Source: an uncultured Pseudokineococcus sp. (GTDB taxonomy: Bacteria > Actinomycetota > Actinomycetes > Actinomycetales > Quadrisphaeraceae). From it: a DNA stretch of 47,850 nt. The stretch spans positions 1 through 47,850 of the forward strand of contig NZ_CANMAA010000022.1 of assembly GCF_947495735.1 (NCBI RefSeq), read 5' to 3'. Below the pieces are notes generated by a model, which saw only the letters and a program-made list of their open reading frames with translations, was not told the origin of the DNA and did not search any database. The position numbers were made by a program, and so were the translations under genes. This document shows positions 1 through 47,850 of the stretch, piece by piece (positions within the stretch are counted from its first letter, which is position 1; every line of letters begins with the position of its first letter).

Positions 1-145
<145 letters not shown>

Positions 146-225
146 CCGTCATCCCGGGCCCAGCGCGACAGCCCCCACGGGGGCACCGGTGGCCGCCGGA
201 GACGGTCGAGACCGCCCGGGACGCG

Positions 226-260
226 AGGAGCGCGCGACCCGGTCCGGGTCGCGCGCTCCT
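226..260 (-). terminator. Hairpin terminator after the NlpC/P60 gene
   Basis: Two perfectly complementary 15-base arms (226-240 and 246-260, starting AGGAGCGCGCG) flank a 5-base loop, 18 bases past the stop codon of the minus-strand NlpC/P60 gene. There is no U tract, as is common in high-GC actinobacteria. Bases 146-225 show nothing recognisable. Confidence 0.75.
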
Positions 261-278
261 GAGCGGTGCTGCGGTGCG

Positions 279-749
279 TCAGGCGACGCGGCCCCAGGTG
301 ACGCCGCTCTTGGCCCAGATGGTGCGCTTGCTCACGACGCGGCCCGGCTTGGGCGCGTCCCAGATCTTCCAGTTCCCCGCGTAGATGCCCACGTGGTAGA
401 CGTGGCCGCTGGAGTTGTGGAAGAAGACCAGGTCGCCCGGACGGAGGGACTTGGTCGCGATCTTGGGCAGCGCGGCGCGCTGCTGGGCGGCCGTGCGGGG
501 CAGCTTCTTGCCCGCCTGCTTGTAGGACCACTGCGTCAGGCCCGAGCAGTCGAAGCGGGTGGGGCCGGTGGCGCCCCAGACGTAGGGCATCCCGGCGCGC
601 GTCGCGGCGGCGGCGACGGCCTTGCTGCCCAGCGTGGCGGCGTCGGCCTTCGGGGCGGCGGGACCTGCCACGAAGCCGGCCATGAGGGCGACGGACGCGA
701 GCAGGACGAAGAGCATGCGGGCAGGCGTCCGCAGGGCGGTGCTGGTCAT
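279..749 (-). CDS. Secreted NlpC/P60 peptidoglycan peptidase
   Basis: Probable cell-wall endopeptidase that cuts peptidoglycan stem peptides outside the cell. The 156-residue product has an N-terminal signal peptide (basic start, hydrophobic residues about 12-28, small residues before about 38), then a single compact NlpC/P60 domain. The catalytic Cys is C68 in RFDCSGLTQW and the catalytic His is H119 in YHVGIYAG; the third polar position is probably D131. There is no SH3, LysM or coiled-coil targeting domain, so this is a minimal member of the family. ATG 749 follows a GGAGGA ribosome site by a few bases. The leader is a c-di-AMP riboswitch, an arrangement known for actinobacterial wall hydrolases; it implies that wall cleavage is tied to c-di-AMP level. 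Family assignment is firm; the exact bond cut is not known. Confidence 0.93.
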   Translation of the reverse strand: MTSTALRTPARMLFVLLASVALMAGFVAGPAAPKADAATLGSKAVAAAATRAGMPYVWGATGPTRFDCSGLTQWSYKQAGKKLPRTAAQQRAALPKIATKSLRPGDLVFFHNSSGHVYHVGIYAGNWKIWDAPKPGRVVSKRTIWAKSGVTWGRVA

Positions 750-767
750 GGGTGGTCCTCCGGGTGC

Positions 768-930
768 CGCCTGCGGGGGGTGACCTGTCGGGTTCGGGCT
801 CCAGAGCTGCCCGGCCGCGCGTGCGCGGCTTCACCCCGAGGACCCCCGTGGGGGCCCGACGAGCTGGTTCCTCCGCCCCTGCCGTCTCCTCGTGTGCTCA
901 GGCTCTTGCCGCAGCGGTGGCAGGGTTCGG
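768..930 (-). promoter_or_regulatory. c-di-AMP riboswitch (ydaO/yuaA class)
   Basis: Read on the minus strand, the leader of the NlpC/P60 gene contains the conserved blocks of the ydaO class in the right order: GCCGAACCCTGCC, a GGGGCGGAGGAACCAG block, CTCGGGGTGAAGCC, then GAGCCCGAACCCGACAG and GTCACCCCCCGCAGGC. It ends about 10 bases before the ribosome site. In the known class c-di-AMP binding switches the downstream gene off. Boundaries are by eye; a covariance-model scan (Rfam RF00379) would settle them. Confidence 0.85.
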
Positions 931-1140
931 CGTCCGCGCGGCCGCCCCGCCTCGTGGCGGGGGCTTCTGACGTTCGTGTCGGCGGAAGAGTGCCACACCT
1001 TTACCCGATCGAGATAGAGGGCACCTCAGACATCTCGTCCGCCGGCCGAGGAGGCCGCGCCGGCGGGCGGGTGCGCCGTCCGGCCCCCGCCCGTGAGGGC
1101 CCCCGCGCCCGCCCTCCCCGGCGCGGGGCACACTCCCCCC
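931..1140. other. Divergent intergenic region upstream of the riboswitch
   Basis: This is the promoter region for the riboswitch transcript (minus) and the J-domain gene (plus). The stretch about 990-1020 is much richer in A/T than its surroundings and contains TATCTC and GGTAAAGGT on the minus strand, so the NlpC promoter is probably there; I cannot assign -35/-10 boxes with confidence. The remainder is GC-rich without motifs. Confidence 0.35.
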
Positions 1141-1452
1141 GTGAGCAGCACCCCCCCGGCGCCGTCGGACGACGAGGCGGCCTGGCGCAGCGCCCGTCGC
1201 CGGGCCGCGCGCCGCCACCACCCCGACGTCGGCGGCAGCACCGAGGCCTACCTCGCGGCGCTGGCCGAGGTCGACGCGGACTTCGGGCGCCTGCCCGACG
1301 GCCGACCCGCCGGCCCGCGGGTCGTCGTCACCACGTCCCTGCGGCGCCGCGTCCTGCGCGGAGCCCTGCGCGGCGCGCGGGACGCCTCACGGGCCGTCCG
1401 CCGGCGCATCCCGCCGGGCGTGCCCGGTTCGCGCCGCTACGGCAACCTCTGA
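1141..1452 (+). CDS. Small J-domain-like (HPD) protein
   Basis: This 103-residue protein carries an HPD tripeptide in the setting RRAARRHHPDVGG, followed by an amphipathic helix (about residues 34-48). These match helix II, the HPD loop and helix III of a DnaJ J-domain, the part that stimulates Hsp70/DnaK ATPase. Helix I is short or missing and no Gly/Phe, zinc or C-terminal substrate domain follows; instead the tail is very arginine-rich (about residues 60-103). GTG 1141 is chosen because it gives a start close to the motif; an in-frame ATG at 1093 only adds low-complexity sequence. It ends 3 bases before the HAD gene, so the two are probably cotranscribed. Whether it acts as a DnaK co-chaperone is inference from the HPD alone. 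Confidence 0.7.
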   Translation: MSSTPPAPSDDEAAWRSARRRAARRHHPDVGGSTEAYLAALAEVDADFGRLPDGRPAGPRVVVTTSLRRRVLRGALRGARDASRAVRRRIPPGVPGSRRYGNL

Positions 1453-1455
1453 CCC

Positions 1456-2148
1456 ATGAGCGCCCTGAGCACGCGGCCCGACGTCGTCCTCCTCGACGTC
1501 AACGAGACGCTGTCCGACACGGCGCCCATGGCGCGCGCCTTCGAGGACGTGGGCGCGCCGGGCTCGCTGGCCGCGACGTGGTTCGCCGGGGTGCTCCGCG
1601 ACGGCTTCGCGCGGACGGCCGCCGGCGCCGCGGCGCCCTTCGCCGACGTGGCCGCCGGCGCGCTGCGGACGGTCCTCGAGGGGGTCGACGGCCTCGGTCC
1701 CGCCCTCGACGACGCGGTCTCCCAGGTCATGGACGCCTTCACGCAGCTGCCGGCGCACCCCGACGTGGCCCCGGGCCTCGCCGCGCTGCGGGCGAGCGGG
1801 CTGCACGTGGCGACGCTGACCAACGGGGCGACCGCCGTCTCCGACGGGCTGCTGCGCCGCGCCGGCGCCCGGGACTCCGTCGACCAGCTGCTCTCCGTCC
1901 AGGACGCCCCCGGCGGGGCGTGGAAGCCGGCCCCCGCCGCGTACGAGCACGGCCTGCGCGCCACGGGCTCGACCGCCGACCGGGCGGTGCTCGTGGCCGT
2001 GCACCCGTGGGACGTCGACGGCGCCGCCCGCGCCGGCCTCCGCACGGCCTGGCTCGACCGCTCGGGCCGCACCTACCCGAGCCACCTGACCGCCCCCGAC
2101 GTCACGGCGCCCTCCCTGACGGCGCTGGCGGAGCTGCTCAGCCGCTGA
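1456..2148 (+). CDS. HAD-superfamily hydrolase (haloacid dehalogenase-like)
   Basis: The 230-residue protein shows all four HAD motifs: nucleophile D14 in LLDVNETLSD, the Thr of motif II in TLTNGAT, the motif III Lys in WKPAPAAY, and the motif IV acidic pair in AVHPWDVDGA. The HPWD version and the helical cap (about residues 20-100) place it near type II 2-haloacid dehalogenases and the phosphatases that resemble them, so the substrate may be a phosphate ester or a 2-haloacid. The usual second Asp of DxD is replaced by Asn in DVN, which is normal for dehalogenases. It follows the J-domain gene by 3 bases and overlaps the convergent cobK tail by 11 bases. Substrate not deducible. Confidence 0.85.
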   Translation: MSALSTRPDVVLLDVNETLSDTAPMARAFEDVGAPGSLAATWFAGVLRDGFARTAAGAAAPFADVAAGALRTVLEGVDGLGPALDDAVSQVMDAFTQLPAHPDVAPGLAALRASGLHVATLTNGATAVSDGLLRRAGARDSVDQLLSVQDAPGGAWKPAPAAYEHGLRATGSTADRAVLVAVHPWDVDGAARAGLRTAWLDRSGRTYPSHLTAPDVTAPSLTALAELLSR

Positions 2149-2929
2149 GGGCCCTGGGTCGCTCGGCCACGGTGCTGCGCACCCACGCCGAGGCCCTCGC
2201 CGGGCCGGTGGCGCGAGCCGCGCCGGAGGCGCCCGGAGGGGCGGGCGGCCTCCGCACGACCACCACGGGCAGCCCCAGCTCTCGCGCGGCGACGAGCACC
2301 GCGGCGCCGCCCGGTCCCCCGCTGTCCGTCGTCAGGACGACACCCACGTCGCGGTCCGCCAGGAGAGCGCGCTCGCCGTCGACATCCCCGGCACGACGGC
2401 GCAGGGCGATCTCGCAGCCCGGGGGCAGCGGCGGTCGCGGGAGCCGGGGCAGGCGCAGGACCAGGCGCGGGCTCGACAGGCGGGCCAGCGCCCCGAGGGA
2501 GCGGCCGCCCCCCGCGACCAGCGCGCGCGACCACGGCCCGGCGGCGAGGAGCTCCGCCGCGGCGTCCAGGTCCGGGACCGAGCGCCAGTCGTCACCGGCC
2601 TGGGGCAGCCAGGCGGGTCGCTCCAGGAGGAGCAGCGGGACGCCGGAGGCCGCGCAGGCCTCGACGGCGGCGTCGGTGATGCGGGCGGAGTAGGGCGGGG
2701 TGGCGTCGACCACGGCCCGCACCTCGTGCTCGACCAGCCACGCGGCCAGGCCCTCGGCTCCGCCGAAGCCCCCGCGGTGGAGCTCCCCCGGAGGGGCCAG
2801 CGGCACCTCACGGCCGACCGGGAGCGAGGTCGTCACGCGCACGCCCGGCAGCTCCACCAGGTCCTGGGCGAGCGCGCGGGCCTCGGTGGTCCCTCCGAGC
2901 ACGAGCACGTGATCCGGGTGCGGGTCCAC
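2138..2929 (-). CDS. cobK: Precorrin-6A / cobalt-precorrin-6A reductase
   Basis: Reduces precorrin-6A (or the cobalt form) to precorrin-6B with NADPH in corrin-ring (vitamin B12) synthesis. The 263-residue product opens with the CobK/CbiJ nucleotide-binding motif VLVLGGTTEARALA (about residues 8-21) and has the family's TPPYSARITDAA block near residue 80 and a C-terminal TTDSGGPGG block for the second Rossmann-like half. Length fits the family. GTG 2929 is the only start close to the first beta strand; an ATG at 2937 is out of frame. No other corrin gene is in the window, so it is isolated from its pathway. Its 3' end overlaps the convergent HAD gene. No cobalamin riboswitch is visible upstream. 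Confidence 0.88.
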   Translation of the reverse strand: MDPHPDHVLVLGGTTEARALAQDLVELPGVRVTTSLPVGREVPLAPPGELHRGGFGGAEGLAAWLVEHEVRAVVDATPPYSARITDAAVEACAASGVPLLLLERPAWLPQAGDDWRSVPDLDAAAELLAAGPWSRALVAGGGRSLGALARLSSPRLVLRLPRLPRPPLPPGCEIALRRRAGDVDGERALLADRDVGVVLTTDSGGPGGAAVLVAARELGLPVVVVRRPPAPPGASGAARATGPARASAWVRSTVAERPRALSG

Positions 2930-3027
2930 GCGTCCATGGTGGGACACGGGCGCCCGAGCGGCAGGTCCGCTCCGCAACGATGCGGTGACGACCGCCCCGG
3001 CGGACGGCGGGAGACATCTCGCGCGAC

Positions 3028-3191
3028 GCACTTCGTCGGCACCCTGCCGCCGACGACGCCCCCCGGGCGCACTCTGTCGACACCCTGCCGCTGACGACCC
3101 CCTCGAGGCGCACCCTGTCGGCACACTGCCGCCGGAGACACCCCCGAGGCGAACGGTGTCGACACCGTGCCGCCGAGGACACCGCGCTCAG
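3028..3191. repeat. Tandem array, 4 x 41 bp (array A)
   Basis: Four consecutive units of exactly 41 bp start at 3028, 3069, 3110 and 3151. Each opens GCAC or GAAC, has the core CTGTCGRCACMSTGCCGC, and ends in a C-rich GACRMCCCC-GAGGC block. Units 2 and 3 are the closest pair. A fainter copy may precede unit 1 (about 2987-3027). The array fills the gap between cobK and the MT0933-type gene and encodes nothing convincing. A related array lies at 17057-17220. Confidence 0.92.
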
Positions 3192-3277
3192 ACCGCGCAG
3201 CCCTTCGGGCCGCAGTCCCGAGTGCCGGCGTCGCAGCGGGGACGCCCGCGGGGCCCGCCGCAGCGGGCCCCGGCGGG

Positions 3278-3508
3278 TCAGCGCCCGCTCGAGCCCCGGC
3301 CCCAGCCCCGGCGCCGGCCGCGGCCGCTGCTCGTGCCCAGGGCCTTGCCGACGGCGTCCTTGGCCTTGGTCACGCTGGCCTCGTGCTTGCCGCCGGTGCG
3401 GCTGTTGACGGCGTCTCCGACGCGGTCCAGGCCCGACGTCACCTTCTCGGGGTTCTGCGCCGCGTAGCGACGCGCCTGGTTGACGATGAGGCCGATCCTC
3501 AGAGCCAT
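3278..3508 (-). CDS. MT0933-type small antitoxin-family protein
   Basis: This 76-residue protein matches the actinobacterial family annotated as antitoxin of the MT0933 type (PF14013): a short helical body with the signature spacing QNPEKVTSGLDRVGDAV, RTGGKHEASV and KAKDAVGKAL, followed by a basic, glycine-rich tail (about residues 60-76). ATG 3508 is preceded by a clear GGAGGAG ribosome site. The toxin assignment in this family rests on few data; many genomes carry the gene alone, and no toxin-like gene is adjacent here (neighbours are cobK and phosphofructokinase). A role as a small structural or stress protein is equally possible. Confidence 0.8.
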   Translation of the reverse strand: MALRIGLIVNQARRYAAQNPEKVTSGLDRVGDAVNSRTGGKHEASVTKAKDAVGKALGTSSGRGRRRGWGRGSSGR

Positions 3509-3670
3509 CTCGTGCTCCTCCCCAGCGCCCTCGGGCGCTGCTGCTGGTGCTGTGCCGTGCGGTCGGCGCCGGGGTCGGCGCCCTGCCCCGAGCGTCGTCG
3601 CTGGGCGGGCGGGGCGCCACCGCGGGGCCTTCTCCCGGCGAGCTGTCACCGGAGTCCGGGCGCGTCACCG

Positions 3671-3775
3671 ACCCCCGGGGACCTCGGACACCTCAGCGGC
3701 CCTCCGGAGACCTCACCGGTCTCCGACGACGTCGCTGGTCCCCGACGACGTCACTGGCCCCCGAAGACGCGGACC
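3671..3775. repeat. Degenerate 19-20 bp tandem repeats (array C)
   Basis: Successive units at 3700-3719, 3720-3738, 3739-3757 and a decayed one from 3758 share CTCCGACGACGTCRCTGG; a looser unit precedes at 3671-3699. The third good unit contains the stop codon of the phosphofructokinase gene and the next encodes its last residues, so the repeat reaches into the coding 3' end. The remaining gap 3509-3670 holds the promoter region of the MT0933-type gene with no box I can name. Confidence 0.75.
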
Positions 3776-5127
3776 TCGTCGGCCTCGGTGCCCTCGCCGA
3801 GCGAGGCGGGCTGGCCCGTCGCCTCGAGCACCGACCACCACAGGTCCCCGTTGGGGTCCACGCGGTTGCGCGTGCTGACGGCGAGCTGGATGGGGATGTG
3901 CACGAAGCGGCGCCGCCAGCGGCCCACGACCATGTTGGTGCGCCCCGCCATCGCCGCGTGGACGGCGGCGTGCGCCAGCCGGGTGCAGTAGACGCTGTCG
4001 TAGGGGTTGGCGGGCACGCTGCGGATGACGTAGCTCGGGTCGATGTAGCGCAGGTTGAGCTCCATCCCGTGCCGGGTGAAGTCGTCGGTGATGCGCTGGC
4101 GCAGCAGGCGCCCGACGTCCTGCAGCCTCTTGTTGCCCGAGGCGTCGACCAGCCCGCCCTCCGCCTCCGCCTCGGTGAACAGCTCCTGGCCCGCACCCTC
4201 GGCGGCGACGACGAGCGCGTGGCCCTGGGTGCGCACCTTCTGCCGCAGGACCTCCAGGAAGCCCCCGGGTCCGTCGAAGGCGAACGGCACCTCGGGGATG
4301 AGGACGAAGTCGGCGTCGTTCTGCGCCAGCGCCGCGTAGCAGGCGATGAAGCCGGAGTGCCGCCCCATGAGCTTGACCACGCTGACGCCCCCGGGCGCCG
4401 ACCGGGCCTCGACCTTCGCGCTGCGGATGGACCGCGTCGCCTCGGAGAAGGCGGTCTGGAAGCCGAAGCTCTGGTCGAGGAAGGGGATGTCGTTGTCGAT
4501 CGTCTTCGGCACGCCGACGACGCCGATCGGCCGGTCGCGCCGGCCGATCTCCTCCGCGATCCGCTGGGCCCCGCGCATGGAGCCGTCGCCGCCGATGACG
4601 AACAGGATGCTGATGCCCATCCGCTCGAGGCAGTCGACGACCTGCCCGATGTCCTGCTGCCCGCGCGAGCTGCCGAGGATCGTCCCGCCCAGGGCGGCGA
4701 TGCCGTCCACGGACTCCACCGACAGGTCCACGACGTCGTGGCCGTACTCGGGGATGAAGCCCTGGTAGCCGTTGCGGAAGCCGTGGATGCGCTTGACGCC
4801 GTAGTGCGTCGTCAGCTCCGAGACGATGCCGCGGATGACGTTGTTGATGCCGGGGCACAGCCCTCCGCACGTCACGATGCCGACACGCGTCTTGGAGGGG
4901 TCGAAGAACAGCTTCCGCCGGGGGCCCGCGGCCTCGAGGCTGGGCAGCTCGCCCTCCGAGCGCCGGTCGAAGGACGCCCGCGTGTCGTCGAAGAGGATGC
5001 GGTCGCCCTCCTCCACGGCGTGGTGGCTCGTGCGGCGGCGCTCCAGCAGGGGCGCGAGGGGGGACGGGACCGTCCGCGGCCCCAGGGACTGGACCTCGAA
5101 GTCGATGTCGGCGTCGCTGCTCGCCAT
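3751..5127 (-). CDS. 6-phosphofructokinase, ATP-type with lysine in the TIDND loop
   Basis: Phosphorylates fructose 6-phosphate to the 1,6-bisphosphate in glycolysis. The 458-residue protein has an N-terminal extension of about 78 residues, then the phosphofructokinase fold: GIVTCGGLCPG (about 83-93), IGGDGSMRGA (about 168-177), VPKTIDNDIP (about 196-205, catalytic Asp about 201) and MGRHSGF for the sugar phosphate. GGDGS (not GGDDS) indicates ATP rather than pyrophosphate as donor, while Lys before TIDND is the residue of PPi enzymes. This Gly/Lys combination is typical of the plant, trypanosomatid and actinobacterial clade and predicts little classical allostery. ATG 5127 follows a weak GAGAGGCGG; ATG 5175 would add 16 residues. 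The 3' end lies in a short tandem repeat. Confidence 0.92.
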   Translation of the reverse strand: MASSDADIDFEVQSLGPRTVPSPLAPLLERRRTSHHAVEEGDRILFDDTRASFDRRSEGELPSLEAAGPRRKLFFDPSKTRVGIVTCGGLCPGINNVIRGIVSELTTHYGVKRIHGFRNGYQGFIPEYGHDVVDLSVESVDGIAALGGTILGSSRGQQDIGQVVDCLERMGISILFVIGGDGSMRGAQRIAEEIGRRDRPIGVVGVPKTIDNDIPFLDQSFGFQTAFSEATRSIRSAKVEARSAPGGVSVVKLMGRHSGFIACYAALAQNDADFVLIPEVPFAFDGPGGFLEVLRQKVRTQGHALVVAAEGAGQELFTEAEAEGGLVDASGNKRLQDVGRLLRQRITDDFTRHGMELNLRYIDPSYVIRSVPANPYDSVYCTRLAHAAVHAAMAGRTNMVVGRWRRRFVHIPIQLAVSTRNRVDPNGDLWWSVLEATGQPASLGEGTEADEVRVFGGQ

Positions 5128-5252
5128 GCCGGGTTTCCGCCTCTCGCCGTCGTGCACGTGCCGGTCGCTCGCCATCCTGGCGCATCGCGCGCGGCGGCCG
5201 GCACGCCCCTCCACCGCTCCCGCCAGGAGGGGGCCGCGAGGGGCGGCGAGCC

Positions 5253-5852
5253 TCAGCGGGGCTGGAGACCCGCCGCGCTGAGCACCTCGGCCCGCTCCTG
5301 CGCGGAGAGCCGGTCGACGTAGAGCAGCCCGTCGAGGTGGTCCACCTCGTGCTGGAGGCACACGGCGGCGAGCCCGTTCGTCGACACCCGCACGGGCTCC
5401 CCCCGCACGTCGACCCCGGTCACGACGGCCGTCGTGAGGCGCTCCACGACGGCGGCCTCGCCCGGGACCGACAGGCACCCCTCGTCGTCCGCGGCGCGGC
5501 GGGCGAAGACGCCCGGCAGGCGCAGCACGGGGTTGACCACCGTGGCGACCACGCGCTCACCGCTCGCGTCGGGGCAGTCCATGACGAAGACGCGGGCGTC
5601 GACGCCGATCTGGTTGGCGGCCAGCCCGACGCCGTCGGCGGCGTGCATGCTCACGACCATGTCGGCCTCGAGCTGGGCCAGCTCGTCGTCGAAGACGGTG
5701 ACCGGGGCGCACGGGCGGTGCAGCACCGGGTCCCCGTCCAGGACGATCGGGCGCACCCGGCCGGCCGGCCCGGCGGCCGAGCCGTCACCGGCTCCCGAGC
5801 CGGGCGAGGGCTCCTCGGACGGCGCGGGGGGCGGGGCTGTCCCGGACGGCAC
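5253..5852 (-). CDS. def: Peptide deformylase
   Basis: Removes the formyl group from the N-terminal methionine of new proteins. All three metal-site motifs are present: GVGLAANQIG, EGCLSVPG (Cys ligand) and QHEVDHLDG (two His ligands and the catalytic Glu). An N-terminal Pro/Ser/Gly-rich segment of about 30 residues precedes the domain. I place the start at GTG 5852 because a strong AGGAGG lies 5 bases before it and a TAGCAT -10 box (5902-5907) puts the transcript start near 5895. The in-frame ATG at 5903 overlaps that box and could not be on the transcript. Product is 199 residues. Genomes of this group often carry a second deformylase; it is not in this window. Confidence 0.9.
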   Translation of the reverse strand: MPSGTAPPPAPSEEPSPGSGAGDGSAAGPAGRVRPIVLDGDPVLHRPCAPVTVFDDELAQLEADMVVSMHAADGVGLAANQIGVDARVFVMDCPDASGERVVATVVNPVLRLPGVFARRAADDEGCLSVPGEAAVVERLTTAVVTGVDVRGEPVRVSTNGLAAVCLQHEVDHLDGLLYVDRLSAQERAEVLSAAGLQPR

Positions 5853-5901
5853 GGTCTCCTCCTCGGCGACGACGCCGGCGAGCCCGGCGAGCGAGCCGCC
5901 C

Positions 5902-5907
5902 ATGCTA
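5902..5907 (-). promoter_or_regulatory. -10 box of def
   Basis: TAGCAT on the minus strand, matching the TANNNT pattern seen before several genes of this window. It predicts a transcript start near 5895 and excludes the upstream ATG as start of the deformylase. No clear -35 box. Confidence 0.45.
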
Positions 5908-5977
5908 GGGCGGGGCGCGCGCACGACCTCGCGGCGGTGGAGCCCGGCGGCGGGCGACGCGGCCCGCCGCCGGCGGC

Positions 5978-6190
5978 TCAGCCCTCGGTCGAGCGCTGCT
6001 GCGGGACGCCGCCGTCCAGGAGGGCGCGCACCTCGGCCTCGCGGTAGCGGCGGTGGCCGCCGAGCGTCCGGATCGAGGAGAGCTTGCCGGCCTTGGCCCA
6101 GCGCGTGACCGTCTTGGGGTCGACGCGGAACAGGGCGGCGACCTCGGCGGGCGTGAGCAGGGTCTCGACCTCGTCGGCACGAGCGGACAT
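5978..6190 (-). CDS. bldC: BldC developmental regulator (MerR-like winged helix)
   Basis: A 70-residue DNA-binding protein with a single MerR-type winged HTH: LLTPAEVAALFRVDPKTV forms the helix-turn-helix and RTLGGHRRYREAEV the wing. It is nearly identical in character to streptomycete BldC, which binds direct repeats cooperatively and times development; BldC-like proteins also occur in non-sporulating actinobacteria, where the role is less clear. There is no effector domain or dimerisation coiled coil. ATG 6190 is the natural start. It lies next to def and is divergent from the DUF3073 gene, a neighbourhood (bldC, DUF3073, purM, purF) shared with other actinobacteria. Confidence 0.95.
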   Translation of the reverse strand: MSARADEVETLLTPAEVAALFRVDPKTVTRWAKAGKLSSIRTLGGHRRYREAEVRALLDGGVPQQRSTEG

Positions 6191-6668
6191 GAGGGCCTCC
6201 AGGGGGGTGCCGCCCCCGGAGCCGGCGGGACGCCGGCCCGCGGACGACTCGGGTGGATCAGAGTGTGCGGTCGCTTCCTGTGAGTCGCCATAGTCCGGAT
6301 TGACTAGGTCCTGGGTGTTCGTCTCCGAGTGTCACAGCCGACGGCGCTGGGTGAGCGACTCGGGCCGTTTCGGCTGCGCTCCGTGACAACGCCTCCCCTA
6401 GGTAGTCAAATCTGTGACCACTTCGTGATGCTGCGGCGCGCGGCGGGGTCCAGGCGCCCTCACCCGCCCGGGGGAGGAGGGGGCCGGAAGGGTGACGCGG
6501 AGCGGGGTGGCGCCGGGACCGGCCGGGCCCTCCCCGAGGGCTCCGCAGCCGGTGTGCCGGAAGACGCGGCGAGGCTGTAGCGTTGCCGCCACGCAGAGAT
6601 GACCAGGCCCCGGGGCCGCCGTCCTCGGACGGCCTGCCCCGGCACGACGTTCAGAGGGGGTCGACGCC
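6191..6668. other. 478-bp divergent control region between bldC and the DUF3073 gene
   Basis: No gene is visible. Two A/T-richer islands stand out at 6285-6310 and 6395-6425. They contain TTGACTA in opposite orientation (plus at 6300-6306, minus at 6403-6409), and GTGTCACAG (6330-6338) faces CTGTGACCAC (6412-6421). These look like regulator sites or promoter parts for bldC, but I cannot match them to a named operator. A TAGCGT -10 box preceded by TG (6576-6583) is a likely promoter of the DUF3073 gene. The stretch 6430-6570 is plain GC-rich sequence. Confidence 0.4.
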
Positions 6669-6866
6669 ATGGGGCGCGGCCGTCAGAAGGCGAAGCAGAC
6701 CAAGGTCGCTCGCCAGCTCAAGTACTACAGCCCGGAGACGGACTACAAGTCCCTCGAGCGCGAGCTCGGGCACCCCGGCACGTCGTACGACCCGCCGCCG
6801 GAGCGCGAGTCCTCCGACGAGGAGGACGACGGCTACGGCGGATGGGCCTCCGGCTCCGTCCGCTGA
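6669..6866 (+). CDS. DUF3073 family protein
   Basis: This 65-residue protein begins MGRGRQKAKQTKVARQL and continues LKYYSPETDYKSLERELG, the signature of the actinobacterial DUF3073 family. A basic N-terminal third is followed by an acidic, Asp/Glu-rich tail. Function is unknown; the charge pattern suggests nucleic-acid or ribosome association, which is inference only. ATG 6669 follows an AGAGGGGG ribosome site. It is convergent with purM and divergent from bldC, the usual place for this family. Confidence 0.92.
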   Translation: MGRGRQKAKQTKVARQLKYYSPETDYKSLERELGHPGTSYDPPPERESSDEEDDGYGGWASGSVR

Positions 6867-6895
6867 GGACCGGCCGGCACAGCAGCTGCACCACC

Positions 6896-6936
6896 ACGAC
6901 GCACCGCTCGGCCCCACGGGCCGGGCGGTGCGTCGT
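6896..6936 (+). terminator. Hairpin terminator after the DUF3073 gene
   Basis: Arms of 19 bases (from ACGACGCACCGC at 6896) with one mismatch flank a short loop and lie 30 bases past the DUF3073 stop. The gene to the right (purM) ends toward it, so the hairpin could serve both directions. Confidence 0.75.
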
Positions 6937-7017
6937 GCTGTGCGCGGGCTCCCGCTCGGGTGCGGCGCCACCAGCGCTCGGGGCCCCGGGCGGGGCGCGG
7001 AGACTCCGTGGGGTCGG

Positions 7018-7072
7018 GACTCCAGCGGCGCTCGACGACTCAGCGGCGCTCGGCGACTCAGCGGCGACCTGG
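7018..7072. repeat. Tandem 18-19 bp repeat (array D)
   Basis: Three units at 7018-7036, 7037-7054 and 7055-7072 share GACTCAGCGGCG. They lie between the DUF3073 terminator and the convergent purM stop. A partial copy (GACCTCAGCG) overlaps the last bases of purM near 7100. The core resembles part of array C. Confidence 0.8.
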
Positions 7073-7103
7073 TGGTGTTCGACGACTGAGGAGGCTCGGG
7101 ACC

Positions 7104-8237
7104 TCAGCGCGCGAGGTGCGCCCCTCGGAGCCGCACGCTGCCGCCGTCCACGCCCTTGGCGCCCGCGGTGACGTCCGCGTCGCGCACGCCGTCGTCCGCC
7201 CGGACGGAACCCAGGACCCAGGCGTGCGTCCCCGCCCCTGCGAGCCCGCGGAGCGCGGCGTCCACGGCGTCCGGCGCCACCACCGCGACCATGCCGACGC
7301 CCATGTTGAGCGTCCGCTCCAGGTCCTCGAGGGGGACGCCGCCCAGCCGGCCGACGAGGTCGACGACCGCCGGGGGCGCCCACGTGCCGCGGTCGAGGTC
7401 GGCCTGCAGGCCCGCGGGCAGCACGCGCCCGAGGTTGGCCGCCAGCCCTCCGCCGGTGACGTGGCTGAGGGCCCGCAGCCCCTCTCCCAGGTCGGCGGCC
7501 AGGTCCAGGCACGGCCGGGTGTACAGGCGCGTCGGCGTCAGGAGCTCCTCGCCGAGGGTGCGGCCGAGCTCGTCGACGTGCCGCTCCAGGCCCCACCCCG
7601 CGTCGGCGACCACGCGGCGGACCAGCGAGAAGCCGTTGCTGTGCAGGCCCGAGCTGGCCAGGGCCAGGACGACGTCGCCCTCGCGCACCCGCTCGGGGCC
7701 GAGGACGTCGTCCGCCTCGACCACTCCCGTGGCCGCCCCGGCGAGGTCGTACTCGTCGGGGCCCATGAGCCCGGGGTGCTCGGCGGTCTCGCCCCCGACG
7801 AGGGCGGTGCCCGTCTCCTCGCACCCGCGGGCGATGCCGCGGACGAGGTCGGCGATGCGCTCCGGCACGACCCGGCCGCAGGCGATGTAGTCGGTCATGA
7901 AGAGGGGGCGCGCGCCGCTGACGACGATGTCGTCGACCACCATGGCCACGAGGTCGATCCCGACCGTGTCGTGGACGTCCAGCGCCCGGGCGATCGCGAT
8001 CTTCGTGCCCACGCCGTCCGTGCTCGTCGTCAGCAGGGGGCGCCGCATCCCGACCAGGGCGCTGGCGTCGAAGAGGCCCGCGAAGCCGCCGAGCCCGCCG
8101 ACCACCTCGGGGCCGTGCGTGCGCGAGACGGCCTCGCGCATGAGCGCGACCGCGCGGTCCCCCGCCTCGACGTCGACGCCCGCCGCGGCGTAGGTGGTGC
8201 CCGGGGCTGCGCCCCCTGGGGCGCCCGCCCCGCTCAC
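7104..8237 (-). CDS. purM: Phosphoribosylformylglycinamidine cyclo-ligase (AIR synthetase)
   Basis: Closes the imidazole ring of FGAM with ATP to give AIR, step 5 of purine synthesis. The 377-residue protein has the AIRS-type ATP-binding fold: TYAAAGVDVEAGD at the N-terminus, LLTTSTDGVGTKI (about residues 68-80), GGETAEHPG near residue 140 and SSGLHSNGFSL in the second half. GTG 8237 is chosen because its first two bases overlap the purF stop (GTGA junction) and GGGGAG lies 6 bases upstream, so translation is coupled to purF. The 3' end faces the DUF3073 gene across repeat array D. Confidence 0.96.
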   Translation of the reverse strand: MSGAGAPGGAAPGTTYAAAGVDVEAGDRAVALMREAVSRTHGPEVVGGLGGFAGLFDASALVGMRRPLLTTSTDGVGTKIAIARALDVHDTVGIDLVAMVVDDIVVSGARPLFMTDYIACGRVVPERIADLVRGIARGCEETGTALVGGETAEHPGLMGPDEYDLAGAATGVVEADDVLGPERVREGDVVLALASSGLHSNGFSLVRRVVADAGWGLERHVDELGRTLGEELLTPTRLYTRPCLDLAADLGEGLRALSHVTGGGLAANLGRVLPAGLQADLDRGTWAPPAVVDLVGRLGGVPLEDLERTLNMGVGMVAVVAPDAVDAALRGLAGAGTHAWVLGSVRADDGVRDADVTAGAKGVDGGSVRLRGAHLAR

Positions 8238-9808
8238 CGACCGCTCCCCGCGACGGCGCCCTCGGCGTCCTTGACGGCGCCGCTCGGGGCGGCCGCCGCC
8301 GAGCCGAGGGCCGCGTCGGAGCGCACCTCCGTGAGGCCGAGCTCGAGCTGGTGCTTGCCGAGGCGGTGCGCGTCGGGCAGCGGCACGGGGTAGTCGCCGG
8401 TGAAGCAGGCCGAGCAGAGCCGGTCGGCCGGCTGCTCGGTGGCCTCGACCATCGCCTCCTGGGAGATGTACCCGAGGGTGTCGGCGTCGATGCTGCGGCG
8501 GATCTCCTCCACCCCCAGGCCGGCGGCGACGAGCTCGGCGCGGCTCGCGAAGTCGATGCCGTAGAAGCACGGCCACGTGACGGGCGGTGAGGAGATGCGC
8601 ACGTGCACCTCGGCGGCGCCGGCCTCGCGGAGCATCCGCACGAGCGCGCGCTGGGTGTTGCCCCGGACGATCGAGTCGTCGACCACGACCAGGCGCTTGC
8701 CCCGGACGACGTCGCGCAGCGGGTTGAGCTTGAGCCGGATGCCCAGCTGGCGGATGGTCTGGTCGGGCTGGATGAACGTGCGCCCGACGTAGCTGTTCTT
8801 GACCATGCCCTGGCCGTAGGGGATGCCGGACGCCTCCGCGTAGCCGATGGCCGCGGGCGTCCCCGACTCGGGCGTGGGGATGACGAGGTCGGCCTCGACG
8901 GGGTGCTCGGCCGCCAGGCGCCGTCCCATCTCGACCCGGGCGGCGTGGACGACGCGGCCGGCGATCGTGGTGTCCGGGCGCGCCAGGTACACGTACTCGA
9001 AGACGCAGCCCTTCGGCGTGCTCTCCGCGAAGCGCGAGCTCCGCAGCCCGTCCTCGTCGACGGCCACGAGCTCGCCGGGCTCGACCTCGCGCACGAAGCT
9101 GGCGCCGACGATGTCCAGCGCCGCCGTCTCGCTGGCCACCACCCAGCCCCGCTCGAGGCGACCGAGGACGAGCGGGCGCACGCCGTGGCGGTCCCGCGCG
9201 GCGTAGAGCGTGCGCTCGTCCATGAACACGAGGCTGAAGGCGCCCTCCAGCAGCGGCAGGACCTCCAGCGCCGTCGCCTCGAGCGTGCGGTCCGGGCGGC
9301 CGGCCAGCAGCGCGGTGACCAGGGCGGTGTCGGTGGTGTTGCCGCGGGCGAGCTCGCCGCTGGCGGCACTGGTCCCCTGCTCGCCGCGCAGCTCCGCGAC
9401 CATCTCGCGCAGCTGGTGGCTGTTGGTGAGGTTGCCGTTGTGGCCGAGGGCGACGGTGCCCGAGGCCGTGGCGCCCAGGGTCGGCTGGGCGTTCTCCCAC
9501 CGGCTCGCACCGGTCGTGGAGTACCGGGTGTGGCCGATGGCCACCTGCCCCGTGAGCGCCCGGAGCGCCGGCTCGTCGAAGACCTGGGACACCAGGCCCA
9601 TGTCCTTGTAGACGAGCAGCTGGCTGCCGGTGCTGACCGCGATGCCCGCGGACTCCTGGCCGCGGTGCTGCAGCGCGTAGATGCCGAAGTACGTCAGCCG
9701 CGCGACGTCCTCGTCGGGCGCCCAGACGCCGAAGACCCCGCAGGCGTCCTGCGGGCCCTTCTCGCCGGGGAGCAGGTCGTGGGTCAGCCGTCCGTCGCCA
9801 CCAGGCAC
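8234..9808 (-). CDS. purF: Amidophosphoribosyltransferase
   Basis: Makes phosphoribosylamine from PRPP and glutamine, the committed step of purine synthesis. The 524-residue protein has a short propeptide ending before C23 (QDACGVFGVW), the expected N-terminal nucleophile after processing. It has the glutaminase domain to about residue 250 and a phosphoribosyltransferase domain with the PRPP loop VVVDDSIVRGNTQ. Four Cys positions (GCVFEYVYLA, PCFYGID, LCSACF) match the ligands of the Fe-S cluster of Bacillus-type PurF, implying oxygen sensitivity. GTG 9808 gives the conserved actinobacterial start PGGDGRLTHDLLPGEKG. A low-complexity Ala/Gly tail ends the protein. Coupled to purM by a 4-base overlap. 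Confidence 0.97.
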   Translation of the reverse strand: MPGGDGRLTHDLLPGEKGPQDACGVFGVWAPDEDVARLTYFGIYALQHRGQESAGIAVSTGSQLLVYKDMGLVSQVFDEPALRALTGQVAIGHTRYSTTGASRWENAQPTLGATASGTVALGHNGNLTNSHQLREMVAELRGEQGTSAASGELARGNTTDTALVTALLAGRPDRTLEATALEVLPLLEGAFSLVFMDERTLYAARDRHGVRPLVLGRLERGWVVASETAALDIVGASFVREVEPGELVAVDEDGLRSSRFAESTPKGCVFEYVYLARPDTTIAGRVVHAARVEMGRRLAAEHPVEADLVIPTPESGTPAAIGYAEASGIPYGQGMVKNSYVGRTFIQPDQTIRQLGIRLKLNPLRDVVRGKRLVVVDDSIVRGNTQRALVRMLREAGAAEVHVRISSPPVTWPCFYGIDFASRAELVAAGLGVEEIRRSIDADTLGYISQEAMVEATEQPADRLCSACFTGDYPVPLPDAHRLGKHQLELGLTEVRSDAALGSAAAAPSGAVKDAEGAVAGSGR

Positions 9809-9987
9809 GCGGCAATGGTGGCACAGGGCGCGCGACCCGCCCGACCGCTGCGCAGCCGCGCACCACCCTCCCGGAGGACGGCCGCGAGCGGTCGCCCTCC
9901 GTCGGACGGCTCGTCGAGCGGCCCCGGACGGGTGGTCCCCGCGTCCTGGGCGCACGCGGGGCGGCGCCCTGCGGGAGCCTCGGGCCC

Positions 9988-10476
9988 GTGTCCGGGACGG
10001 CCCACGAGCGCGCGCTGCACCTCGACCTGGCGGGTCTCCGGGAGGAGTACGTGCACCAGGACCCGCCGATGGCCCGGGGCACCGCCGTCCGCTGGCTCCT
10101 GGCGGGCGCGGTCGCCGTCACCGCCGCCGCGGTCCTCGCCGTCGTGACCGAGCACCTCGGCCTCCTCGTCGGGGCCCTGCTGCACGGCGTCGCGGCAGTC
10201 GTCGTCGTGAGCGTCACCGACCGACCGCGGTGGCGCCCGCGCACGGTCCTGCGTCCCGAGGAGCTGGACGTGCGCGACCGCGGGCTCTTCCGCGACCGCT
10301 TCGCCTGGTGGTGGGTCGTCGAGGTCCAGTGCCACCCCGCCCGCCGGCCACCGGGCCGGGTCGTCCTGCAGGACGGACGGCGGCTGCGGCTGCGCGGCAT
10401 GCCCGCTGCCGACGTCGAGCGACTGGCGCGGGCGCTGGAGCGCGCGAGGGCGGCCACCCACGGCTCGGGCTCGTGA
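9988..10476 (+). CDS. PH-like membrane protein, first of three tandem paralogues
   Basis: A 162-residue protein of unknown role. After about 32 residues come two adjoining hydrophobic helices (about 33-72), then a C-terminal region with the pattern of the bacterial PH-like domain (bPH_6 type): LRPEELDVRDRGLFRDRFAW, a conserved Trp-x-x-V pair, RVVLQDGRRLRLRGMP and a final helix DVERLARALERARA. The same layout recurs in the next two genes, which overlap it and each other. GTG 9988 is the only suitable start. Divergent from purF. The family assignment comes from pattern resemblance, not a search. Confidence 0.7.
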   Translation: MSGTAHERALHLDLAGLREEYVHQDPPMARGTAVRWLLAGAVAVTAAAVLAVVTEHLGLLVGALLHGVAAVVVVSVTDRPRWRPRTVLRPEELDVRDRGLFRDRFAWWWVVEVQCHPARRPPGRVVLQDGRRLRLRGMPAADVERLARALERARAATHGSGS

Positions 10477-10979
10477 CGGACCCGCTCCCCCTCCGGCTCG
10501 ACCTGGCGGGGCTGCAGGAGCACTACGCCCGGGTCGACCCGCAGCTCTCCCCCCGCGCGCGGCGGCTGCTGCTGGTGCTGGCCGTCGTGGCCGGGCTGGT
10601 CGCGGCCGTCGGGGTCCTGCGAGCCGTCCTGGCCGACGGCCTGCCCCACCTGCTCGTCGCCCTCCTGCCGGGCGTGCTGCTGCAGGCGCTCCTCGGCCTC
10701 GTGGCGCACCCGTCGCTGCGGCCGCGCACCCGCCTGTCGCCCGAGGAGCTCGACGTCCGCGCGGAGCTCCTGCACCACGAGCGGGTGCCGTGGCAGCAGG
10801 TGGTGCGCGTGCGACCGGCCGGACGGTGGGAGGACGCCGCGCACGCCGAGCTGGCCGACGGCGGGCTCCTGCCGCTGCCGCACGTGCCGCCGGACGACGC
10901 GCTCCGGCTGGCCGTGGCCCTCGACGCAGCGCGGGAGCGAGTCGAGCGCGAGGCGGACGGGAGCGGCGCCGGTGGCTGA
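10473..10979 (+). CDS. PH-like membrane protein, second paralogue
   Basis: A 168-residue protein built like its neighbours: LDLAGLQEHYARVDPQLSPR at the start parallels the first paralogue's LDLAGLREEYVHQDPPMARG, then two hydrophobic helices (about 32-75) and a PH-like half with LSPEELDVRAELLHHERVPW, RVRPAGRWED and the closing PPDDALRLAVALDAAR helix. GTG 10473 overlaps the preceding stop (GTGA), so translation is coupled. Function unknown; a small membrane-anchored adaptor is possible but unproven. Confidence 0.7.
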   Translation: MTDPLPLRLDLAGLQEHYARVDPQLSPRARRLLLVLAVVAGLVAAVGVLRAVLADGLPHLLVALLPGVLLQALLGLVAHPSLRPRTRLSPEELDVRAELLHHERVPWQQVVRVRPAGRWEDAAHAELADGGLLPLPHVPPDDALRLAVALDAARERVEREADGSGAGG

Positions 10980-11439
10980 CCGCACCGCCCCTGACCCGGG
11001 TGACCTCGGTGACCTCGTCCGCGTCCACCGCGAGCCGTGGCGGCCCCGGACCCGTCGCGGACGAGTGGCGACCGTCGTGGCGCTCGTCGCCGCCGTGCTG
11101 CTCCTGCTCGGCTCCGCCGTGCTCGTCGTCCCCCGCAGCGGCGCCTGGGCCGTGCTGCCTGCGGTCTCGGCGCTCCCGCCCCTGCTGCTCCGACCGCTCG
11201 GCACGGGCGTGGACCTGGAGGGTCTCCACCGCCGCCAGGGCGTGCTGCGCCGCCGGCGCGTGACGTGGGCCGACGTCGTCGAGGTGCGGCCCGCGGGCCG
11301 GTGGCGGGAGTGGGGCAGCGCCCGGCTGGGCGACGGACGTCACCTGGAGCTCGTCGGCATGGCGCCCGACGACGTCGAGCGGCTGTCGGCGGCACTGGCT
11401 GCGGCGCGCCGACGCGCCGCGCAGACCGCTCGAGACTGA
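10972..11439 (+). CDS. PH-like membrane protein, third paralogue
   Basis: A 155-residue protein with the same plan: basic N-terminus, hydrophobic helices at about 30-70, then VDLEGLHRRQGVLRRRRVTW, VVEVRPAGRWREW and APDDVERLSAALAAARRR. The block RPAGRW-E is shared with paralogue two, and the 'MAPDDVERL' end with paralogue one (MPAADVERL). GTG 10972 overlaps the previous gene by 8 bases. It ends directly at a perfect terminator hairpin, so the three genes form one closed unit. Confidence 0.7.
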   Translation: MADRTAPDPGDLGDLVRVHREPWRPRTRRGRVATVVALVAAVLLLLGSAVLVVPRSGAWAVLPAVSALPPLLLRPLGTGVDLEGLHRRQGVLRRRRVTWADVVEVRPAGRWREWGSARLGDGRHLELVGMAPDDVERLSAALAAARRRAAQTARD

Positions 11440-11478
11440 CGAACGGCGCCCTCCCCGGACGGGGAGGGCGCCGTTCGT
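11439..11478. terminator. Perfect bidirectional terminator hairpin
   Basis: Eighteen perfectly paired bases (ACGAACGGCGCCCTCCCC and its complement) flank a GGAC loop. The hairpin starts on the last base of the third PH-like gene and lies before the convergent rtcB stop at 11529, so it probably ends both transcripts. Confidence 0.9.
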
Positions 11479-11528
11479 CGTTCTCGGGCAGAGCGTCCCG
11501 CCGTCCGCCGGTCTCGGCGACGCGCGCG

Positions 11529-12722
11529 TCAGTCGCCCTTGACGTTCACCACCTGCCGGAGCACGTGGCGGACGTCGACGAGGCGGGCGGCGTCGGCCAT
11601 GACGACGTCGACGGGCTTGTAGGCCTGCGGGTGCTCGTCGAGGAAGGCGTCGGACTCGCCCCACACGACACCCGTCATCCGGGAGTCGAGGTCGCTGCGG
11701 GAGAAGCGCCCGCGCGCCGCCGACCGCGACCAGGCCCGCCCCGCGCCGTGCGGGGAGGAGTGCAGCGCCACGGGGTCGCCCTTGCCGACGACGACGTACG
11801 AGGCGTCGCCCATGGAACCGGGGACGAGCCCCGGCTCGCCCTCGCGGGCGCTGATGGCGCCCTTGCGGGAGAGCCACACCTGGCGCCCGAAGTGCGTCTC
11901 GCGCGCCGTGTAGTTGTGGTGGCAGCCGATCGTCTCCTCGCGCACCACGTCCTGCGGCCCGCCCAGGCCGAGGGCCTCGGCGAGCGCCGCGACGACGCGG
12001 TCCATCATCTCCTCGCGGTTCAGGGCGGCGAACCGCTGGGCCCACAGGAGCGCCTCGACGTAGGCGTCGAACTCCAGCTCGCCCTCGACCAGGTAGGCGA
12101 GGTCGCGGTCGGGCAGGTCGTAGAACCGCCGGGGCGCCTGCTCCTGCGCCACCCGGATGTGCCGCTGCGCCAGCTGGTTGCCGACGCCCCGCGACCCCGA
12201 GTGCAGGAAGAGCCACACGCGCTGCTGCTCGTCGAGCGAGACCTCGACGAAGTGGTTGCCCGACCCGAGCGTGCCCAGCTGCCGCTCCCACCGGCGCCCC
12301 ACCTGGTCGGCCTGCTCCACGCCGGGCAGGGCGCGCAGCTCGGCGACGCGCGGCTCCGCCGTCGCCTCCACGCCGCGGTTGCGCCCGCCCGCCGACAGCG
12401 GCACGCGGGCGCTGATGCCGGTGTGCAGCGCCCGCAGGTCGACGCGCCGCAGGTCCTGCGCGACGTACCGCGTGCGGACGGCGAGCATCCCGCAGCCGAT
12501 GTCGACCCCCACGGCGGCGGGGATGATCGCGCCGTCGGTGGGGATGACGGAGCCGACCGTCGCCCCCTTGCCGAGGTGCGCGTCGGGCATGAGGGCGATG
12601 TGCGGGTGGATGAACGGCAGGGTCGCCGTCGTGAGCGCCTGCTCGCGCGTGGCGTCGTCGAGGATCGACGCCCAGCTCATCAGGCGGGGGGCGAGCCGGT
12701 CGGGCCGGCCGTCGGTGGGCAT
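11529..12722 (-). CDS. rtcB: RtcB-family RNA ligase
   Basis: Joins RNA 2',3'-cyclic-phosphate or 3'-phosphate ends to 5'-OH ends with GTP and Mn2+, in RNA repair or tRNA splicing. The 397-residue protein has the whole active site: PDAHLGKG (about 46-53), GVDIGCG with metal ligands D74 and C77, LGSGNHF (about 152-158), HSGSRG (about 174-179), HHNY (about 258-261), PGSMG, and HGAGR with H315 as the guanylated histidine. The N-terminus is that of the standalone bacterial form. No rtcA, rtcR or archease gene is adjacent. ATG 12722 is the natural start. Likely a damage-repair enzyme in this setting; that role is inference. Confidence 0.95.
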   Translation of the reverse strand: MPTDGRPDRLAPRLMSWASILDDATREQALTTATLPFIHPHIALMPDAHLGKGATVGSVIPTDGAIIPAAVGVDIGCGMLAVRTRYVAQDLRRVDLRALHTGISARVPLSAGGRNRGVEATAEPRVAELRALPGVEQADQVGRRWERQLGTLGSGNHFVEVSLDEQQRVWLFLHSGSRGVGNQLAQRHIRVAQEQAPRRFYDLPDRDLAYLVEGELEFDAYVEALLWAQRFAALNREEMMDRVVAALAEALGLGGPQDVVREETIGCHHNYTARETHFGRQVWLSRKGAISAREGEPGLVPGSMGDASYVVVGKGDPVALHSSPHGAGRAWSRSAARGRFSRSDLDSRMTGVVWGESDAFLDEHPQAYKPVDVVMADAARLVDVRHVLRQVVNVKGD

Positions 12723-12892
12723 GGCTGTGCTCTCTCGTGCGGAGGGGATGCCGCGCGGTGCCGCGCGGCGCCGACGAGCATCACCGGGAAGCCGCGCAGC
12801 GTCACGCGGGTTTCGGCCCGTCCGGCCGGGGCGCTGTCAGAGACCTCCGCGCGCCGCGCCGCCTGGTCGTCGGAACCCGCGGCCCCGACCGC

Positions 12893-13198
12893 TCAGTCCC
12901 GCCGGCGGACCGCGCGCTCGAGCCCGACGCCGACGAGCCCGCCGAGCAGACCGCCGACGATGCCGAGCCCGGCGAGGAGGTAGCCGAAGATCGCTGCACG
13001 GCCGTAGGTCTCGGTCGGGGTGGCCACGAAGGTCAGGACCAGGGCCGCCAGCGCCCCGACGACGACGCCCAGGCCGATGAGCAGCCGGTAGCGGGGGGCG
13101 CGGCGGTAGCGCACGCGCTGGGCTCCCGCGAGCTCCTCCGCCGTCGGAGCGGGGCGCTCGTCGCGGTCGCCGGACCGGTCGGGCTGCTGCTCGCTCAC
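12893..13198 (-). CDS. Small two-helix membrane protein, unknown function
   Basis: A 101-residue protein with a charged, proline-containing N-terminus (about 1-36), two hydrophobic helices (about 39-60 and 69-92, the second with a GLGIVGGLLGGLVGVGL glycine zipper) and a short basic tail RAVRRRD. GTG 13198 is preceded by a TAGCGT -10 box at 13206-13211 with only 7 bases between, so the mRNA is probably leaderless. It sits between rtcB and the purL-SCP pair on the same strand. I do not recognise a family with certainty. Confidence 0.7.
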   Translation of the reverse strand: MSEQQPDRSGDRDERPAPTAEELAGAQRVRYRRAPRYRLLIGLGVVVGALAALVLTFVATPTETYGRAAIFGYLLAGLGIVGGLLGGLVGVGLERAVRRRD

Positions 13199-13205
13199 GG
13201 GACCG

Positions 13206-13211
13206 ACGCTA
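13206..13211 (-). promoter_or_regulatory. -10 box for a leaderless transcript
   Basis: TAGCGT on the minus strand, 7 bases before the GTG start of the two-helix membrane protein, so transcription should begin at or next to the start codon. Confidence 0.5.
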
Positions 13212-13240
13212 CCCGGCGGACGAGCCGCCCCCGCCCGCGG

Positions 13241-13630
13241 TCAGCCGGGGCTCGCGGCCGGGCTCGTCGGCCAGAGCGGCAGCGCGTCCCCGAGCACCGC
13301 GCGCAGGCCGCTGGCCGAGACGCGCCCCTGGGCGACGGCGTCGTCCCAGCGCAGATCGCCGGTCACCAGGGCGAGCCACGTCGCGGCGTCGGTCTCCACC
13401 ACGTTGGGCGGGGTGCCGCGCGTGTGGCGCGGACCCTCGACGCACTGGGCGACGCCGAAGGGCGGCACCCGCACCTCCACGCTGCTGCCCGGGACCCGCT
13501 CGGCGAGCTCCTCGAGGGACCCGCGGACGGCGAGCGCGGTGGCGGTGCGGTCGGCGCCGGCGGGGTCGGCCGCCCAGGCGCGGACGGCGTCGCGCGCGCG
13601 GCCCGAGCTGATGCGGCGGCGGGCGGGCAC
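13241..13630 (-). CDS. SCP2-like sterol carrier family protein (SCP_3)
   Basis: A 129-residue protein of the bacterial SCP_3 type (sterol-carrier-like fold, ligand unknown). Recognisable blocks are [30 protein letters not shown], the conserved [16 protein letters not shown] and the closing [20 protein letters not shown]. The last is the characteristic end of SCP-like domains and in related proteins helps shape a hydrophobic pocket. GTG 13630 starts one base past the purL stop, so it is probably translated from the purL message. The same purL-SCP adjacency is common in actinobacteria; why is not known. Low-complexity Pro/Ser tail. Confidence 0.85.
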
Positions 13631-13631
13631 G

Positions 13632-15968
13632 TCAGCTCCCGAACGCCTCGCGCAGCGTCGCCGTCGAGACGGCGCGCAGCTCGGCCACGGGGACGACGAA
13701 GAGCCCCTGCACGTCGAGCACCGCGGCGTCGCCGGGCTCGTCGACGACGCCGACGCGCAGCGCCGGCTGCTGGCGCGCCGAGCAGACGTCGGTGAAGCGG
13801 ACCTCCTCCGAGCGCGGCACCGAGACCAGCACGCGCGCGGTCGACTCGCTGAACAGCGCCGTGGCGGCGTCGACGCCGTCGCGCTCGCGCAGCTCGTCGA
13901 GCCACACGCGCGCGCCGACGCCGTAGCGCAGGCACCCCTCGACGAGCGCCTGCGCGAGCCCGCCCTCGGAGAGGTCGTGCGCGGCGTCGACGAGCCCGTC
14001 GCGGCTGGCGTTGACCAGGACGTCGCCCAGCAGCCGCTCGGCCTCCAGGTCCACCGCCGGGGGCAGCCCCCCGAGGTGGCCGTGCTCGACCTCGGCCCAC
14101 GCCGAGCCGTCGAGCTCGAAGCGCGTGGTGCCCAGCAGGTACAGCGCCTGGCCCGGCTCCCGCCAGCCCGACGGGGTCCGGCGCGCGACGTCGTCGAGCA
14201 CGCCGAGGACGCCGACGACGGGCGTCGGGTGGATCGGGGTGTCCGCCGTCGAGTTGTAGAGCGAGACGTTGCCGCCGGTCACGGGCACCCCGAGCACCTG
14301 GCAGGCGTCCGCGAGCCCGGTGACGGACTGCTGGAACTGCCACATGACGTCGGGGTCCTCGGGGCTGCCGAAGTTGAGGCAGTCGGTGACGGCGAGCGGC
14401 CGCGCCCCGACGGTCGAGACGTTGCGGTAGGCCTCCGCGAGCGCGAGCTGCGCGCCCGCGTAGGGGTCGAGGTAGCCGTAGCGGCCGTTGGCGTCGGTGG
14501 CGACCGCGACGCCGAGGCCGCTCGCCTCGTCCACGCGGACGACGCCCGCGTCGTCGGGCGTCGCGAGCGCGGTGTTGCCGAGGACGTAGCGGTCGTACTG
14601 GTCGGTGATCCACCCGGCGTCGGCGAGGTTCGGCGAGGCCACGAGGCGCAGCAGCGTCGCGCGCAGCTCCTCCCCCGACGTCGGGCGCGCCAGCGCGGCG
14701 GCGGTGTCCGCCTGCAGCGCGTCCTGCCACGACGGGCGGGCGTAGGGCCGCTCGTAGACCGGCCCGTCGTGCGCGACGGTGCGCGGCGGCACGTCGAGGA
14801 CGACCTCGCCGCGCCACGTGATGACGAGGCGGCCGGTGTCCGTGACCTCCCCCAGCACGCTCGTCTCGACGTCCCAGCGGCCGGTGACCTCCATGAACCG
14901 GTCGAGGTCCTCGGGCCGGACGACGGCCATCATCCGCTCCTGGCTCTCGCTCATGAGGATCTCCTCGGGCGACAGCGAGGGGTCGCGCAGCAGCACGCGG
15001 TCCAGCTCGACGTGCATGCCGCCGTCGCCGGCGCTGGCGAGCTCGCTCGTGGCGCAGGAGAGCCCGGCGCCGCCGAGGTCCTGGATGCCCTCGACGACGC
15101 CCGCGGCGAAGAGCTCGAGGCAGCACTCGATGAGCACCTTCTCGGCGAACGGGTCGCCGACCTGGACGCTCGGGCGCTTCGCCGGGCCCGTCGCGTCGAA
15201 GGTCTCCGACGCGAGCACGGAGACGCCGCCGATGCCGTCGCCGCCCGTGCGCGCGCCGAACAGGACGACCTTGTTGCCGGCGCCGGTGGCGTTGGCCAGG
15301 TGCAGGTCCTCGTGCCGCATGACGCCGACGGCGAGGGCGTTGACGAGCGGGTTGCCCTGGTAGACGGCGTCGAAGACGGTCTCGCCGCCGATGTTCGGCA
15401 GGCCCAGGCAGTTGCCGTACCCGCCGACGCCGGCGACGACGCCGTGGACGACGCGCGCGGTGTCGGGGTGGTCGACGGCGCCGAAGCGCAGCTGGTCCAT
15501 CACGGCCACCGGGCGGGCGCCCATCGCGAGGATGTCGCGGACGATGCCGCCGACGCCCGTGGCCGCGCCCTGGTGGGGCTCGACGAAGCTCGGGTGGTTG
15601 TGGCTCTCGACCTTGAAGGTCACGGCCCAGCCGTCACCGATGTCGACCACGCCGGCGTTCTCGCCGATGCCCACCATGAGGTGCTCGCGCATCGCCTCGG
15701 TGGTCTTCTCGCCGAACTGGCGCAGGTGCACCTTCGAGGACTTGTAGGAGCAGTGCTCGCTCCACATCACCGAGTACATGGCCAGCTCGGCCGACGTCGG
15801 GCGGCGGCCCAGGATCTCCCGGATGCGCCCGTACTCCTCCTCGCGCAGACCCAGCTCGCGCCACGGCTGGGCGACGTCGGGCGTGCTCGCCGCGCGCTCG
15901 ACGGTGTCGAGGCCGCCGCCCGGTCCGGTGGGGGCCTGCGGGGCGGTGGCGGTGGTGGGCTCGGCCAT
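13632..15968 (-). CDS. purL: Phosphoribosylformylglycinamidine synthase subunit PurL
   Basis: ATP-using subunit of FGAM synthase, step 4 of purine synthesis, working with PurQ (ammonia source) and PurS (bridge). At 778 residues it is the small type that needs both partners. Motifs: [12 protein letters not shown] near residue 70 with the catalytic His, [34 protein letters not shown] in the first half, and [13 protein letters not shown] and [10 protein letters not shown] in the second. ATG 15968 lies 6 bases from a TAGCCT -10 box (15975-15980), so the message is probably leaderless. Separated from purQ/purS by a VanY gene on the opposite strand. Confidence 0.97.
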
Positions 15969-15974
15969 GGGCGC

Positions 15975-15980
15975 AGGCTA
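15975..15980 (-). promoter_or_regulatory. -10 box of purL (leaderless)
   Basis: TAGCCT on the minus strand ends 6 bases before the purL ATG. No ribosome site fits in that gap, consistent with a leaderless mRNA. Confidence 0.5.
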
Positions 15981-16075
15981 CCGAGCGGTGCGGGCCCTCC
16001 CCGCCCGCCGAGGTGCGCGACGGCGCGCCCGCACCGGGACGGAGATCGGGGACCCGGCCCAGGTGCTGGCTCGGC

Positions 16076-16149
16076 ATCCGGACTCGGGACTCGGGACTCC
16101 GGACTCGGGCTCGGGCTCGGGACCCAGGTCGGGGCTCAGGTCCGGAGGA
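16076..16149. repeat. 6-7 bp microsatellite-like repeat upstream of the VanY gene (array E)
   Basis: Repeated GGACTCG / GGGACTC heptamers, then GGGCTC hexamers, then decayed copies, cover about 70 bases before the GTG start. A frame running through it upstream gives only Gly/Ser/Asp-rich sequence and is not taken as coding. Confidence 0.75.
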
Positions 16150-16170
16150 GGGCGTGCCGACAGCCTGGGT

Positions 16171-17040
16171 GTGGAGGGCATCAGCAGCATCACCGCACGC
16201 ATGGCCGGGATCCAGTCGCACCTCGACGCGCTGTCCGTGGGCGGTGCCGGGCGCGCGAGCACGGCGACGACCCCACCGGCGTCGGACGCCGCCTTCGCCG
16301 GCGCCCTCGCCCAGCAGCTCGGCGCCCAGCAGCTCGGGACGAGTCCCGACGTGGCCTCGCTGGCCGCGGCGCTCGGCGGCACGGCAGGCCCGGCCACCGG
16401 TGGCCTCGCCACCGCACTCGCCGGTGCCCCTGCGACGACGCCCGCCGAGCCCGCCTTCACCACCACCACGACCTCGCTGTCCTCGGACGGCCTGACGCAG
16501 CTGCTCGCCGCGCTGCCGGGCGCCCGTCCGGCCGCCCCGCCGGCGGCGTCCCCGAGCGCCGCGCCGGTCACCGCGGTCGAGGCCGCCTCCGCCCCGAAGG
16601 CACCGCCGTCGGTCGTCGGGAAGCTCGACGCCAAGGGCGTCCCGCTGGACCTGAAGGCCTACGGCAACGGCAAGGTGCCGGAGGACCAGCTCGTCGAGAT
16701 CGGCCGCGCCGGCTCCGGGGAGCGGCTGTGGGGCCCGGCAGCCGCGGCCTTCGACGAGATGGCCGCCGCGGCGAGGGCCGACGGCGTCTCCTTCCGCATC
16801 AACGACAGCTACCGCTCGTACGAGGACCAGGTCTCGATGGCCGAGCGCAAGGGCCTGCGCAGCCAGGGCGGCCTCGCCGCGGCGCCGGGCACGAGCAGCC
16901 ACGGCTGGGGCATGGCCGTCGACCTGGGCCTCGACGGCCGCGCGCAGTCCTGGATGCGCGAGAACGCCGGTGCGCACGGCTTCGCCGAGACCGTCTCCGG
17001 CGAGCCCTGGCACTGGGGCTTCCGCCCGAAGTCCGCCTGA
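16171..17040 (+). CDS. VanY-type D-Ala-D-Ala carboxypeptidase / L,D-peptidase domain protein
   Basis: Peptidoglycan-peptide hydrolase of the VanY (M15) family. In the 289-residue protein the C-terminal 130 residues hold the zinc site: SSHGWGMAVD (His and Asp ligands) and EPWHWGF (final His and the catalytic Glu region), after FRINDSYRSYEDQ. The first 150 residues are an Ala/Thr/Pro-rich linker with no signal peptide. The N-terminal ITARMAGIQSHLDAL resembles the short amphipathic leaders of flagellum-associated peptidases and transglycosylases, so export by another route is possible. GTG 16171 keeps that leader; ATG 16201 is an alternative. The start has no convincing ribosome site. It lies alone between purQ and purL on the opposite strand. 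Confidence 0.82.
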   Translation: MEGISSITARMAGIQSHLDALSVGGAGRASTATTPPASDAAFAGALAQQLGAQQLGTSPDVASLAAALGGTAGPATGGLATALAGAPATTPAEPAFTTTTTSLSSDGLTQLLAALPGARPAAPPAASPSAAPVTAVEAASAPKAPPSVVGKLDAKGVPLDLKAYGNGKVPEDQLVEIGRAGSGERLWGPAAAAFDEMAAAARADGVSFRINDSYRSYEDQVSMAERKGLRSQGGLAAAPGTSSHGWGMAVDLGLDGRAQSWMRENAGAHGFAETVSGEPWHWGFRPKSA

Positions 17041-17056
17041 CCCGGCCGGCCGGCCC

Positions 17057-17220
17057 GCACCCTGTCGGCACATCGCCGAGAGATCGGGCCTTCACCGGCG
17101 AACTGCCGACACAGTGCCGGGAACAGCGCCCCTCAGGGGCGAACTGCCGACACAGTGCCGGGAACAGCGGCCCTCGGGGGCGAACTGCCGACACAGTGCG
17201 GAGAGGGCGACCCTCAGCGG
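17057..17220. repeat. Tandem array, 4 x 41 bp (array B)
   Basis: Units of exactly 41 bp start at 17057, 17098, 17139 and 17180. The last three are very similar (GCGAACTGCCGACACAGTGC core, ending CCCTCRGGGG or CCCTCAGCGG); the first is diverged but begins with the same 16 bases (GCACCCTGTCGGCACA) as unit 3 of array A. It fills the gap between the convergent VanY and purQ genes. Confidence 0.93.
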
Positions 17221-17245
17221 CAGACCGGGGCGTCGGCGCCCGGTG

Positions 17246-17947
17246 TCAGGCGACGAGCTGGCGCAGCGCCGAGGAGAAGATGCGCAGGCCGTCGGTGCCC
17301 GCCGTGCCGGTGCGCGGGTCGGGGCCGTAGCCGGCCTCGACGGCGTGCTCGGGGTGCGGCATCAGGCCGACGACGTTGCCGGCGGCGTTCGTGATGCCGG
17401 CGATGTCGCGCGCGCTGCCGTTGGGGTTGCGCCCGCCCTCGGGGACGACGTAGCGCAGGGCCACCAGGCCCTCTCCCTCCAGCCGGTCGAGCGTCGCCTC
17501 GTCGGCCAGGTAGCCGCCCTCGCCGTTCTTCAGCGGGATGACGACCTCCTCGCCGGCGGCGTACTCGCTCGTCCACGCCGTGGAGGCCTCCACGCGCAGG
17601 CGCTGGTCGGTGCAGCGGAAGGTGCGGTGGTCGTTGCGCACCAGCGCCCCGGGGAGCAGGTGCGCCTCGCAGAGCACCTGGAAGCCGTTGCAGATGCCGA
17701 GCACCGGCAGCCCGCCGCGGGCGGCGTCCACGAGGGGCTCCATGACGGGCGCGAAGCGGGCGATCGCGCCGCAGCGCAGGTAGTCGCCGTAGGAGAAGCC
17801 GCCCGGCAGGACGACGGCGTCGACGCCCTTGAGGTCCGCGTCCCCGTGCCACAGGCGCACGGGCTCGCCGCCGGCGAGGCGGACGGCGCGCGCCGCGTCC
17901 CCGTCGTCGAGGGAGCCGGGGAAGGTGACGACGCCCACGCGCCCCAT
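17246..17947 (-). CDS. purQ: FGAM synthase glutaminase subunit PurQ
   Basis: Releases ammonia from glutamine for PurL. The 233-residue class I glutamine amidotransferase begins [19 protein letters not shown], has the nucleophile elbow LGICNGFQ (Cys about residue 88) and the His/Glu pair in MPHPEHAVE near the C-terminus, plus the [12 protein letters not shown] oxyanion block. Its ATG overlaps the last base of the purS stop (TGATG), so translation is coupled. The 3' end is followed by repeat array B with no separate hairpin. Confidence 0.97.
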
Positions 17948-18234
17948 CAGGCGGTCCCGCCCGCGAGCGCCGTCGTGGCGGCGTCGGCCTCGACCGGCGC
18001 GACGCGCACGACGTCCTCGATGACGGGGTTGGACAGGAGCACCTCGGCGGCGCGGGCGGCCTCCTCGAGGACCTCGGCCGTCACCTCGCCCTCGACCTCG
18101 AGCTCGAAGCGCTTGCCCTGGCGGACCCCGGTGAAGCGCCCGAAGCCGAGCCGGGGCAGCGCCCCGGCGACGGCCTTGCCCTGGGGGTCCAGGATCTCGG
18201 GCTTCGGCATGACCTCGACGACGACGCGACCCAT
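17947..18234 (-). CDS. purS: FGAM synthase subunit PurS
   Basis: Small bridging subunit (95 residues) that docks PurQ on PurL. The sequence [19 protein letters not shown] at the start and [20 protein letters not shown] in the middle are characteristic. A short Ala/Gly-rich tail follows. ATG 18234 is 7 bases from a TACCGT -10 box (18242-18247), so leaderless translation is likely; a slightly longer form starting at 18273 would lie upstream of the predicted transcript start. Confidence 0.95.
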
Positions 18235-18241
18235 GGGTCCG

Positions 18242-18247
18242 ACGGTA
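18242..18247 (-). promoter_or_regulatory. -10 box of purS-purQ (leaderless)
   Basis: TACCGT on the minus strand, 7 bases before the purS ATG; it decides against the longer in-frame start at 18273. Confidence 0.4.
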
Positions 18248-18274
18248 CCGGGGCCCGGCCCGGTCCCGGCCACG

Positions 18275-18298
18275 CGTCCGCCGCCTCGGTGGCGGACG
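18275..18298 (-). terminator. Hairpin terminator after the DUF305 gene
   Basis: CGTCCGCC and GGCGGACG arms, extended inward by a G-U and two G-C pairs, 6 bases past the DUF305 stop. It separates the DUF3105-DUF305 unit from purS. Confidence 0.65.
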
Positions 18299-18304
18299 GG
18301 CCGG

Positions 18305-19108
18305 TCAGACGCCGGCGACGGGCCCGCCGCGCTCGACGAGCATGTCGCCCAGCGTCGTGAGCTCGGCCTGCTGGCCGGTGGCCATGGCCGTGGCCAGGTG
18401 GCGCACCTGCGCGTCGTCGGCCCCCGCCGCGGCCGCCTCCGCCATCTCCACCCCGGCGACGTGGTGGGTGATCATCAGCTGCAAGTAGATCCGCTCCGCC
18501 TCCACCCCGTCCGCGGCCGCGAGCGCGTCCATCTGGTCGGACGTCGCCATGCCGGGCATCTCGCCGACGGCCCCGAGCCCGTCGGCCGGCACCGCCATGT
18601 CGTGGCCGCTCATGTCGTGGCCGCTCATGTCGTGGTCGGCCGCGTCGTGGCCGCTCGTGTCGTGGTCGGCCATCCACCCCATCACCGGCTCGGTGCGCCC
18701 CTGGCCGAGGCCCCACTGCTCGAGCCAGCCGTACATCTGGCCGGCCTGCTGCTGCTGCGTGAGCTGGATGTCGCGGGCGACGGCGCGGACCACCTCGTCG
18801 TCGGTCCGGTCGAGCACGAGCGTGGACATCTCCACGGCCTGGCGGTGGTGCGCCTGCATGTCGAGGGAGAAGCCGGCCTCCACCGACCCGGCCGTGGGCG
18901 TCGCCGGCTCCGTCGCCGCCCCCCAGTGCAGGCCGAGCACGACACCGAGCACCAGCAGGAGCGCCCCGGTGGCCACCGACCCGGCCACCACGACCGCGCG
19001 CGTGCGGCGCCGCGACCGGGCGTCCGCCGCCCGCTCCTGCGCAGGGCGTCCCTCGACGTCGAGGACGTCGTGCGAACCGCCCGGCGAGGGCTCCGTCGCC
19101 GGGGCCAT
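18305..19108 (-). CDS. DUF305 membrane-anchored protein with His/Met-rich insert
   Basis: A 267-residue protein with a cytoplasmic N-terminus, one membrane helix (about 38-60) and an exported domain made of two DUF305 helical halves. The first holds FSLDMQAHHRQAVEMS (about 80-95) and the second LMITHHVAGVEMAEAA (about 211-226). DUF305 is a ferritin-like four-helix family whose paired His residues suggest metal binding. Between the halves is an insert (about 147-171) of pentapeptides of the type HDMSG, encoded by a 15-bp DNA repeat. His/Met stretches of this kind are known from periplasmic copper-binding proteins, so copper handling is the best guess. ATG 19108 overlaps the DUF3105 stop (TGATG). 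Confidence 0.85.
   Translation of the reverse strand: MAPATEPSPGGSHDVLDVEGRPAQERAADARSRRRTRAVVVAGSVATGALLLVLGVVLGLHWGAATEPATPTAGSVEAGFSLDMQAHHRQAVEMSTLVLDRTDDEVVRAVARDIQLTQQQQAGQMYGWLEQWGLGQGRTEPVMGWMADHDTSGHDAADHDMSGHDMSGHDMAVPADGLGAVGEMPGMATSDQMDALAAADGVEAERIYLQLMITHHVAGVEMAEAAAAGADDAQVRHLATAMATGQQAELTTLGDMLVERGGPVAGV
18597..18671. repeat. 15-bp coding repeat (His-Asp-Met-Ser-Gly units)
   Basis: About five tandem 15-bp units around CATGTCGTGGCCGCT lie inside the DUF305 gene and encode HDTSG, HDAAD, HDMSG, HDMSG and HDMAV. Two units are identical at DNA level, suggesting recent duplication. Confidence 0.85.
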
Positions 19109-19740
19109 CAGGAGACGCCGCCCGTGCAGGCGGCGCCCGGCTCCGGCGTCTGCTCGCCCTGCACGTACTGGGCGAGGAAGGGGGCGATGCGCTCGTCGGA
19201 GGCGTCCTCGACGGCGAGCTGGGCGCCCCAGGCGCTCAGGGTGATGGGGCTCTCCATGCCCTCGTACGGGCTCACGAGCGTGTAGTCGTAGGACTCGGCG
19301 GCCGCGACCAGCTGGTCGACCTGCTCCTGGGGCAGGGCGGGGTCGTGGGTGATCCACACCGCGCCGTGCTCCATGGAGTGGACGGCGTTCTCGTCGACGA
19401 CCGGCTCCGGGTAGACGCCGCAGTTCCACCAGACGGCCTGGTGGTCCCCGCCCACCGGCGGGGTCTGGGCGTAGTCCACGGCCCCGGTGACGTGGTCGCG
19501 GCCGAGGTCCTCGAAGGTCTGCACCCCGTCGATCGGCGCCTCGAGGGCGGCCTGCTCCTCCTCGCGCTGGGACTGCGTCGTCACGAGCACGAAGGCGACC
19601 GCCGCGACCAGGGCCGCGATGACCGCCGCGGTGATCCCGATGATGAGCCCGCGCTGACGGCGCTCCTTGCGGCGCTGCTGCTCTCGCAGGGCGGCAGCGC
19701 GGGCGGCGCGCTCCTCGCGGGGGCTGGTCGACTGGGCCAC
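19108..19740 (-). CDS. DUF3105 membrane protein
   Basis: A 210-residue protein: a highly charged N-terminus (about 1-35, rich in Arg and Glu), one membrane helix (about 37-60) and an exported DUF3105 domain. Family signatures are TPPVGGDHQAVWWNCGVYPEPV, split here as TPPVGGDH, WWNCGVY and NAVHSMEHGAVWITHDP, with conserved His and Cys residues that could bind a metal. It ends with a Cys-containing GAACTGG. GTG 19740 follows GGAGGA. In many actinobacteria DUF3105 and DUF305 genes are neighbours, as here, where translation is coupled by a one-base stop/start overlap; a joint role in copper homeostasis is inferred. Confidence 0.87.
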   Translation of the reverse strand: MAQSTSPREERAARAAALREQQRRKERRQRGLIIGITAAVIAALVAAVAFVLVTTQSQREEEQAALEAPIDGVQTFEDLGRDHVTGAVDYAQTPPVGGDHQAVWWNCGVYPEPVVDENAVHSMEHGAVWITHDPALPQEQVDQLVAAAESYDYTLVSPYEGMESPITLSAWGAQLAVEDASDERIAPFLAQYVQGEQTPEPGAACTGGVS

Positions 19741-19951
19741 GCGGGCTCCTCCGGTCTCTGGTGCGCGGGCGGGCGGGCCGGTGGTGGCGCCGCGTGGGCG
19801 ACCGCGTCGGACAGTGGCGTCATGGTGCCACCCGCCACTGGGCGGAGGCTGGACGCCCGGGCGCCGGAGGACCCCGCCGGAGCACGGGGCGCGAGCCCGG
19901 ACGAGGGGGCGCGGGCTCGTGCGCGCACGCCCGCGGTGCCATCGTGTCGGG

Positions 19952-20626
19952 ATGCGCATCACGCACCTGGGCCACTCGACCCTGCTGGTGGAGGCGGGCG
20001 GCGCCCGCGTCCTGCTCGACCCCGGCGTCCTCACGCCGGGCTGGGAGGACCTGCGCGACCTCGACGCCGTCGTCGTCACGCACGCCCACCCCGACCACCT
20101 CGACCCGGCGCAGGGCCGCTTCGAGGCCCTGCGCGACGCCAACCCGGGAGCGCGCGTGCTCGCCGAGCCGCAGACGGCCGCGGACGGCCGGTGGGGCGCC
20201 GAGGCCCTGGCCGCCGGCGCGACGACGCGGGTCGTCGACCTGCCGCTGCGCGCGGTCGGCGGCGAGCACGCCGTCATCCACGACGACATCCCGGTCATCG
20301 GCAACGTGGGCGTGCTGCTCGGGGGGCCGGGCGACGGCGGAGGGGGCGGCGAGCCCGTGCTCTTCCACCCCGGTGACGCCTACACCGCCGTCCCCGAGGG
20401 CGTCGACGTCCTGGCCGCGCCGCTGACGGCGCCGTGGACCTCGCTGAAGGAGACCGTCGCCTTCACCCGCGCGGTCGGCCCGCGGCTCGTGGTGCCGATC
20501 CACGACGCGATCGTCTCCGGGCCGGGCCGGGGCATCTACCTGTCCCAGCTCGGCGCCCTCGGCCCGGAGGGCGCGCGGGTGCTCGACCTCGCCGGCGCCG
20601 GCGCGACCGAGGTCCCGGACGCGTGA
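19952..20626 (+). CDS. MBL-fold metallo-hydrolase (UlaG-like)
   Basis: A 224-residue metallo-beta-lactamase-fold hydrolase. MRITHLGHSTLLVEAGG is the typical start of the UlaG-like branch and THAHPDHLD supplies the main zinc ligands (His, His, Asp, His); further ligands are probably the His/Asp of FHPGDAYT and the His of VPIHDAI. The substrate of this branch is usually not predictable and may be a lactone or phosphodiester. ATG 19952 is close to the first strand. The stop overlaps the start of the DUF1990 gene (GTGA), so the two are made together. Confidence 0.87.
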   Translation: MRITHLGHSTLLVEAGGARVLLDPGVLTPGWEDLRDLDAVVVTHAHPDHLDPAQGRFEALRDANPGARVLAEPQTAADGRWGAEALAAGATTRVVDLPLRAVGGEHAVIHDDIPVIGNVGVLLGGPGDGGGGGEPVLFHPGDAYTAVPEGVDVLAAPLTAPWTSLKETVAFTRAVGPRLVVPIHDAIVSGPGRGIYLSQLGALGPEGARVLDLAGAGATEVPDA

Positions 20627-21153
20627 GCGCGCCCCTGGACCTCTCGCGCACCCGCGCCGAGGACGGCCCGGACACCTGGCCGGGGTGGGGCCCGGGCTGG
20701 CAGGACACCCGCGTCAGCCGCGTCGTCGGGCCCGGGGTGGTCGGGCAGGGCGCCCGCGCCTTCGCCCGCGCCCGCGCCGGCCTCCTCGGCTGGGACGTCC
20801 AGCGCCTCGCCGGCGTCTCCGTGCCCACCTCCACCCCCGGGGTCGCCCCGGGGGTGGAGGTGCGCCAGAGCGTCGGGCCCCGGGGCCTGCTGGTGGCCCG
20901 GTGCCGCGTGAGCGAGGTGGTCGACGCCCCGCGCCGCGCCGGCTTCGCCTACGAGGCGCTGCAGCCGCACCCCGAGGAGGGCCAGGAGGTCTTCCTCCTC
21001 GAGCACCGGGACGACGACGCCGTCGTGATGACGGTCGCCTCGCGCTCGCGCCTCGTCTGGGCGCCCGCGCGCCTGGCGAGCCCGCTCGCCCGCGCGGCCC
21101 AGCGCCTCGCCGTCCGCCGCTACCTGGGCGCGGGACGCCGGCTCGCGCGCTGA
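20623..21153 (+). CDS. DUF1990 family protein
   Basis: A 176-residue protein of the DUF1990 family (lipid-binding START-like fold is proposed for some members). Signature blocks are VVGPGVVGQGARAFARAR, LLGWDVQRLAGV, RRAGFAYEALQPHPEEG and the C-terminal RLVWAPARLASPLARAAQ. GTG 20623 overlaps the MBL stop. Function unknown. A GC hairpin follows before the convergent oxidoreductase gene. Confidence 0.85.
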   Translation: MSAPLDLSRTRAEDGPDTWPGWGPGWQDTRVSRVVGPGVVGQGARAFARARAGLLGWDVQRLAGVSVPTSTPGVAPGVEVRQSVGPRGLLVARCRVSEVVDAPRRAGFAYEALQPHPEEGQEVFLLEHRDDDAVVMTVASRSRLVWAPARLASPLARAAQRLAVRRYLGAGRRLAR

Positions 21154-21173
21154 CCGGCGGGCGCCGTCGGCGC

Positions 21174-21210
21174 CCGGCCCCCCGGCACGGCCGCGCACCG
21201 GGGGGGCCGG
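21174..21210. terminator. GC-rich hairpin between convergent genes
   Basis: Arms around CGGCCCCCCGG and CCGGGGGGGCCGG enclose a loop of about 12 bases between the DUF1990 stop (21153) and the oxidoreductase stop (21217); probably bidirectional. Confidence 0.7.
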
Positions 21211-21216
21211 AGGGGC

Positions 21217-22665
21217 TCAGAAGCCGTAGGCCTCCAGCAGCCGGAGCCAGACCTCGCTGATGGTCGGGTACGGCGGGACGGCGTGCCAGAGCCGCTCGAG
21301 CGGCACCTCGCCGGCGACGGCGATCGCCGCGGACTGGCAGAGCTCGGCGACGTCCTGGCCGACGAAGGTCATGCCCACGACCACGCGACGGCTCTCGTCG
21401 ACCACCATGCACGCCCACCCGGTGTACCCGTCGGCGTGCAGCGCGGAGCCCGCGACGGCGAGGTCCAGCTCGACGACGCGCACGTCCAGGCCCGCGTCGC
21501 GCGCCTGCTGCGACGTCATCCCGACGGAGGCGACCTCCGGGTCGGTGAAGACGACCTGCGTGACCGCGCGGTGCAGCGCCGTCGTGGCGTGCTTCGTCCA
21601 GGCCGCGGGCTCCTCGGCCGCCTCGCCGCGCGCACGGGCTGCGACGACGTCGCCGACCGCGCGGGCGGCGTACTTGCCCATGTGCGTCAGGGGCGCGAGG
21701 CCGGTGACGTCGCCGGCCGCGTACAGCCACTGCCCGGAGGCGCCGCGGACCTGCCCCGCGGCGTCGATGTCCAGGGCGTCGCCGGGCTCCAGCCCGACCG
21801 TCTCCAGCCCCAGGTCCCCGGTCTGGGGCTTGCGCCCGGTGGCCACGAGCAGCTCGTCGCCGACGAGCACCCGGCCGTCGTCGAGCGTCAGGCAGACCTC
21901 GCCCTCGTCGCCGTCGCGCTCCACCGACTGCGCGCGCGAGCCGACGACGACCTCGACGCCCATCTCGCGCAGGGCGTCGCCGACCAGCTCGCCGGCGCGC
22001 GGCTCCATCGGCGACAGCACGGCCGAGCCGGCCACGAGGGACACCTCCGAGCCCAGGCGGCGGTAGGCGGTGGCCAGCTCGCTGCCGACGACGCCGCCGC
22101 CGAGCACCAGCAGGCGCGGCGGGACCGAGCGGGAGGACGTGGCCTCCCGGCTCGACCAGTGCCGGACGCCGTCCAGCCCGTCGATCGGGGGCGTGACCGG
22201 CGTCGAGCCCACCGCCACGACGACCGCGTGCCGCGCGGTGAGCGTCGTCGTCCCGCCGTCGGACGTCGTCACCACGACGCGGCGCTCGCCGTCCAGGCGC
22301 GCGCGGCCGCGCACCAGCTCCAGCCCGGCGCCCTCGACCCACTCGACCTGGCTGGCGTCGTCCCAGTCGCTGGTGAAGGAGGTGCGGCGGGCCAGCACCG
22401 CTTCGACGTCGACCTCGCCGGTCACGGCGGCCTGCGCGCCGGGCACGCGCCGGGCCGCCTCCAGGGCGGCCGTCGGGCGCAGCAGCGCCTTGCTGGGCAT
22501 GCACGCCCAGTAGGAGCACTCCCCGCCGACCAGCTCGTCCTCGACGACGACCACCTCGCCGAGCCCGCCCCGGTGGGCGCGGTCGGCCACGTTCTCCCCG
22601 GTCGACCCGCCCCCGATGACGACGACGTCGACCTCTCGCTCCCGCGCGCTGCTCGTCTCGCTCAT
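21217..22665 (-). CDS. FAD-dependent pyridine nucleotide-disulfide oxidoreductase
   Basis: A 482-residue flavoprotein of the dihydrolipoamide dehydrogenase/mercuric reductase family. Motifs in order: FAD-binding VVVIGGGSTGENVADRA, the redox disulfide GGECSYWACMPSKALL (C50 and C55), NAD(P)-binding LVLGGGVVGSELATAYRRLG, the second FAD motif YAAGDVTGLAPL, and the dimerisation domain ending HAVPPYPTISEVWLR with the active-site His. The disulfide spacing CSYWAC has four residues, as expected. Lack of a mercury-binding N-terminus and the altered C-terminal motif argue against true MerA or lipoamide dehydrogenase; a thiol or quinone reductase role is likely. ATG 22665 chosen; ATG 22677 adds four residues. 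Confidence 0.88.
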   Translation of the reverse strand: MSETSSAREREVDVVVIGGGSTGENVADRAHRGGLGEVVVVEDELVGGECSYWACMPSKALLRPTAALEAARRVPGAQAAVTGEVDVEAVLARRTSFTSDWDDASQVEWVEGAGLELVRGRARLDGERRVVVTTSDGGTTTLTARHAVVVAVGSTPVTPPIDGLDGVRHWSSREATSSRSVPPRLLVLGGGVVGSELATAYRRLGSEVSLVAGSAVLSPMEPRAGELVGDALREMGVEVVVGSRAQSVERDGDEGEVCLTLDDGRVLVGDELLVATGRKPQTGDLGLETVGLEPGDALDIDAAGQVRGASGQWLYAAGDVTGLAPLTHMGKYAARAVGDVVAARARGEAAEEPAAWTKHATTALHRAVTQVVFTDPEVASVGMTSQQARDAGLDVRVVELDLAVAGSALHADGYTGWACMVVDESRRVVVGMTFVGQDVAELCQSAAIAVAGEVPLERLWHAVPPYPTISEVWLRLLEAYGF

Positions 22666-22700
22666 GCCGACGACCATGCCCCACGCCCTGCGCCCCGGCA

Positions 22701-22745
22701 CCCCGTCACCAGCCGCCCCGTCGCCGGCCGCCCCGTCGCCGGCCC
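22701..22745. repeat. 3 x 15 bp tandem repeat (array F)
   Basis: Three exact-length units at 22701, 22716 and 22731 with consensus CCCCGTCGCCGGCCG. It lies upstream of the flavoprotein gene, in the 142-base gap before the DUF3500 stop. Confidence 0.85.
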
Positions 22746-22807
22746 CCTCCCGCCGGCTCCTGCCCCGGCCGGGGCACCGCAGACCGCGGGGCGCCCGGCG
22801 GGGGCCG

Positions 22808-23830
22808 TCAGTGGCGGGCGCGCAGGTGCTCGCGCAGGAGGTCCCCGCCGAAGTCGTCGCGCAGGTGGCGCCAGACGGTGTGCACGTGGTCCGCGCCGTG
22901 CTGGGTGTCGTCCAGCTCGAGCAGCAGGCTCGGCGCCCGGACGGCGTAGTAGTGGCCCTCGCCGCGGACGAGCGAGCCCAGCCATGTGAGCTCCACCCCG
23001 CCGAGGCCGTCGGCGAGGACCTCCTCCCAGCAGGCGGCGGCGTAGGCGGCGGGCGCCCGCCGCAGGTAGCGCTGGACGAGCAGCTCCAGGGAGCGCTGCG
23101 CCGCCGGCGGCATGTCGCGGTGGGCCAGTCCGCGCGGCAGCACGCCGGGGTCGGCCACCGGGTCGGTGCCCGTCAGGACGTCGGCCGGCGCCGTGCCGGA
23201 CGGGCGCGCGAGCGCGAGCCGGTCGGCGTCCAGGGCGGCCAGGACGTCGCGCGCCAGGTCCTCCTCGGGGCCCAGCAGCCGCCACCCGGCGCGCGGCCCG
23301 CGCGGGACGACCGCGGGCTGGGCCCCGACGAAGTGGGGGGTGACGTGCACGCGCTCGTCGACGACGGCGACGTGGACGGCGAGGTGGTGACCGCTGACCC
23401 GCCACCCCCACGCCGCGCTCCCCGGCTCGCCCTCCAGGCGCAGCGCGTAGGGGTCGGGGTCGTCGCGGCCCTCCAGCGACGGCGGGTCCAGCGGCGTCCC
23501 CGCCGCGGCGTGCTCGGCCGCGAGCCCCTGGCGGACCCGCTCGAGCTCGACGGCGCCGCGCACGACGCCGCTGCCGCCGTCGCGGTCGTCCCCGGCCGAG
23601 GCCAGCAGCGCCAGCGCGAGCTCGTGCCGGCGCGCGTCCAGGTCCCCGAGGACGAGGCCGGGGTGCCGTCCGTCCACGTAGGTCCACCGCCGCCGGTCGC
23701 GGTCGTCCAGCCGGCTGCGCAGCTGGTCGCGCTGCTCGGCGTCCAGCGCGTCGAGCAGGGCGCGAGCCGCCTCGGCGGTGGCAGCGGCCGTGCGGGCGTC
23801 GACGGGCGGTCCCGGCGGGGCGGTGGTCAT
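22808..23830 (-). CDS. DUF3500 family protein
   Basis: A 340-residue protein of the DUF3500 family. Visible signatures are WTYVDGRHPGLVLGDLDARR, WGWRVSGHHLAVHVAVVD with a conserved double His, the Phe-Val-Gly-Ala-x-Pro block HFVGAQPAVV, LGPEEDLARDVLAALD, and near the C-terminus YYAVRAPSLLLELDDTQHG with a His-rich end (DHVHTVWRHLRDDFGGD). The conserved His and Asp residues may form a metal site, but no activity is established. No signal peptide, so it is cytoplasmic. ATG 23830 has only a weak ribosome site. Same strand as purC, 40 bases upstream of whose end it begins; a link to purines is not implied. Confidence 0.8.
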   Translation of the reverse strand: MTTAPPGPPVDARTAAATAEAARALLDALDAEQRDQLRSRLDDRDRRRWTYVDGRHPGLVLGDLDARRHELALALLASAGDDRDGGSGVVRGAVELERVRQGLAAEHAAAGTPLDPPSLEGRDDPDPYALRLEGEPGSAAWGWRVSGHHLAVHVAVVDERVHVTPHFVGAQPAVVPRGPRAGWRLLGPEEDLARDVLAALDADRLALARPSGTAPADVLTGTDPVADPGVLPRGLAHRDMPPAAQRSLELLVQRYLRRAPAAYAAACWEEVLADGLGGVELTWLGSLVRGEGHYYAVRAPSLLLELDDTQHGADHVHTVWRHLRDDFGGDLLREHLRARH

Positions 23831-23870
23831 GGCCCACCGTCGCCCCGGCGGGCCGCGGCGGCGACCCGGC

Positions 23871-24833
23871 TCAGCCCCAGCGGCGGCCGGTGAGGCGCTC
23901 GTAGGCCTCGACGTAGCGCCCGCGGGTGGCGGCGACGACGTCGTCCGGCAGCGGGGGCGGCGGCGCGTCGGAGCGGCGGTCCCAGCCGGAGGCGTCGGAG
24001 AGGAGCCAGTCGCGCACGAACTGCTTGTCGAAGCTCGGCTGCGCGCGGCCCGGCGACCACGACGCGGCGTCCCAGAAGCGGGAGGAGTCCGGCGTCAGCA
24101 CCTCGTCGGCGAGGACGAGCGCGTCGGGGGCCCCGGGCGAGCCGACGTCGACCCCCGGCGGCAGCCCCAGCTCGATCTTGGTGTCGGCGAGCAGGACGCC
24201 GCGCTCGCGGGCCAGCTCGTCGCCGAGCGCGTACAGGCGCAGGGTGATGTCGCGGGCGCGCTCGGCGAGCTCGGGGCCCAGCACGTCCGCGACGACGGCG
24301 AAGCTGACGTTCTCGTCGTGGCCCACCTCGGCCTTGGTGGCCGGCGTGAACAGGGGCCGGTGGAGGCGCGAGCCGTCCTCGAGCCCGGCGGGCAGCTCGA
24401 CGCCGCAGACGGCGCCGCTCGCCCGGTAGTCCGCGAGGCCCGAGCCGGTGAGGTAGCCGCGGGCCACGCACTCCACGGGCAGCATCGCCAGGCGCCGGCA
24501 CCGGACCGCCCGGCCGGCGACGGCGGCCGGCACGCCGGACGAGGCGTCGTCGGGGCCGACCTCCGCGGACAGCACGTGGTCGGGCACGCCGAGACCGGCG
24601 TCCGCGAGGCGCTCGAACCACCACAGCGACAGGGCGGTGAGCACGGCGCCCTTGTCGGGCACCGGCGTGGGCAGCACGTGGTCGAACGCGCTGACGCGGT
24701 CGCTGGCCACGACGAGGAGGTCGCCCTCCCCCGGCGCGGCACCCGCGGGCTCGTAGAGGTCGCGGACCTTGCCCGAGCGGACGTGCCGCCAGCCCGGCAG
24801 CTCCGGCGCGGCGGACGTCTCGTCGGCGCTCAC
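23871..24833 (-). CDS. purC: SAICAR synthetase
   Basis: Joins CAIR and aspartate with ATP to form SAICAR, step 8 of purine synthesis. The 320-residue protein starts with the family's HVRSGKVRDLYEP, followed by ASDRVSAFDHVLPTPVPDKG, ECVARGYLTGSG and the nucleotide/Mg site DTKIELG, and ends SFDKQFVRDWLLSDASGWD. It belongs to the longer (about 300-residue) actinobacterial/eukaryote-like branch. GTG 24833 shares GTGA with the purD stop, so translation is coupled to purD. Confidence 0.96.
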   Translation of the reverse strand: MSADETSAAPELPGWRHVRSGKVRDLYEPAGAAPGEGDLLVVASDRVSAFDHVLPTPVPDKGAVLTALSLWWFERLADAGLGVPDHVLSAEVGPDDASSGVPAAVAGRAVRCRRLAMLPVECVARGYLTGSGLADYRASGAVCGVELPAGLEDGSRLHRPLFTPATKAEVGHDENVSFAVVADVLGPELAERARDITLRLYALGDELARERGVLLADTKIELGLPPGVDVGSPGAPDALVLADEVLTPDSSRFWDAASWSPGRAQPSFDKQFVRDWLLSDASGWDRRSDAPPPPLPDDVVAATRGRYVEAYERLTGRRWG

Positions 24834-26122
24834 GCGCCCACCTCCTCGGCGAGGGCGGCGGAGGCCGCCGCGATGTCGGTGCGGTGCTGGCCGCCCTGGA
24901 GCCCGACCTCGGCCACGGCCGCGTAGGCCGCGGCGCGCGCGTCGGCGAGGGTGGCACCCGTGCCGACGAGCGACAGGACGCGGCCGCCCGAGGCCACGAG
25001 CGCGCCGTCCGCCCCGGCGGCCGTGCCCGCGTGGAGCACGCGGGCACCCGGGACGGCCGCCGCGGCCTCCAGGCCGGACAGCGGGTCCCCGGCGCGCGGG
25101 GCGGCCGGGTAGCCGCCCGCCGCGAGGACGACGACGACCGCGGCGTCGGAGGACCACCCGAGGGGGGCGGCCTCGGCCAGCCGGCCGGTGGCCGCGGCGC
25201 GCAGCAGCCCGCCCAGCGGGGTGCGCAGCCGCGGCAGGACCACCTGCGTCTCGGGGTCGCCGAAGCGCGCGTTGAACTCCACCACCCGCACGCCGCGGGA
25301 GGTCAGGGCCAGCCCGCAGTACAGGACGCCGGCGAAGGGCGTGCCGCGGCGGGCCATCTCGTCGACGACCGGCTGGGCGACGCGCTCCACCACCTCGTCC
25401 ACGAGCCCCTCGGGGGCCCACGGCAGCGGCGAGTAGGCCCCCATGCCGCCGGTGTTCGGGCCCTCGTCGCCGTCGCGCAGGCGCTTGCTGTCCTGCGCCG
25501 GCGCCAGGGGGACGACGTCGCGCCCGTCGCAGAGCACGAACAGCGAGACCTCGGGGCCGTCCAGGAACTCCTCGACGACGACGGCCGAGGCGCCCGCCCC
25601 CGGTCGGCCCTCGAGGCAGGAGCGCGCGTGGGCGAGCGCCTCCTCGCGGTCGCTCGTCACGACGACGCCCTTGCCCCCGGCGAGGCCGTCGTCCTTGACG
25701 ACGTGGGGGGCGCCGAAGGCGTCGAGCGCGGCGGCCACCTGGTCGACGTCGGTGCACACGCGCGCCATCGCGGTGGGCACGTCCGCCGACGCCATGACGT
25801 CCTTCGCGAACGCCTTGCTCCCCTCCAGGCGGGCCGCGACGGCCGACGGGCCGAAGCAGTCGACGCCCGCCGCCCGCACGGCGTCCGCCACGCCGCCGAC
25901 GAGCGGGGCCTCCGGCCCGACCACGACGAGGTCGACGCCGCGCTCGCGGGCGAGCGCGGCGACCGCCGCGCCGTCCAGCGGGTCGAGGGGCACCACCTCG
26001 GCGACGTCGGCGACGCCCGGCCCGCCCGGGCCGACGAGGACGTCGGAGACGTCGTCGTCGGCCGCGAGGGCGACGGCGAGGGCGTGCTCGCGAGCACCGG
26101 ACCCGACCACGAGGACGCGCAC
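24830..26122 (-). CDS. purD: Phosphoribosylamine-glycine ligase (GAR synthetase)
   Basis: Couples phosphoribosylamine and glycine with ATP, step 2 of purine synthesis. The 430-residue ATP-grasp enzyme opens RVLVVGSGAREHALAVALA and shows GPEAPLVGGVADAVR, SKAFAKDVM, KDDGLAGGKGV (ATP-grasp lysines), LAPAQDSKRL-GDEGPNTGGMGAYSP (in two blocks) and VVEFNARFGDPETQ. GTG 26122 begins at the first beta strand and lies 6 bases from a TACGCT -10 box (26129-26134), so the purD-purC message is probably leaderless. Confidence 0.97.
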   Translation of the reverse strand: MRVLVVGSGAREHALAVALAADDDVSDVLVGPGGPGVADVAEVVPLDPLDGAAVAALARERGVDLVVVGPEAPLVGGVADAVRAAGVDCFGPSAVAARLEGSKAFAKDVMASADVPTAMARVCTDVDQVAAALDAFGAPHVVKDDGLAGGKGVVVTSDREEALAHARSCLEGRPGAGASAVVVEEFLDGPEVSLFVLCDGRDVVPLAPAQDSKRLRDGDEGPNTGGMGAYSPLPWAPEGLVDEVVERVAQPVVDEMARRGTPFAGVLYCGLALTSRGVRVVEFNARFGDPETQVVLPRLRTPLGGLLRAAATGRLAEAAPLGWSSDAAVVVVLAAGGYPAAPRAGDPLSGLEAAAAVPGARVLHAGTAAGADGALVASGGRVLSLVGTGATLADARAAAYAAVAEVGLQGGQHRTDIAAASAALAEEVGA

Positions 26123-26128
26123 GCGGCG

Positions 26129-26134
26129 AGCGTA
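26129..26134 (-). promoter_or_regulatory. -10 box of purD-purC (leaderless)
   Basis: TACGCT on the minus strand, 6 bases before the purD GTG. Confidence 0.45.
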
Positions 26135-26216
26135 GGGGGCTCCGCCCGCGGCGACGGCCGCACGACCGCGAAGCGCGCTCATCTGAGCGCCTGCAGGTCA
26201 CATGCGAGTGTCGGTC

Positions 26217-26246
26217 TTGACGGCCGGGGGTCGCGCCCGGTCTCAT
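26217..26246 (+). promoter_or_regulatory. Candidate promoter of the polyol transport genes
   Basis: TTGACG (26217-26222), an 18-base spacer and TCTCAT (26241-26246) lie about 105 bases before the binding-protein ATG. The -35 is good, the -10 imperfect. The rest of the 26135-26351 region holds no recognisable operator. Confidence 0.35.
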
Positions 26247-26351
26247 CTGCTGCACGCGGCGCCCGGCGCCGCCCACGGCGACGCCGGCACGAGGACGTGC
26301 CTCCCGGCGAGCGACCACGGCCCTCCCCCTGCTCCGGAAGGACACGACCGC

Positions 26352-27722
26352 ATGACCGCACGACGACGTGCCCCCCTCGCGCTCGCCGCTCTCTCGACGG
26401 TCGCCCTCGCCAGCACGGCGTGCGGCGGCGCGGGCGGAGGTGGCGGCGGTGGCGGCGGAGGCAGCACCGACGGCACCGCCGACAGCATCAGCGTGATCAT
26501 GGTCAACAACCCGCAGATGGAGGACCTCCAGCAGCTGACGGCGGAGCACTTCACCGAGGAGACCGGGATCGAGGTCCAGTTCACGGTCCAGCCGGAGAAC
26601 GACGTCCGCGCCCTGATCGCGCAGGACTTCTCGCAGCAGGCCGCCCAGTACGACGTCGCGACCATCAGCAACTACGAGGTGCCGTTCTTCTCCGAGAACA
26701 GCTGGCTCGCCCCGCTGAGCGACTACGCCGAGCAGGACGCGGACTTCGCCCAGGACGACATCCTCGAGCCCATCTCGGCGGGGCTGACGGGCTCGGACGG
26801 CGAGATCTACGCCGAGCCCTTCTACGGCGAGTCCTCGTTCCTCATGTACCGCACCGACCTCTTCGAGCAGGCCGGGCTGACCATGCCGGAGCAGCCGACC
26901 TGGCAGGAGGTGGCCGACCTCGCCGCCCAGATCGACGACCCGAACGGCACCCGCGGCATCTGCCTGCGCGGCCTGCCCGGGTGGGGCCAGGTCTTCGCGC
27001 CGCTGACCACGGTCGTCAACACCTTCGGCGGCACGTGGTTCGACGCCGACTGGAACGCCCAGGTCAACTCCCCCGAGTTCGTCGAGGCCACGCAGTTCTA
27101 CGTCGACCTCGTCCAGCAGCACGGCGAGGCGGGCGCCGCCCAGGCCGGCTTCACCGAGTGCCTCAACGCCATGACCCAGGGCGGCACGGCCATGTGGTAC
27201 GACGCGACGTCGGCCGCCGGCTCCCTCGAGGCGGAGGGCTCCCCCGTCGCCGGGAGCATCGGCTACGCCCCGGCGCCGGTCGTCGAGACCGAGTCCGCCG
27301 GGTGGATCTACTCGTGGGCCTGGGGCATCCAGGCGGCGTCGGAGAAGCAGGACGCCGCGTGGGAGTTCATCTCCTGGGCCTCCAGCCAGGAGTACGAGGA
27401 GCTCGTCGGCGCCGAGATCGGCTGGTCCAGCGTCCCCGCCGGCAAGCGCGCCTCGACCTACGAGAACGAGGAGTACCTCGAGGTCGCCGGCGCCTTCGCC
27501 GAGGCCACCGAGGCCGCCATCTCCTCGGCGAACCCGAACGACCCGGGCGTGCAGCCGCGGCCGGCGCCGGGCATCCAGTTCGTCGCCATCCCGGAGTTCG
27601 CCGACCTCGCCACGACGATCTCGCAGGACATCAGCTCCAACATCGCCGGGCAGGGCACGGTCCAGGAGTCGCTCGACCGGGGCCAGGAGGCGGCCCAGGC
27701 CGTCGCCGACAACTACAAGTGA
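26352..27722 (+). CDS. Polyol ABC transporter substrate-binding lipoprotein
   Basis: Extracellular solute-binding protein (family 1) of a carbohydrate importer. The 456-residue product has a lipoprotein signal peptide ending ALASTAC (Cys 25 in an imperfect lipobox), a Gly-rich linker and a two-lobe binding domain with ISVIMVNNPQMEDLQQL, YDVATISNYEVPFFSENSW and the YAEPFYGESSFLMYRTDLF hinge block. The STYEVP-like motif and the EPFYGESSFLMYR stretch resemble mannitol/sorbitol-binding proteins of the SmoE/MtlE type, and mannitol dehydrogenase is encoded just downstream. ATG 26352 follows GAAGGACA. A strong hairpin after the stop separates it from the permeases, as often seen where the binding protein is made in excess. 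Confidence 0.9.
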   Translation: MTARRRAPLALAALSTVALASTACGGAGGGGGGGGGGSTDGTADSISVIMVNNPQMEDLQQLTAEHFTEETGIEVQFTVQPENDVRALIAQDFSQQAAQYDVATISNYEVPFFSENSWLAPLSDYAEQDADFAQDDILEPISAGLTGSDGEIYAEPFYGESSFLMYRTDLFEQAGLTMPEQPTWQEVADLAAQIDDPNGTRGICLRGLPGWGQVFAPLTTVVNTFGGTWFDADWNAQVNSPEFVEATQFYVDLVQQHGEAGAAQAGFTECLNAMTQGGTAMWYDATSAAGSLEAEGSPVAGSIGYAPAPVVETESAGWIYSWAWGIQAASEKQDAAWEFISWASSQEYEELVGAEIGWSSVPAGKRASTYENEEYLEVAGAFAEATEAAISSANPNDPGVQPRPAPGIQFVAIPEFADLATTISQDISSNIAGQGTVQESLDRGQEAAQAVADNYK

Positions 27723-27753
27723 CGCCCTGCACATGACCTCCGGGTCCTGAGCC

Positions 27754-27786
27754 GGACCGGCCCCGCCGCCGCAGCGGGGCCGGTCC
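27754..27786 (+). promoter_or_regulatory. Intra-operon hairpin between binding protein and permeases
   Basis: Thirteen perfect pairs (GGACCGGCCCCGC and complement) around a 7-base loop lie 32 bases after the binding-protein stop and 91 bases before the permease start. It probably acts as a partial terminator or an mRNA 3' stabiliser that raises binding protein over permease. Confidence 0.7.
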
Positions 27787-27876
27787 CGCGCCCCTCGGCG
27801 GGGCGCTCCCCCGGCGGCGCGCGCACCCCGCGACCGCTCGCCGTCCACCGCCCCCCAGGCCCCCGCAGGAGAGCCC

Positions 27877-28839
27877 ATGAGCGTCAGCGAGACGACGCCG
27901 CAGCAGCGGACCGTCCTTGCCGAGCCCCCACCGCAGCAGCAGCGCGCCGCCTCACGCAAGGCCGGCTGGGTCCGCCGCGCCCCCCTCGTGCCGGCGCTGG
28001 TGTTCATCGTCGTCATGACGCAGCTGCCGTTCGCCACGACCATCGTCATCTCGTTCATCAGCTGGAACGCGCTGCGGCCGGACGAGCGCGGCTTCGCCGG
28101 CTTCAGCAACTACGCGCAGGTCTTCACCGACGCGAACCTGCGCTCGTCCGTCGTCACGACCATCGTGCTCACGGTGGTCGTCGTCGGCGTCAGCCTCGTG
28201 CTGGGCCTGCTCATCGCCCTGCTGCTGGACCGCCAGTTCTTCGGCCGCGGCGCCGTGCGCACCCTGATGATCGCGCCGTTCCTCGTCGTGCCGGTCGCCG
28301 CGGCGCTGCTGTGGAAGCACGCGATCCTCAACCCCAGCTACGGGCTCGTCAACGGCGTCCTGACCTGGGTGTGGGGGCTGTTCGGGTCCTCGAGCCCGCC
28401 ACAGGTGGCCTGGCTGACGCAGTACCCGCTGATCTCCATCGAGCTGGCCCTGATCTGGCAGTGGACGCCGTTCATGATGCTGATCCTGCTGGCGGGCCTG
28501 CAGAGCCGGCCGGCCGACGCCTTCGAGGCGGCCAAGATGGACGGCGCCAGCCCCTTCCAGGCGTTCCGGTACATCACGCTGCCGCACCTGCGCCGCTACA
28601 TCGACCTGGGCGCCACGCTCGGGGCGATCTTCATCGTCCAGAACTTCGACGCCGTCTTCACGATGACGTCAGGTGCGCTCGGCACGGCCAACCTGCCGTA
28701 CACGATCTACCAGACGTTCTTCGTGCGGCAGGACTACGGGCTCGCCGCCGCCCAGGGCGTCATCGTCGTGATCGGCACGATCGTCGTCGCCACCTTCGCC
28801 CTGCGCTCGGCCTCGTCGCTCCTGAAGGAGGACAGCTGA
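27877..28839 (+). CDS. ABC transporter permease, first (MalF-like)
   Basis: Membrane subunit of the polyol importer. The 320-residue protein has a long soluble N-terminus (about 1-35), six hydrophobic helices, and the EAA loop that contacts the ATPase: FEAAKMDGASPFQAFRYITLP (about 225-245, given as EAAKMDGAS). The opening helix LVPALVFIVVMTQLPF matches MalF-type permeases. ATG 27877 follows AGGAG. It pairs with the next gene by a one-base stop/start overlap. The substrate is inferred to be mannitol, sorbitol or arabitol from the dehydrogenase downstream. Confidence 0.92.
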   Translation: MSVSETTPQQRTVLAEPPPQQQRAASRKAGWVRRAPLVPALVFIVVMTQLPFATTIVISFISWNALRPDERGFAGFSNYAQVFTDANLRSSVVTTIVLTVVVVGVSLVLGLLIALLLDRQFFGRGAVRTLMIAPFLVVPVAAALLWKHAILNPSYGLVNGVLTWVWGLFGSSSPPQVAWLTQYPLISIELALIWQWTPFMMLILLAGLQSRPADAFEAAKMDGASPFQAFRYITLPHLRRYIDLGATLGAIFIVQNFDAVFTMTSGALGTANLPYTIYQTFFVRQDYGLAAAQGVIVVIGTIVVATFALRSASSLLKEDS

Positions 28840-29732
28840 TGGCTGCCACCGCCCCCTCCACCACGGCCGCCGCGGCCGACGCCGCCCCGCCGCGGCAGAC
28901 CTACCGCAAGCACTCGAAGCTCAACCGACCGAACCCGCTGTGGGGGGTGGCGGCGTGGGCCGTGGGCCTGCTGTTCGCCACCCCGGCGCTGTGGATGGTG
29001 CTGACGTCCCTGCACCGCGAGGTGGACGCCGCGACGAACCCGCCGTCGCTGCTCGCCCCGCTCACCCTCGACGGCTACCGCAGCTTCTTCGGCAGCAGCA
29101 ACGCCTGGCCCGCCCTGATCAACTCGGCGACGGCGTCCGTGGTCTCGACGCTGCTCGTGCTCGCGCTGTCGATCCCGGCGGCGTACGCGCTCTCGATCCG
29201 GCCGGTCAAGCGGTGGTCGGACGTCCTGTTCTTCCTGCTGTCGACCCGCTTCCTGCCGATCGTCGCCGCCGTGCTGCCGCTCTACCTCTTCGCCGTCACG
29301 ACCGGCGCGCTCGACCAGATCGGCCTGCTCATCGCCCTGTACACGGCGATGAACCTGCCGATCGCGGTGTGGATGATGCGCTCGTTCCTCGCCGAGGTGC
29401 CGGTGGAGATGCTCGAGGCGGCGCAGCTGGACGGCGCCGGGCTGATCCGCACGCTGCGCAGCGTCGTCGCCCCGGTGGCGATGCCGGGCATCGCCGCCAC
29501 CGCGCTCATCTGCTTCATCTTCAGCTGGCAGGAGCTGCTCCTCGCGCGGTCCCTGACCGGCGTCGTCGCCGGCACGGCTCCCGTCTTCCTCACGAGCTTC
29601 GTGACGAGCCAGGGGCTCTTCCTGGCCCAGGTCTGCGCGGCCGCGACGGTCGTCTCCCTGCCCGTGCTGATCGCCGGCTTCGCCGCCCAGGACAAGCTCG
29701 TCCAGGGCCTCTCGCTCGGCGCCGTCAAGTGA
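28839..29732 (+). CDS. ABC transporter permease, second (MalG-like)
   Basis: Second membrane subunit, 297 residues, six hydrophobic helices, with the EAA loop MLEAAQLDGAGLIRTLRSV (about 212-230) and the PxxxPIAVWMMRSF block before it. The cytoplasmic N-terminus is Ala/Thr-rich. ATG 28839 overlaps the previous stop (TGATG) and AAGGAGGA lies upstream, so the permeases are made together. No ATP-binding subunit is encoded in the window; in actinobacteria one multitasking ATPase (MsiK type) often serves several sugar importers, which is the likely arrangement here. Confidence 0.92.
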   Translation: MAATAPSTTAAAADAAPPRQTYRKHSKLNRPNPLWGVAAWAVGLLFATPALWMVLTSLHREVDAATNPPSLLAPLTLDGYRSFFGSSNAWPALINSATASVVSTLLVLALSIPAAYALSIRPVKRWSDVLFFLLSTRFLPIVAAVLPLYLFAVTTGALDQIGLLIALYTAMNLPIAVWMMRSFLAEVPVEMLEAAQLDGAGLIRTLRSVVAPVAMPGIAATALICFIFSWQELLLARSLTGVVAGTAPVFLTSFVTSQGLFLAQVCAAATVVSLPVLIAGFAAQDKLVQGLSLGAVK

Positions 29733-29763
29733 CCCGCTCCCGCACCCGCCAGGAGGCCGCTCG

Positions 29764-31269
<1,506 letters not shown>

Positions 31270-31274
31270 CCCGT

Positions 31275-31314
31275 CGCACCCGTCGCGGCCCTCCCCGGGG
31301 CGGCGACGGGTGCG
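31275..31314 (+). terminator. Terminator of the polyol operon
   Basis: CGCACCCGTCGC (31275-31286) pairs perfectly with 31303-31314, just after the mannitol dehydrogenase stop. Confidence 0.75.
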
Positions 31315-31327
31315 GTCCTCCCTGCGC

Positions 31328-31347
31328 GGCAAGCGCTCTCCTAGCCT
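31328..31347 (+). promoter_or_regulatory. LacI-type operator and -10 box before the hydroxyacid dehydrogenase gene
   Basis: The imperfect palindrome GGCAAGCGCTCTCC (31328-31341) has the AGCGCT centre of LacI-family sites and directly abuts a TAGCCT -10 box (31342-31347) that is 6 bases from the GTG start. A bound repressor would cover the promoter spacer. It resembles the operator at 35827-35842. Confidence 0.55.
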
Positions 31348-31353
31348 GCGGGC

Positions 31354-32352
31354 GTGCGCATCCTCCTGGCCCTGCCCGAGCCGCTGCCCCGGCGCTTCCT
31401 CACCCCCGCCGCCCGTGAGCGGCTCAGCGCCGTCGGCGAGGTGGACGTCCACCCCACGCCCGAGGACCACCGGTCCCCGGCTGCGGCATCCGCTCTCGCC
31501 CGGGCGGACGTCCTGGTCACCGGCTGGGGCACGGACCTCCTGGACGAGGAGGTCCTCGCCGCAGCGCCGGCTCTGCGCGCCGTCGTGCACAGCGCGGGCT
31601 CGGTCCGGCCCGTCGTCACGCGCGGCGCGGTCGGGCGCGGCCTGCTGGTCTCCAGCCAGGCTCGGCTCAACGCGCTCCCCGTGGCCGAGTACGCGCTCGC
31701 GACCATCCTGCTCTCGCTCAAGGGCGTGCTGCTGGCCCGGAGCCGCTACCGGGAGGCGCGCGGCCCCCTCGACGTGCGGGAGCTGCTGTCGGACCACGGG
31801 GTGCACGCGCGCCGCGTGGGGGTCGTGGGCGCCTCGGTCGTCGGGCGCCGCCTGCTGGAGCTGCTGCGCCCCTTCGACGTCGAGGTCGTCCTCGCGGACC
31901 CGACCCTGGACGCGGAGGAGGCGCGCGAGCTGGGCGCCGAGCTGCTCGACCTCGACGACCTCCTGCGCACGAGCGACGTCGTGAGCCTCCACGCGCCCCT
32001 GCTGCCCTCGACCCGCGGCATGCTCGACGCCCGCCGCCTGGGGCTGCTGCGCGACGGCGCCGCCCTCGTCAACACCGCGCGCGGCGCGCTCGTCGAGGAG
32101 GGCGCGCTCGTCCGCGAGCTCGTCGCCGGTCGCATCTCGGCCGTGCTCGACGTCACGGAGCCGGAGGTGCCGGAGCCGACCTCCCCCCTGTGGGACCTGC
32201 CCGACGTCCTCCTGACGCCGCACGTCGCCGGGGCGCTGGGCAGCGAGCTGCTGCGGCTCGGCGACGGCGCCGTCGAGGAGGTCGAGCGGCTCGCCGCGGG
32301 CCTGCCCCTGCTGCGCCCGGTCACGGCCGAGACCTACGACCGGCTGGCCTGA
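31354..32352 (+). CDS. D-2-hydroxyacid dehydrogenase (hydroxypyruvate/glyoxylate reductase-like)
   Basis: NAD(P)-dependent oxidoreductase interconverting a 2-keto acid and a D-2-hydroxy acid. The 332-residue protein has the catalytic triad of the family: Arg in NTARGALVEEG, Glu in LDVTEPEVPEP and His in TPHVAGAL. The nucleotide motif is RVGVVGASVVGRRLLELL, where the middle glycine of GxGxxG is Ser; the fold should stand but cofactor binding may be altered. With glycerate kinase in the same island, reduction of hydroxypyruvate to D-glycerate is an attractive role, by inference. GTG 31354 is 6 bases after the -10 box, so leaderless translation is likely. An 8-bp hairpin follows. Confidence 0.85.
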   Translation: MRILLALPEPLPRRFLTPAARERLSAVGEVDVHPTPEDHRSPAAASALARADVLVTGWGTDLLDEEVLAAAPALRAVVHSAGSVRPVVTRGAVGRGLLVSSQARLNALPVAEYALATILLSLKGVLLARSRYREARGPLDVRELLSDHGVHARRVGVVGASVVGRRLLELLRPFDVEVVLADPTLDAEEARELGAELLDLDDLLRTSDVVSLHAPLLPSTRGMLDARRLGLLRDGAALVNTARGALVEEGALVRELVAGRISAVLDVTEPEVPEPTSPLWDLPDVLLTPHVAGALGSELLRLGDGAVEEVERLAAGLPLLRPVTAETYDRLA

Positions 32353-32353
32353 C

Positions 32354-32380
32354 CGGCGCCCGCGCGGCCGGAGGGCGCCG
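32354..32380. terminator. Hairpin between convergent genes
   Basis: CGGCGCCC and GGGCGCCG (8 pairs) with an 11-base loop lie between the hydroxyacid dehydrogenase stop and the convergent isomerase gene. Confidence 0.5.
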
Positions 32381-32414
32381 CACCGACGCCGGGTAGGGCT
32401 GGGGCCGCTGGCGC

Positions 32415-33335
32415 TCAGCCCAGGTGGGGCAGGACGAGCTCGCGGTAGCGCTCGACGACGCGCCGCAGCACCTCGTGCCCGTCGGTCGCCCAGACCTCCG
32501 CGTTGAAGACCTCCACCTCGACGTCGCCGGTGTAGCCGGCCTGCGCCACCCAGCGGCTGACGGGGCCGAAGTCCACGACGCCGTCGCCCATGATCCCGCG
32601 GGACAGGAGCGGGTCCTCGGCGATCGGGACGAGGAAGTCGCACACCTGGTAGCTCGCGAGCCGGCCCTCGCGGCCGGCCCGGGCGACGGCCGCCTCCAGC
32701 GCGGGGTCCCACCAGACGTGGAAGGTGTCGACGACGACGGCGACGTCCTCGGCGGGGTGCGGGCCCGCCGCGTCGAGGGCCTGGTCGAGCGTGGAGAGCA
32801 CCGCGCGGTCCGCGCAGTACATGGGGTGCAGGGGCTCGAGCAGCAGCCGGACGCCGTGCTCACGGGCGGTCGGGACGAGCTCGGCCAGGGCGTCGGCCGC
32901 GCGGGCGCGGGCGCCCGCCAGGTCTCGGCTGCCCTCGGGCAGCCCTCCGAGCACCATGACGAGGTCGCGCGTCCCCAGCGTCGCCGCCTCCTCGACGGCG
33001 CGGCGGTTGTCCTCCAGCGCCGCCGCCCGCCCGTCGGCGTCGGCGGCCGTGAGGAACCCGCCGCGGCACAGGCTCGAGACCCGCAGCCCCGCGTCGCGCA
33101 CGAGGCGGGCCGCGCGCTCCAGGCCGGCCTCCTCGACGCGGTCGCGCCAGAGCCCGACGGCGGGCAGGCCCGCCCGCGCGGCGCCGTCGACGGCCTCGGC
33201 GAGGCTCCACCGCTTCGTCGTCGCCGTGTTCAGCGACAGCCGCGCGAGGTCCCCGACGGGTGAGCCCGGCGTCCCGGCCGCCCCCCGCGCGGCCGGGACG
33301 CCGGTCCCCTGCGCGCCCGCGGTCGGGGCGCTCAC
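32415..33335 (-). CDS. Sugar phosphate isomerase/epimerase-like TIM-barrel protein
   Basis: Xylose-isomerase-like TIM barrel of 306 residues, probable metal-dependent isomerase, epimerase or dehydratase of a sugar or keto sugar. Metal-ligand strands are visible: LLLEPLHPMY (Glu), VVVDTFHVWWDP (Asp and His) and VEVEVFNAEVW (final Glu), with SYQVCDF between. The first 30 residues are a low-complexity Ala/Gly stretch; the barrel starts at RLSLNTATTKRWSLAEAV. GTG 33335 shares GTGA with the DUF993 stop, so translation is coupled and the gene is last in the operon that begins at 35724. Confidence 0.88.
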   Translation of the reverse strand: MSAPTAGAQGTGVPAARGAAGTPGSPVGDLARLSLNTATTKRWSLAEAVDGAARAGLPAVGLWRDRVEEAGLERAARLVRDAGLRVSSLCRGGFLTAADADGRAAALEDNRRAVEEAATLGTRDLVMVLGGLPEGSRDLAGARARAADALAELVPTAREHGVRLLLEPLHPMYCADRAVLSTLDQALDAAGPHPAEDVAVVVDTFHVWWDPALEAAVARAGREGRLASYQVCDFLVPIAEDPLLSRGIMGDGVVDFGPVSRWVAQAGYTGDVEVEVFNAEVWATDGHEVLRRVVERYRELVLPHLG

Positions 33336-34570
33336 GCGTCCACCCCCGCGACCGCGAGCAGCGAGCGCATGCGCGTGGCGGCCAGCGCCGGGTCGCGCAG
33401 CAGCCCCGCCTCGTCGGCGAGCACCAGGGTGCGGGCCAGGTGCGGCACCGAGCGGGCCGCGTGCATCCCCCCGACCATCGCGAACGCCGGCTGGTGCCCG
33501 TTGAGCCAGGACAGGAAGGCGATCCCCGTCTTGTAGGAGGACGTCGGGGCCGCGAACACGTGCCGCCCCAGCTCCTGCGTGGACTCGAGCAGGGCCAGGG
33601 CGCGGGCGTCGTCCCCGGCGTCGAGGGCCTGCAGCGCCTCCGAGGCCGCCGGGTAGATCGCGGCGAAGATGCCGAGCAGGGCGTCGGAGCGCCCGCTCTC
33701 GTCGCCGACGACGAGCTCGGGGTAGTTGAAGTCGTCGCCGGTGTACATGCGCACGCCCTCGGGCAGCCGCGCGCGCAGCACCTTCTCGGGCTCGGCGTCC
33801 AGGAGAGACATCTTGATGCCGTCGACCTTGTCCGACCGCGCCGCGATGAGCTCGTGCACGAGGTCCGACGCCGTCGCGACGTCGTCGCTGCCCCAGTAGC
33901 CGGACAGCGCCGGGTCGAACATGGGGCCCAGCCAGTGCAGGACGACGGGCGCCGCGGCCTCCTCGAGGAGCGTCCCGTAGACGTCGAGGTAGTCCTGCGG
34001 GCCCTGCGCCACCCGCGCCAGCGCCCGGGAGGCCATGAGGATGACGGTGGCCCCCGCGCCGGCGACGAGCTCCACCTGCTCGCGGTAGGCGTCGAGGACG
34101 GCGCGGACCCCGGCGCGGCCCGACGGCAGGGACGCCAGGTCGAGCTGGTCGGTGCCGGCGCCGCAGGCGATGAGCCCGCCGACGGAGGCGGCCTCGGCCG
34201 CCGAGCGCCGCACCAGCTCCTGCACGGCGGCCCAGTCCAGGCCGGCGCCGCGCTGAGCGGTGTCCATGGCGTCCGCGACCCCGAGCCCGTGGGACCAGAT
34301 CTCGTGCCGGTACGCCAGCGTCGAGTCCCAGTCGACCGCCGCCGGGGCGCCCGGGACGTTGTCGGCCGTGCCCGGCGGCACCACGTGCGCCGCCGCGTAG
34401 ACGCGGCGCGAGGCGGGCGGGCCGTCCGGCCGGGTCCAGCGCACCGGCTCGCGCAGCTCGTGGCGCACGAGCTCCCCCGCGGCGTCGGGCAGGGCCAGCA
34501 CGACGCCGCTGCCGGCGCGCTCGCCCAGCGGCGCGGCGGTGGCGGTCGTCCGCTCGTCGAGCGCGCTCAC
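33332..34570 (-). CDS. DUF993 protein, class I aldolase-like (DHDPS superfamily)
   Basis: A 412-residue protein of the DUF993 family, uncharacterised. Its core reads like the dihydrodipicolinate-synthase superfamily: VDGIKMSLLDAEPEKV with K233 where the Schiff-base lysine would be, then VRMYTGDDFNYPELVVGD, which parallels the SGDDALTLPLLALG block of those aldolases, and IFAAIYPAAS. The first 65 residues hold an extra beta-rich piece. If active it would cleave or condense a 2-keto acid such as pyruvate or hydroxypyruvate. It lies between a Gfo/Idh dehydrogenase and a TIM-barrel isomerase with coupled starts at both ends (GTGA overlaps), which points to a catabolic aldolase step. Chemistry is inference from motif resemblance. 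Confidence 0.83.
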   Translation of the reverse strand: MSALDERTTATAAPLGERAGSGVVLALPDAAGELVRHELREPVRWTRPDGPPASRRVYAAAHVVPPGTADNVPGAPAAVDWDSTLAYRHEIWSHGLGVADAMDTAQRGAGLDWAAVQELVRRSAAEAASVGGLIACGAGTDQLDLASLPSGRAGVRAVLDAYREQVELVAGAGATVILMASRALARVAQGPQDYLDVYGTLLEEAAAPVVLHWLGPMFDPALSGYWGSDDVATASDLVHELIAARSDKVDGIKMSLLDAEPEKVLRARLPEGVRMYTGDDFNYPELVVGDESGRSDALLGIFAAIYPAASEALQALDAGDDARALALLESTQELGRHVFAAPTSSYKTGIAFLSWLNGHQPAFAMVGGMHAARSVPHLARTLVLADEAGLLRDPALAATRMRSLLAVAGVDA

Positions 34571-35724
34571 AGGACGATCTCCGGCACCTCGAGGCGGCGG
34601 CCCTCCGCCGAGCTGCGCAGGCCGAGCTCGGCCAGCTGGACGCCGCGGGCGGCCGACAGCAGGTCGTAGCGGTGCGGGCGCCCCGCGGCGACGTCGAGGA
34701 GGAACTCCTCCCACTGCCGCTTGAACCCGTTGTCGAGGTCGGCGTTGGCCGGGACGTCGAGCCACTGGTCGCGGAACGGCTCGGTGACGGGGAGGTCCGG
34801 GTTCCACACGGGCATCGGGGTGTGCGAGCGGTGCTGCGCCACGCACCGGTTGAGGCCGGCGACGGCCGAGCCGTGGGTGCCGTCCACCTGGAACTCCACG
34901 AGCTCGTCGCGGTGCACGCGCACGGCCCACGAGGAGTTGATCTGGGCGACGACGCCGCCCTCGAGGTCGAAGATGCCGTAGGCGGCGTCGTCGGCCGTGG
35001 CCGCGTACTCGGCGCCCTGCTCGTCCCAGCGCGTGGGGATGTGGGTGGCCGTCCGCGCCGTCACCGTCTCGACCTTGCCGAGGATCCCCTCGAGCACGTA
35101 GTTCCAGTGGCAGAACATGTCGACGGTGATGCCGCCGCCGTCCTCGGCGCGGTAGTTCCAGCTCGGGCGCTGGGCCGCCTGGCCGTCGCCCTCGAAGACC
35201 CAGTACCCGAACTCCCCCCGCAGGGACAGGATCCGGCCGAAGAAGCCCTCGTCGACGAGGCGGCGCAGCTTGACCAGGCCCGGCAGGTAGAGCTTGTCGT
35301 GCACGACGCCGACGGTGACGCCCGTCGTCATCGCCAGGCGGGCGAGGTCGACCGCCTCGTCCAGCGTCTCGGCGGTCGGCTTCTCCGTGTAGACGTGCTT
35401 GCCGGCCTTCATGGCGGCCGTCAGGGCCGCGGCGCGCCGGGAGGTGACCTGGGCGTCGAAGTAGACGTCGACCGCGGGGTCGGTCACGACGCCGTCGAGG
35501 TCCGTCGTCCAGTGCTCGACGTCGTGGCGCGCGGCCAGCTCGCGCAGCTTGTCCTCGTTGCGCCCCACGAGCACGGGCTCGACCTGCACGCGGCTGCCGT
35601 CGGGGGCGACCACGCCACCGGCCTCGCGGATCGGGAGGATCGAGCGCACGAGGTGCTGGCGGTAGCCCATGCGGCCGGTGACACCGCTCATGGCGATGCG
35701 CAGCGTGCGGTTTCGGGTGGACAT
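34567..35724 (-). CDS. Gfo/Idh/MocA-family sugar dehydrogenase
   Basis: NAD(P)-dependent dehydrogenase of 385 residues. The Rossmann start is IAMSGVTGRMGYRQHLVRSI; its GVTGRMG form is unusual for the family. VYTEKPTAET holds the family's EKP (residues 114-116) and GGGITVDMFCHW supplies Asp202 and His206 of the active site. The C-terminal beta-sheet domain includes WNYRAEDGGG and INSSWAVRVHRDE. Members usually oxidise one hydroxyl of a free or glycosidic sugar or inositol. ATG 35724 follows CCAGGAGG. It heads an operon with DUF993 and the isomerase and has a LacI operator at its promoter. Confidence 0.9.
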   Translation of the reverse strand: MSTRNRTLRIAMSGVTGRMGYRQHLVRSILPIREAGGVVAPDGSRVQVEPVLVGRNEDKLRELAARHDVEHWTTDLDGVVTDPAVDVYFDAQVTSRRAAALTAAMKAGKHVYTEKPTAETLDEAVDLARLAMTTGVTVGVVHDKLYLPGLVKLRRLVDEGFFGRILSLRGEFGYWVFEGDGQAAQRPSWNYRAEDGGGITVDMFCHWNYVLEGILGKVETVTARTATHIPTRWDEQGAEYAATADDAAYGIFDLEGGVVAQINSSWAVRVHRDELVEFQVDGTHGSAVAGLNRCVAQHRSHTPMPVWNPDLPVTEPFRDQWLDVPANADLDNGFKRQWEEFLLDVAAGRPHRYDLLSAARGVQLAELGLRSSAEGRRLEVPEIVL

Positions 35725-35826
35725 CGTTGGCCTCCTGGGACGACGCGCAGTGCTCGCGGCGCCGCCTCCGGCGGCGGCGACCGAGGTGGGTGGGCGGCAC
35801 CGCCCCTGCGGCGGCCCGACGTGCTT

Positions 35827-35872
35827 GGATAGCGCTTTCCTGACTGTAGGCAGCCCGTCGTGGCGCCGTCAA
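35827..35872 (-). promoter_or_regulatory. Promoter with overlapping LacI-family operator
   Basis: On the minus strand: TTGACG (35872-35867), 18-base spacer, TACAGT (35848-35843), then the palindrome GGAAAGCGCTATCC within 35842-35827, where transcription should start. This is the classical place for a LacI-type repressor. It controls the Gfo/Idh operon (leader about 110 bases) and, because the DUF2264-LacI-glycerate kinase operon starts on the other side at 35965, possibly both directions. The remaining bases 35725-35826 and 35873-35964 show no further sites. Confidence 0.75.
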
Positions 35873-35964
35873 GGACGAGTCGCGGCGGACGGGAGCTCGC
35901 GACGGGCGGCCGACGGGGCGTCGTGGCGAGGCGACGCGCAGCGGCACGAGGAGCGGAGGGCGAC

Positions 35965-38031
35965 GTGGACCGAGGGCACGAGCGAGGGGCGGCGAGCCGG
36001 GAGGCCGCCGCGCGGGCCCGCGCGGGGACGGACCTGCCCGCGCCGGACTGGGCGCGCTCGCCGCGCACCGGCTGGGGACGCGAGCACTGGGCGGCCGTGG
36101 CCGACCGCGTGCTGCTCGCCCTGCGACCCTTCGCCACGGCGGACCGGGCGGGTTTCGCGCTCCCCGGCCCGCCGTCGGGCGCGGGCCCGGCGAGCGACGC
36201 GCTGGAGGCGTTCGCCCGCTCCCTGGTGCTCGCGGCGCTGCGCGTCCGCGGGGAGGGCGGCGAGGACCCCCACGGCCTGATGGACTGGTACCGCGAGGGC
36301 CTCGTGGCGGGCACCGACCCGCGGAGCCCCACGCGCTGGCCGCGCCCCGACGAGGTGCCCCAGGCGCGGGTGGAGGCGGCCTCGCTCGCCGTCGCCCTCG
36401 ACCTCTCCCGCCCGTGGCTCCTCGACCGGCTGGCGCCCCGGGAGCACGAGCAGGTGCTCGACTGGTTCCAGACCTGCGTGGGCGCCTGGTACCCCGACAG
36501 CAACTGGGTCTGGTTCCGCACCGTCGTGGAGACGCTCCTCGTGGCCGAGGGGCGCGACGTGCCGCCCGAGGGGCTCGCGGGGACGCTGGCCCTGCACGAG
36601 CAGCTCGCGCGGGCGGACGGCTGGACGTCCGACGGCGGCGAGCGCGCCTTCGACCACTACGGCGACTGGGTGCTGCACCACCACCCGCACCTGTGGGTCG
36701 ACCAGGCCCGCCGCACCGCCCCGCACCTGCTCGAGGCCGCGCGGCTCCCCGACGGCACCGCCGCGGAGGAGGTGTGGCGCCGGCGTCTCGGCCGCTACCT
36801 CGCCGACGTCCTCGCCCTCCAGGGCGCCGACGGGTCCCCGCTGGTGCAGGGACGCAGCCTCGTCTACCGGATGACCGCGGCCTCCCTCTGGACGGGAGCC
36901 GCCACCGGGGCCGGGGACCTCCCGCCGGGCCTCCTGCGACGGGCGGCCACGGGGCAGCTGCAGCACTTCCTGGGCTCCGGCTGCCTCGACGAGCGAGGCC
37001 TGCTGTCCCTCGGCTGGCACGGCGCCTTCCCGGTGATGAAGCAGTCCTACACCGGGCCCGGGTCGACGTACTGGGCGTCGACGGGCTTCTCCGGGCTCGC
37101 GCTGCCCGCCGACCACCCCGCCTGGACCGACGTCGAGGAGCCGCTGCCCGTCGAGGAGGGCGACGTCCGCCGGCTCGTCCGGGCGCCCGGGTGGCTCGTC
37201 AGCGGCACCCGCGCCGACGGCGTCGTCCGCGTCCTCAACCACGGCACCGACCACGCCCTCCCCGGTGACGAGCGCACCGAGGCGCCGCTGTACGCCCGGC
37301 TCGGGTACTCCACGGCCACGGCGCCGCCCCTCACCGGGCCGACCACCACGGCGCCCGTGGACTCCACCGCCGCCCTGCTCGACGCGGCCGGGGCGCCCAG
37401 CCACCGCAGCGGCATGGTCACGGGCGACCTCCTCGACGACGGCGTCGCGCTGCGCGGGAGCTCGTCGGTGCGCGCCCACTGGGTCGACGGCGTCGACCCC
37501 GCGGCGCCCGACCACGCGAGCGGCCTCCCCGGCCGCGTGCGCTGGGGACCCCGGGTCACGACCACCTCGCTGGTCCGCGGCGCCTGGGAGGTGCGCGTCG
37601 TCGCCGTCGCCCCGCGGGGGGCCGACGACGAGCCGGCCCCCGCGCTGCGGGTCGGCGGCTGGCCCGTCGCCGGCCCGGAGGTCCCGGGCGCCGAGGACCG
37701 GACGCCCCCGGGGGGCGCGCAGGGCCGGGCGGCGTCCGCCAGCGCCGGGGGCCTGTCGTCGTCGGTGCACCTGGCGCTCCCCGCGGCGGAGGGCTCCCCG
37801 ACGGGCGCTCGCTGCGGCGTCCACCGCGAGTCCGGCACCTCCCCGCTCGGGGAGCACGTGGCCGTGCCGTGGGTCCAGGTCCCGCTCGACGGGACGGCGG
37901 CGCTCGTCGTGGCCGTGGTGGGGCTGGCGGGAGCGGGCACCTCGGAGGCCCCGCCCGAGATCCGGTCGGACGGGCGGCACCTGGGGGTCCTCTGGGACGG
38001 TGGGGCCCGGTCTTCCCTGGAGGTGCCATGA
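35965..38031 (+). CDS. DUF2264 glycosidase-like protein
   Basis: A 688-residue protein of the DUF2264 family (PF10022). The N-terminal two thirds follow the (alpha/alpha)6-barrel pattern of sugar-active enzymes: SPRTGWGREHWAAVADRVL, GLMDWYREGLVAGTDP, CVGAWYPDSNWVWFRTVV, DGWTSDGGERAFDHYGDWVL and GRSLVYRMTAASLWTGAATG. The last third (about 440-688) is a beta-rich C-terminal domain. Some members are, as far as I recall, grouped with glycoside hydrolases (GH154), but this is not verified. No signal peptide, so it acts on an imported substrate. GTG 35965 follows GGAGGG by 4 bases; a longer frame upstream runs into the promoter. Its stop overlaps the LacI start (ATGA). Confidence 0.85.
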   Translation: MDRGHERGAASREAAARARAGTDLPAPDWARSPRTGWGREHWAAVADRVLLALRPFATADRAGFALPGPPSGAGPASDALEAFARSLVLAALRVRGEGGEDPHGLMDWYREGLVAGTDPRSPTRWPRPDEVPQARVEAASLAVALDLSRPWLLDRLAPREHEQVLDWFQTCVGAWYPDSNWVWFRTVVETLLVAEGRDVPPEGLAGTLALHEQLARADGWTSDGGERAFDHYGDWVLHHHPHLWVDQARRTAPHLLEAARLPDGTAAEEVWRRRLGRYLADVLALQGADGSPLVQGRSLVYRMTAASLWTGAATGAGDLPPGLLRRAATGQLQHFLGSGCLDERGLLSLGWHGAFPVMKQSYTGPGSTYWASTGFSGLALPADHPAWTDVEEPLPVEEGDVRRLVRAPGWLVSGTRADGVVRVLNHGTDHALPGDERTEAPLYARLGYSTATAPPLTGPTTTAPVDSTAALLDAAGAPSHRSGMVTGDLLDDGVALRGSSSVRAHWVDGVDPAAPDHASGLPGRVRWGPRVTTTSLVRGAWEVRVVAVAPRGADDEPAPALRVGGWPVAGPEVPGAEDRTPPGGAQGRAASASAGGLSSSVHLALPAAEGSPTGARCGVHRESGTSPLGEHVAVPWVQVPLDGTAALVVAVVGLAGAGTSEAPPEIRSDGRHLGVLWDGGARSSLEVP

Positions 38032-39152
38032 CCGAGACCCGCACGGCCGCGCCCGGCGACGCCGCCGACGACCCGTCCGCACCTCCGGCCACCCCGGCGT
38101 CGCGCACGGAGCGCGCGGCCGCGGTCACGCTCAGCGACGTCGCGCGCGCCGCCGGCGTCTCGCTGGCGACCGCCTCCCGCGCCGTCAACGGCAGCGCGCG
38201 CAAGGTGCGGCCGGACCTGCACGACCGCGTCCTCGCGGCGGCGGCCTCGCTGGGCTACAGCGCCAACGGCCCCGCCCAGGCCATGGCCCGCGGGCGGACG
38301 AGCGTCGTGGGGCTGGTGGTGCACGACATCGCGGACCCCTACTTCTCCACGATGGCGGCCGGGGTGGTGCGCGCGGCCGAGGAGCGCGGCCTCGTCGTGA
38401 CGATCGGCACGACCGGCCGCGACCCCGTCAAGGAGGCCCAGCACGTGGCCGCGCTGCGCGGCCAGCGCGCCAGCGCCGTCGTCGTCGTCGGGTCGCGGAC
38501 GGGCGAGGCGCCGGTGCAGGCGCGCCTGGCCGAGGAGGTGGCCGCCTTCGAGGCCGCGGGGGGCCGCGCCGTCCTGGTGAGCCAGGAGTCGATCCCGGTG
38601 GACACGGTGGTGCTGCAGAACGAGCGCGGCGCCGGGGACCTGGCGCGGGCGCTGGTCGGGCTCGGCCACCGCCGCTTCGCCGTCCTCGCCGGCCCTCCCG
38701 GCCTGCTCACCGCCCGGGACCGGCTGGCGGGCTTCCGCGCCGGCGCGTCCGCGGCGGGCGCCCAGGTGCAGGACGAGCTCGTCGTCCACGGCGACTTCAC
38801 GCGCGACGGCGGGCACGCCGCGATGCTCAGCCTCCTGGACGCCGGGTTCGCGCGGGGGTGCGTCTTCGCCGTCAACGACGTGATGGCCGTCGGAGCCATG
38901 GCCGCCCTGCGCGAGCGCGGCGTCGACCTGCCCGGGGCCGTGGCCGTGGCCGGCTTCGACGACATCTCCACCCTGCGCGACGTCACCCCCGCGCTCACGA
39001 CGGTGCGACTGCCCCTGCAGGGCATCGGCGAGCAGGCCGTCCACCTCCTGCTCCAGGAGCGCGCCGCGAGCCCGCGCACCGTCCACGTGGACGGCGAGGT
39101 CGTGCTGCGCGCCAGCACGCCCGACCTCACGACCGGCCGGCCCTCCTCGTGA
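38028..39152 (+). CDS. LacI-family transcriptional regulator
   Basis: A 374-residue repressor. After a 30-residue Ala/Pro/Asp tail comes the HTH VTLSDVARAAGVSLATASRAV and hinge block GYSANGPAQAMARGRTSVVG, then a periplasmic-binding-like effector domain with LVVHDIADPYFSTMAAGVVR, VFAVNDVMAVGAMAAL and VAGFDDISTLRDVTPALTTV. Its own operon, the divergent operon and the hydroxyacid dehydrogenase promoter carry AGCGCT-centred palindromes, so local autoregulation with a sugar-derived inducer is likely. ATG 38028 overlaps the DUF2264 stop; the glycerate kinase start overlaps its own stop. Confidence 0.93.
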   Translation: MTETRTAAPGDAADDPSAPPATPASRTERAAAVTLSDVARAAGVSLATASRAVNGSARKVRPDLHDRVLAAAASLGYSANGPAQAMARGRTSVVGLVVHDIADPYFSTMAAGVVRAAEERGLVVTIGTTGRDPVKEAQHVAALRGQRASAVVVVGSRTGEAPVQARLAEEVAAFEAAGGRAVLVSQESIPVDTVVLQNERGAGDLARALVGLGHRRFAVLAGPPGLLTARDRLAGFRAGASAAGAQVQDELVVHGDFTRDGGHAAMLSLLDAGFARGCVFAVNDVMAVGAMAALRERGVDLPGAVAVAGFDDISTLRDVTPALTTVRLPLQGIGEQAVHLLLQERAASPRTVHVDGEVVLRASTPDLTTGRPSS

Positions 39153-40354
39153 GCGCGCGGACCTCCGGAGGCCCCCGCCCCCTGCGCGTCGTCGTGGCCG
39201 TGGACTCCTTCAAGGGCTCGCTGAGCACGCGCGAGGCCGGGGAGGCCGTCGCCGCCGGCGTCCGCGCCGCGGACCCGACCGCCGACGTCGCCGTCGTGCC
39301 GGTCGCCGACGGGGGGGAGGGCACCGCCGAGTGCCTGGCGGACGCCTGGGGGGCGCGCCTGCGCGAGAGCGCCACGACCGACGCCCTCGGCCGGCCCTGC
39401 ACCGCGGCGTGGGCGCTCTCGCCCGACGGGTCGACCGCCGTCGTCGAGATCGCCTCCGCCAGCGGCCTGCCCGGCGTCGCGGACCTCCCGGCGCGCCCTC
39501 GCGAGGCGACGACGCTCGGCACCGGCGCGCTGCTCGTCGAGGCGCTCGACGCCGGTGCGCAGGAGGTCGTGCTGTGCCTGGGCGGCAGCGCGACGACGGA
39601 CGGCGGCGCCGGGCTGCTGGCCGCCCTCGGCGCGCGGTTCCTCGACGACGCGGGCGCCGACCTGCCGCCCGGCGGCGGAGCGCTGGCCCGCCTGGCGCGC
39701 GTCGACCTCTCCGGCCTGCACCCCCGCGCGCGCGGCGTGCGCTGGCGCCTCGCGTGCGACGTGACGAACCCCCTGCTCGGCCCCCGCGGGGCCGCTGCCG
39801 TCTACGGGCCGCAGAAGGGGGCGGACGCCGACGACGTCGCGGCCCTCGACGACGGCCTGGCCCGGCTGGCCCGCGCGCTCGAGGAGGCCACGGGCACCGC
39901 CGTCGCCGACCTCCCGGGCTGCGGGGCCGCCGGGGGCGCCCCCGCCTGCCTCGTGGCGGTCTGCGGGGCGCAGCTGGAGCCCGGCGCACCCCTCGTCCTC
40001 GGGGAGGCCGGTCTGCCGCAGCTCCTCGCACGGGGGGCCGACCTCGTGCTGACCGGGGAGGGCTCCTGCGACGCCCAGTCGCTGCAGGGCAAGGTCGTCG
40101 ACGGGGTGGCCGCCGCCGTGCGCGCCGAGCCCGCCTCCGCCGCAGCGGCTGTCGTCGTCCTGGCCGGGCGCGTCGACGCCCCGGCGGCCGACCTGGCCGC
40201 CGCCGGCGTGCACGCCGCCTTCAGCATCGCGCAGGGGGCCGCGCCGCTGGCCGACCTCCAGCGCGACGCCGCGGAGCTGCTCGCCGACCTCGCCGAGCGC
40301 GTCACGCGGCTGGTCGTCCGCTCCTCGGGGCCGGGTCGGCCGGCGGGGGCCTGA
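39149..40354 (+). CDS. Glycerate kinase (GK type 1)
   Basis: Phosphorylates D-glycerate to 2- or 3-phosphoglycerate with ATP, feeding lower glycolysis. The 401-residue protein has the family landmarks VVVAVDSFKGSLSTREAGEAV, PVADGGEGTAECL, LGTGALLVEALDAG, LGGSATTDGGAGLLAALGAR, CDVTNPLLGPRGAA, YGPQKGAD and TGEGSCDAQSLQGKV. GTG 39149 overlaps the LacI stop (GTGA). Being last in the DUF2264-lacI operon ties the pathway to a three-carbon acid end product. A 25-base hairpin follows. Confidence 0.94.
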   Translation: MSARTSGGPRPLRVVVAVDSFKGSLSTREAGEAVAAGVRAADPTADVAVVPVADGGEGTAECLADAWGARLRESATTDALGRPCTAAWALSPDGSTAVVEIASASGLPGVADLPARPREATTLGTGALLVEALDAGAQEVVLCLGGSATTDGGAGLLAALGARFLDDAGADLPPGGGALARLARVDLSGLHPRARGVRWRLACDVTNPLLGPRGAAAVYGPQKGADADDVAALDDGLARLARALEEATGTAVADLPGCGAAGGAPACLVAVCGAQLEPGAPLVLGEAGLPQLLARGADLVLTGEGSCDAQSLQGKVVDGVAAAVRAEPASAAAAVVVLAGRVDAPAADLAAAGVHAAFSIAQGAAPLADLQRDAAELLADLAERVTRLVVRSSGPGRPAGA

Positions 40355-40388
40355 GGCGCACCGCTCGCCGCGACCCGGCCTCCGAGCC

Positions 40389-40413
40389 CGCGCCTGGCCG
40401 ACGGCCGGGCGCG
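40389..40413 (+). terminator. Terminator after glycerate kinase
   Basis: CGCGCCTGGCC pairs with GGCCGGGCGCG (one G-U pair) around a GAC loop, 35 bases past the stop; it closes the LacI island. Confidence 0.65.
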
Positions 40414-40505
40414 GCGCTGGAGCGCCTGCGCCGGCGCGCCGCGGGGACCGGTCCCGGCGCGGACCGGCTCTGGACACCGCCGGGGCCGGGCGGTCTGATG
40501 GGCCC

Positions 40506-41297
40506 ATGACCCTGCGCACGTCCCCCTGGCCCGCCGGCACGCCCTGCTGGGTCGACGTGACCGCCCGCGACGTGCGGGCCGCGTCGGCCTTCTACGCGGC
40601 CGTCCTGGGCTGGGACGTCTCGGCGCCCGGGGAGGGGTCGGACGAGGAGTACGGCGGCTACGTCATCGCGAGCGCGCGCGGCGCCGCGGCGGCCGGCATC
40701 GGGCCGCGCACCCAGCCCGACTCCCCGAGCGCCTGGACCCTGTACCTGGCCACCGACGACGTCGAGGCCACCGCCGCGGCCGTCCCCGAGCACGGCGGCG
40801 TGGTCCTCCTGCCCCCGGGCGACGTCGGCCCCCTCGGCCGGATGGCGGTCGCCGCCGACCCCGCGGGAGCCGTCTTCGCCCTGTGGGAGGCGGGCACCCA
40901 CCTCGGCTGCGGCGTCGTCGACGAGCCCGGCGGCCTCGTCTGGGAGGACCTGCGCTCCCCCGCCCCGGACATCGCGCGCGCCTTCTACGCCGGCCTCTTC
41001 GGCTACAGCACCGAGGGCGTGGACATGGCGCCGGAGGACTACACGACCTTCGCGCTGCCGGCGGGCGCCCCCCTCGGGGGGATCGGCGGGATGATGGGCG
41101 AGGACTCCCCGCCGCACTGGCTCGTCTACTTCGGCGTGCCGGACGCCGACGCGGCCGCCGCCGCGGCCGAGCGCTCGGGCGGGCGCGTGCTCTCCCCCGC
41201 GGTGGACACCCCGTTCGGCCGGATGGTCGTGCTCGCCGACCCCGACGGCGCCGCCTTCACCGCGATGACCCTCCCCGACGAGCCCGTCGAGGGCTGA
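40506..41297 (+). CDS. VOC-family protein with two glyoxalase-like domains
   Basis: A 263-residue protein made of two tandem VOC domains (about 10-125 and 135-258). Each begins with the family's xWxDLxxxDxxxAxxFY pattern: PCWVDVTARDVRAASAFYAA and VWEDLRSPAPDIARAFYAGL, and each ends GRMAVAADPAGAVFALWE or GRMVVLADPDGAAFTAM. This two-domain type resembles actinobacterial proteins once called hydroxylases or glyoxalase/bleomycin-resistance-like; reaction unknown. The metal ligands are not obvious in both halves. ATG 40506 is the natural start. A GC-rich inverted repeat (about 41300-41338) separates it from the convergent next gene. Confidence 0.87.
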   Translation: MTLRTSPWPAGTPCWVDVTARDVRAASAFYAAVLGWDVSAPGEGSDEEYGGYVIASARGAAAAGIGPRTQPDSPSAWTLYLATDDVEATAAAVPEHGGVVLLPPGDVGPLGRMAVAADPAGAVFALWEAGTHLGCGVVDEPGGLVWEDLRSPAPDIARAFYAGLFGYSTEGVDMAPEDYTTFALPAGAPLGGIGGMMGEDSPPHWLVYFGVPDADAAAAAAERSGGRVLSPAVDTPFGRMVVLADPDGAAFTAMTLPDEPVEG

Positions 41298-41339
41298 GCG
41301 CCCCCGCCCGGCCGCGGGCCGACGGGGCGGGAGCGGGGC

Positions 41340-41942
41340 TCACCAGCGGTGGGCGACGTCCACCACGACGCGCGAGGTGGCGCCGTCGCGCACGACGAAG
41401 GAGCGGAACGGCAGCCGGGCGCGGACGCCCACGCCGAGGGTCGTCTGCCCCTCGAAGCTGCCGGCGAGGGCGACCTGGCGCAGCGTGGTGGCGCCGCGCA
41501 CGTCGACCAGCTCGCGCGGGGAGGCCGGTGCGTAGGTCGGCCGGAAGTCCTCGTCGTGGCTGGGCGCCCCCACGACCACGAGGAGCCGGGCGCCCCCGCG
41601 CAGGGGCACCGGCGCCCCCGAGCCGTCCTGGGTGACCTCGTCGACGTAGAGCACCGCGGTGCCGCCGACCTCGCCGCGGACGTCCACGACCAGCCGGTCG
41701 AAGCAGGCGTGGCGACCGGACCGCACGCCCGTGACCGCGCCCGAGCCGAGACCGAGGGCCACCTGCTCGCCGGAGCCCCACGCCGTGCGGCAGGCCGTCG
41801 CCGCGGACGCCGGCGCCGCGCCGGCCGCCGCGGGCACCGCGAGCAGCGCCGCCGTCAGGAGCGCCCCCGCCGCCCGCCGCAGCCCCCGCCCCCGGCCTCG
41901 TCCCGCGCTCGTCGTCCTGCTGGTCCCGCTCGTCGACACCAC
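41340..41942 (-). CDS. Secreted AMIN-like domain protein
   Basis: A 200-residue exported protein. The N-terminus has a twin-Arg-like basic stretch, a hydrophobic signal (about 35-50) and an Ala-rich cleavage region (AGAAPASAATA). The mature part has the pattern of actinobacterial AMIN-like domains: WGSGEQ, RLVVDVRGEVGG near the first strand, LRGGARLLVVVGAPSHD, FEGQTTLGVGVRARLPFRSF and SRVVVDVAH at the end, with two Cys that could form a disulfide. AMIN domains bind cell-wall or envelope polymers; the function here is unknown. GTG 41942 follows GGGAGGGG, and a TAACGT -10 box lies at 41990-41995. An ATG at 41969 is less well placed. Confidence 0.8.
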   Translation of the reverse strand: MVSTSGTSRTTSAGRGRGRGLRRAAGALLTAALLAVPAAAGAAPASAATACRTAWGSGEQVALGLGSGAVTGVRSGRHACFDRLVVDVRGEVGGTAVLYVDEVTQDGSGAPVPLRGGARLLVVVGAPSHDEDFRPTYAPASPRELVDVRGATTLRQVALAGSFEGQTTLGVGVRARLPFRSFVVRDGATSRVVVDVAHRW

Positions 41943-41989
41943 GTGCCACCCCTCCCGAAGCCACGGCACATCGGCGCGCCGGGACTCGG

Positions 41990-41995
41990 ACGTTA
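41990..41995 (-). promoter_or_regulatory. -10 box of the AMIN-like gene
   Basis: TAACGT on the minus strand about 48 bases before the GTG start, leaving room for the GGGAGGGG ribosome site. Confidence 0.4.
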
Positions 41996-42070
41996 GCGAC
42001 GCGACGGCGCCCGCGCCGGGCCTTCACCCGACCGGCCCAGCCCTCGTCCGACGACGGCGACCGGTCCTCG

Positions 42071-42862
42071 TCAGCCGTCGCGCCAGTCGTCCGAGCCCAG
42101 GTGCGACCCGGCCATGGGGCCCATCTGCGTCATGCCCCCGTCCGCGACGAACGACGCACCGGTCACGTAGGACGCCTCGTCGCTGCAGAGGAAGGCGACC
42201 ACGGCGGCCATCTCGTCGGCGCTGCCCACCCGGCCGAGAGGGACGCCGGGGCGCGCCTCGTCCGCCGGGTCGACGTCCTCGGCGCCCGTCAGGGGGGTGG
42301 CGACCTCCCCCGGTCCCACGCTGTTGACGGTGATGCCGTGACGGCCCAGCTCGACCGCCGCCGTCTTCACCAGACCGCCGAGGCCGTGCTTGGCCGCGAC
42401 GTAGTCCGCCGCGCCGACCCGCGGCTGGTGCTCGTGGACGCTCGTGACCGCGACGATGCGCCCGCCCGTGCCCGCGGCGACCATCCGGCGCGCGGCGCGC
42501 TGCATCCCGAGGAACGCCCCGTCCAGGTTGACGCGCATGCGCGTGCGCCACTCCTCGTACGGCAGGTCGAGGAACGGCCCGCCGCTCCCGCCGCCCGCGT
42601 TGCTCACGAAGGCCCGCAGCTCGCCGCCGAGGGCCTCGGCGAGCTCGTCGACGACGTCGACGGCCCCGGGGAGCTGCTCCAGGTCCAGGCGGGCGACCTC
42701 GGCGCGACGACCGGCCGCCCGGACCTCCTCCGCCGTGCCGAGGGCTCCCTGCTCGTCCTCGTGCCAGGTGATGCCGACGTCGAAGCCGGCGCGGGCGAGC
42801 GCGACGGCGCTCGCCTTCCCGATGCCCGAGTCCGACGCCGTGACGATCGCTGTGCGGCTCAT
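42071..42862 (-). CDS. Short-chain dehydrogenase/reductase
   Basis: NAD(P)-dependent classical SDR of 263 residues. The cofactor motif is TASDSGIGKASAVALA (TGxxxGxG form), the NNAG equivalent is SNAGGGSGG, and the active site is Ser in VTSVHEHQP with Tyr and Lys in DYVAAKHGLGG. The C-terminus VTGASFVADGGMTQMGP is typical, followed by an extra tail. An insertion gives HEHQP after the catalytic Ser. Substrate unknown; an alcohol, sugar or short-chain ketone is possible. ATG 42862 is 8 bases from a TAGCGT -10 box (42871-42876), so the message is probably leaderless. Confidence 0.9.
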   Translation of the reverse strand: MSRTAIVTASDSGIGKASAVALARAGFDVGITWHEDEQGALGTAEEVRAAGRRAEVARLDLEQLPGAVDVVDELAEALGGELRAFVSNAGGGSGGPFLDLPYEEWRTRMRVNLDGAFLGMQRAARRMVAAGTGGRIVAVTSVHEHQPRVGAADYVAAKHGLGGLVKTAAVELGRHGITVNSVGPGEVATPLTGAEDVDPADEARPGVPLGRVGSADEMAAVVAFLCSDEASYVTGASFVADGGMTQMGPMAGSHLGSDDWRDG

Positions 42863-42870
42863 GCACCGGC

Positions 42871-42876
42871 ACGCTA
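42871..42876 (-). promoter_or_regulatory. -10 box of the SDR gene (leaderless)
   Basis: TAGCGT on the minus strand, 8 bases before the ATG. Confidence 0.45.
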
Positions 42877-42933
42877 GGCGCGGCGTCCGCCGACCGCCCT
42901 CCGAGCGAGCACCCCCTCGGGGCGGGGTGGGGC

Positions 42934-45123
42934 TCAGGCCCGCCGGGGGGCGGGCGTCGTCGGGGCCGGGCTCCCGGCGCCCTTGAGCGCGTACATGGCG
43001 GCGTCGGCCGCCCGGAGCAGGCCGGGCCCGTCCGCGCCGTCGGGGACGTCCTGGGCGCAGGCGGTGCCGATGGTGGCGTGCAGCACCAGCGAGCGACCGG
43101 CCACGGACATCGGCACCGCGAGCGCCGCCCGCAGGCGGTCGGCGATCCCGTCGGCCTGCGCGCGCGAGGTCCCCTCGCACAGCACCGTGAACTCGTCCCC
43201 GCCCCAGCGGGCGGCGGTGTCCCCCGGGCGCAGCAGGCCCTGCACGCGGTGCGCGGCCTCGACGAGCACGAGGTCGCCGACGTGGTGGCCGTGGGTGTCG
43301 TTGACGGCCTTGAACCCGTCCAGGTCCAGGAACAGCACCGAGGTGTCGCGGGCCTGCCGCGCGGCGCGCGCCAGCGCGTGGTCCAGCCGGTCGGAGAACA
43401 GCCCCCGGTTCGGCAGGCCCGTCAGGGCGTCGTGCAGGGCGCGGTGGGTCAGCTCGGCCTCCAGCGCCCGCTGCGCCGCGGCGTCCTCGACGTGCATGAC
43501 CAGCTGCGCGGGCTGGTCCCCGTCGGCCTCCACCCGCGACGTCGTCACCGTGACCGGCACCACGCCCCCGTCGGCGTGGACGAAGCGCACCGCGATCTGG
43601 ACCGTCCCCGGGCCGGTCAGCGACCGGCACGCGGCGACGGCGCGGGCGCGGTCCTCGACGTGGGTGACGCCGAAGAGGTCGCCCCCGACGACCTGCTCGG
43701 CCGGGCGGCCCAGCAGGCGCTCCAGGGCCGTGTTGCACCGCACCACCACCCCCCGGGTGTCCAGGACGGCCATCCCGATCGGCGCGTTCTCGAACGCGCT
43801 GCGGAAGTCGACGTCCGGTGCTCCCCCGACGAGCGGCGGCGGCGCGGCCAGCCCGGCGTCGTCCTCCGGCGGCGGGACGGCGCCCAGCACGACGGCGGCC
43901 CCCGGGTACCCCGTGACGACCCTGCCCAGCAGCGCGGTGGCCGCGCGCAGGACGAGCTCGCGGTCGTAGGTCAGCACGTAGTCGAAGCGGCGGTCCGCGG
44001 CCCTCCCGCGGTCGTGCAGGTCGCGGGCCACCAGCGCGCCCGTGAAGTGCGGGCTGACCACGACCACGGCCCACTCGGGGCAGATCGGGTCGTCCGGGTC
44101 CAGCAGCCCGCCCCGGACCCCCTGGACGGGCTCGACCGGCATCCCCTTCCCCAGCACCGCCACGAGCGCGGCGCGGGCCGCCACCTGCTGGTAGCGCGCC
44201 GCGGTCCCGGGGCTGAAGAACCGCGCGTCCTCGATCGAGGACAGCAGCACCGTCATCGGACCGCACGCCAGCGCCTGCCCCTCCAGGTGCTGGCTCATCG
44301 CCTGCAGCAGCGGCTTGGTCGACCGCTGGACCACCTGGCCGACGGCCACGTCCTCGAAGACGCTGCCGCGCGGGGCCACCGGGCGTCGCGGTCGCACCAT
44401 CACGACCGGGCGGTCCGGCGCGGGCGGCGGCGCCGCGAGGTCCCCGGGGCGCCCGAAGAGCCAGCCCTGGCCCAGCGTGGCGCCCATCGCCAGCGCCGTC
44501 CGCAGGTGCTCCTCGGTCTCGACGCCCTCGGCGAGCACGGTCGCCCCGGTGCGCTCGGCGTGCGCGCTCACCGCCGCGACGACCTGCGCCAGGGGCGCGT
44601 CGGGACGACGGCGCAGCAGCCCCAGGTCCAGCTTGACGACGTCGGGCTCCAGCAGCGGCATCAGGGCCAGGGAGAGCGGGTCCGCGCCCACGTCGTCCAC
44701 GGCGACCCCCCAGCCCTGGCTGCGCACCCACGCCACGGTCCGCAGCAGGTCGGCGGGCCGCCACGCCAGCGACCGCTCGGTCAGCTCCACGACGACGCGC
44801 AGCTCGCGCCCCGCGCGCTCTACCAGGTGCCGGACGGCTGCCGGCGGAGAGGTCATGACCTCCGGCTCGAGGTTGACGAACAGGGTGAGCGGCGAGGCGA
44901 GCCGCGCCCGCAGGGCCCCCTCCACGGCGGCCGCACGGCACGCCCACTCCACCTCCGGCAGGCGTCCCTGCTCCCGGGCGGCCCGTAGGAGCGCCACCGG
45001 GGACTCGTGCTCGGACCCCGCCGCCCCCCGGGCGAGCGCCTCGTAGCCCACCACCGCGCGCGTCCCCAGGGACACGACGGGCTGGTACACGGACCTGATG
45101 GCCGTTGTCTCGACCTGGGTCAC
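42934..45123 (-). CDS. c-di-GMP enzyme: EAL-DICT-PAS-GGDEF
   Basis: A 729-residue bifunctional-looking c-di-GMP protein, soluble. Order: EAL phosphodiesterase domain (about 1-225) with YEALARG, FVNLEPEVM, ELTERSL, AVDDVGADPLSL, VKLDLGLL, AEGVETEEH and GQGWLFGRP; a DICT sensory domain (about 255-400) from SVFEDVAVGQVVQRSTK; a PAS domain (about 430-550) from AFENAPIGMAVLDTRG; and a GGDEF cyclase (about 560-720) with RWGGDEF and an RPGD inhibitory site five residues before it. Both catalytic sites look intact, with DDVG in place of DDFG. Order is reversed from the usual PAS-GGDEF-EAL. GTG 45123 follows AGGGGA; a GTG at 45141 has no ribosome site. The signal sensed is unknown. Confidence 0.92.
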   Translation of the reverse strand: MTQVETTAIRSVYQPVVSLGTRAVVGYEALARGAAGSEHESPVALLRAAREQGRLPEVEWACRAAAVEGALRARLASPLTLFVNLEPEVMTSPPAAVRHLVERAGRELRVVVELTERSLAWRPADLLRTVAWVRSQGWGVAVDDVGADPLSLALMPLLEPDVVKLDLGLLRRRPDAPLAQVVAAVSAHAERTGATVLAEGVETEEHLRTALAMGATLGQGWLFGRPGDLAAPPPAPDRPVVMVRPRRPVAPRGSVFEDVAVGQVVQRSTKPLLQAMSQHLEGQALACGPMTVLLSSIEDARFFSPGTAARYQQVAARAALVAVLGKGMPVEPVQGVRGGLLDPDDPICPEWAVVVVSPHFTGALVARDLHDRGRAADRRFDYVLTYDRELVLRAATALLGRVVTGYPGAAVVLGAVPPPEDDAGLAAPPPLVGGAPDVDFRSAFENAPIGMAVLDTRGVVVRCNTALERLLGRPAEQVVGGDLFGVTHVEDRARAVAACRSLTGPGTVQIAVRFVHADGGVVPVTVTTSRVEADGDQPAQLVMHVEDAAAQRALEAELTHRALHDALTGLPNRGLFSDRLDHALARAARQARDTSVLFLDLDGFKAVNDTHGHHVGDLVLVEAAHRVQGLLRPGDTAARWGGDEFTVLCEGTSRAQADGIADRLRAALAVPMSVAGRSLVLHATIGTACAQDVPDGADGPGLLRAADAAMYALKGAGSPAPTTPAPRRA

Positions 45124-45223
45124 CGACGTTCCCCTCACCACGGACCGCGATCGACGCGGTGCTCGGTTTACACCCTAAGTCGCCCGGTCCGTCGCGAACA
45201 GGGCGAACGGGCGATCAGGCGGG

Positions 45224-46471
45224 TCAGAGCAGGTACTGGAAGACCTGGCTGCCCGGCTCCAGCCGCTCGACGTCGAGGCCCGTCTCGGCCATGCGCCGCA
45301 CCAGGGGGGCGAGGTCCTCGGGGCGGGCGACCTCGACGCCGATGAGGGCGGGCCCGGTCTCCCGGCTGTTGCGCTTGACGTACTCGAAGCGCGTGATGTC
45401 GTCGTCGGGGCCCAGCACCTCGTCGAGGAAGCTCCGCAGCGCGCCGGGCTCCTGGGCGAACTGGACGAGGAAGTAGTGCTTGAGGCCCTCGTGGACCAGC
45501 GACCGCTCGAGGACCTCGCCGTAGCGGCTGACGTCGTTGTTGCCGCCGGACAGGACGCAGACGACGTCCTGCCCCGGCTCGACGGCCACCACCGACCCGA
45601 GGGCGGCGCTCGCCAGCGCGCCCGCGGGCTCGGCGATGACGCCGTCCACCTGGTAGAGCCGGAGCATCTCGGTGCAGACGCGCCCCTCGGGGACCACGAC
45701 GAGCTCGGCGCCGCTGTCGCGCACCAGCGGCAGCGTCACGGCCCCGGCGGTGCGCACGGCCGCGCCGTCGACGAAGGTCTCCACGTCGACGAGCGGCACC
45801 GGCCGGCCCGCCGCCACCGCCGCGGCCATGGACGCGGCGCCCGCGGGCTCGACGCCGACCAGCCGGGTGCCGGGGTGCCGCTCGCGCATCCACGTGCCCG
45901 TGCCGGCGAGCAGGCCACCGCCGCCGACCGGCACGACGAGGACGTCCGGGGCGCGGCCGAGCTGCTCGACGACCTCGCACGCGACCGTGCCCTGGCCGGC
46001 GGCCGTCCGCGGGTCGTCGAAGGCGGGGACGACGACGGCGCCGGTGCGCTCCGCCTCCTCGCGGGTGGCGGCCAGCGCGTCGTCGTAGACGTCGCCGACG
46101 ACGACGACCTCGACGCAGGCGCCGCCGAGGGCCGCGATCCGCTCGCGCTTCTGGCGCGGGGTCGTGCGCGGCACCACGACGCGCCCGCGGACGCCGAGCT
46201 CGCGGCAGGCGGCGGCGACGCCCTGCCCGTGGTTGCCGGCGCTCGCGCACACGACGCCCCGGGCCAGCTCGGCCTCGGAGAGCTGGGCGATGAGGTTGTA
46301 GGCCCCGCGGACCTTGTAGGAGCGGACGGCCTGGAGGTCCTCGCGCTTGAGGTGCACGCGCGCGCCCGTGGCCTCCGACAGGCGCGCCGAGAGCTGCAGC
46401 GGGGTCCGCTGCACCGCCCCCGCCAGGCGCCGCGCGGCCTCCTCGACCGCGTCGGCCGTCACCGGCGGCAC
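45224..46471 (-). CDS. ilvA: Threonine ammonia-lyase
   Basis: PLP enzyme deaminating threonine to 2-oxobutanoate, first step to isoleucine. The 415-residue protein has the PLP lysine K53 in VRSYKVRGAYN, substrate loop SAGNHGQG, phosphate-binding VGGGGLLAG, and CVLSGGNND; the last 80 residues form one ACT-like regulatory module with FLVQFAQEPGALRSFLDEVL and ITRFEYVKRNS. This is the short single-regulatory-domain form of corynebacteria and relatives, likely inhibited by isoleucine. GTG 46471 has no ribosome site. A good AGGAG (46536-46540) stands 7 bases before an in-frame ATC codon at 46528, which would add 19 residues. A TAGCAT box lies at 46604-46609. Confidence 0.93.
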   Translation of the reverse strand: MPPVTADAVEEAARRLAGAVQRTPLQLSARLSEATGARVHLKREDLQAVRSYKVRGAYNLIAQLSEAELARGVVCASAGNHGQGVAAACRELGVRGRVVVPRTTPRQKRERIAALGGACVEVVVVGDVYDDALAATREEAERTGAVVVPAFDDPRTAAGQGTVACEVVEQLGRAPDVLVVPVGGGGLLAGTGTWMRERHPGTRLVGVEPAGAASMAAAVAAGRPVPLVDVETFVDGAAVRTAGAVTLPLVRDSGAELVVVPEGRVCTEMLRLYQVDGVIAEPAGALASAALGSVVAVEPGQDVVCVLSGGNNDVSRYGEVLERSLVHEGLKHYFLVQFAQEPGALRSFLDEVLGPDDDITRFEYVKRNSRETGPALIGVEVARPEDLAPLVRRMAETGLDVERLEPGSQVFQYLL

Positions 46472-46603
46472 GGGGGCGCCGGGGCCGGTCGTGCGCGAGG
46501 GGGGCGGGACGGGTGCTCCGGCGTCGATGGCGTCGCTCCTGCGGTCGCGGTCGCGGCCGCGGCGCTCCGGCGACCTCGTGCGGGCGTCGAGCCCGCGCGC
46601 CGG

Positions 46604-46609
46604 ATGCTA
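46604..46609 (-). promoter_or_regulatory. -10 box upstream of ilvA
   Basis: TAGCAT on the minus strand; predicted transcript start near 46597, about 125 bases before GTG 46471 but only about 70 before the ATC codon with a ribosome site. It overlaps the terminator region of the symporter gene only slightly. Confidence 0.4.
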
Positions 46610-46613
46610 GACG

Positions 46614-46667
46614 CGCCGGCTCCGGCGGCCCCCGGGCGTCCGCCGACCGGGCGCCCCGGAGCCGGCG
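46614..46667 (-). terminator. Terminator after the symporter gene
   Basis: CGCCGGCTCCGG (46614-46625) and its exact complement (46656-46667) enclose a 30-base GC-rich loop, 38 bases past the symporter stop. Confidence 0.7.
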
Positions 46668-46704
46668 GGGAGGCCGGGCGGGTCCGGCGGCGCGCCCGCC
46701 GACC

Positions 46705-47667
46705 TCACCCGCCGACGGCGGTCGGGGGGCGGGCCCCGGCGTCGACGGGCCGGCGCGCCCACCAGGAGGCGAGGGCCGAGCCCGAGATGTTGTGCCACAC
46801 CGAGAAGAGGGCGGCCGGCAGCGCGGCGAGCGGGGCGAAGTGCGCCGTCGCCAGGGCCGCGGCGAGCCCGGAGTTCTGCATGCCGACCTCGAGGGTCACG
46901 GCCCGTGAGGCCGCCTCGCCCACGCCCGTCACGCGTCCGACGACCCGGCCGACGGCGAGACCGAGCACGTTGTGCGCCACCACGGCCAGGAGGACGAGCA
47001 GGCCGGCGGACCGGACGGCGTCCGCGTTGGCGCCCACGACGGCCGCGACCACGACGACGATCCCCAGCACCGAGAGCAGGGGCAGCAGCGGCAGCGCGCG
47101 CTCCACCGCGGCCGGCGCCAGCCGGCGCACCAGGGCGCCGGCGACGACGGGGAGCAGGACCACCTGCAGGATGGACAGGACGAGCGAGGACGCCGGCACC
47201 TCCAGGACCGAGCCCGCCAGCCACAGCACGAGCAGCGGCGTGAGGACCGGCGCCAGGAGCGTCGAGACGGTGGTCATGGCCACCGACAGGGCGACGTCGC
47301 CGCGCGCGAGGTGCACGACGACGTTCGACGCCGTGCCGCCCGGCGACGCGCCGACGAGCACCATCCCCACCGCGAGCAGGGGGTCGAGGTCCAGCAGGAC
47401 CGCCACGCCCCAGCCGAGCAGCGGCATCACCGAGTACTGGGCGAGGACCCCGACCGCGACGGCGCGGGGACGCCGGCCGAGGACGGCGAAGTCCCGGGGC
47501 CGCAGCGTGAGCCCCATCCCGAACATGATGACGCCGAGCAGGAGGGGCACCCGCGGAGCCAGCGTGGCGGTCTCGTCCGGGGCGAGCAGCCCCACGACGA
47601 GGCCGCCGACGACGAGCAGCCCGAACCACGTGCCCACGAACCCCGCTACCCGCACCAGGACGCCCAC
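46705..47667 (-). CDS. Bile acid:sodium symporter family (BASS) protein
   Basis: A 320-residue membrane protein with about nine hydrophobic helices and the BASS/ASBT landmarks VIMFGMGLTLRPRDF, VGASPGGTASNVVVHLARGD (crossover region of the first repeat) and TLEVGMQNSGLAAALATAHF (second sodium site). Bacterial members move pantoate, keto acids or other organic anions with sodium; the substrate here is unknown. GTG 47667 follows GAGGAGGGGGAG at the right spacing, and a TAGCGT -10 box lies at 47714-47719. Same strand as ilvA but separated by a terminator. Confidence 0.92.
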   Translation of the reverse strand: MGVLVRVAGFVGTWFGLLVVGGLVVGLLAPDETATLAPRVPLLLGVIMFGMGLTLRPRDFAVLGRRPRAVAVGVLAQYSVMPLLGWGVAVLLDLDPLLAVGMVLVGASPGGTASNVVVHLARGDVALSVAMTTVSTLLAPVLTPLLVLWLAGSVLEVPASSLVLSILQVVLLPVVAGALVRRLAPAAVERALPLLPLLSVLGIVVVVAAVVGANADAVRSAGLLVLLAVVAHNVLGLAVGRVVGRVTGVGEAASRAVTLEVGMQNSGLAAALATAHFAPLAALPAALFSVWHNISGSALASWWARRPVDAGARPPTAVGG

Positions 47668-47713
47668 GAGCTCCCCCTCCTCGGCGACCGGCCCTCGCGG
47701 TCGCGACCGCCGG

Positions 47714-47719
47714 ACGCTA
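47714..47719 (-). promoter_or_regulatory. -10 box of the symporter gene
   Basis: TAGCGT on the minus strand about 46 bases before the GTG start. Any -35 box would lie in the homopolymer at the contig end, so it cannot be read. Confidence 0.4.
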
Positions 47720-47728
47720 GACCGCCGG

Positions 47729-47850
47729 GGGGGGGGGGGGGGGGGGGCGGGCCCCCCCCCCCGCCGGGGGGGGGGGGCGGGCCCCCCCCCCCCCCGGGGC
47801 GCCCGCCGCGCCCCCCCCCCCCCCCCCCCCCCCCCGACGCCCCCCCCCGG
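47729..47850. other. G/C homopolymer contig end
   Basis: Runs of G and C of up to about 25 bases, with no gene or motif. Like the first 145 bases this looks like an assembly artefact, not chromosomal sequence. Confidence 0.8.

Follow-up and report, generated by a model that had tools for sequence, protein, structure and literature searches.

Hexuronate and glucarate catabolism runs through the enzyme sets UxaC/UxaB and GarL/GarR/GarK, with glycerate kinase as the last enzyme of the glucarate route, and we know of no described variant of either in which a DUF993 protein takes part. In the DHDPS and N-acetylneuraminate lyase type of class I aldolase, the GTTGE loop of DHDPS is the carboxylate loop and the Pro-Tyr-Tyr (PYY) motif holds the catalytic tyrosine, while in 3-keto glycoside routes pairs of Gfo/Idh and AP_endonuc_2 proteins eliminate the aglycone. 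To our knowledge, no activity or phenotype has been assigned to DUF993, and literature searches with the names DUF993 and DUF2264, with Pfam and InterPro accessions and with PDB codes returned nothing on function, the papers found for the accessions and codes being unrelated as judged by title. On plasmid pAO1 of Paenarthrobacter nicotinovorans, a cluster that reportedly has a published sugar assignment (our literature search on it gave nothing useful) carries Gfo/Idh, DUF993 and glycerate kinase genes in a row, resembling the island described here, but no barrel adjoins them, and GMC oxidoreductase and aldehyde dehydrogenase genes lie upstream. Close solved relatives of DUF993, the barrel and Gfo/Idh exist as Sinorhizobium meliloti SMc04132 (PDB 4dnh), SMc04130 (PDB 3ju2) and PDB 3oqb, deposited as an uncharacterised protein, SMc04130 and "oxidoreductase", respectively. 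A passage on PhaR-regulated genes includes SMc04132, SMc04133 and SMc04135 in its table, and in the accessible part of a paper on L-glucose and L-galactose (PMC12632266) neither "dihydrodipicolinate" nor "glycerate" occurs.

The island studied here lies in a 47,850-nucleotide stretch of DNA from an uncultured Pseudokineococcus sp. (the window). The initial annotation described two divergent, translationally coupled operons with a D-2-hydroxyacid dehydrogenase nearby, and this arrangement is borne out by the ORF coordinates and by Pfam/NCBIfam assignments, with 4-base overlaps of the ATGA/GTGA type at all four intra-operon junctions. The minus-strand operon comprises the core genes, namely a Gfo/Idh/MocA oxidoreductase (34567–35724; Pfam; PDB 3oqb, E = 9e-139), DUF993 (PF06187; 33332–34570; Pfam E = 3.9e-174) and a xylose-isomerase-like AP_endonuc_2 TIM barrel (32415–33335; Pfam E = 1.6e-35; structural matches PDB 7vpf, 3ju2 and 3qc0). 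The plus-strand operon comprises DUF2264 (PF10022, former GH154; 35860–38031; Pfam E = 4.2e-87), a LacI-family repressor (38028–39152) and a glycerate kinase (PF02595, TIGR00045; 39149–40354). A GTG at 35965, with GGAGG five bases upstream, is a possible alternative start for DUF2264. The 2-hydroxyacid dehydrogenase (31354–32352, plus strand), which reaches no equivalog cut-off, begins 12 bases after the LacI-type operator GGCAAGCGCTCTCC (31328–31341, plus strand; two mismatches to the consensus), and a further operator, GGATAGCGCTTTCC, lies in the divergent promoter region (35827–35840, plus strand). The neighbouring mannitol dehydrogenase family gene at 29764–31269 was rejected as a uronate reductase of the island pathway, because fructuronate reductase, its top-ranking NCBIfam match, falls far below cut-off and its best solved match is the mannitol dehydrogenase 1lj8 (E = 3.1e-142).

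Taking these features together, we propose, with confidence no better than evenly balanced, that the island encodes a LacI-controlled oxidise–isomerise–cleave catabolic cassette of a variant not described before. The proposal is based on the conservation of both the operon and its operator, on an invariant lysine within the DHDPS-like fold of DUF993, and on a glycerate kinase that recurs in a minority of loci. In such a pathway, Gfo/Idh would oxidise one hydroxyl of its substrate (a sugar, sugar acid or glycoside) to give a ketone, the barrel would isomerise or epimerise the keto intermediate, and DUF993 would form a Schiff base between Lys253 and a ketone unlike pyruvate and in this way cut a C–C bond. 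The resulting C3 piece, a 2-oxo acid or semialdehyde (hydroxypyruvate or tartronate semialdehyde), would be reduced to D-glycerate, here by the 2-hydroxyacid dehydrogenase, and phosphorylated to phosphoglycerate by glycerate kinase, with DUF2264, probably a uronosyl dehydratase, acting as an optional upstream step. DUF993 would thereby gain a function, as would DUF2264 in this context, and the neighbourhood and operator evidence provides glycerate as a testable end point together with a short list of substrates. DUF993 is a family with a solved structure and no function that we could find, present both in the window's class and on plasmids.

The assignment of DUF993 as a class I aldolase-like barrel, also part of the initial annotation, is supported, as a predicted activity, by its fold and its lysine. 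The PF06187 match spans all 382 positions (1–382; 579.5 bits, cut-off 24), and a Foldseek search with the structure model (pLDDT 87.0) returned 4dnh first, followed by DHDPS-family entries, at a probability of 1.00 (for example, 3na8, E = 2.6e-9) and with TM scores by target of 0.63–0.83 for matches 2–50. Lys253 is invariant in 34 of 34 DUF993 sequences (the window and 33 of 34 chosen loci), and is aligned with the DHDPS lysine in a local hhalign profile alignment, the probability of which is low (10.8%, E = 0.0029) and for which the DHDPS side consisted of the 8 of 20 DHDPS loci that passed a motif filter. The annotation had named K233 as the lysine of a DHDPS-like barrel; the barrel stands, but the number was wrong, as residue 233 counted from the GTG at 34570 is a threonine and the lysine of the GIK motif is residue 253.

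With this fold and an aligned lysine, DUF993 could instead be an ordinary DHDPS-family 2-keto-3-deoxy acid aldolase or dehydratase, splitting, for example, 5-keto-4-deoxyglucarate into pyruvate and tartronate semialdehyde, a reading with which a glycerate kinase partner would also fit, as in the glucarate route. Enolase-superfamily genes adjoin DUF993 in three loci (L116, L119 and L125; MR_MLE_C was confirmed for L116), and such partners, together with TetR regulators, distinguish several alphaproteobacterial loci from the window. DUF993 is about 100 residues longer than the proteins of that family and gives no Pfam DHDPS match at E 0.001. However, the stretches corresponding to GTTGE and PYY, as mapped through the weak alignment, read MDTAQR and MASR, both nearly invariant in the 34 DUF993 sequences, whereas GTTGE and PYY are visible in the aligned DHDPS proteins, such that DUF993 lacks the motifs of a DHDPS-type pyruvate enzyme. 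Moreover, among the scanned neighbours of the actinobacterial loci (a minority of all neighbours), no gene adjoining the module is annotated as an acid-sugar dehydratase. We regard an ordinary aldolase as rather unlikely. The island's own genes include none of GarL or GarR type by Pfam/NCBIfam.

The cassette core is the Gfo/Idh–DUF993–barrel set. Of 394 genomes sampled from the window's class, 120 contain DUF993, and after setting aside the window and 32 genomes of genus g58, the remaining 87 loci were searched for neighbouring genes by tblastn using a chosen query set, to which the counts are confined. In 82 of the 87, both Gfo/Idh and the barrel are found no more than 2.5 kb from DUF993 (Gfo/Idh, counted by itself, in 83), all 87 have the barrel within 10 kb, and 80 have a LacI-family gene in that range. 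DUF993 is also found in 147 plasmid records, 88 of them from Sinorhizobium or Rhizobium.

The AGCGCT-centred palindromes noted earlier at two of the promoters hold up as operators conserved across loci, but not as an enrichment in the window, where the hexamer occurs 10 times against 18.9 expected and the 14-mer at up to three mismatches is not significant (2 against 0.83 expected, with 23 of 100 shuffles reaching 2). It is their conservation that argues for the sites being real: 72 of 85 loci (the window counted among them) have GGAAAGCGCTTTCC, with up to two mismatches, in the 300 bp upstream of Gfo/Idh, compared with 2.7% of 1,700 random stretches from the same loci, although the consensus was derived largely from the upstream regions later scored, and the count thus somewhat favours it. 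The window's own genome has seven places with the 14-mer, against two for a reversed-pattern control. Together with the LacI helix-turn-helix, whose recognition helix SLATASR recurs in the LacI proteins of L178 and L182, a conserved palindrome at the target promoters predicts binding by a LacI-family regulator. In another family, genome G193 has two operators before Gfo/Idh and one between DUF2264 and a 2-hydroxyacid dehydrogenase homologue (L182), and a second such homologue adjoins an operator in G234 (L253); the Gfo/Idh upstream regions of families f45 and f47 have no operator. Sites with neighbours that were not identified (including L245–L247, L250–L252, L256, L257, L259, L260 and L262–L265) may belong to other regulators and were left out of the evidence; an aldehyde-dehydrogenase-like gene adjoins the L259 site.

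The island's glycerate kinase scores 374.7 bits against TIGR00045 (cut-off 168.45), placing it in that family, and reaches neither the 2-kinase nor the 3-kinase equivalog of NCBIfam. Its role as a partner had been proposed earlier and is supported: besides the window (family f1), 11 of 87 loci (families f19, f22, f45 and f47) have a PF02595 kinase no further than 10 kb from DUF993, but the other 76 have none at that distance. Four of the 11 (L152, L160, L171 and L188) belong to the operator-less f45 and f47, and further linked loci are L022, L026, L047, L052 and L056. PF02595 is found in 351 of 394 genomes in any case, and the chance figure for this linkage, about 0.4, is an estimate rather than a computed value. 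A glycerate kinase is also present in four of 11 plasmid loci examined, of the PF02595 type on pAO1 (L124) and a Glaciihabitans plasmid (L118) and of the unrelated DUF4147/MOFRL type on plasmids of the alphaproteobacteria Paracoccus (L120) and Peteryoungia (L126). Because glycerate kinase genes repeatedly accompany the module, and do so in several lineages, the earlier idea that the pathway ends in phosphoglycerate gains support, and DUF993, DUF2264 and glycerate kinase do occur together elsewhere, on the Glaciihabitans plasmid and in a genome of the window's genus (G001, L026).

The core alone is nevertheless the rule, a single locus of the 87 having DUF2264 near the module and two having a 2-hydroxyacid dehydrogenase there, in line with a reading in which these two genes and the glycerate kinase are passengers and the three core genes act together to give a product unrelated to glycerate. 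Against this, two unrelated glycerate kinase families attach at different positions, a distant kinase on another contig of G035 carries the operator at its 5′ end, and in G193, which belongs to another family, this operator stands between DUF2264 and the 2-hydroxyacid dehydrogenase. DUF993 is, moreover, present in 59 of 63 genomes with DUF2264 but in 61 of 331 others, a link that survives stratification by family (p ~1e-4; one of five families is significant alone), with family labels entered by hand, within-family tables counted by hand, and genomes with no listed family label left out. A passenger role for all three thus appears distinctly unlikely to us. DUF2264 itself was rejected as a core member, since in the 19.5 kb syntenic locus of G003 (of the window's genus) the Gfo/Idh and LacI matches lie 288 bp apart with no DUF2264 match.

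By its PF10022 match (292.9 bits, cut-off 25), DUF2264 belongs to the former GH154, and its closest solved relatives, 9o4u, 9nwf and 8oi4, are remote (E 6.7e-14 to 5.6e-18). The family of these relatives has been proposed, in the part of PMC12269599 available to us, to be uronate dehydratases, although that paper also cites earlier work in which other members are described as beta-glucuronidase or beta-galactosidase, and PMC11739564, also available in part, names GH154 among beta-galactosidase families, which counts against the dehydratase reading. In the alignment, Y267, R332, Y336, Y397, N215, W216 and F219 (numbered from 35860) correspond to residues of the glucuronic acid dehydratase BcGDH, namely Y229, R285, Y289, Y354, N177, W178 and F181, such that the catalytic tyrosine pair and arginine (Y267, Y336 and R332; BcGDH residues from the same part of PMC12269599) are retained; BcGDH N176 is Ser214, E74 and R78 fall outside the alignment, and DUF2264 has, unlike BcGDH, a C-terminal extension of about 300 residues outside the Pfam match. 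Judged from these residues, DUF2264 is likely a uronosyl dehydratase rather than a glycosidase. Of the glycoside-to-phosphoglycerate route first suggested, the aldolase-like barrel and the glycerate kinase partner remain, while glycoside cleavage by DUF2264 finds little or no support. A GH88/GH105 partner (PF07470) was found in 6 of 19 genomes searched at E ≤ 0.001 (4 over cut-off) and gave no match in the window's own genome (G000, 96.7% complete), leaving no candidate found there to use the unsaturated uronoside that DUF2264 would make.

Gfo/Idh scores far below the cut-offs of the equivalogs whose substrates are known, among them levoglucosan and inositol; its best match, NF052479, gives 70.8 bits against a cut-off of 650. 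The weak similarity of Gfo/Idh to DgpA and levoglucosan dehydrogenase, and the action of Gfo/Idh and AP_endonuc_2 pairs in 3-keto glycoside routes, are consistent with glycerate being an aglycone, as in glucosylglycerate, eliminated by the barrel from a 3-keto glycoside made by Gfo/Idh, with DUF993 acting on the sugar half. We give this little probability, as it leaves the 2-hydroxyacid dehydrogenase with no task and the dehydrogenase scores are so low. A weak match of Gfo/Idh to the inositol dehydrogenase TIGR04380 would instead fit cyclitol breakdown by an inositol-type dehydrogenase, an inosose dehydratase or epimerase (the barrel) and a ring-fragment aldolase (DUF993). Here, iol genes lie behind the module in L140 (IolB exceeds its cut-off, while IolG and IolE are best matches that stay below theirs) and KduI/IolB-family genes lie ~5–10 kb from DUF993 in G144, G176 and G234, but all four genomes are members of the single family f38, and where a locus carries an iol set of its own, inositol itself would not require the module, making cyclitol breakdown very unlikely.

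Returning to the oxidise–isomerise–cleave cassette, its links to rhamnogalacturonan, rhamnose and uronate genes favour a pectin- or uronate-derived substrate, and our best-supported guess is a plant glycan that contains uronate, for example rhamnogalacturonan I. A more specific version, which we consider decidedly improbable, would make DUF993 a new class I aldolase that splits an unphosphorylated ketohexuronate of the tagaturonate/fructuronate type, epimerised by the barrel, directly to give tartronate semialdehyde and dihydroxyacetone without the reductase–dehydratase–KDG steps. The 2-hydroxyacid dehydrogenase and glycerate kinase would then finish a new pectin/uronate route to phosphoglycerate, one that would extend across Actinomycetota and Proteobacteria and have relatives in one Thermosporothrix (Chloroflexota) genome and one Gemmatimonadetes genome. 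Neighbours vary by lineage (the inositol operon of L140, NMT1-type ABC genes in 9 of 87 loci, rhamnose genes and CoA-ester genes), so that the substrate may differ or the neighbours may mislead. In the window's own genome, operator-like sites occur at PL11/rhamnose and GH106/UxaC loci, with UxaC in the gene row behind one such site; at the rhamnogalacturonan locus a separate LacI is encoded, and since its recognition helix differs, the sites there may belong to that protein. Within family f38, again by hand count of genomes with a listed family label, DUF993 is present in 0 of 2 PL11 genomes against 18 of 19 others, and across the 47 genomes with both genes, PL11 lies within 21 kb of DUF993 in five (G019, G048, G051, G240 and G329).

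The island described in the initial annotation is real, with its gene order seen in both open reading frames and family scans. A D-2-hydroxyacid dehydrogenase (2HADH) gene (31354-32352, forward strand) is followed on the reverse strand by genes for a xylose-isomerase-like barrel (32415-33335), DUF993 (33332-34570) and a Gfo/Idh protein (34567-35724), and on the forward strand by those for DUF2264 (35860-38031, start possibly at 35965), LacI (38028-39152) and a PF02595 glycerate kinase (39149-40354), with 4-base overlaps at all four junctions within the two operons. Directly upstream, the genes for an ABC transporter permease and a mannitol 2-dehydrogenase-like protein (28311-31269) probably form a separate polyol operon, and at 40506-41297 the window encodes a two-domain glyoxalase-like protein that resembles KbpA, the AfsK-binding protein, at a score under the NCBIfam cut-off.

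Of 394 genomes sampled from the class, 120 have DUF993, as do 17 of the 59 in the relatives' set, each count including the own genome; it is absent from all 14 control genomes. Among the 87 class loci other than the window (a set without 32 genomes of genus g58), 83 have Gfo/Idh no more than 2.5 kb from DUF993, 82 have both Gfo/Idh and the barrel at that distance, and 80 have a LacI-family gene within 10 kb. The unit proposed in the initial annotation is indeed conserved. In three of the five exceptions (L154, L186 and L203) DUF993 sits at the end of a contig, and in the other two (L187 and L202) the missing partner is a few kb away. Among the best 80 of 589 relatives, the same core order recurs in Arthrobacter, Nocardioides, Rhodococcus, Nocardia, Mycolicibacterium and Streptomyces, as well as in Thermosporothrix (L094) and a Gemmatimonadetes MAG (L103). 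We file the module as an undescribed variant of the sugar catabolic operons that oxidise, isomerise and cleave their substrate; the fixed sequence of reactions originally proposed is unsupported. DUF993 also occurs in 147 plasmid records, and in 6 of 11 plasmid loci hand-picked among the 40 matches listed, both partners are at the module (L116, with one intervening gene, L118, L119, L120, L123 and L125), with the barrel only in L117 and L121, Gfo/Idh only in L124, and neither adjacent to DUF993 in L122 and L126. We note that the DUF993 matches at G017:C1:379764-380957 and G422:C1:750924-752067 are fragmented, possibly reflecting broken genes or assembly errors.

With regard to control of the module, the hexamer AGCGCT by itself shows no enrichment in the window (10 observed vs 18.9 expected), and the 14-mer operator does not reach significance when the window alone is counted. 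Across loci (window included), 72/85 carry GGAAAGCGCTTTCC in the 300 bp upstream of Gfo/Idh when up to 2 mismatches are allowed, and 63/85 when up to 1 is allowed, compared to 2.7% of 1,700 stretches drawn at random from these loci (up to 2 mismatches), a match somewhat inflated by the consensus having been derived largely from those same upstream regions. At least one locus carries the operator at this threshold of 2 mismatches in 11 of the 15 families of the upstream set; it is found at 3 mismatches in 3/3 loci of family f37, and is absent upstream of Gfo/Idh in f45 (5 loci), f47 (1) and f58 (1). Sites with at most 1 mismatch are present in 15 of 18 other genomes searched, and among 33 site regions fetched from other genomes for neighbour identification, where many sites adjoin unnamed genes, they fall at PL11 genes (L241, L258 and L261), DUF6807-type Gfo/Idh relatives (L248 and L249) and a barrel homologue (L238). 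The last is from G057, whose DUF993 locus has no adjoining barrel; this homologue (47%) lies >2 Mb off, at about position 5000 of L238 (G057:C2:3338100-3348100), with the operator at its 5' end.

The suggestion that DUF993 is an aldolase-like barrel is borne out by its AlphaFold model (12 sequences, pLDDT 87.0, pTM 0.87), which best matches 4dnh (SMc04132, TM 0.93) and then DHDPS-family structures (probability 1.00), and by an aligned lysine. In a PDB sequence search, DUF993 finds 4dnh alone (E=7.6e-121; next match E 0.78), and its GIK lysine and GDD stretch align with 8 DHDPS sequences in a weak local profile alignment (probability 10.8%, E=0.0029). The lysine is not K233, as originally assigned: counted from the GTG at 34570, residue 233 is Thr, and the GIK lysine is K253, which is invariant in 34/34 sequences, as are D103, T104, Q106, R107, S181, R182, H212 and W213, among others. 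While scaffold and lysine are alike in the two families, DUF993 has not retained the GTTGE loop or the Pro-Tyr-Tyr motif of DHDPS, as mapped through that weak alignment. The modeled scaffold and lysine are compatible with a class I aldolase, and we infer that the substrate is a ketone that is not pyruvate-like.

A glycosidase role for DUF2264, as initially assigned, is unsupported: its relatives, the former GH154 family, are proposed to be uronate dehydratases in PMC12269599, where beta-glucuronidase and beta-galactosidase are cited as earlier GH154 activities. The closest solved structures are 8oi4 (deposited as a beta-galactosidase) and 9o4u and 9nwf (glucuronate dehydratase). DUF2264 here keeps residues matching Y229, R285, Y289, Y354, N177, W178 and F181 of BcGDH, the glucuronate dehydratase of PMC12269599, with Ser at the N176 position, and the alignment stops short of E74 and R78. 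The own genome (assembly 96.7% complete) gave no match to GH88/GH105, which could use an unsaturated uronoside made by DUF2264. A DUF2264 gene accompanies DUF993 in the window, G001 (L026), Glaciihabitans sp. INWT7 (L118, where it is divergent from Gfo/Idh–DUF993–barrel–glycerate kinase) and G193 (L182), the last being the 1/87 of the class set, but DUF2264 has no match within the locus of G003, of the window's genus. By genome, DUF993 is present in 59/63 with DUF2264 vs 61/331 others (p about 1e-4 when stratified by five families, f37 alone being individually significant). Homologues of 2HADH lie near the module in L022, L026 and L034 of a 96-locus set and in 2/87 class loci (L178 and L182); in G193 the operator lies between DUF2264 and 2HADH, with two more before Gfo/Idh, and in G234 a 2HADH homologue is at an operator on another contig (L253).

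In 11/87 loci, plus the window, a PF02595-type kinase is encoded no more than 10 kb from DUF993; the 11 are distributed over families f19 (5), f45 (3), f22 (2) and f47 (1), compared to a chance expectation of ~0.4/87, our rough estimate from 1-2 kinases per ~6 Mb genome. In the 96-locus set it accompanies L022 and L026 (both of the window's genus), L031 (also one of the 11), L047, L052 and L056. The kinase gene stands behind LacI in the window, L052, L152, L160, L193, L195 and L196, behind the barrel in L056, L118, L164 and L171, and behind DUF993 in L124, whereas the alphaproteobacteria Paracoccus (L120) and Peteryoungia (L126) instead have a DUF4147/MOFRL protein annotated as glycerate kinase, which belongs to a different Pfam family. 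That two kinase families have been recruited, at differing positions, is the strongest argument for a route ending in glycerate. Counting against such a route, 76/87 loci have no PF02595 kinase within 10 kb, and the kinase-linked loci of f45 and f47 have no operator. The initial annotation was probably right that the route ends in phosphoglycerate. In G035, a PF02595 gene on a separate contig from the DUF993 locus has an operator 33 bp before the profile match. We note that L124 is on the nicotine plasmid pAO1 of Paenarthrobacter nicotinovorans (record 64126-70743), where GMC oxidoreductase, aldehyde dehydrogenase, Gfo/Idh, DUF993 and glycerate kinase stand in a row.

Clues to the substrate come from operator-like sites in the own genome, which has 7 places at up to 2 mismatches vs 2 for the control, two of them in the window (31328-31341 and 35827-35840). 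Two more, with 1 mismatch each, are at a PL11 rhamnogalacturonan lyase–rhamnose isomerase–aldolase locus that includes a sugar ABC binding protein; one, with 2 mismatches, is at a GH106/sugar-binding-protein junction, where the binding protein is followed by a DUF6807-type Gfo/Idh, a Gfo/Idh and UxaC, with GH78 nearby; and the last two have a CCGC centre, one at contig C3 and one at C5 before Gfo/Idh. The PL11 locus has a LacI of its own, whose recognition helix differs from that of the island's LacI (SVGTVSN vs SLATASR in the island), so the sites there may belong to that protein. The own rhamnogalacturonan utilisation region spans L214 (G000:C1:134000-153900) and L215 (G000:C1:154000-173900), with two PL11 lyases, rhamnose isomerase, a class II aldolase/SDR fusion, GH106, GH78, UxaC, two Gfo/Idh (one with DUF6807), sugar ABC genes, its own LacI and operator-like sites.

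DUF993 is present in 47/56 PL11 genomes vs 73/338 others (stratified p about 0.002, with family f38 running the opposite way), and PL11 lies within 21 kb of DUF993 in 5 of the 47 genomes having both (G019, G048, G051, G240 and G329). L021, L027, L028, L053 and L056 have rhamnose-type genes, so named on the basis of sequence clusters, next to the module; L053, the sole one of these whose rhamnose-type genes had a family scan, gave rhaM and a weak AP_endonuc_2 match. L178 has a beta-glucuronidase above the NCBIfam cut-off. Counting against a single substrate are an inositol operon behind the module in L140, CoA-transferase genes near DUF993 in L117, L118, L121 and L122 (accompanied by enoyl-CoA hydratase in the last three), and NMT1-type transporters near the module in 9/87 loci. 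An NMT1/THI5-type ABC transporter, which is an unusual type for sugar, adjoins the LacI gene in 6/6 loci of f22 (L132, L139, L144, L150, L161 and L164) and in Rhodococcus L042.
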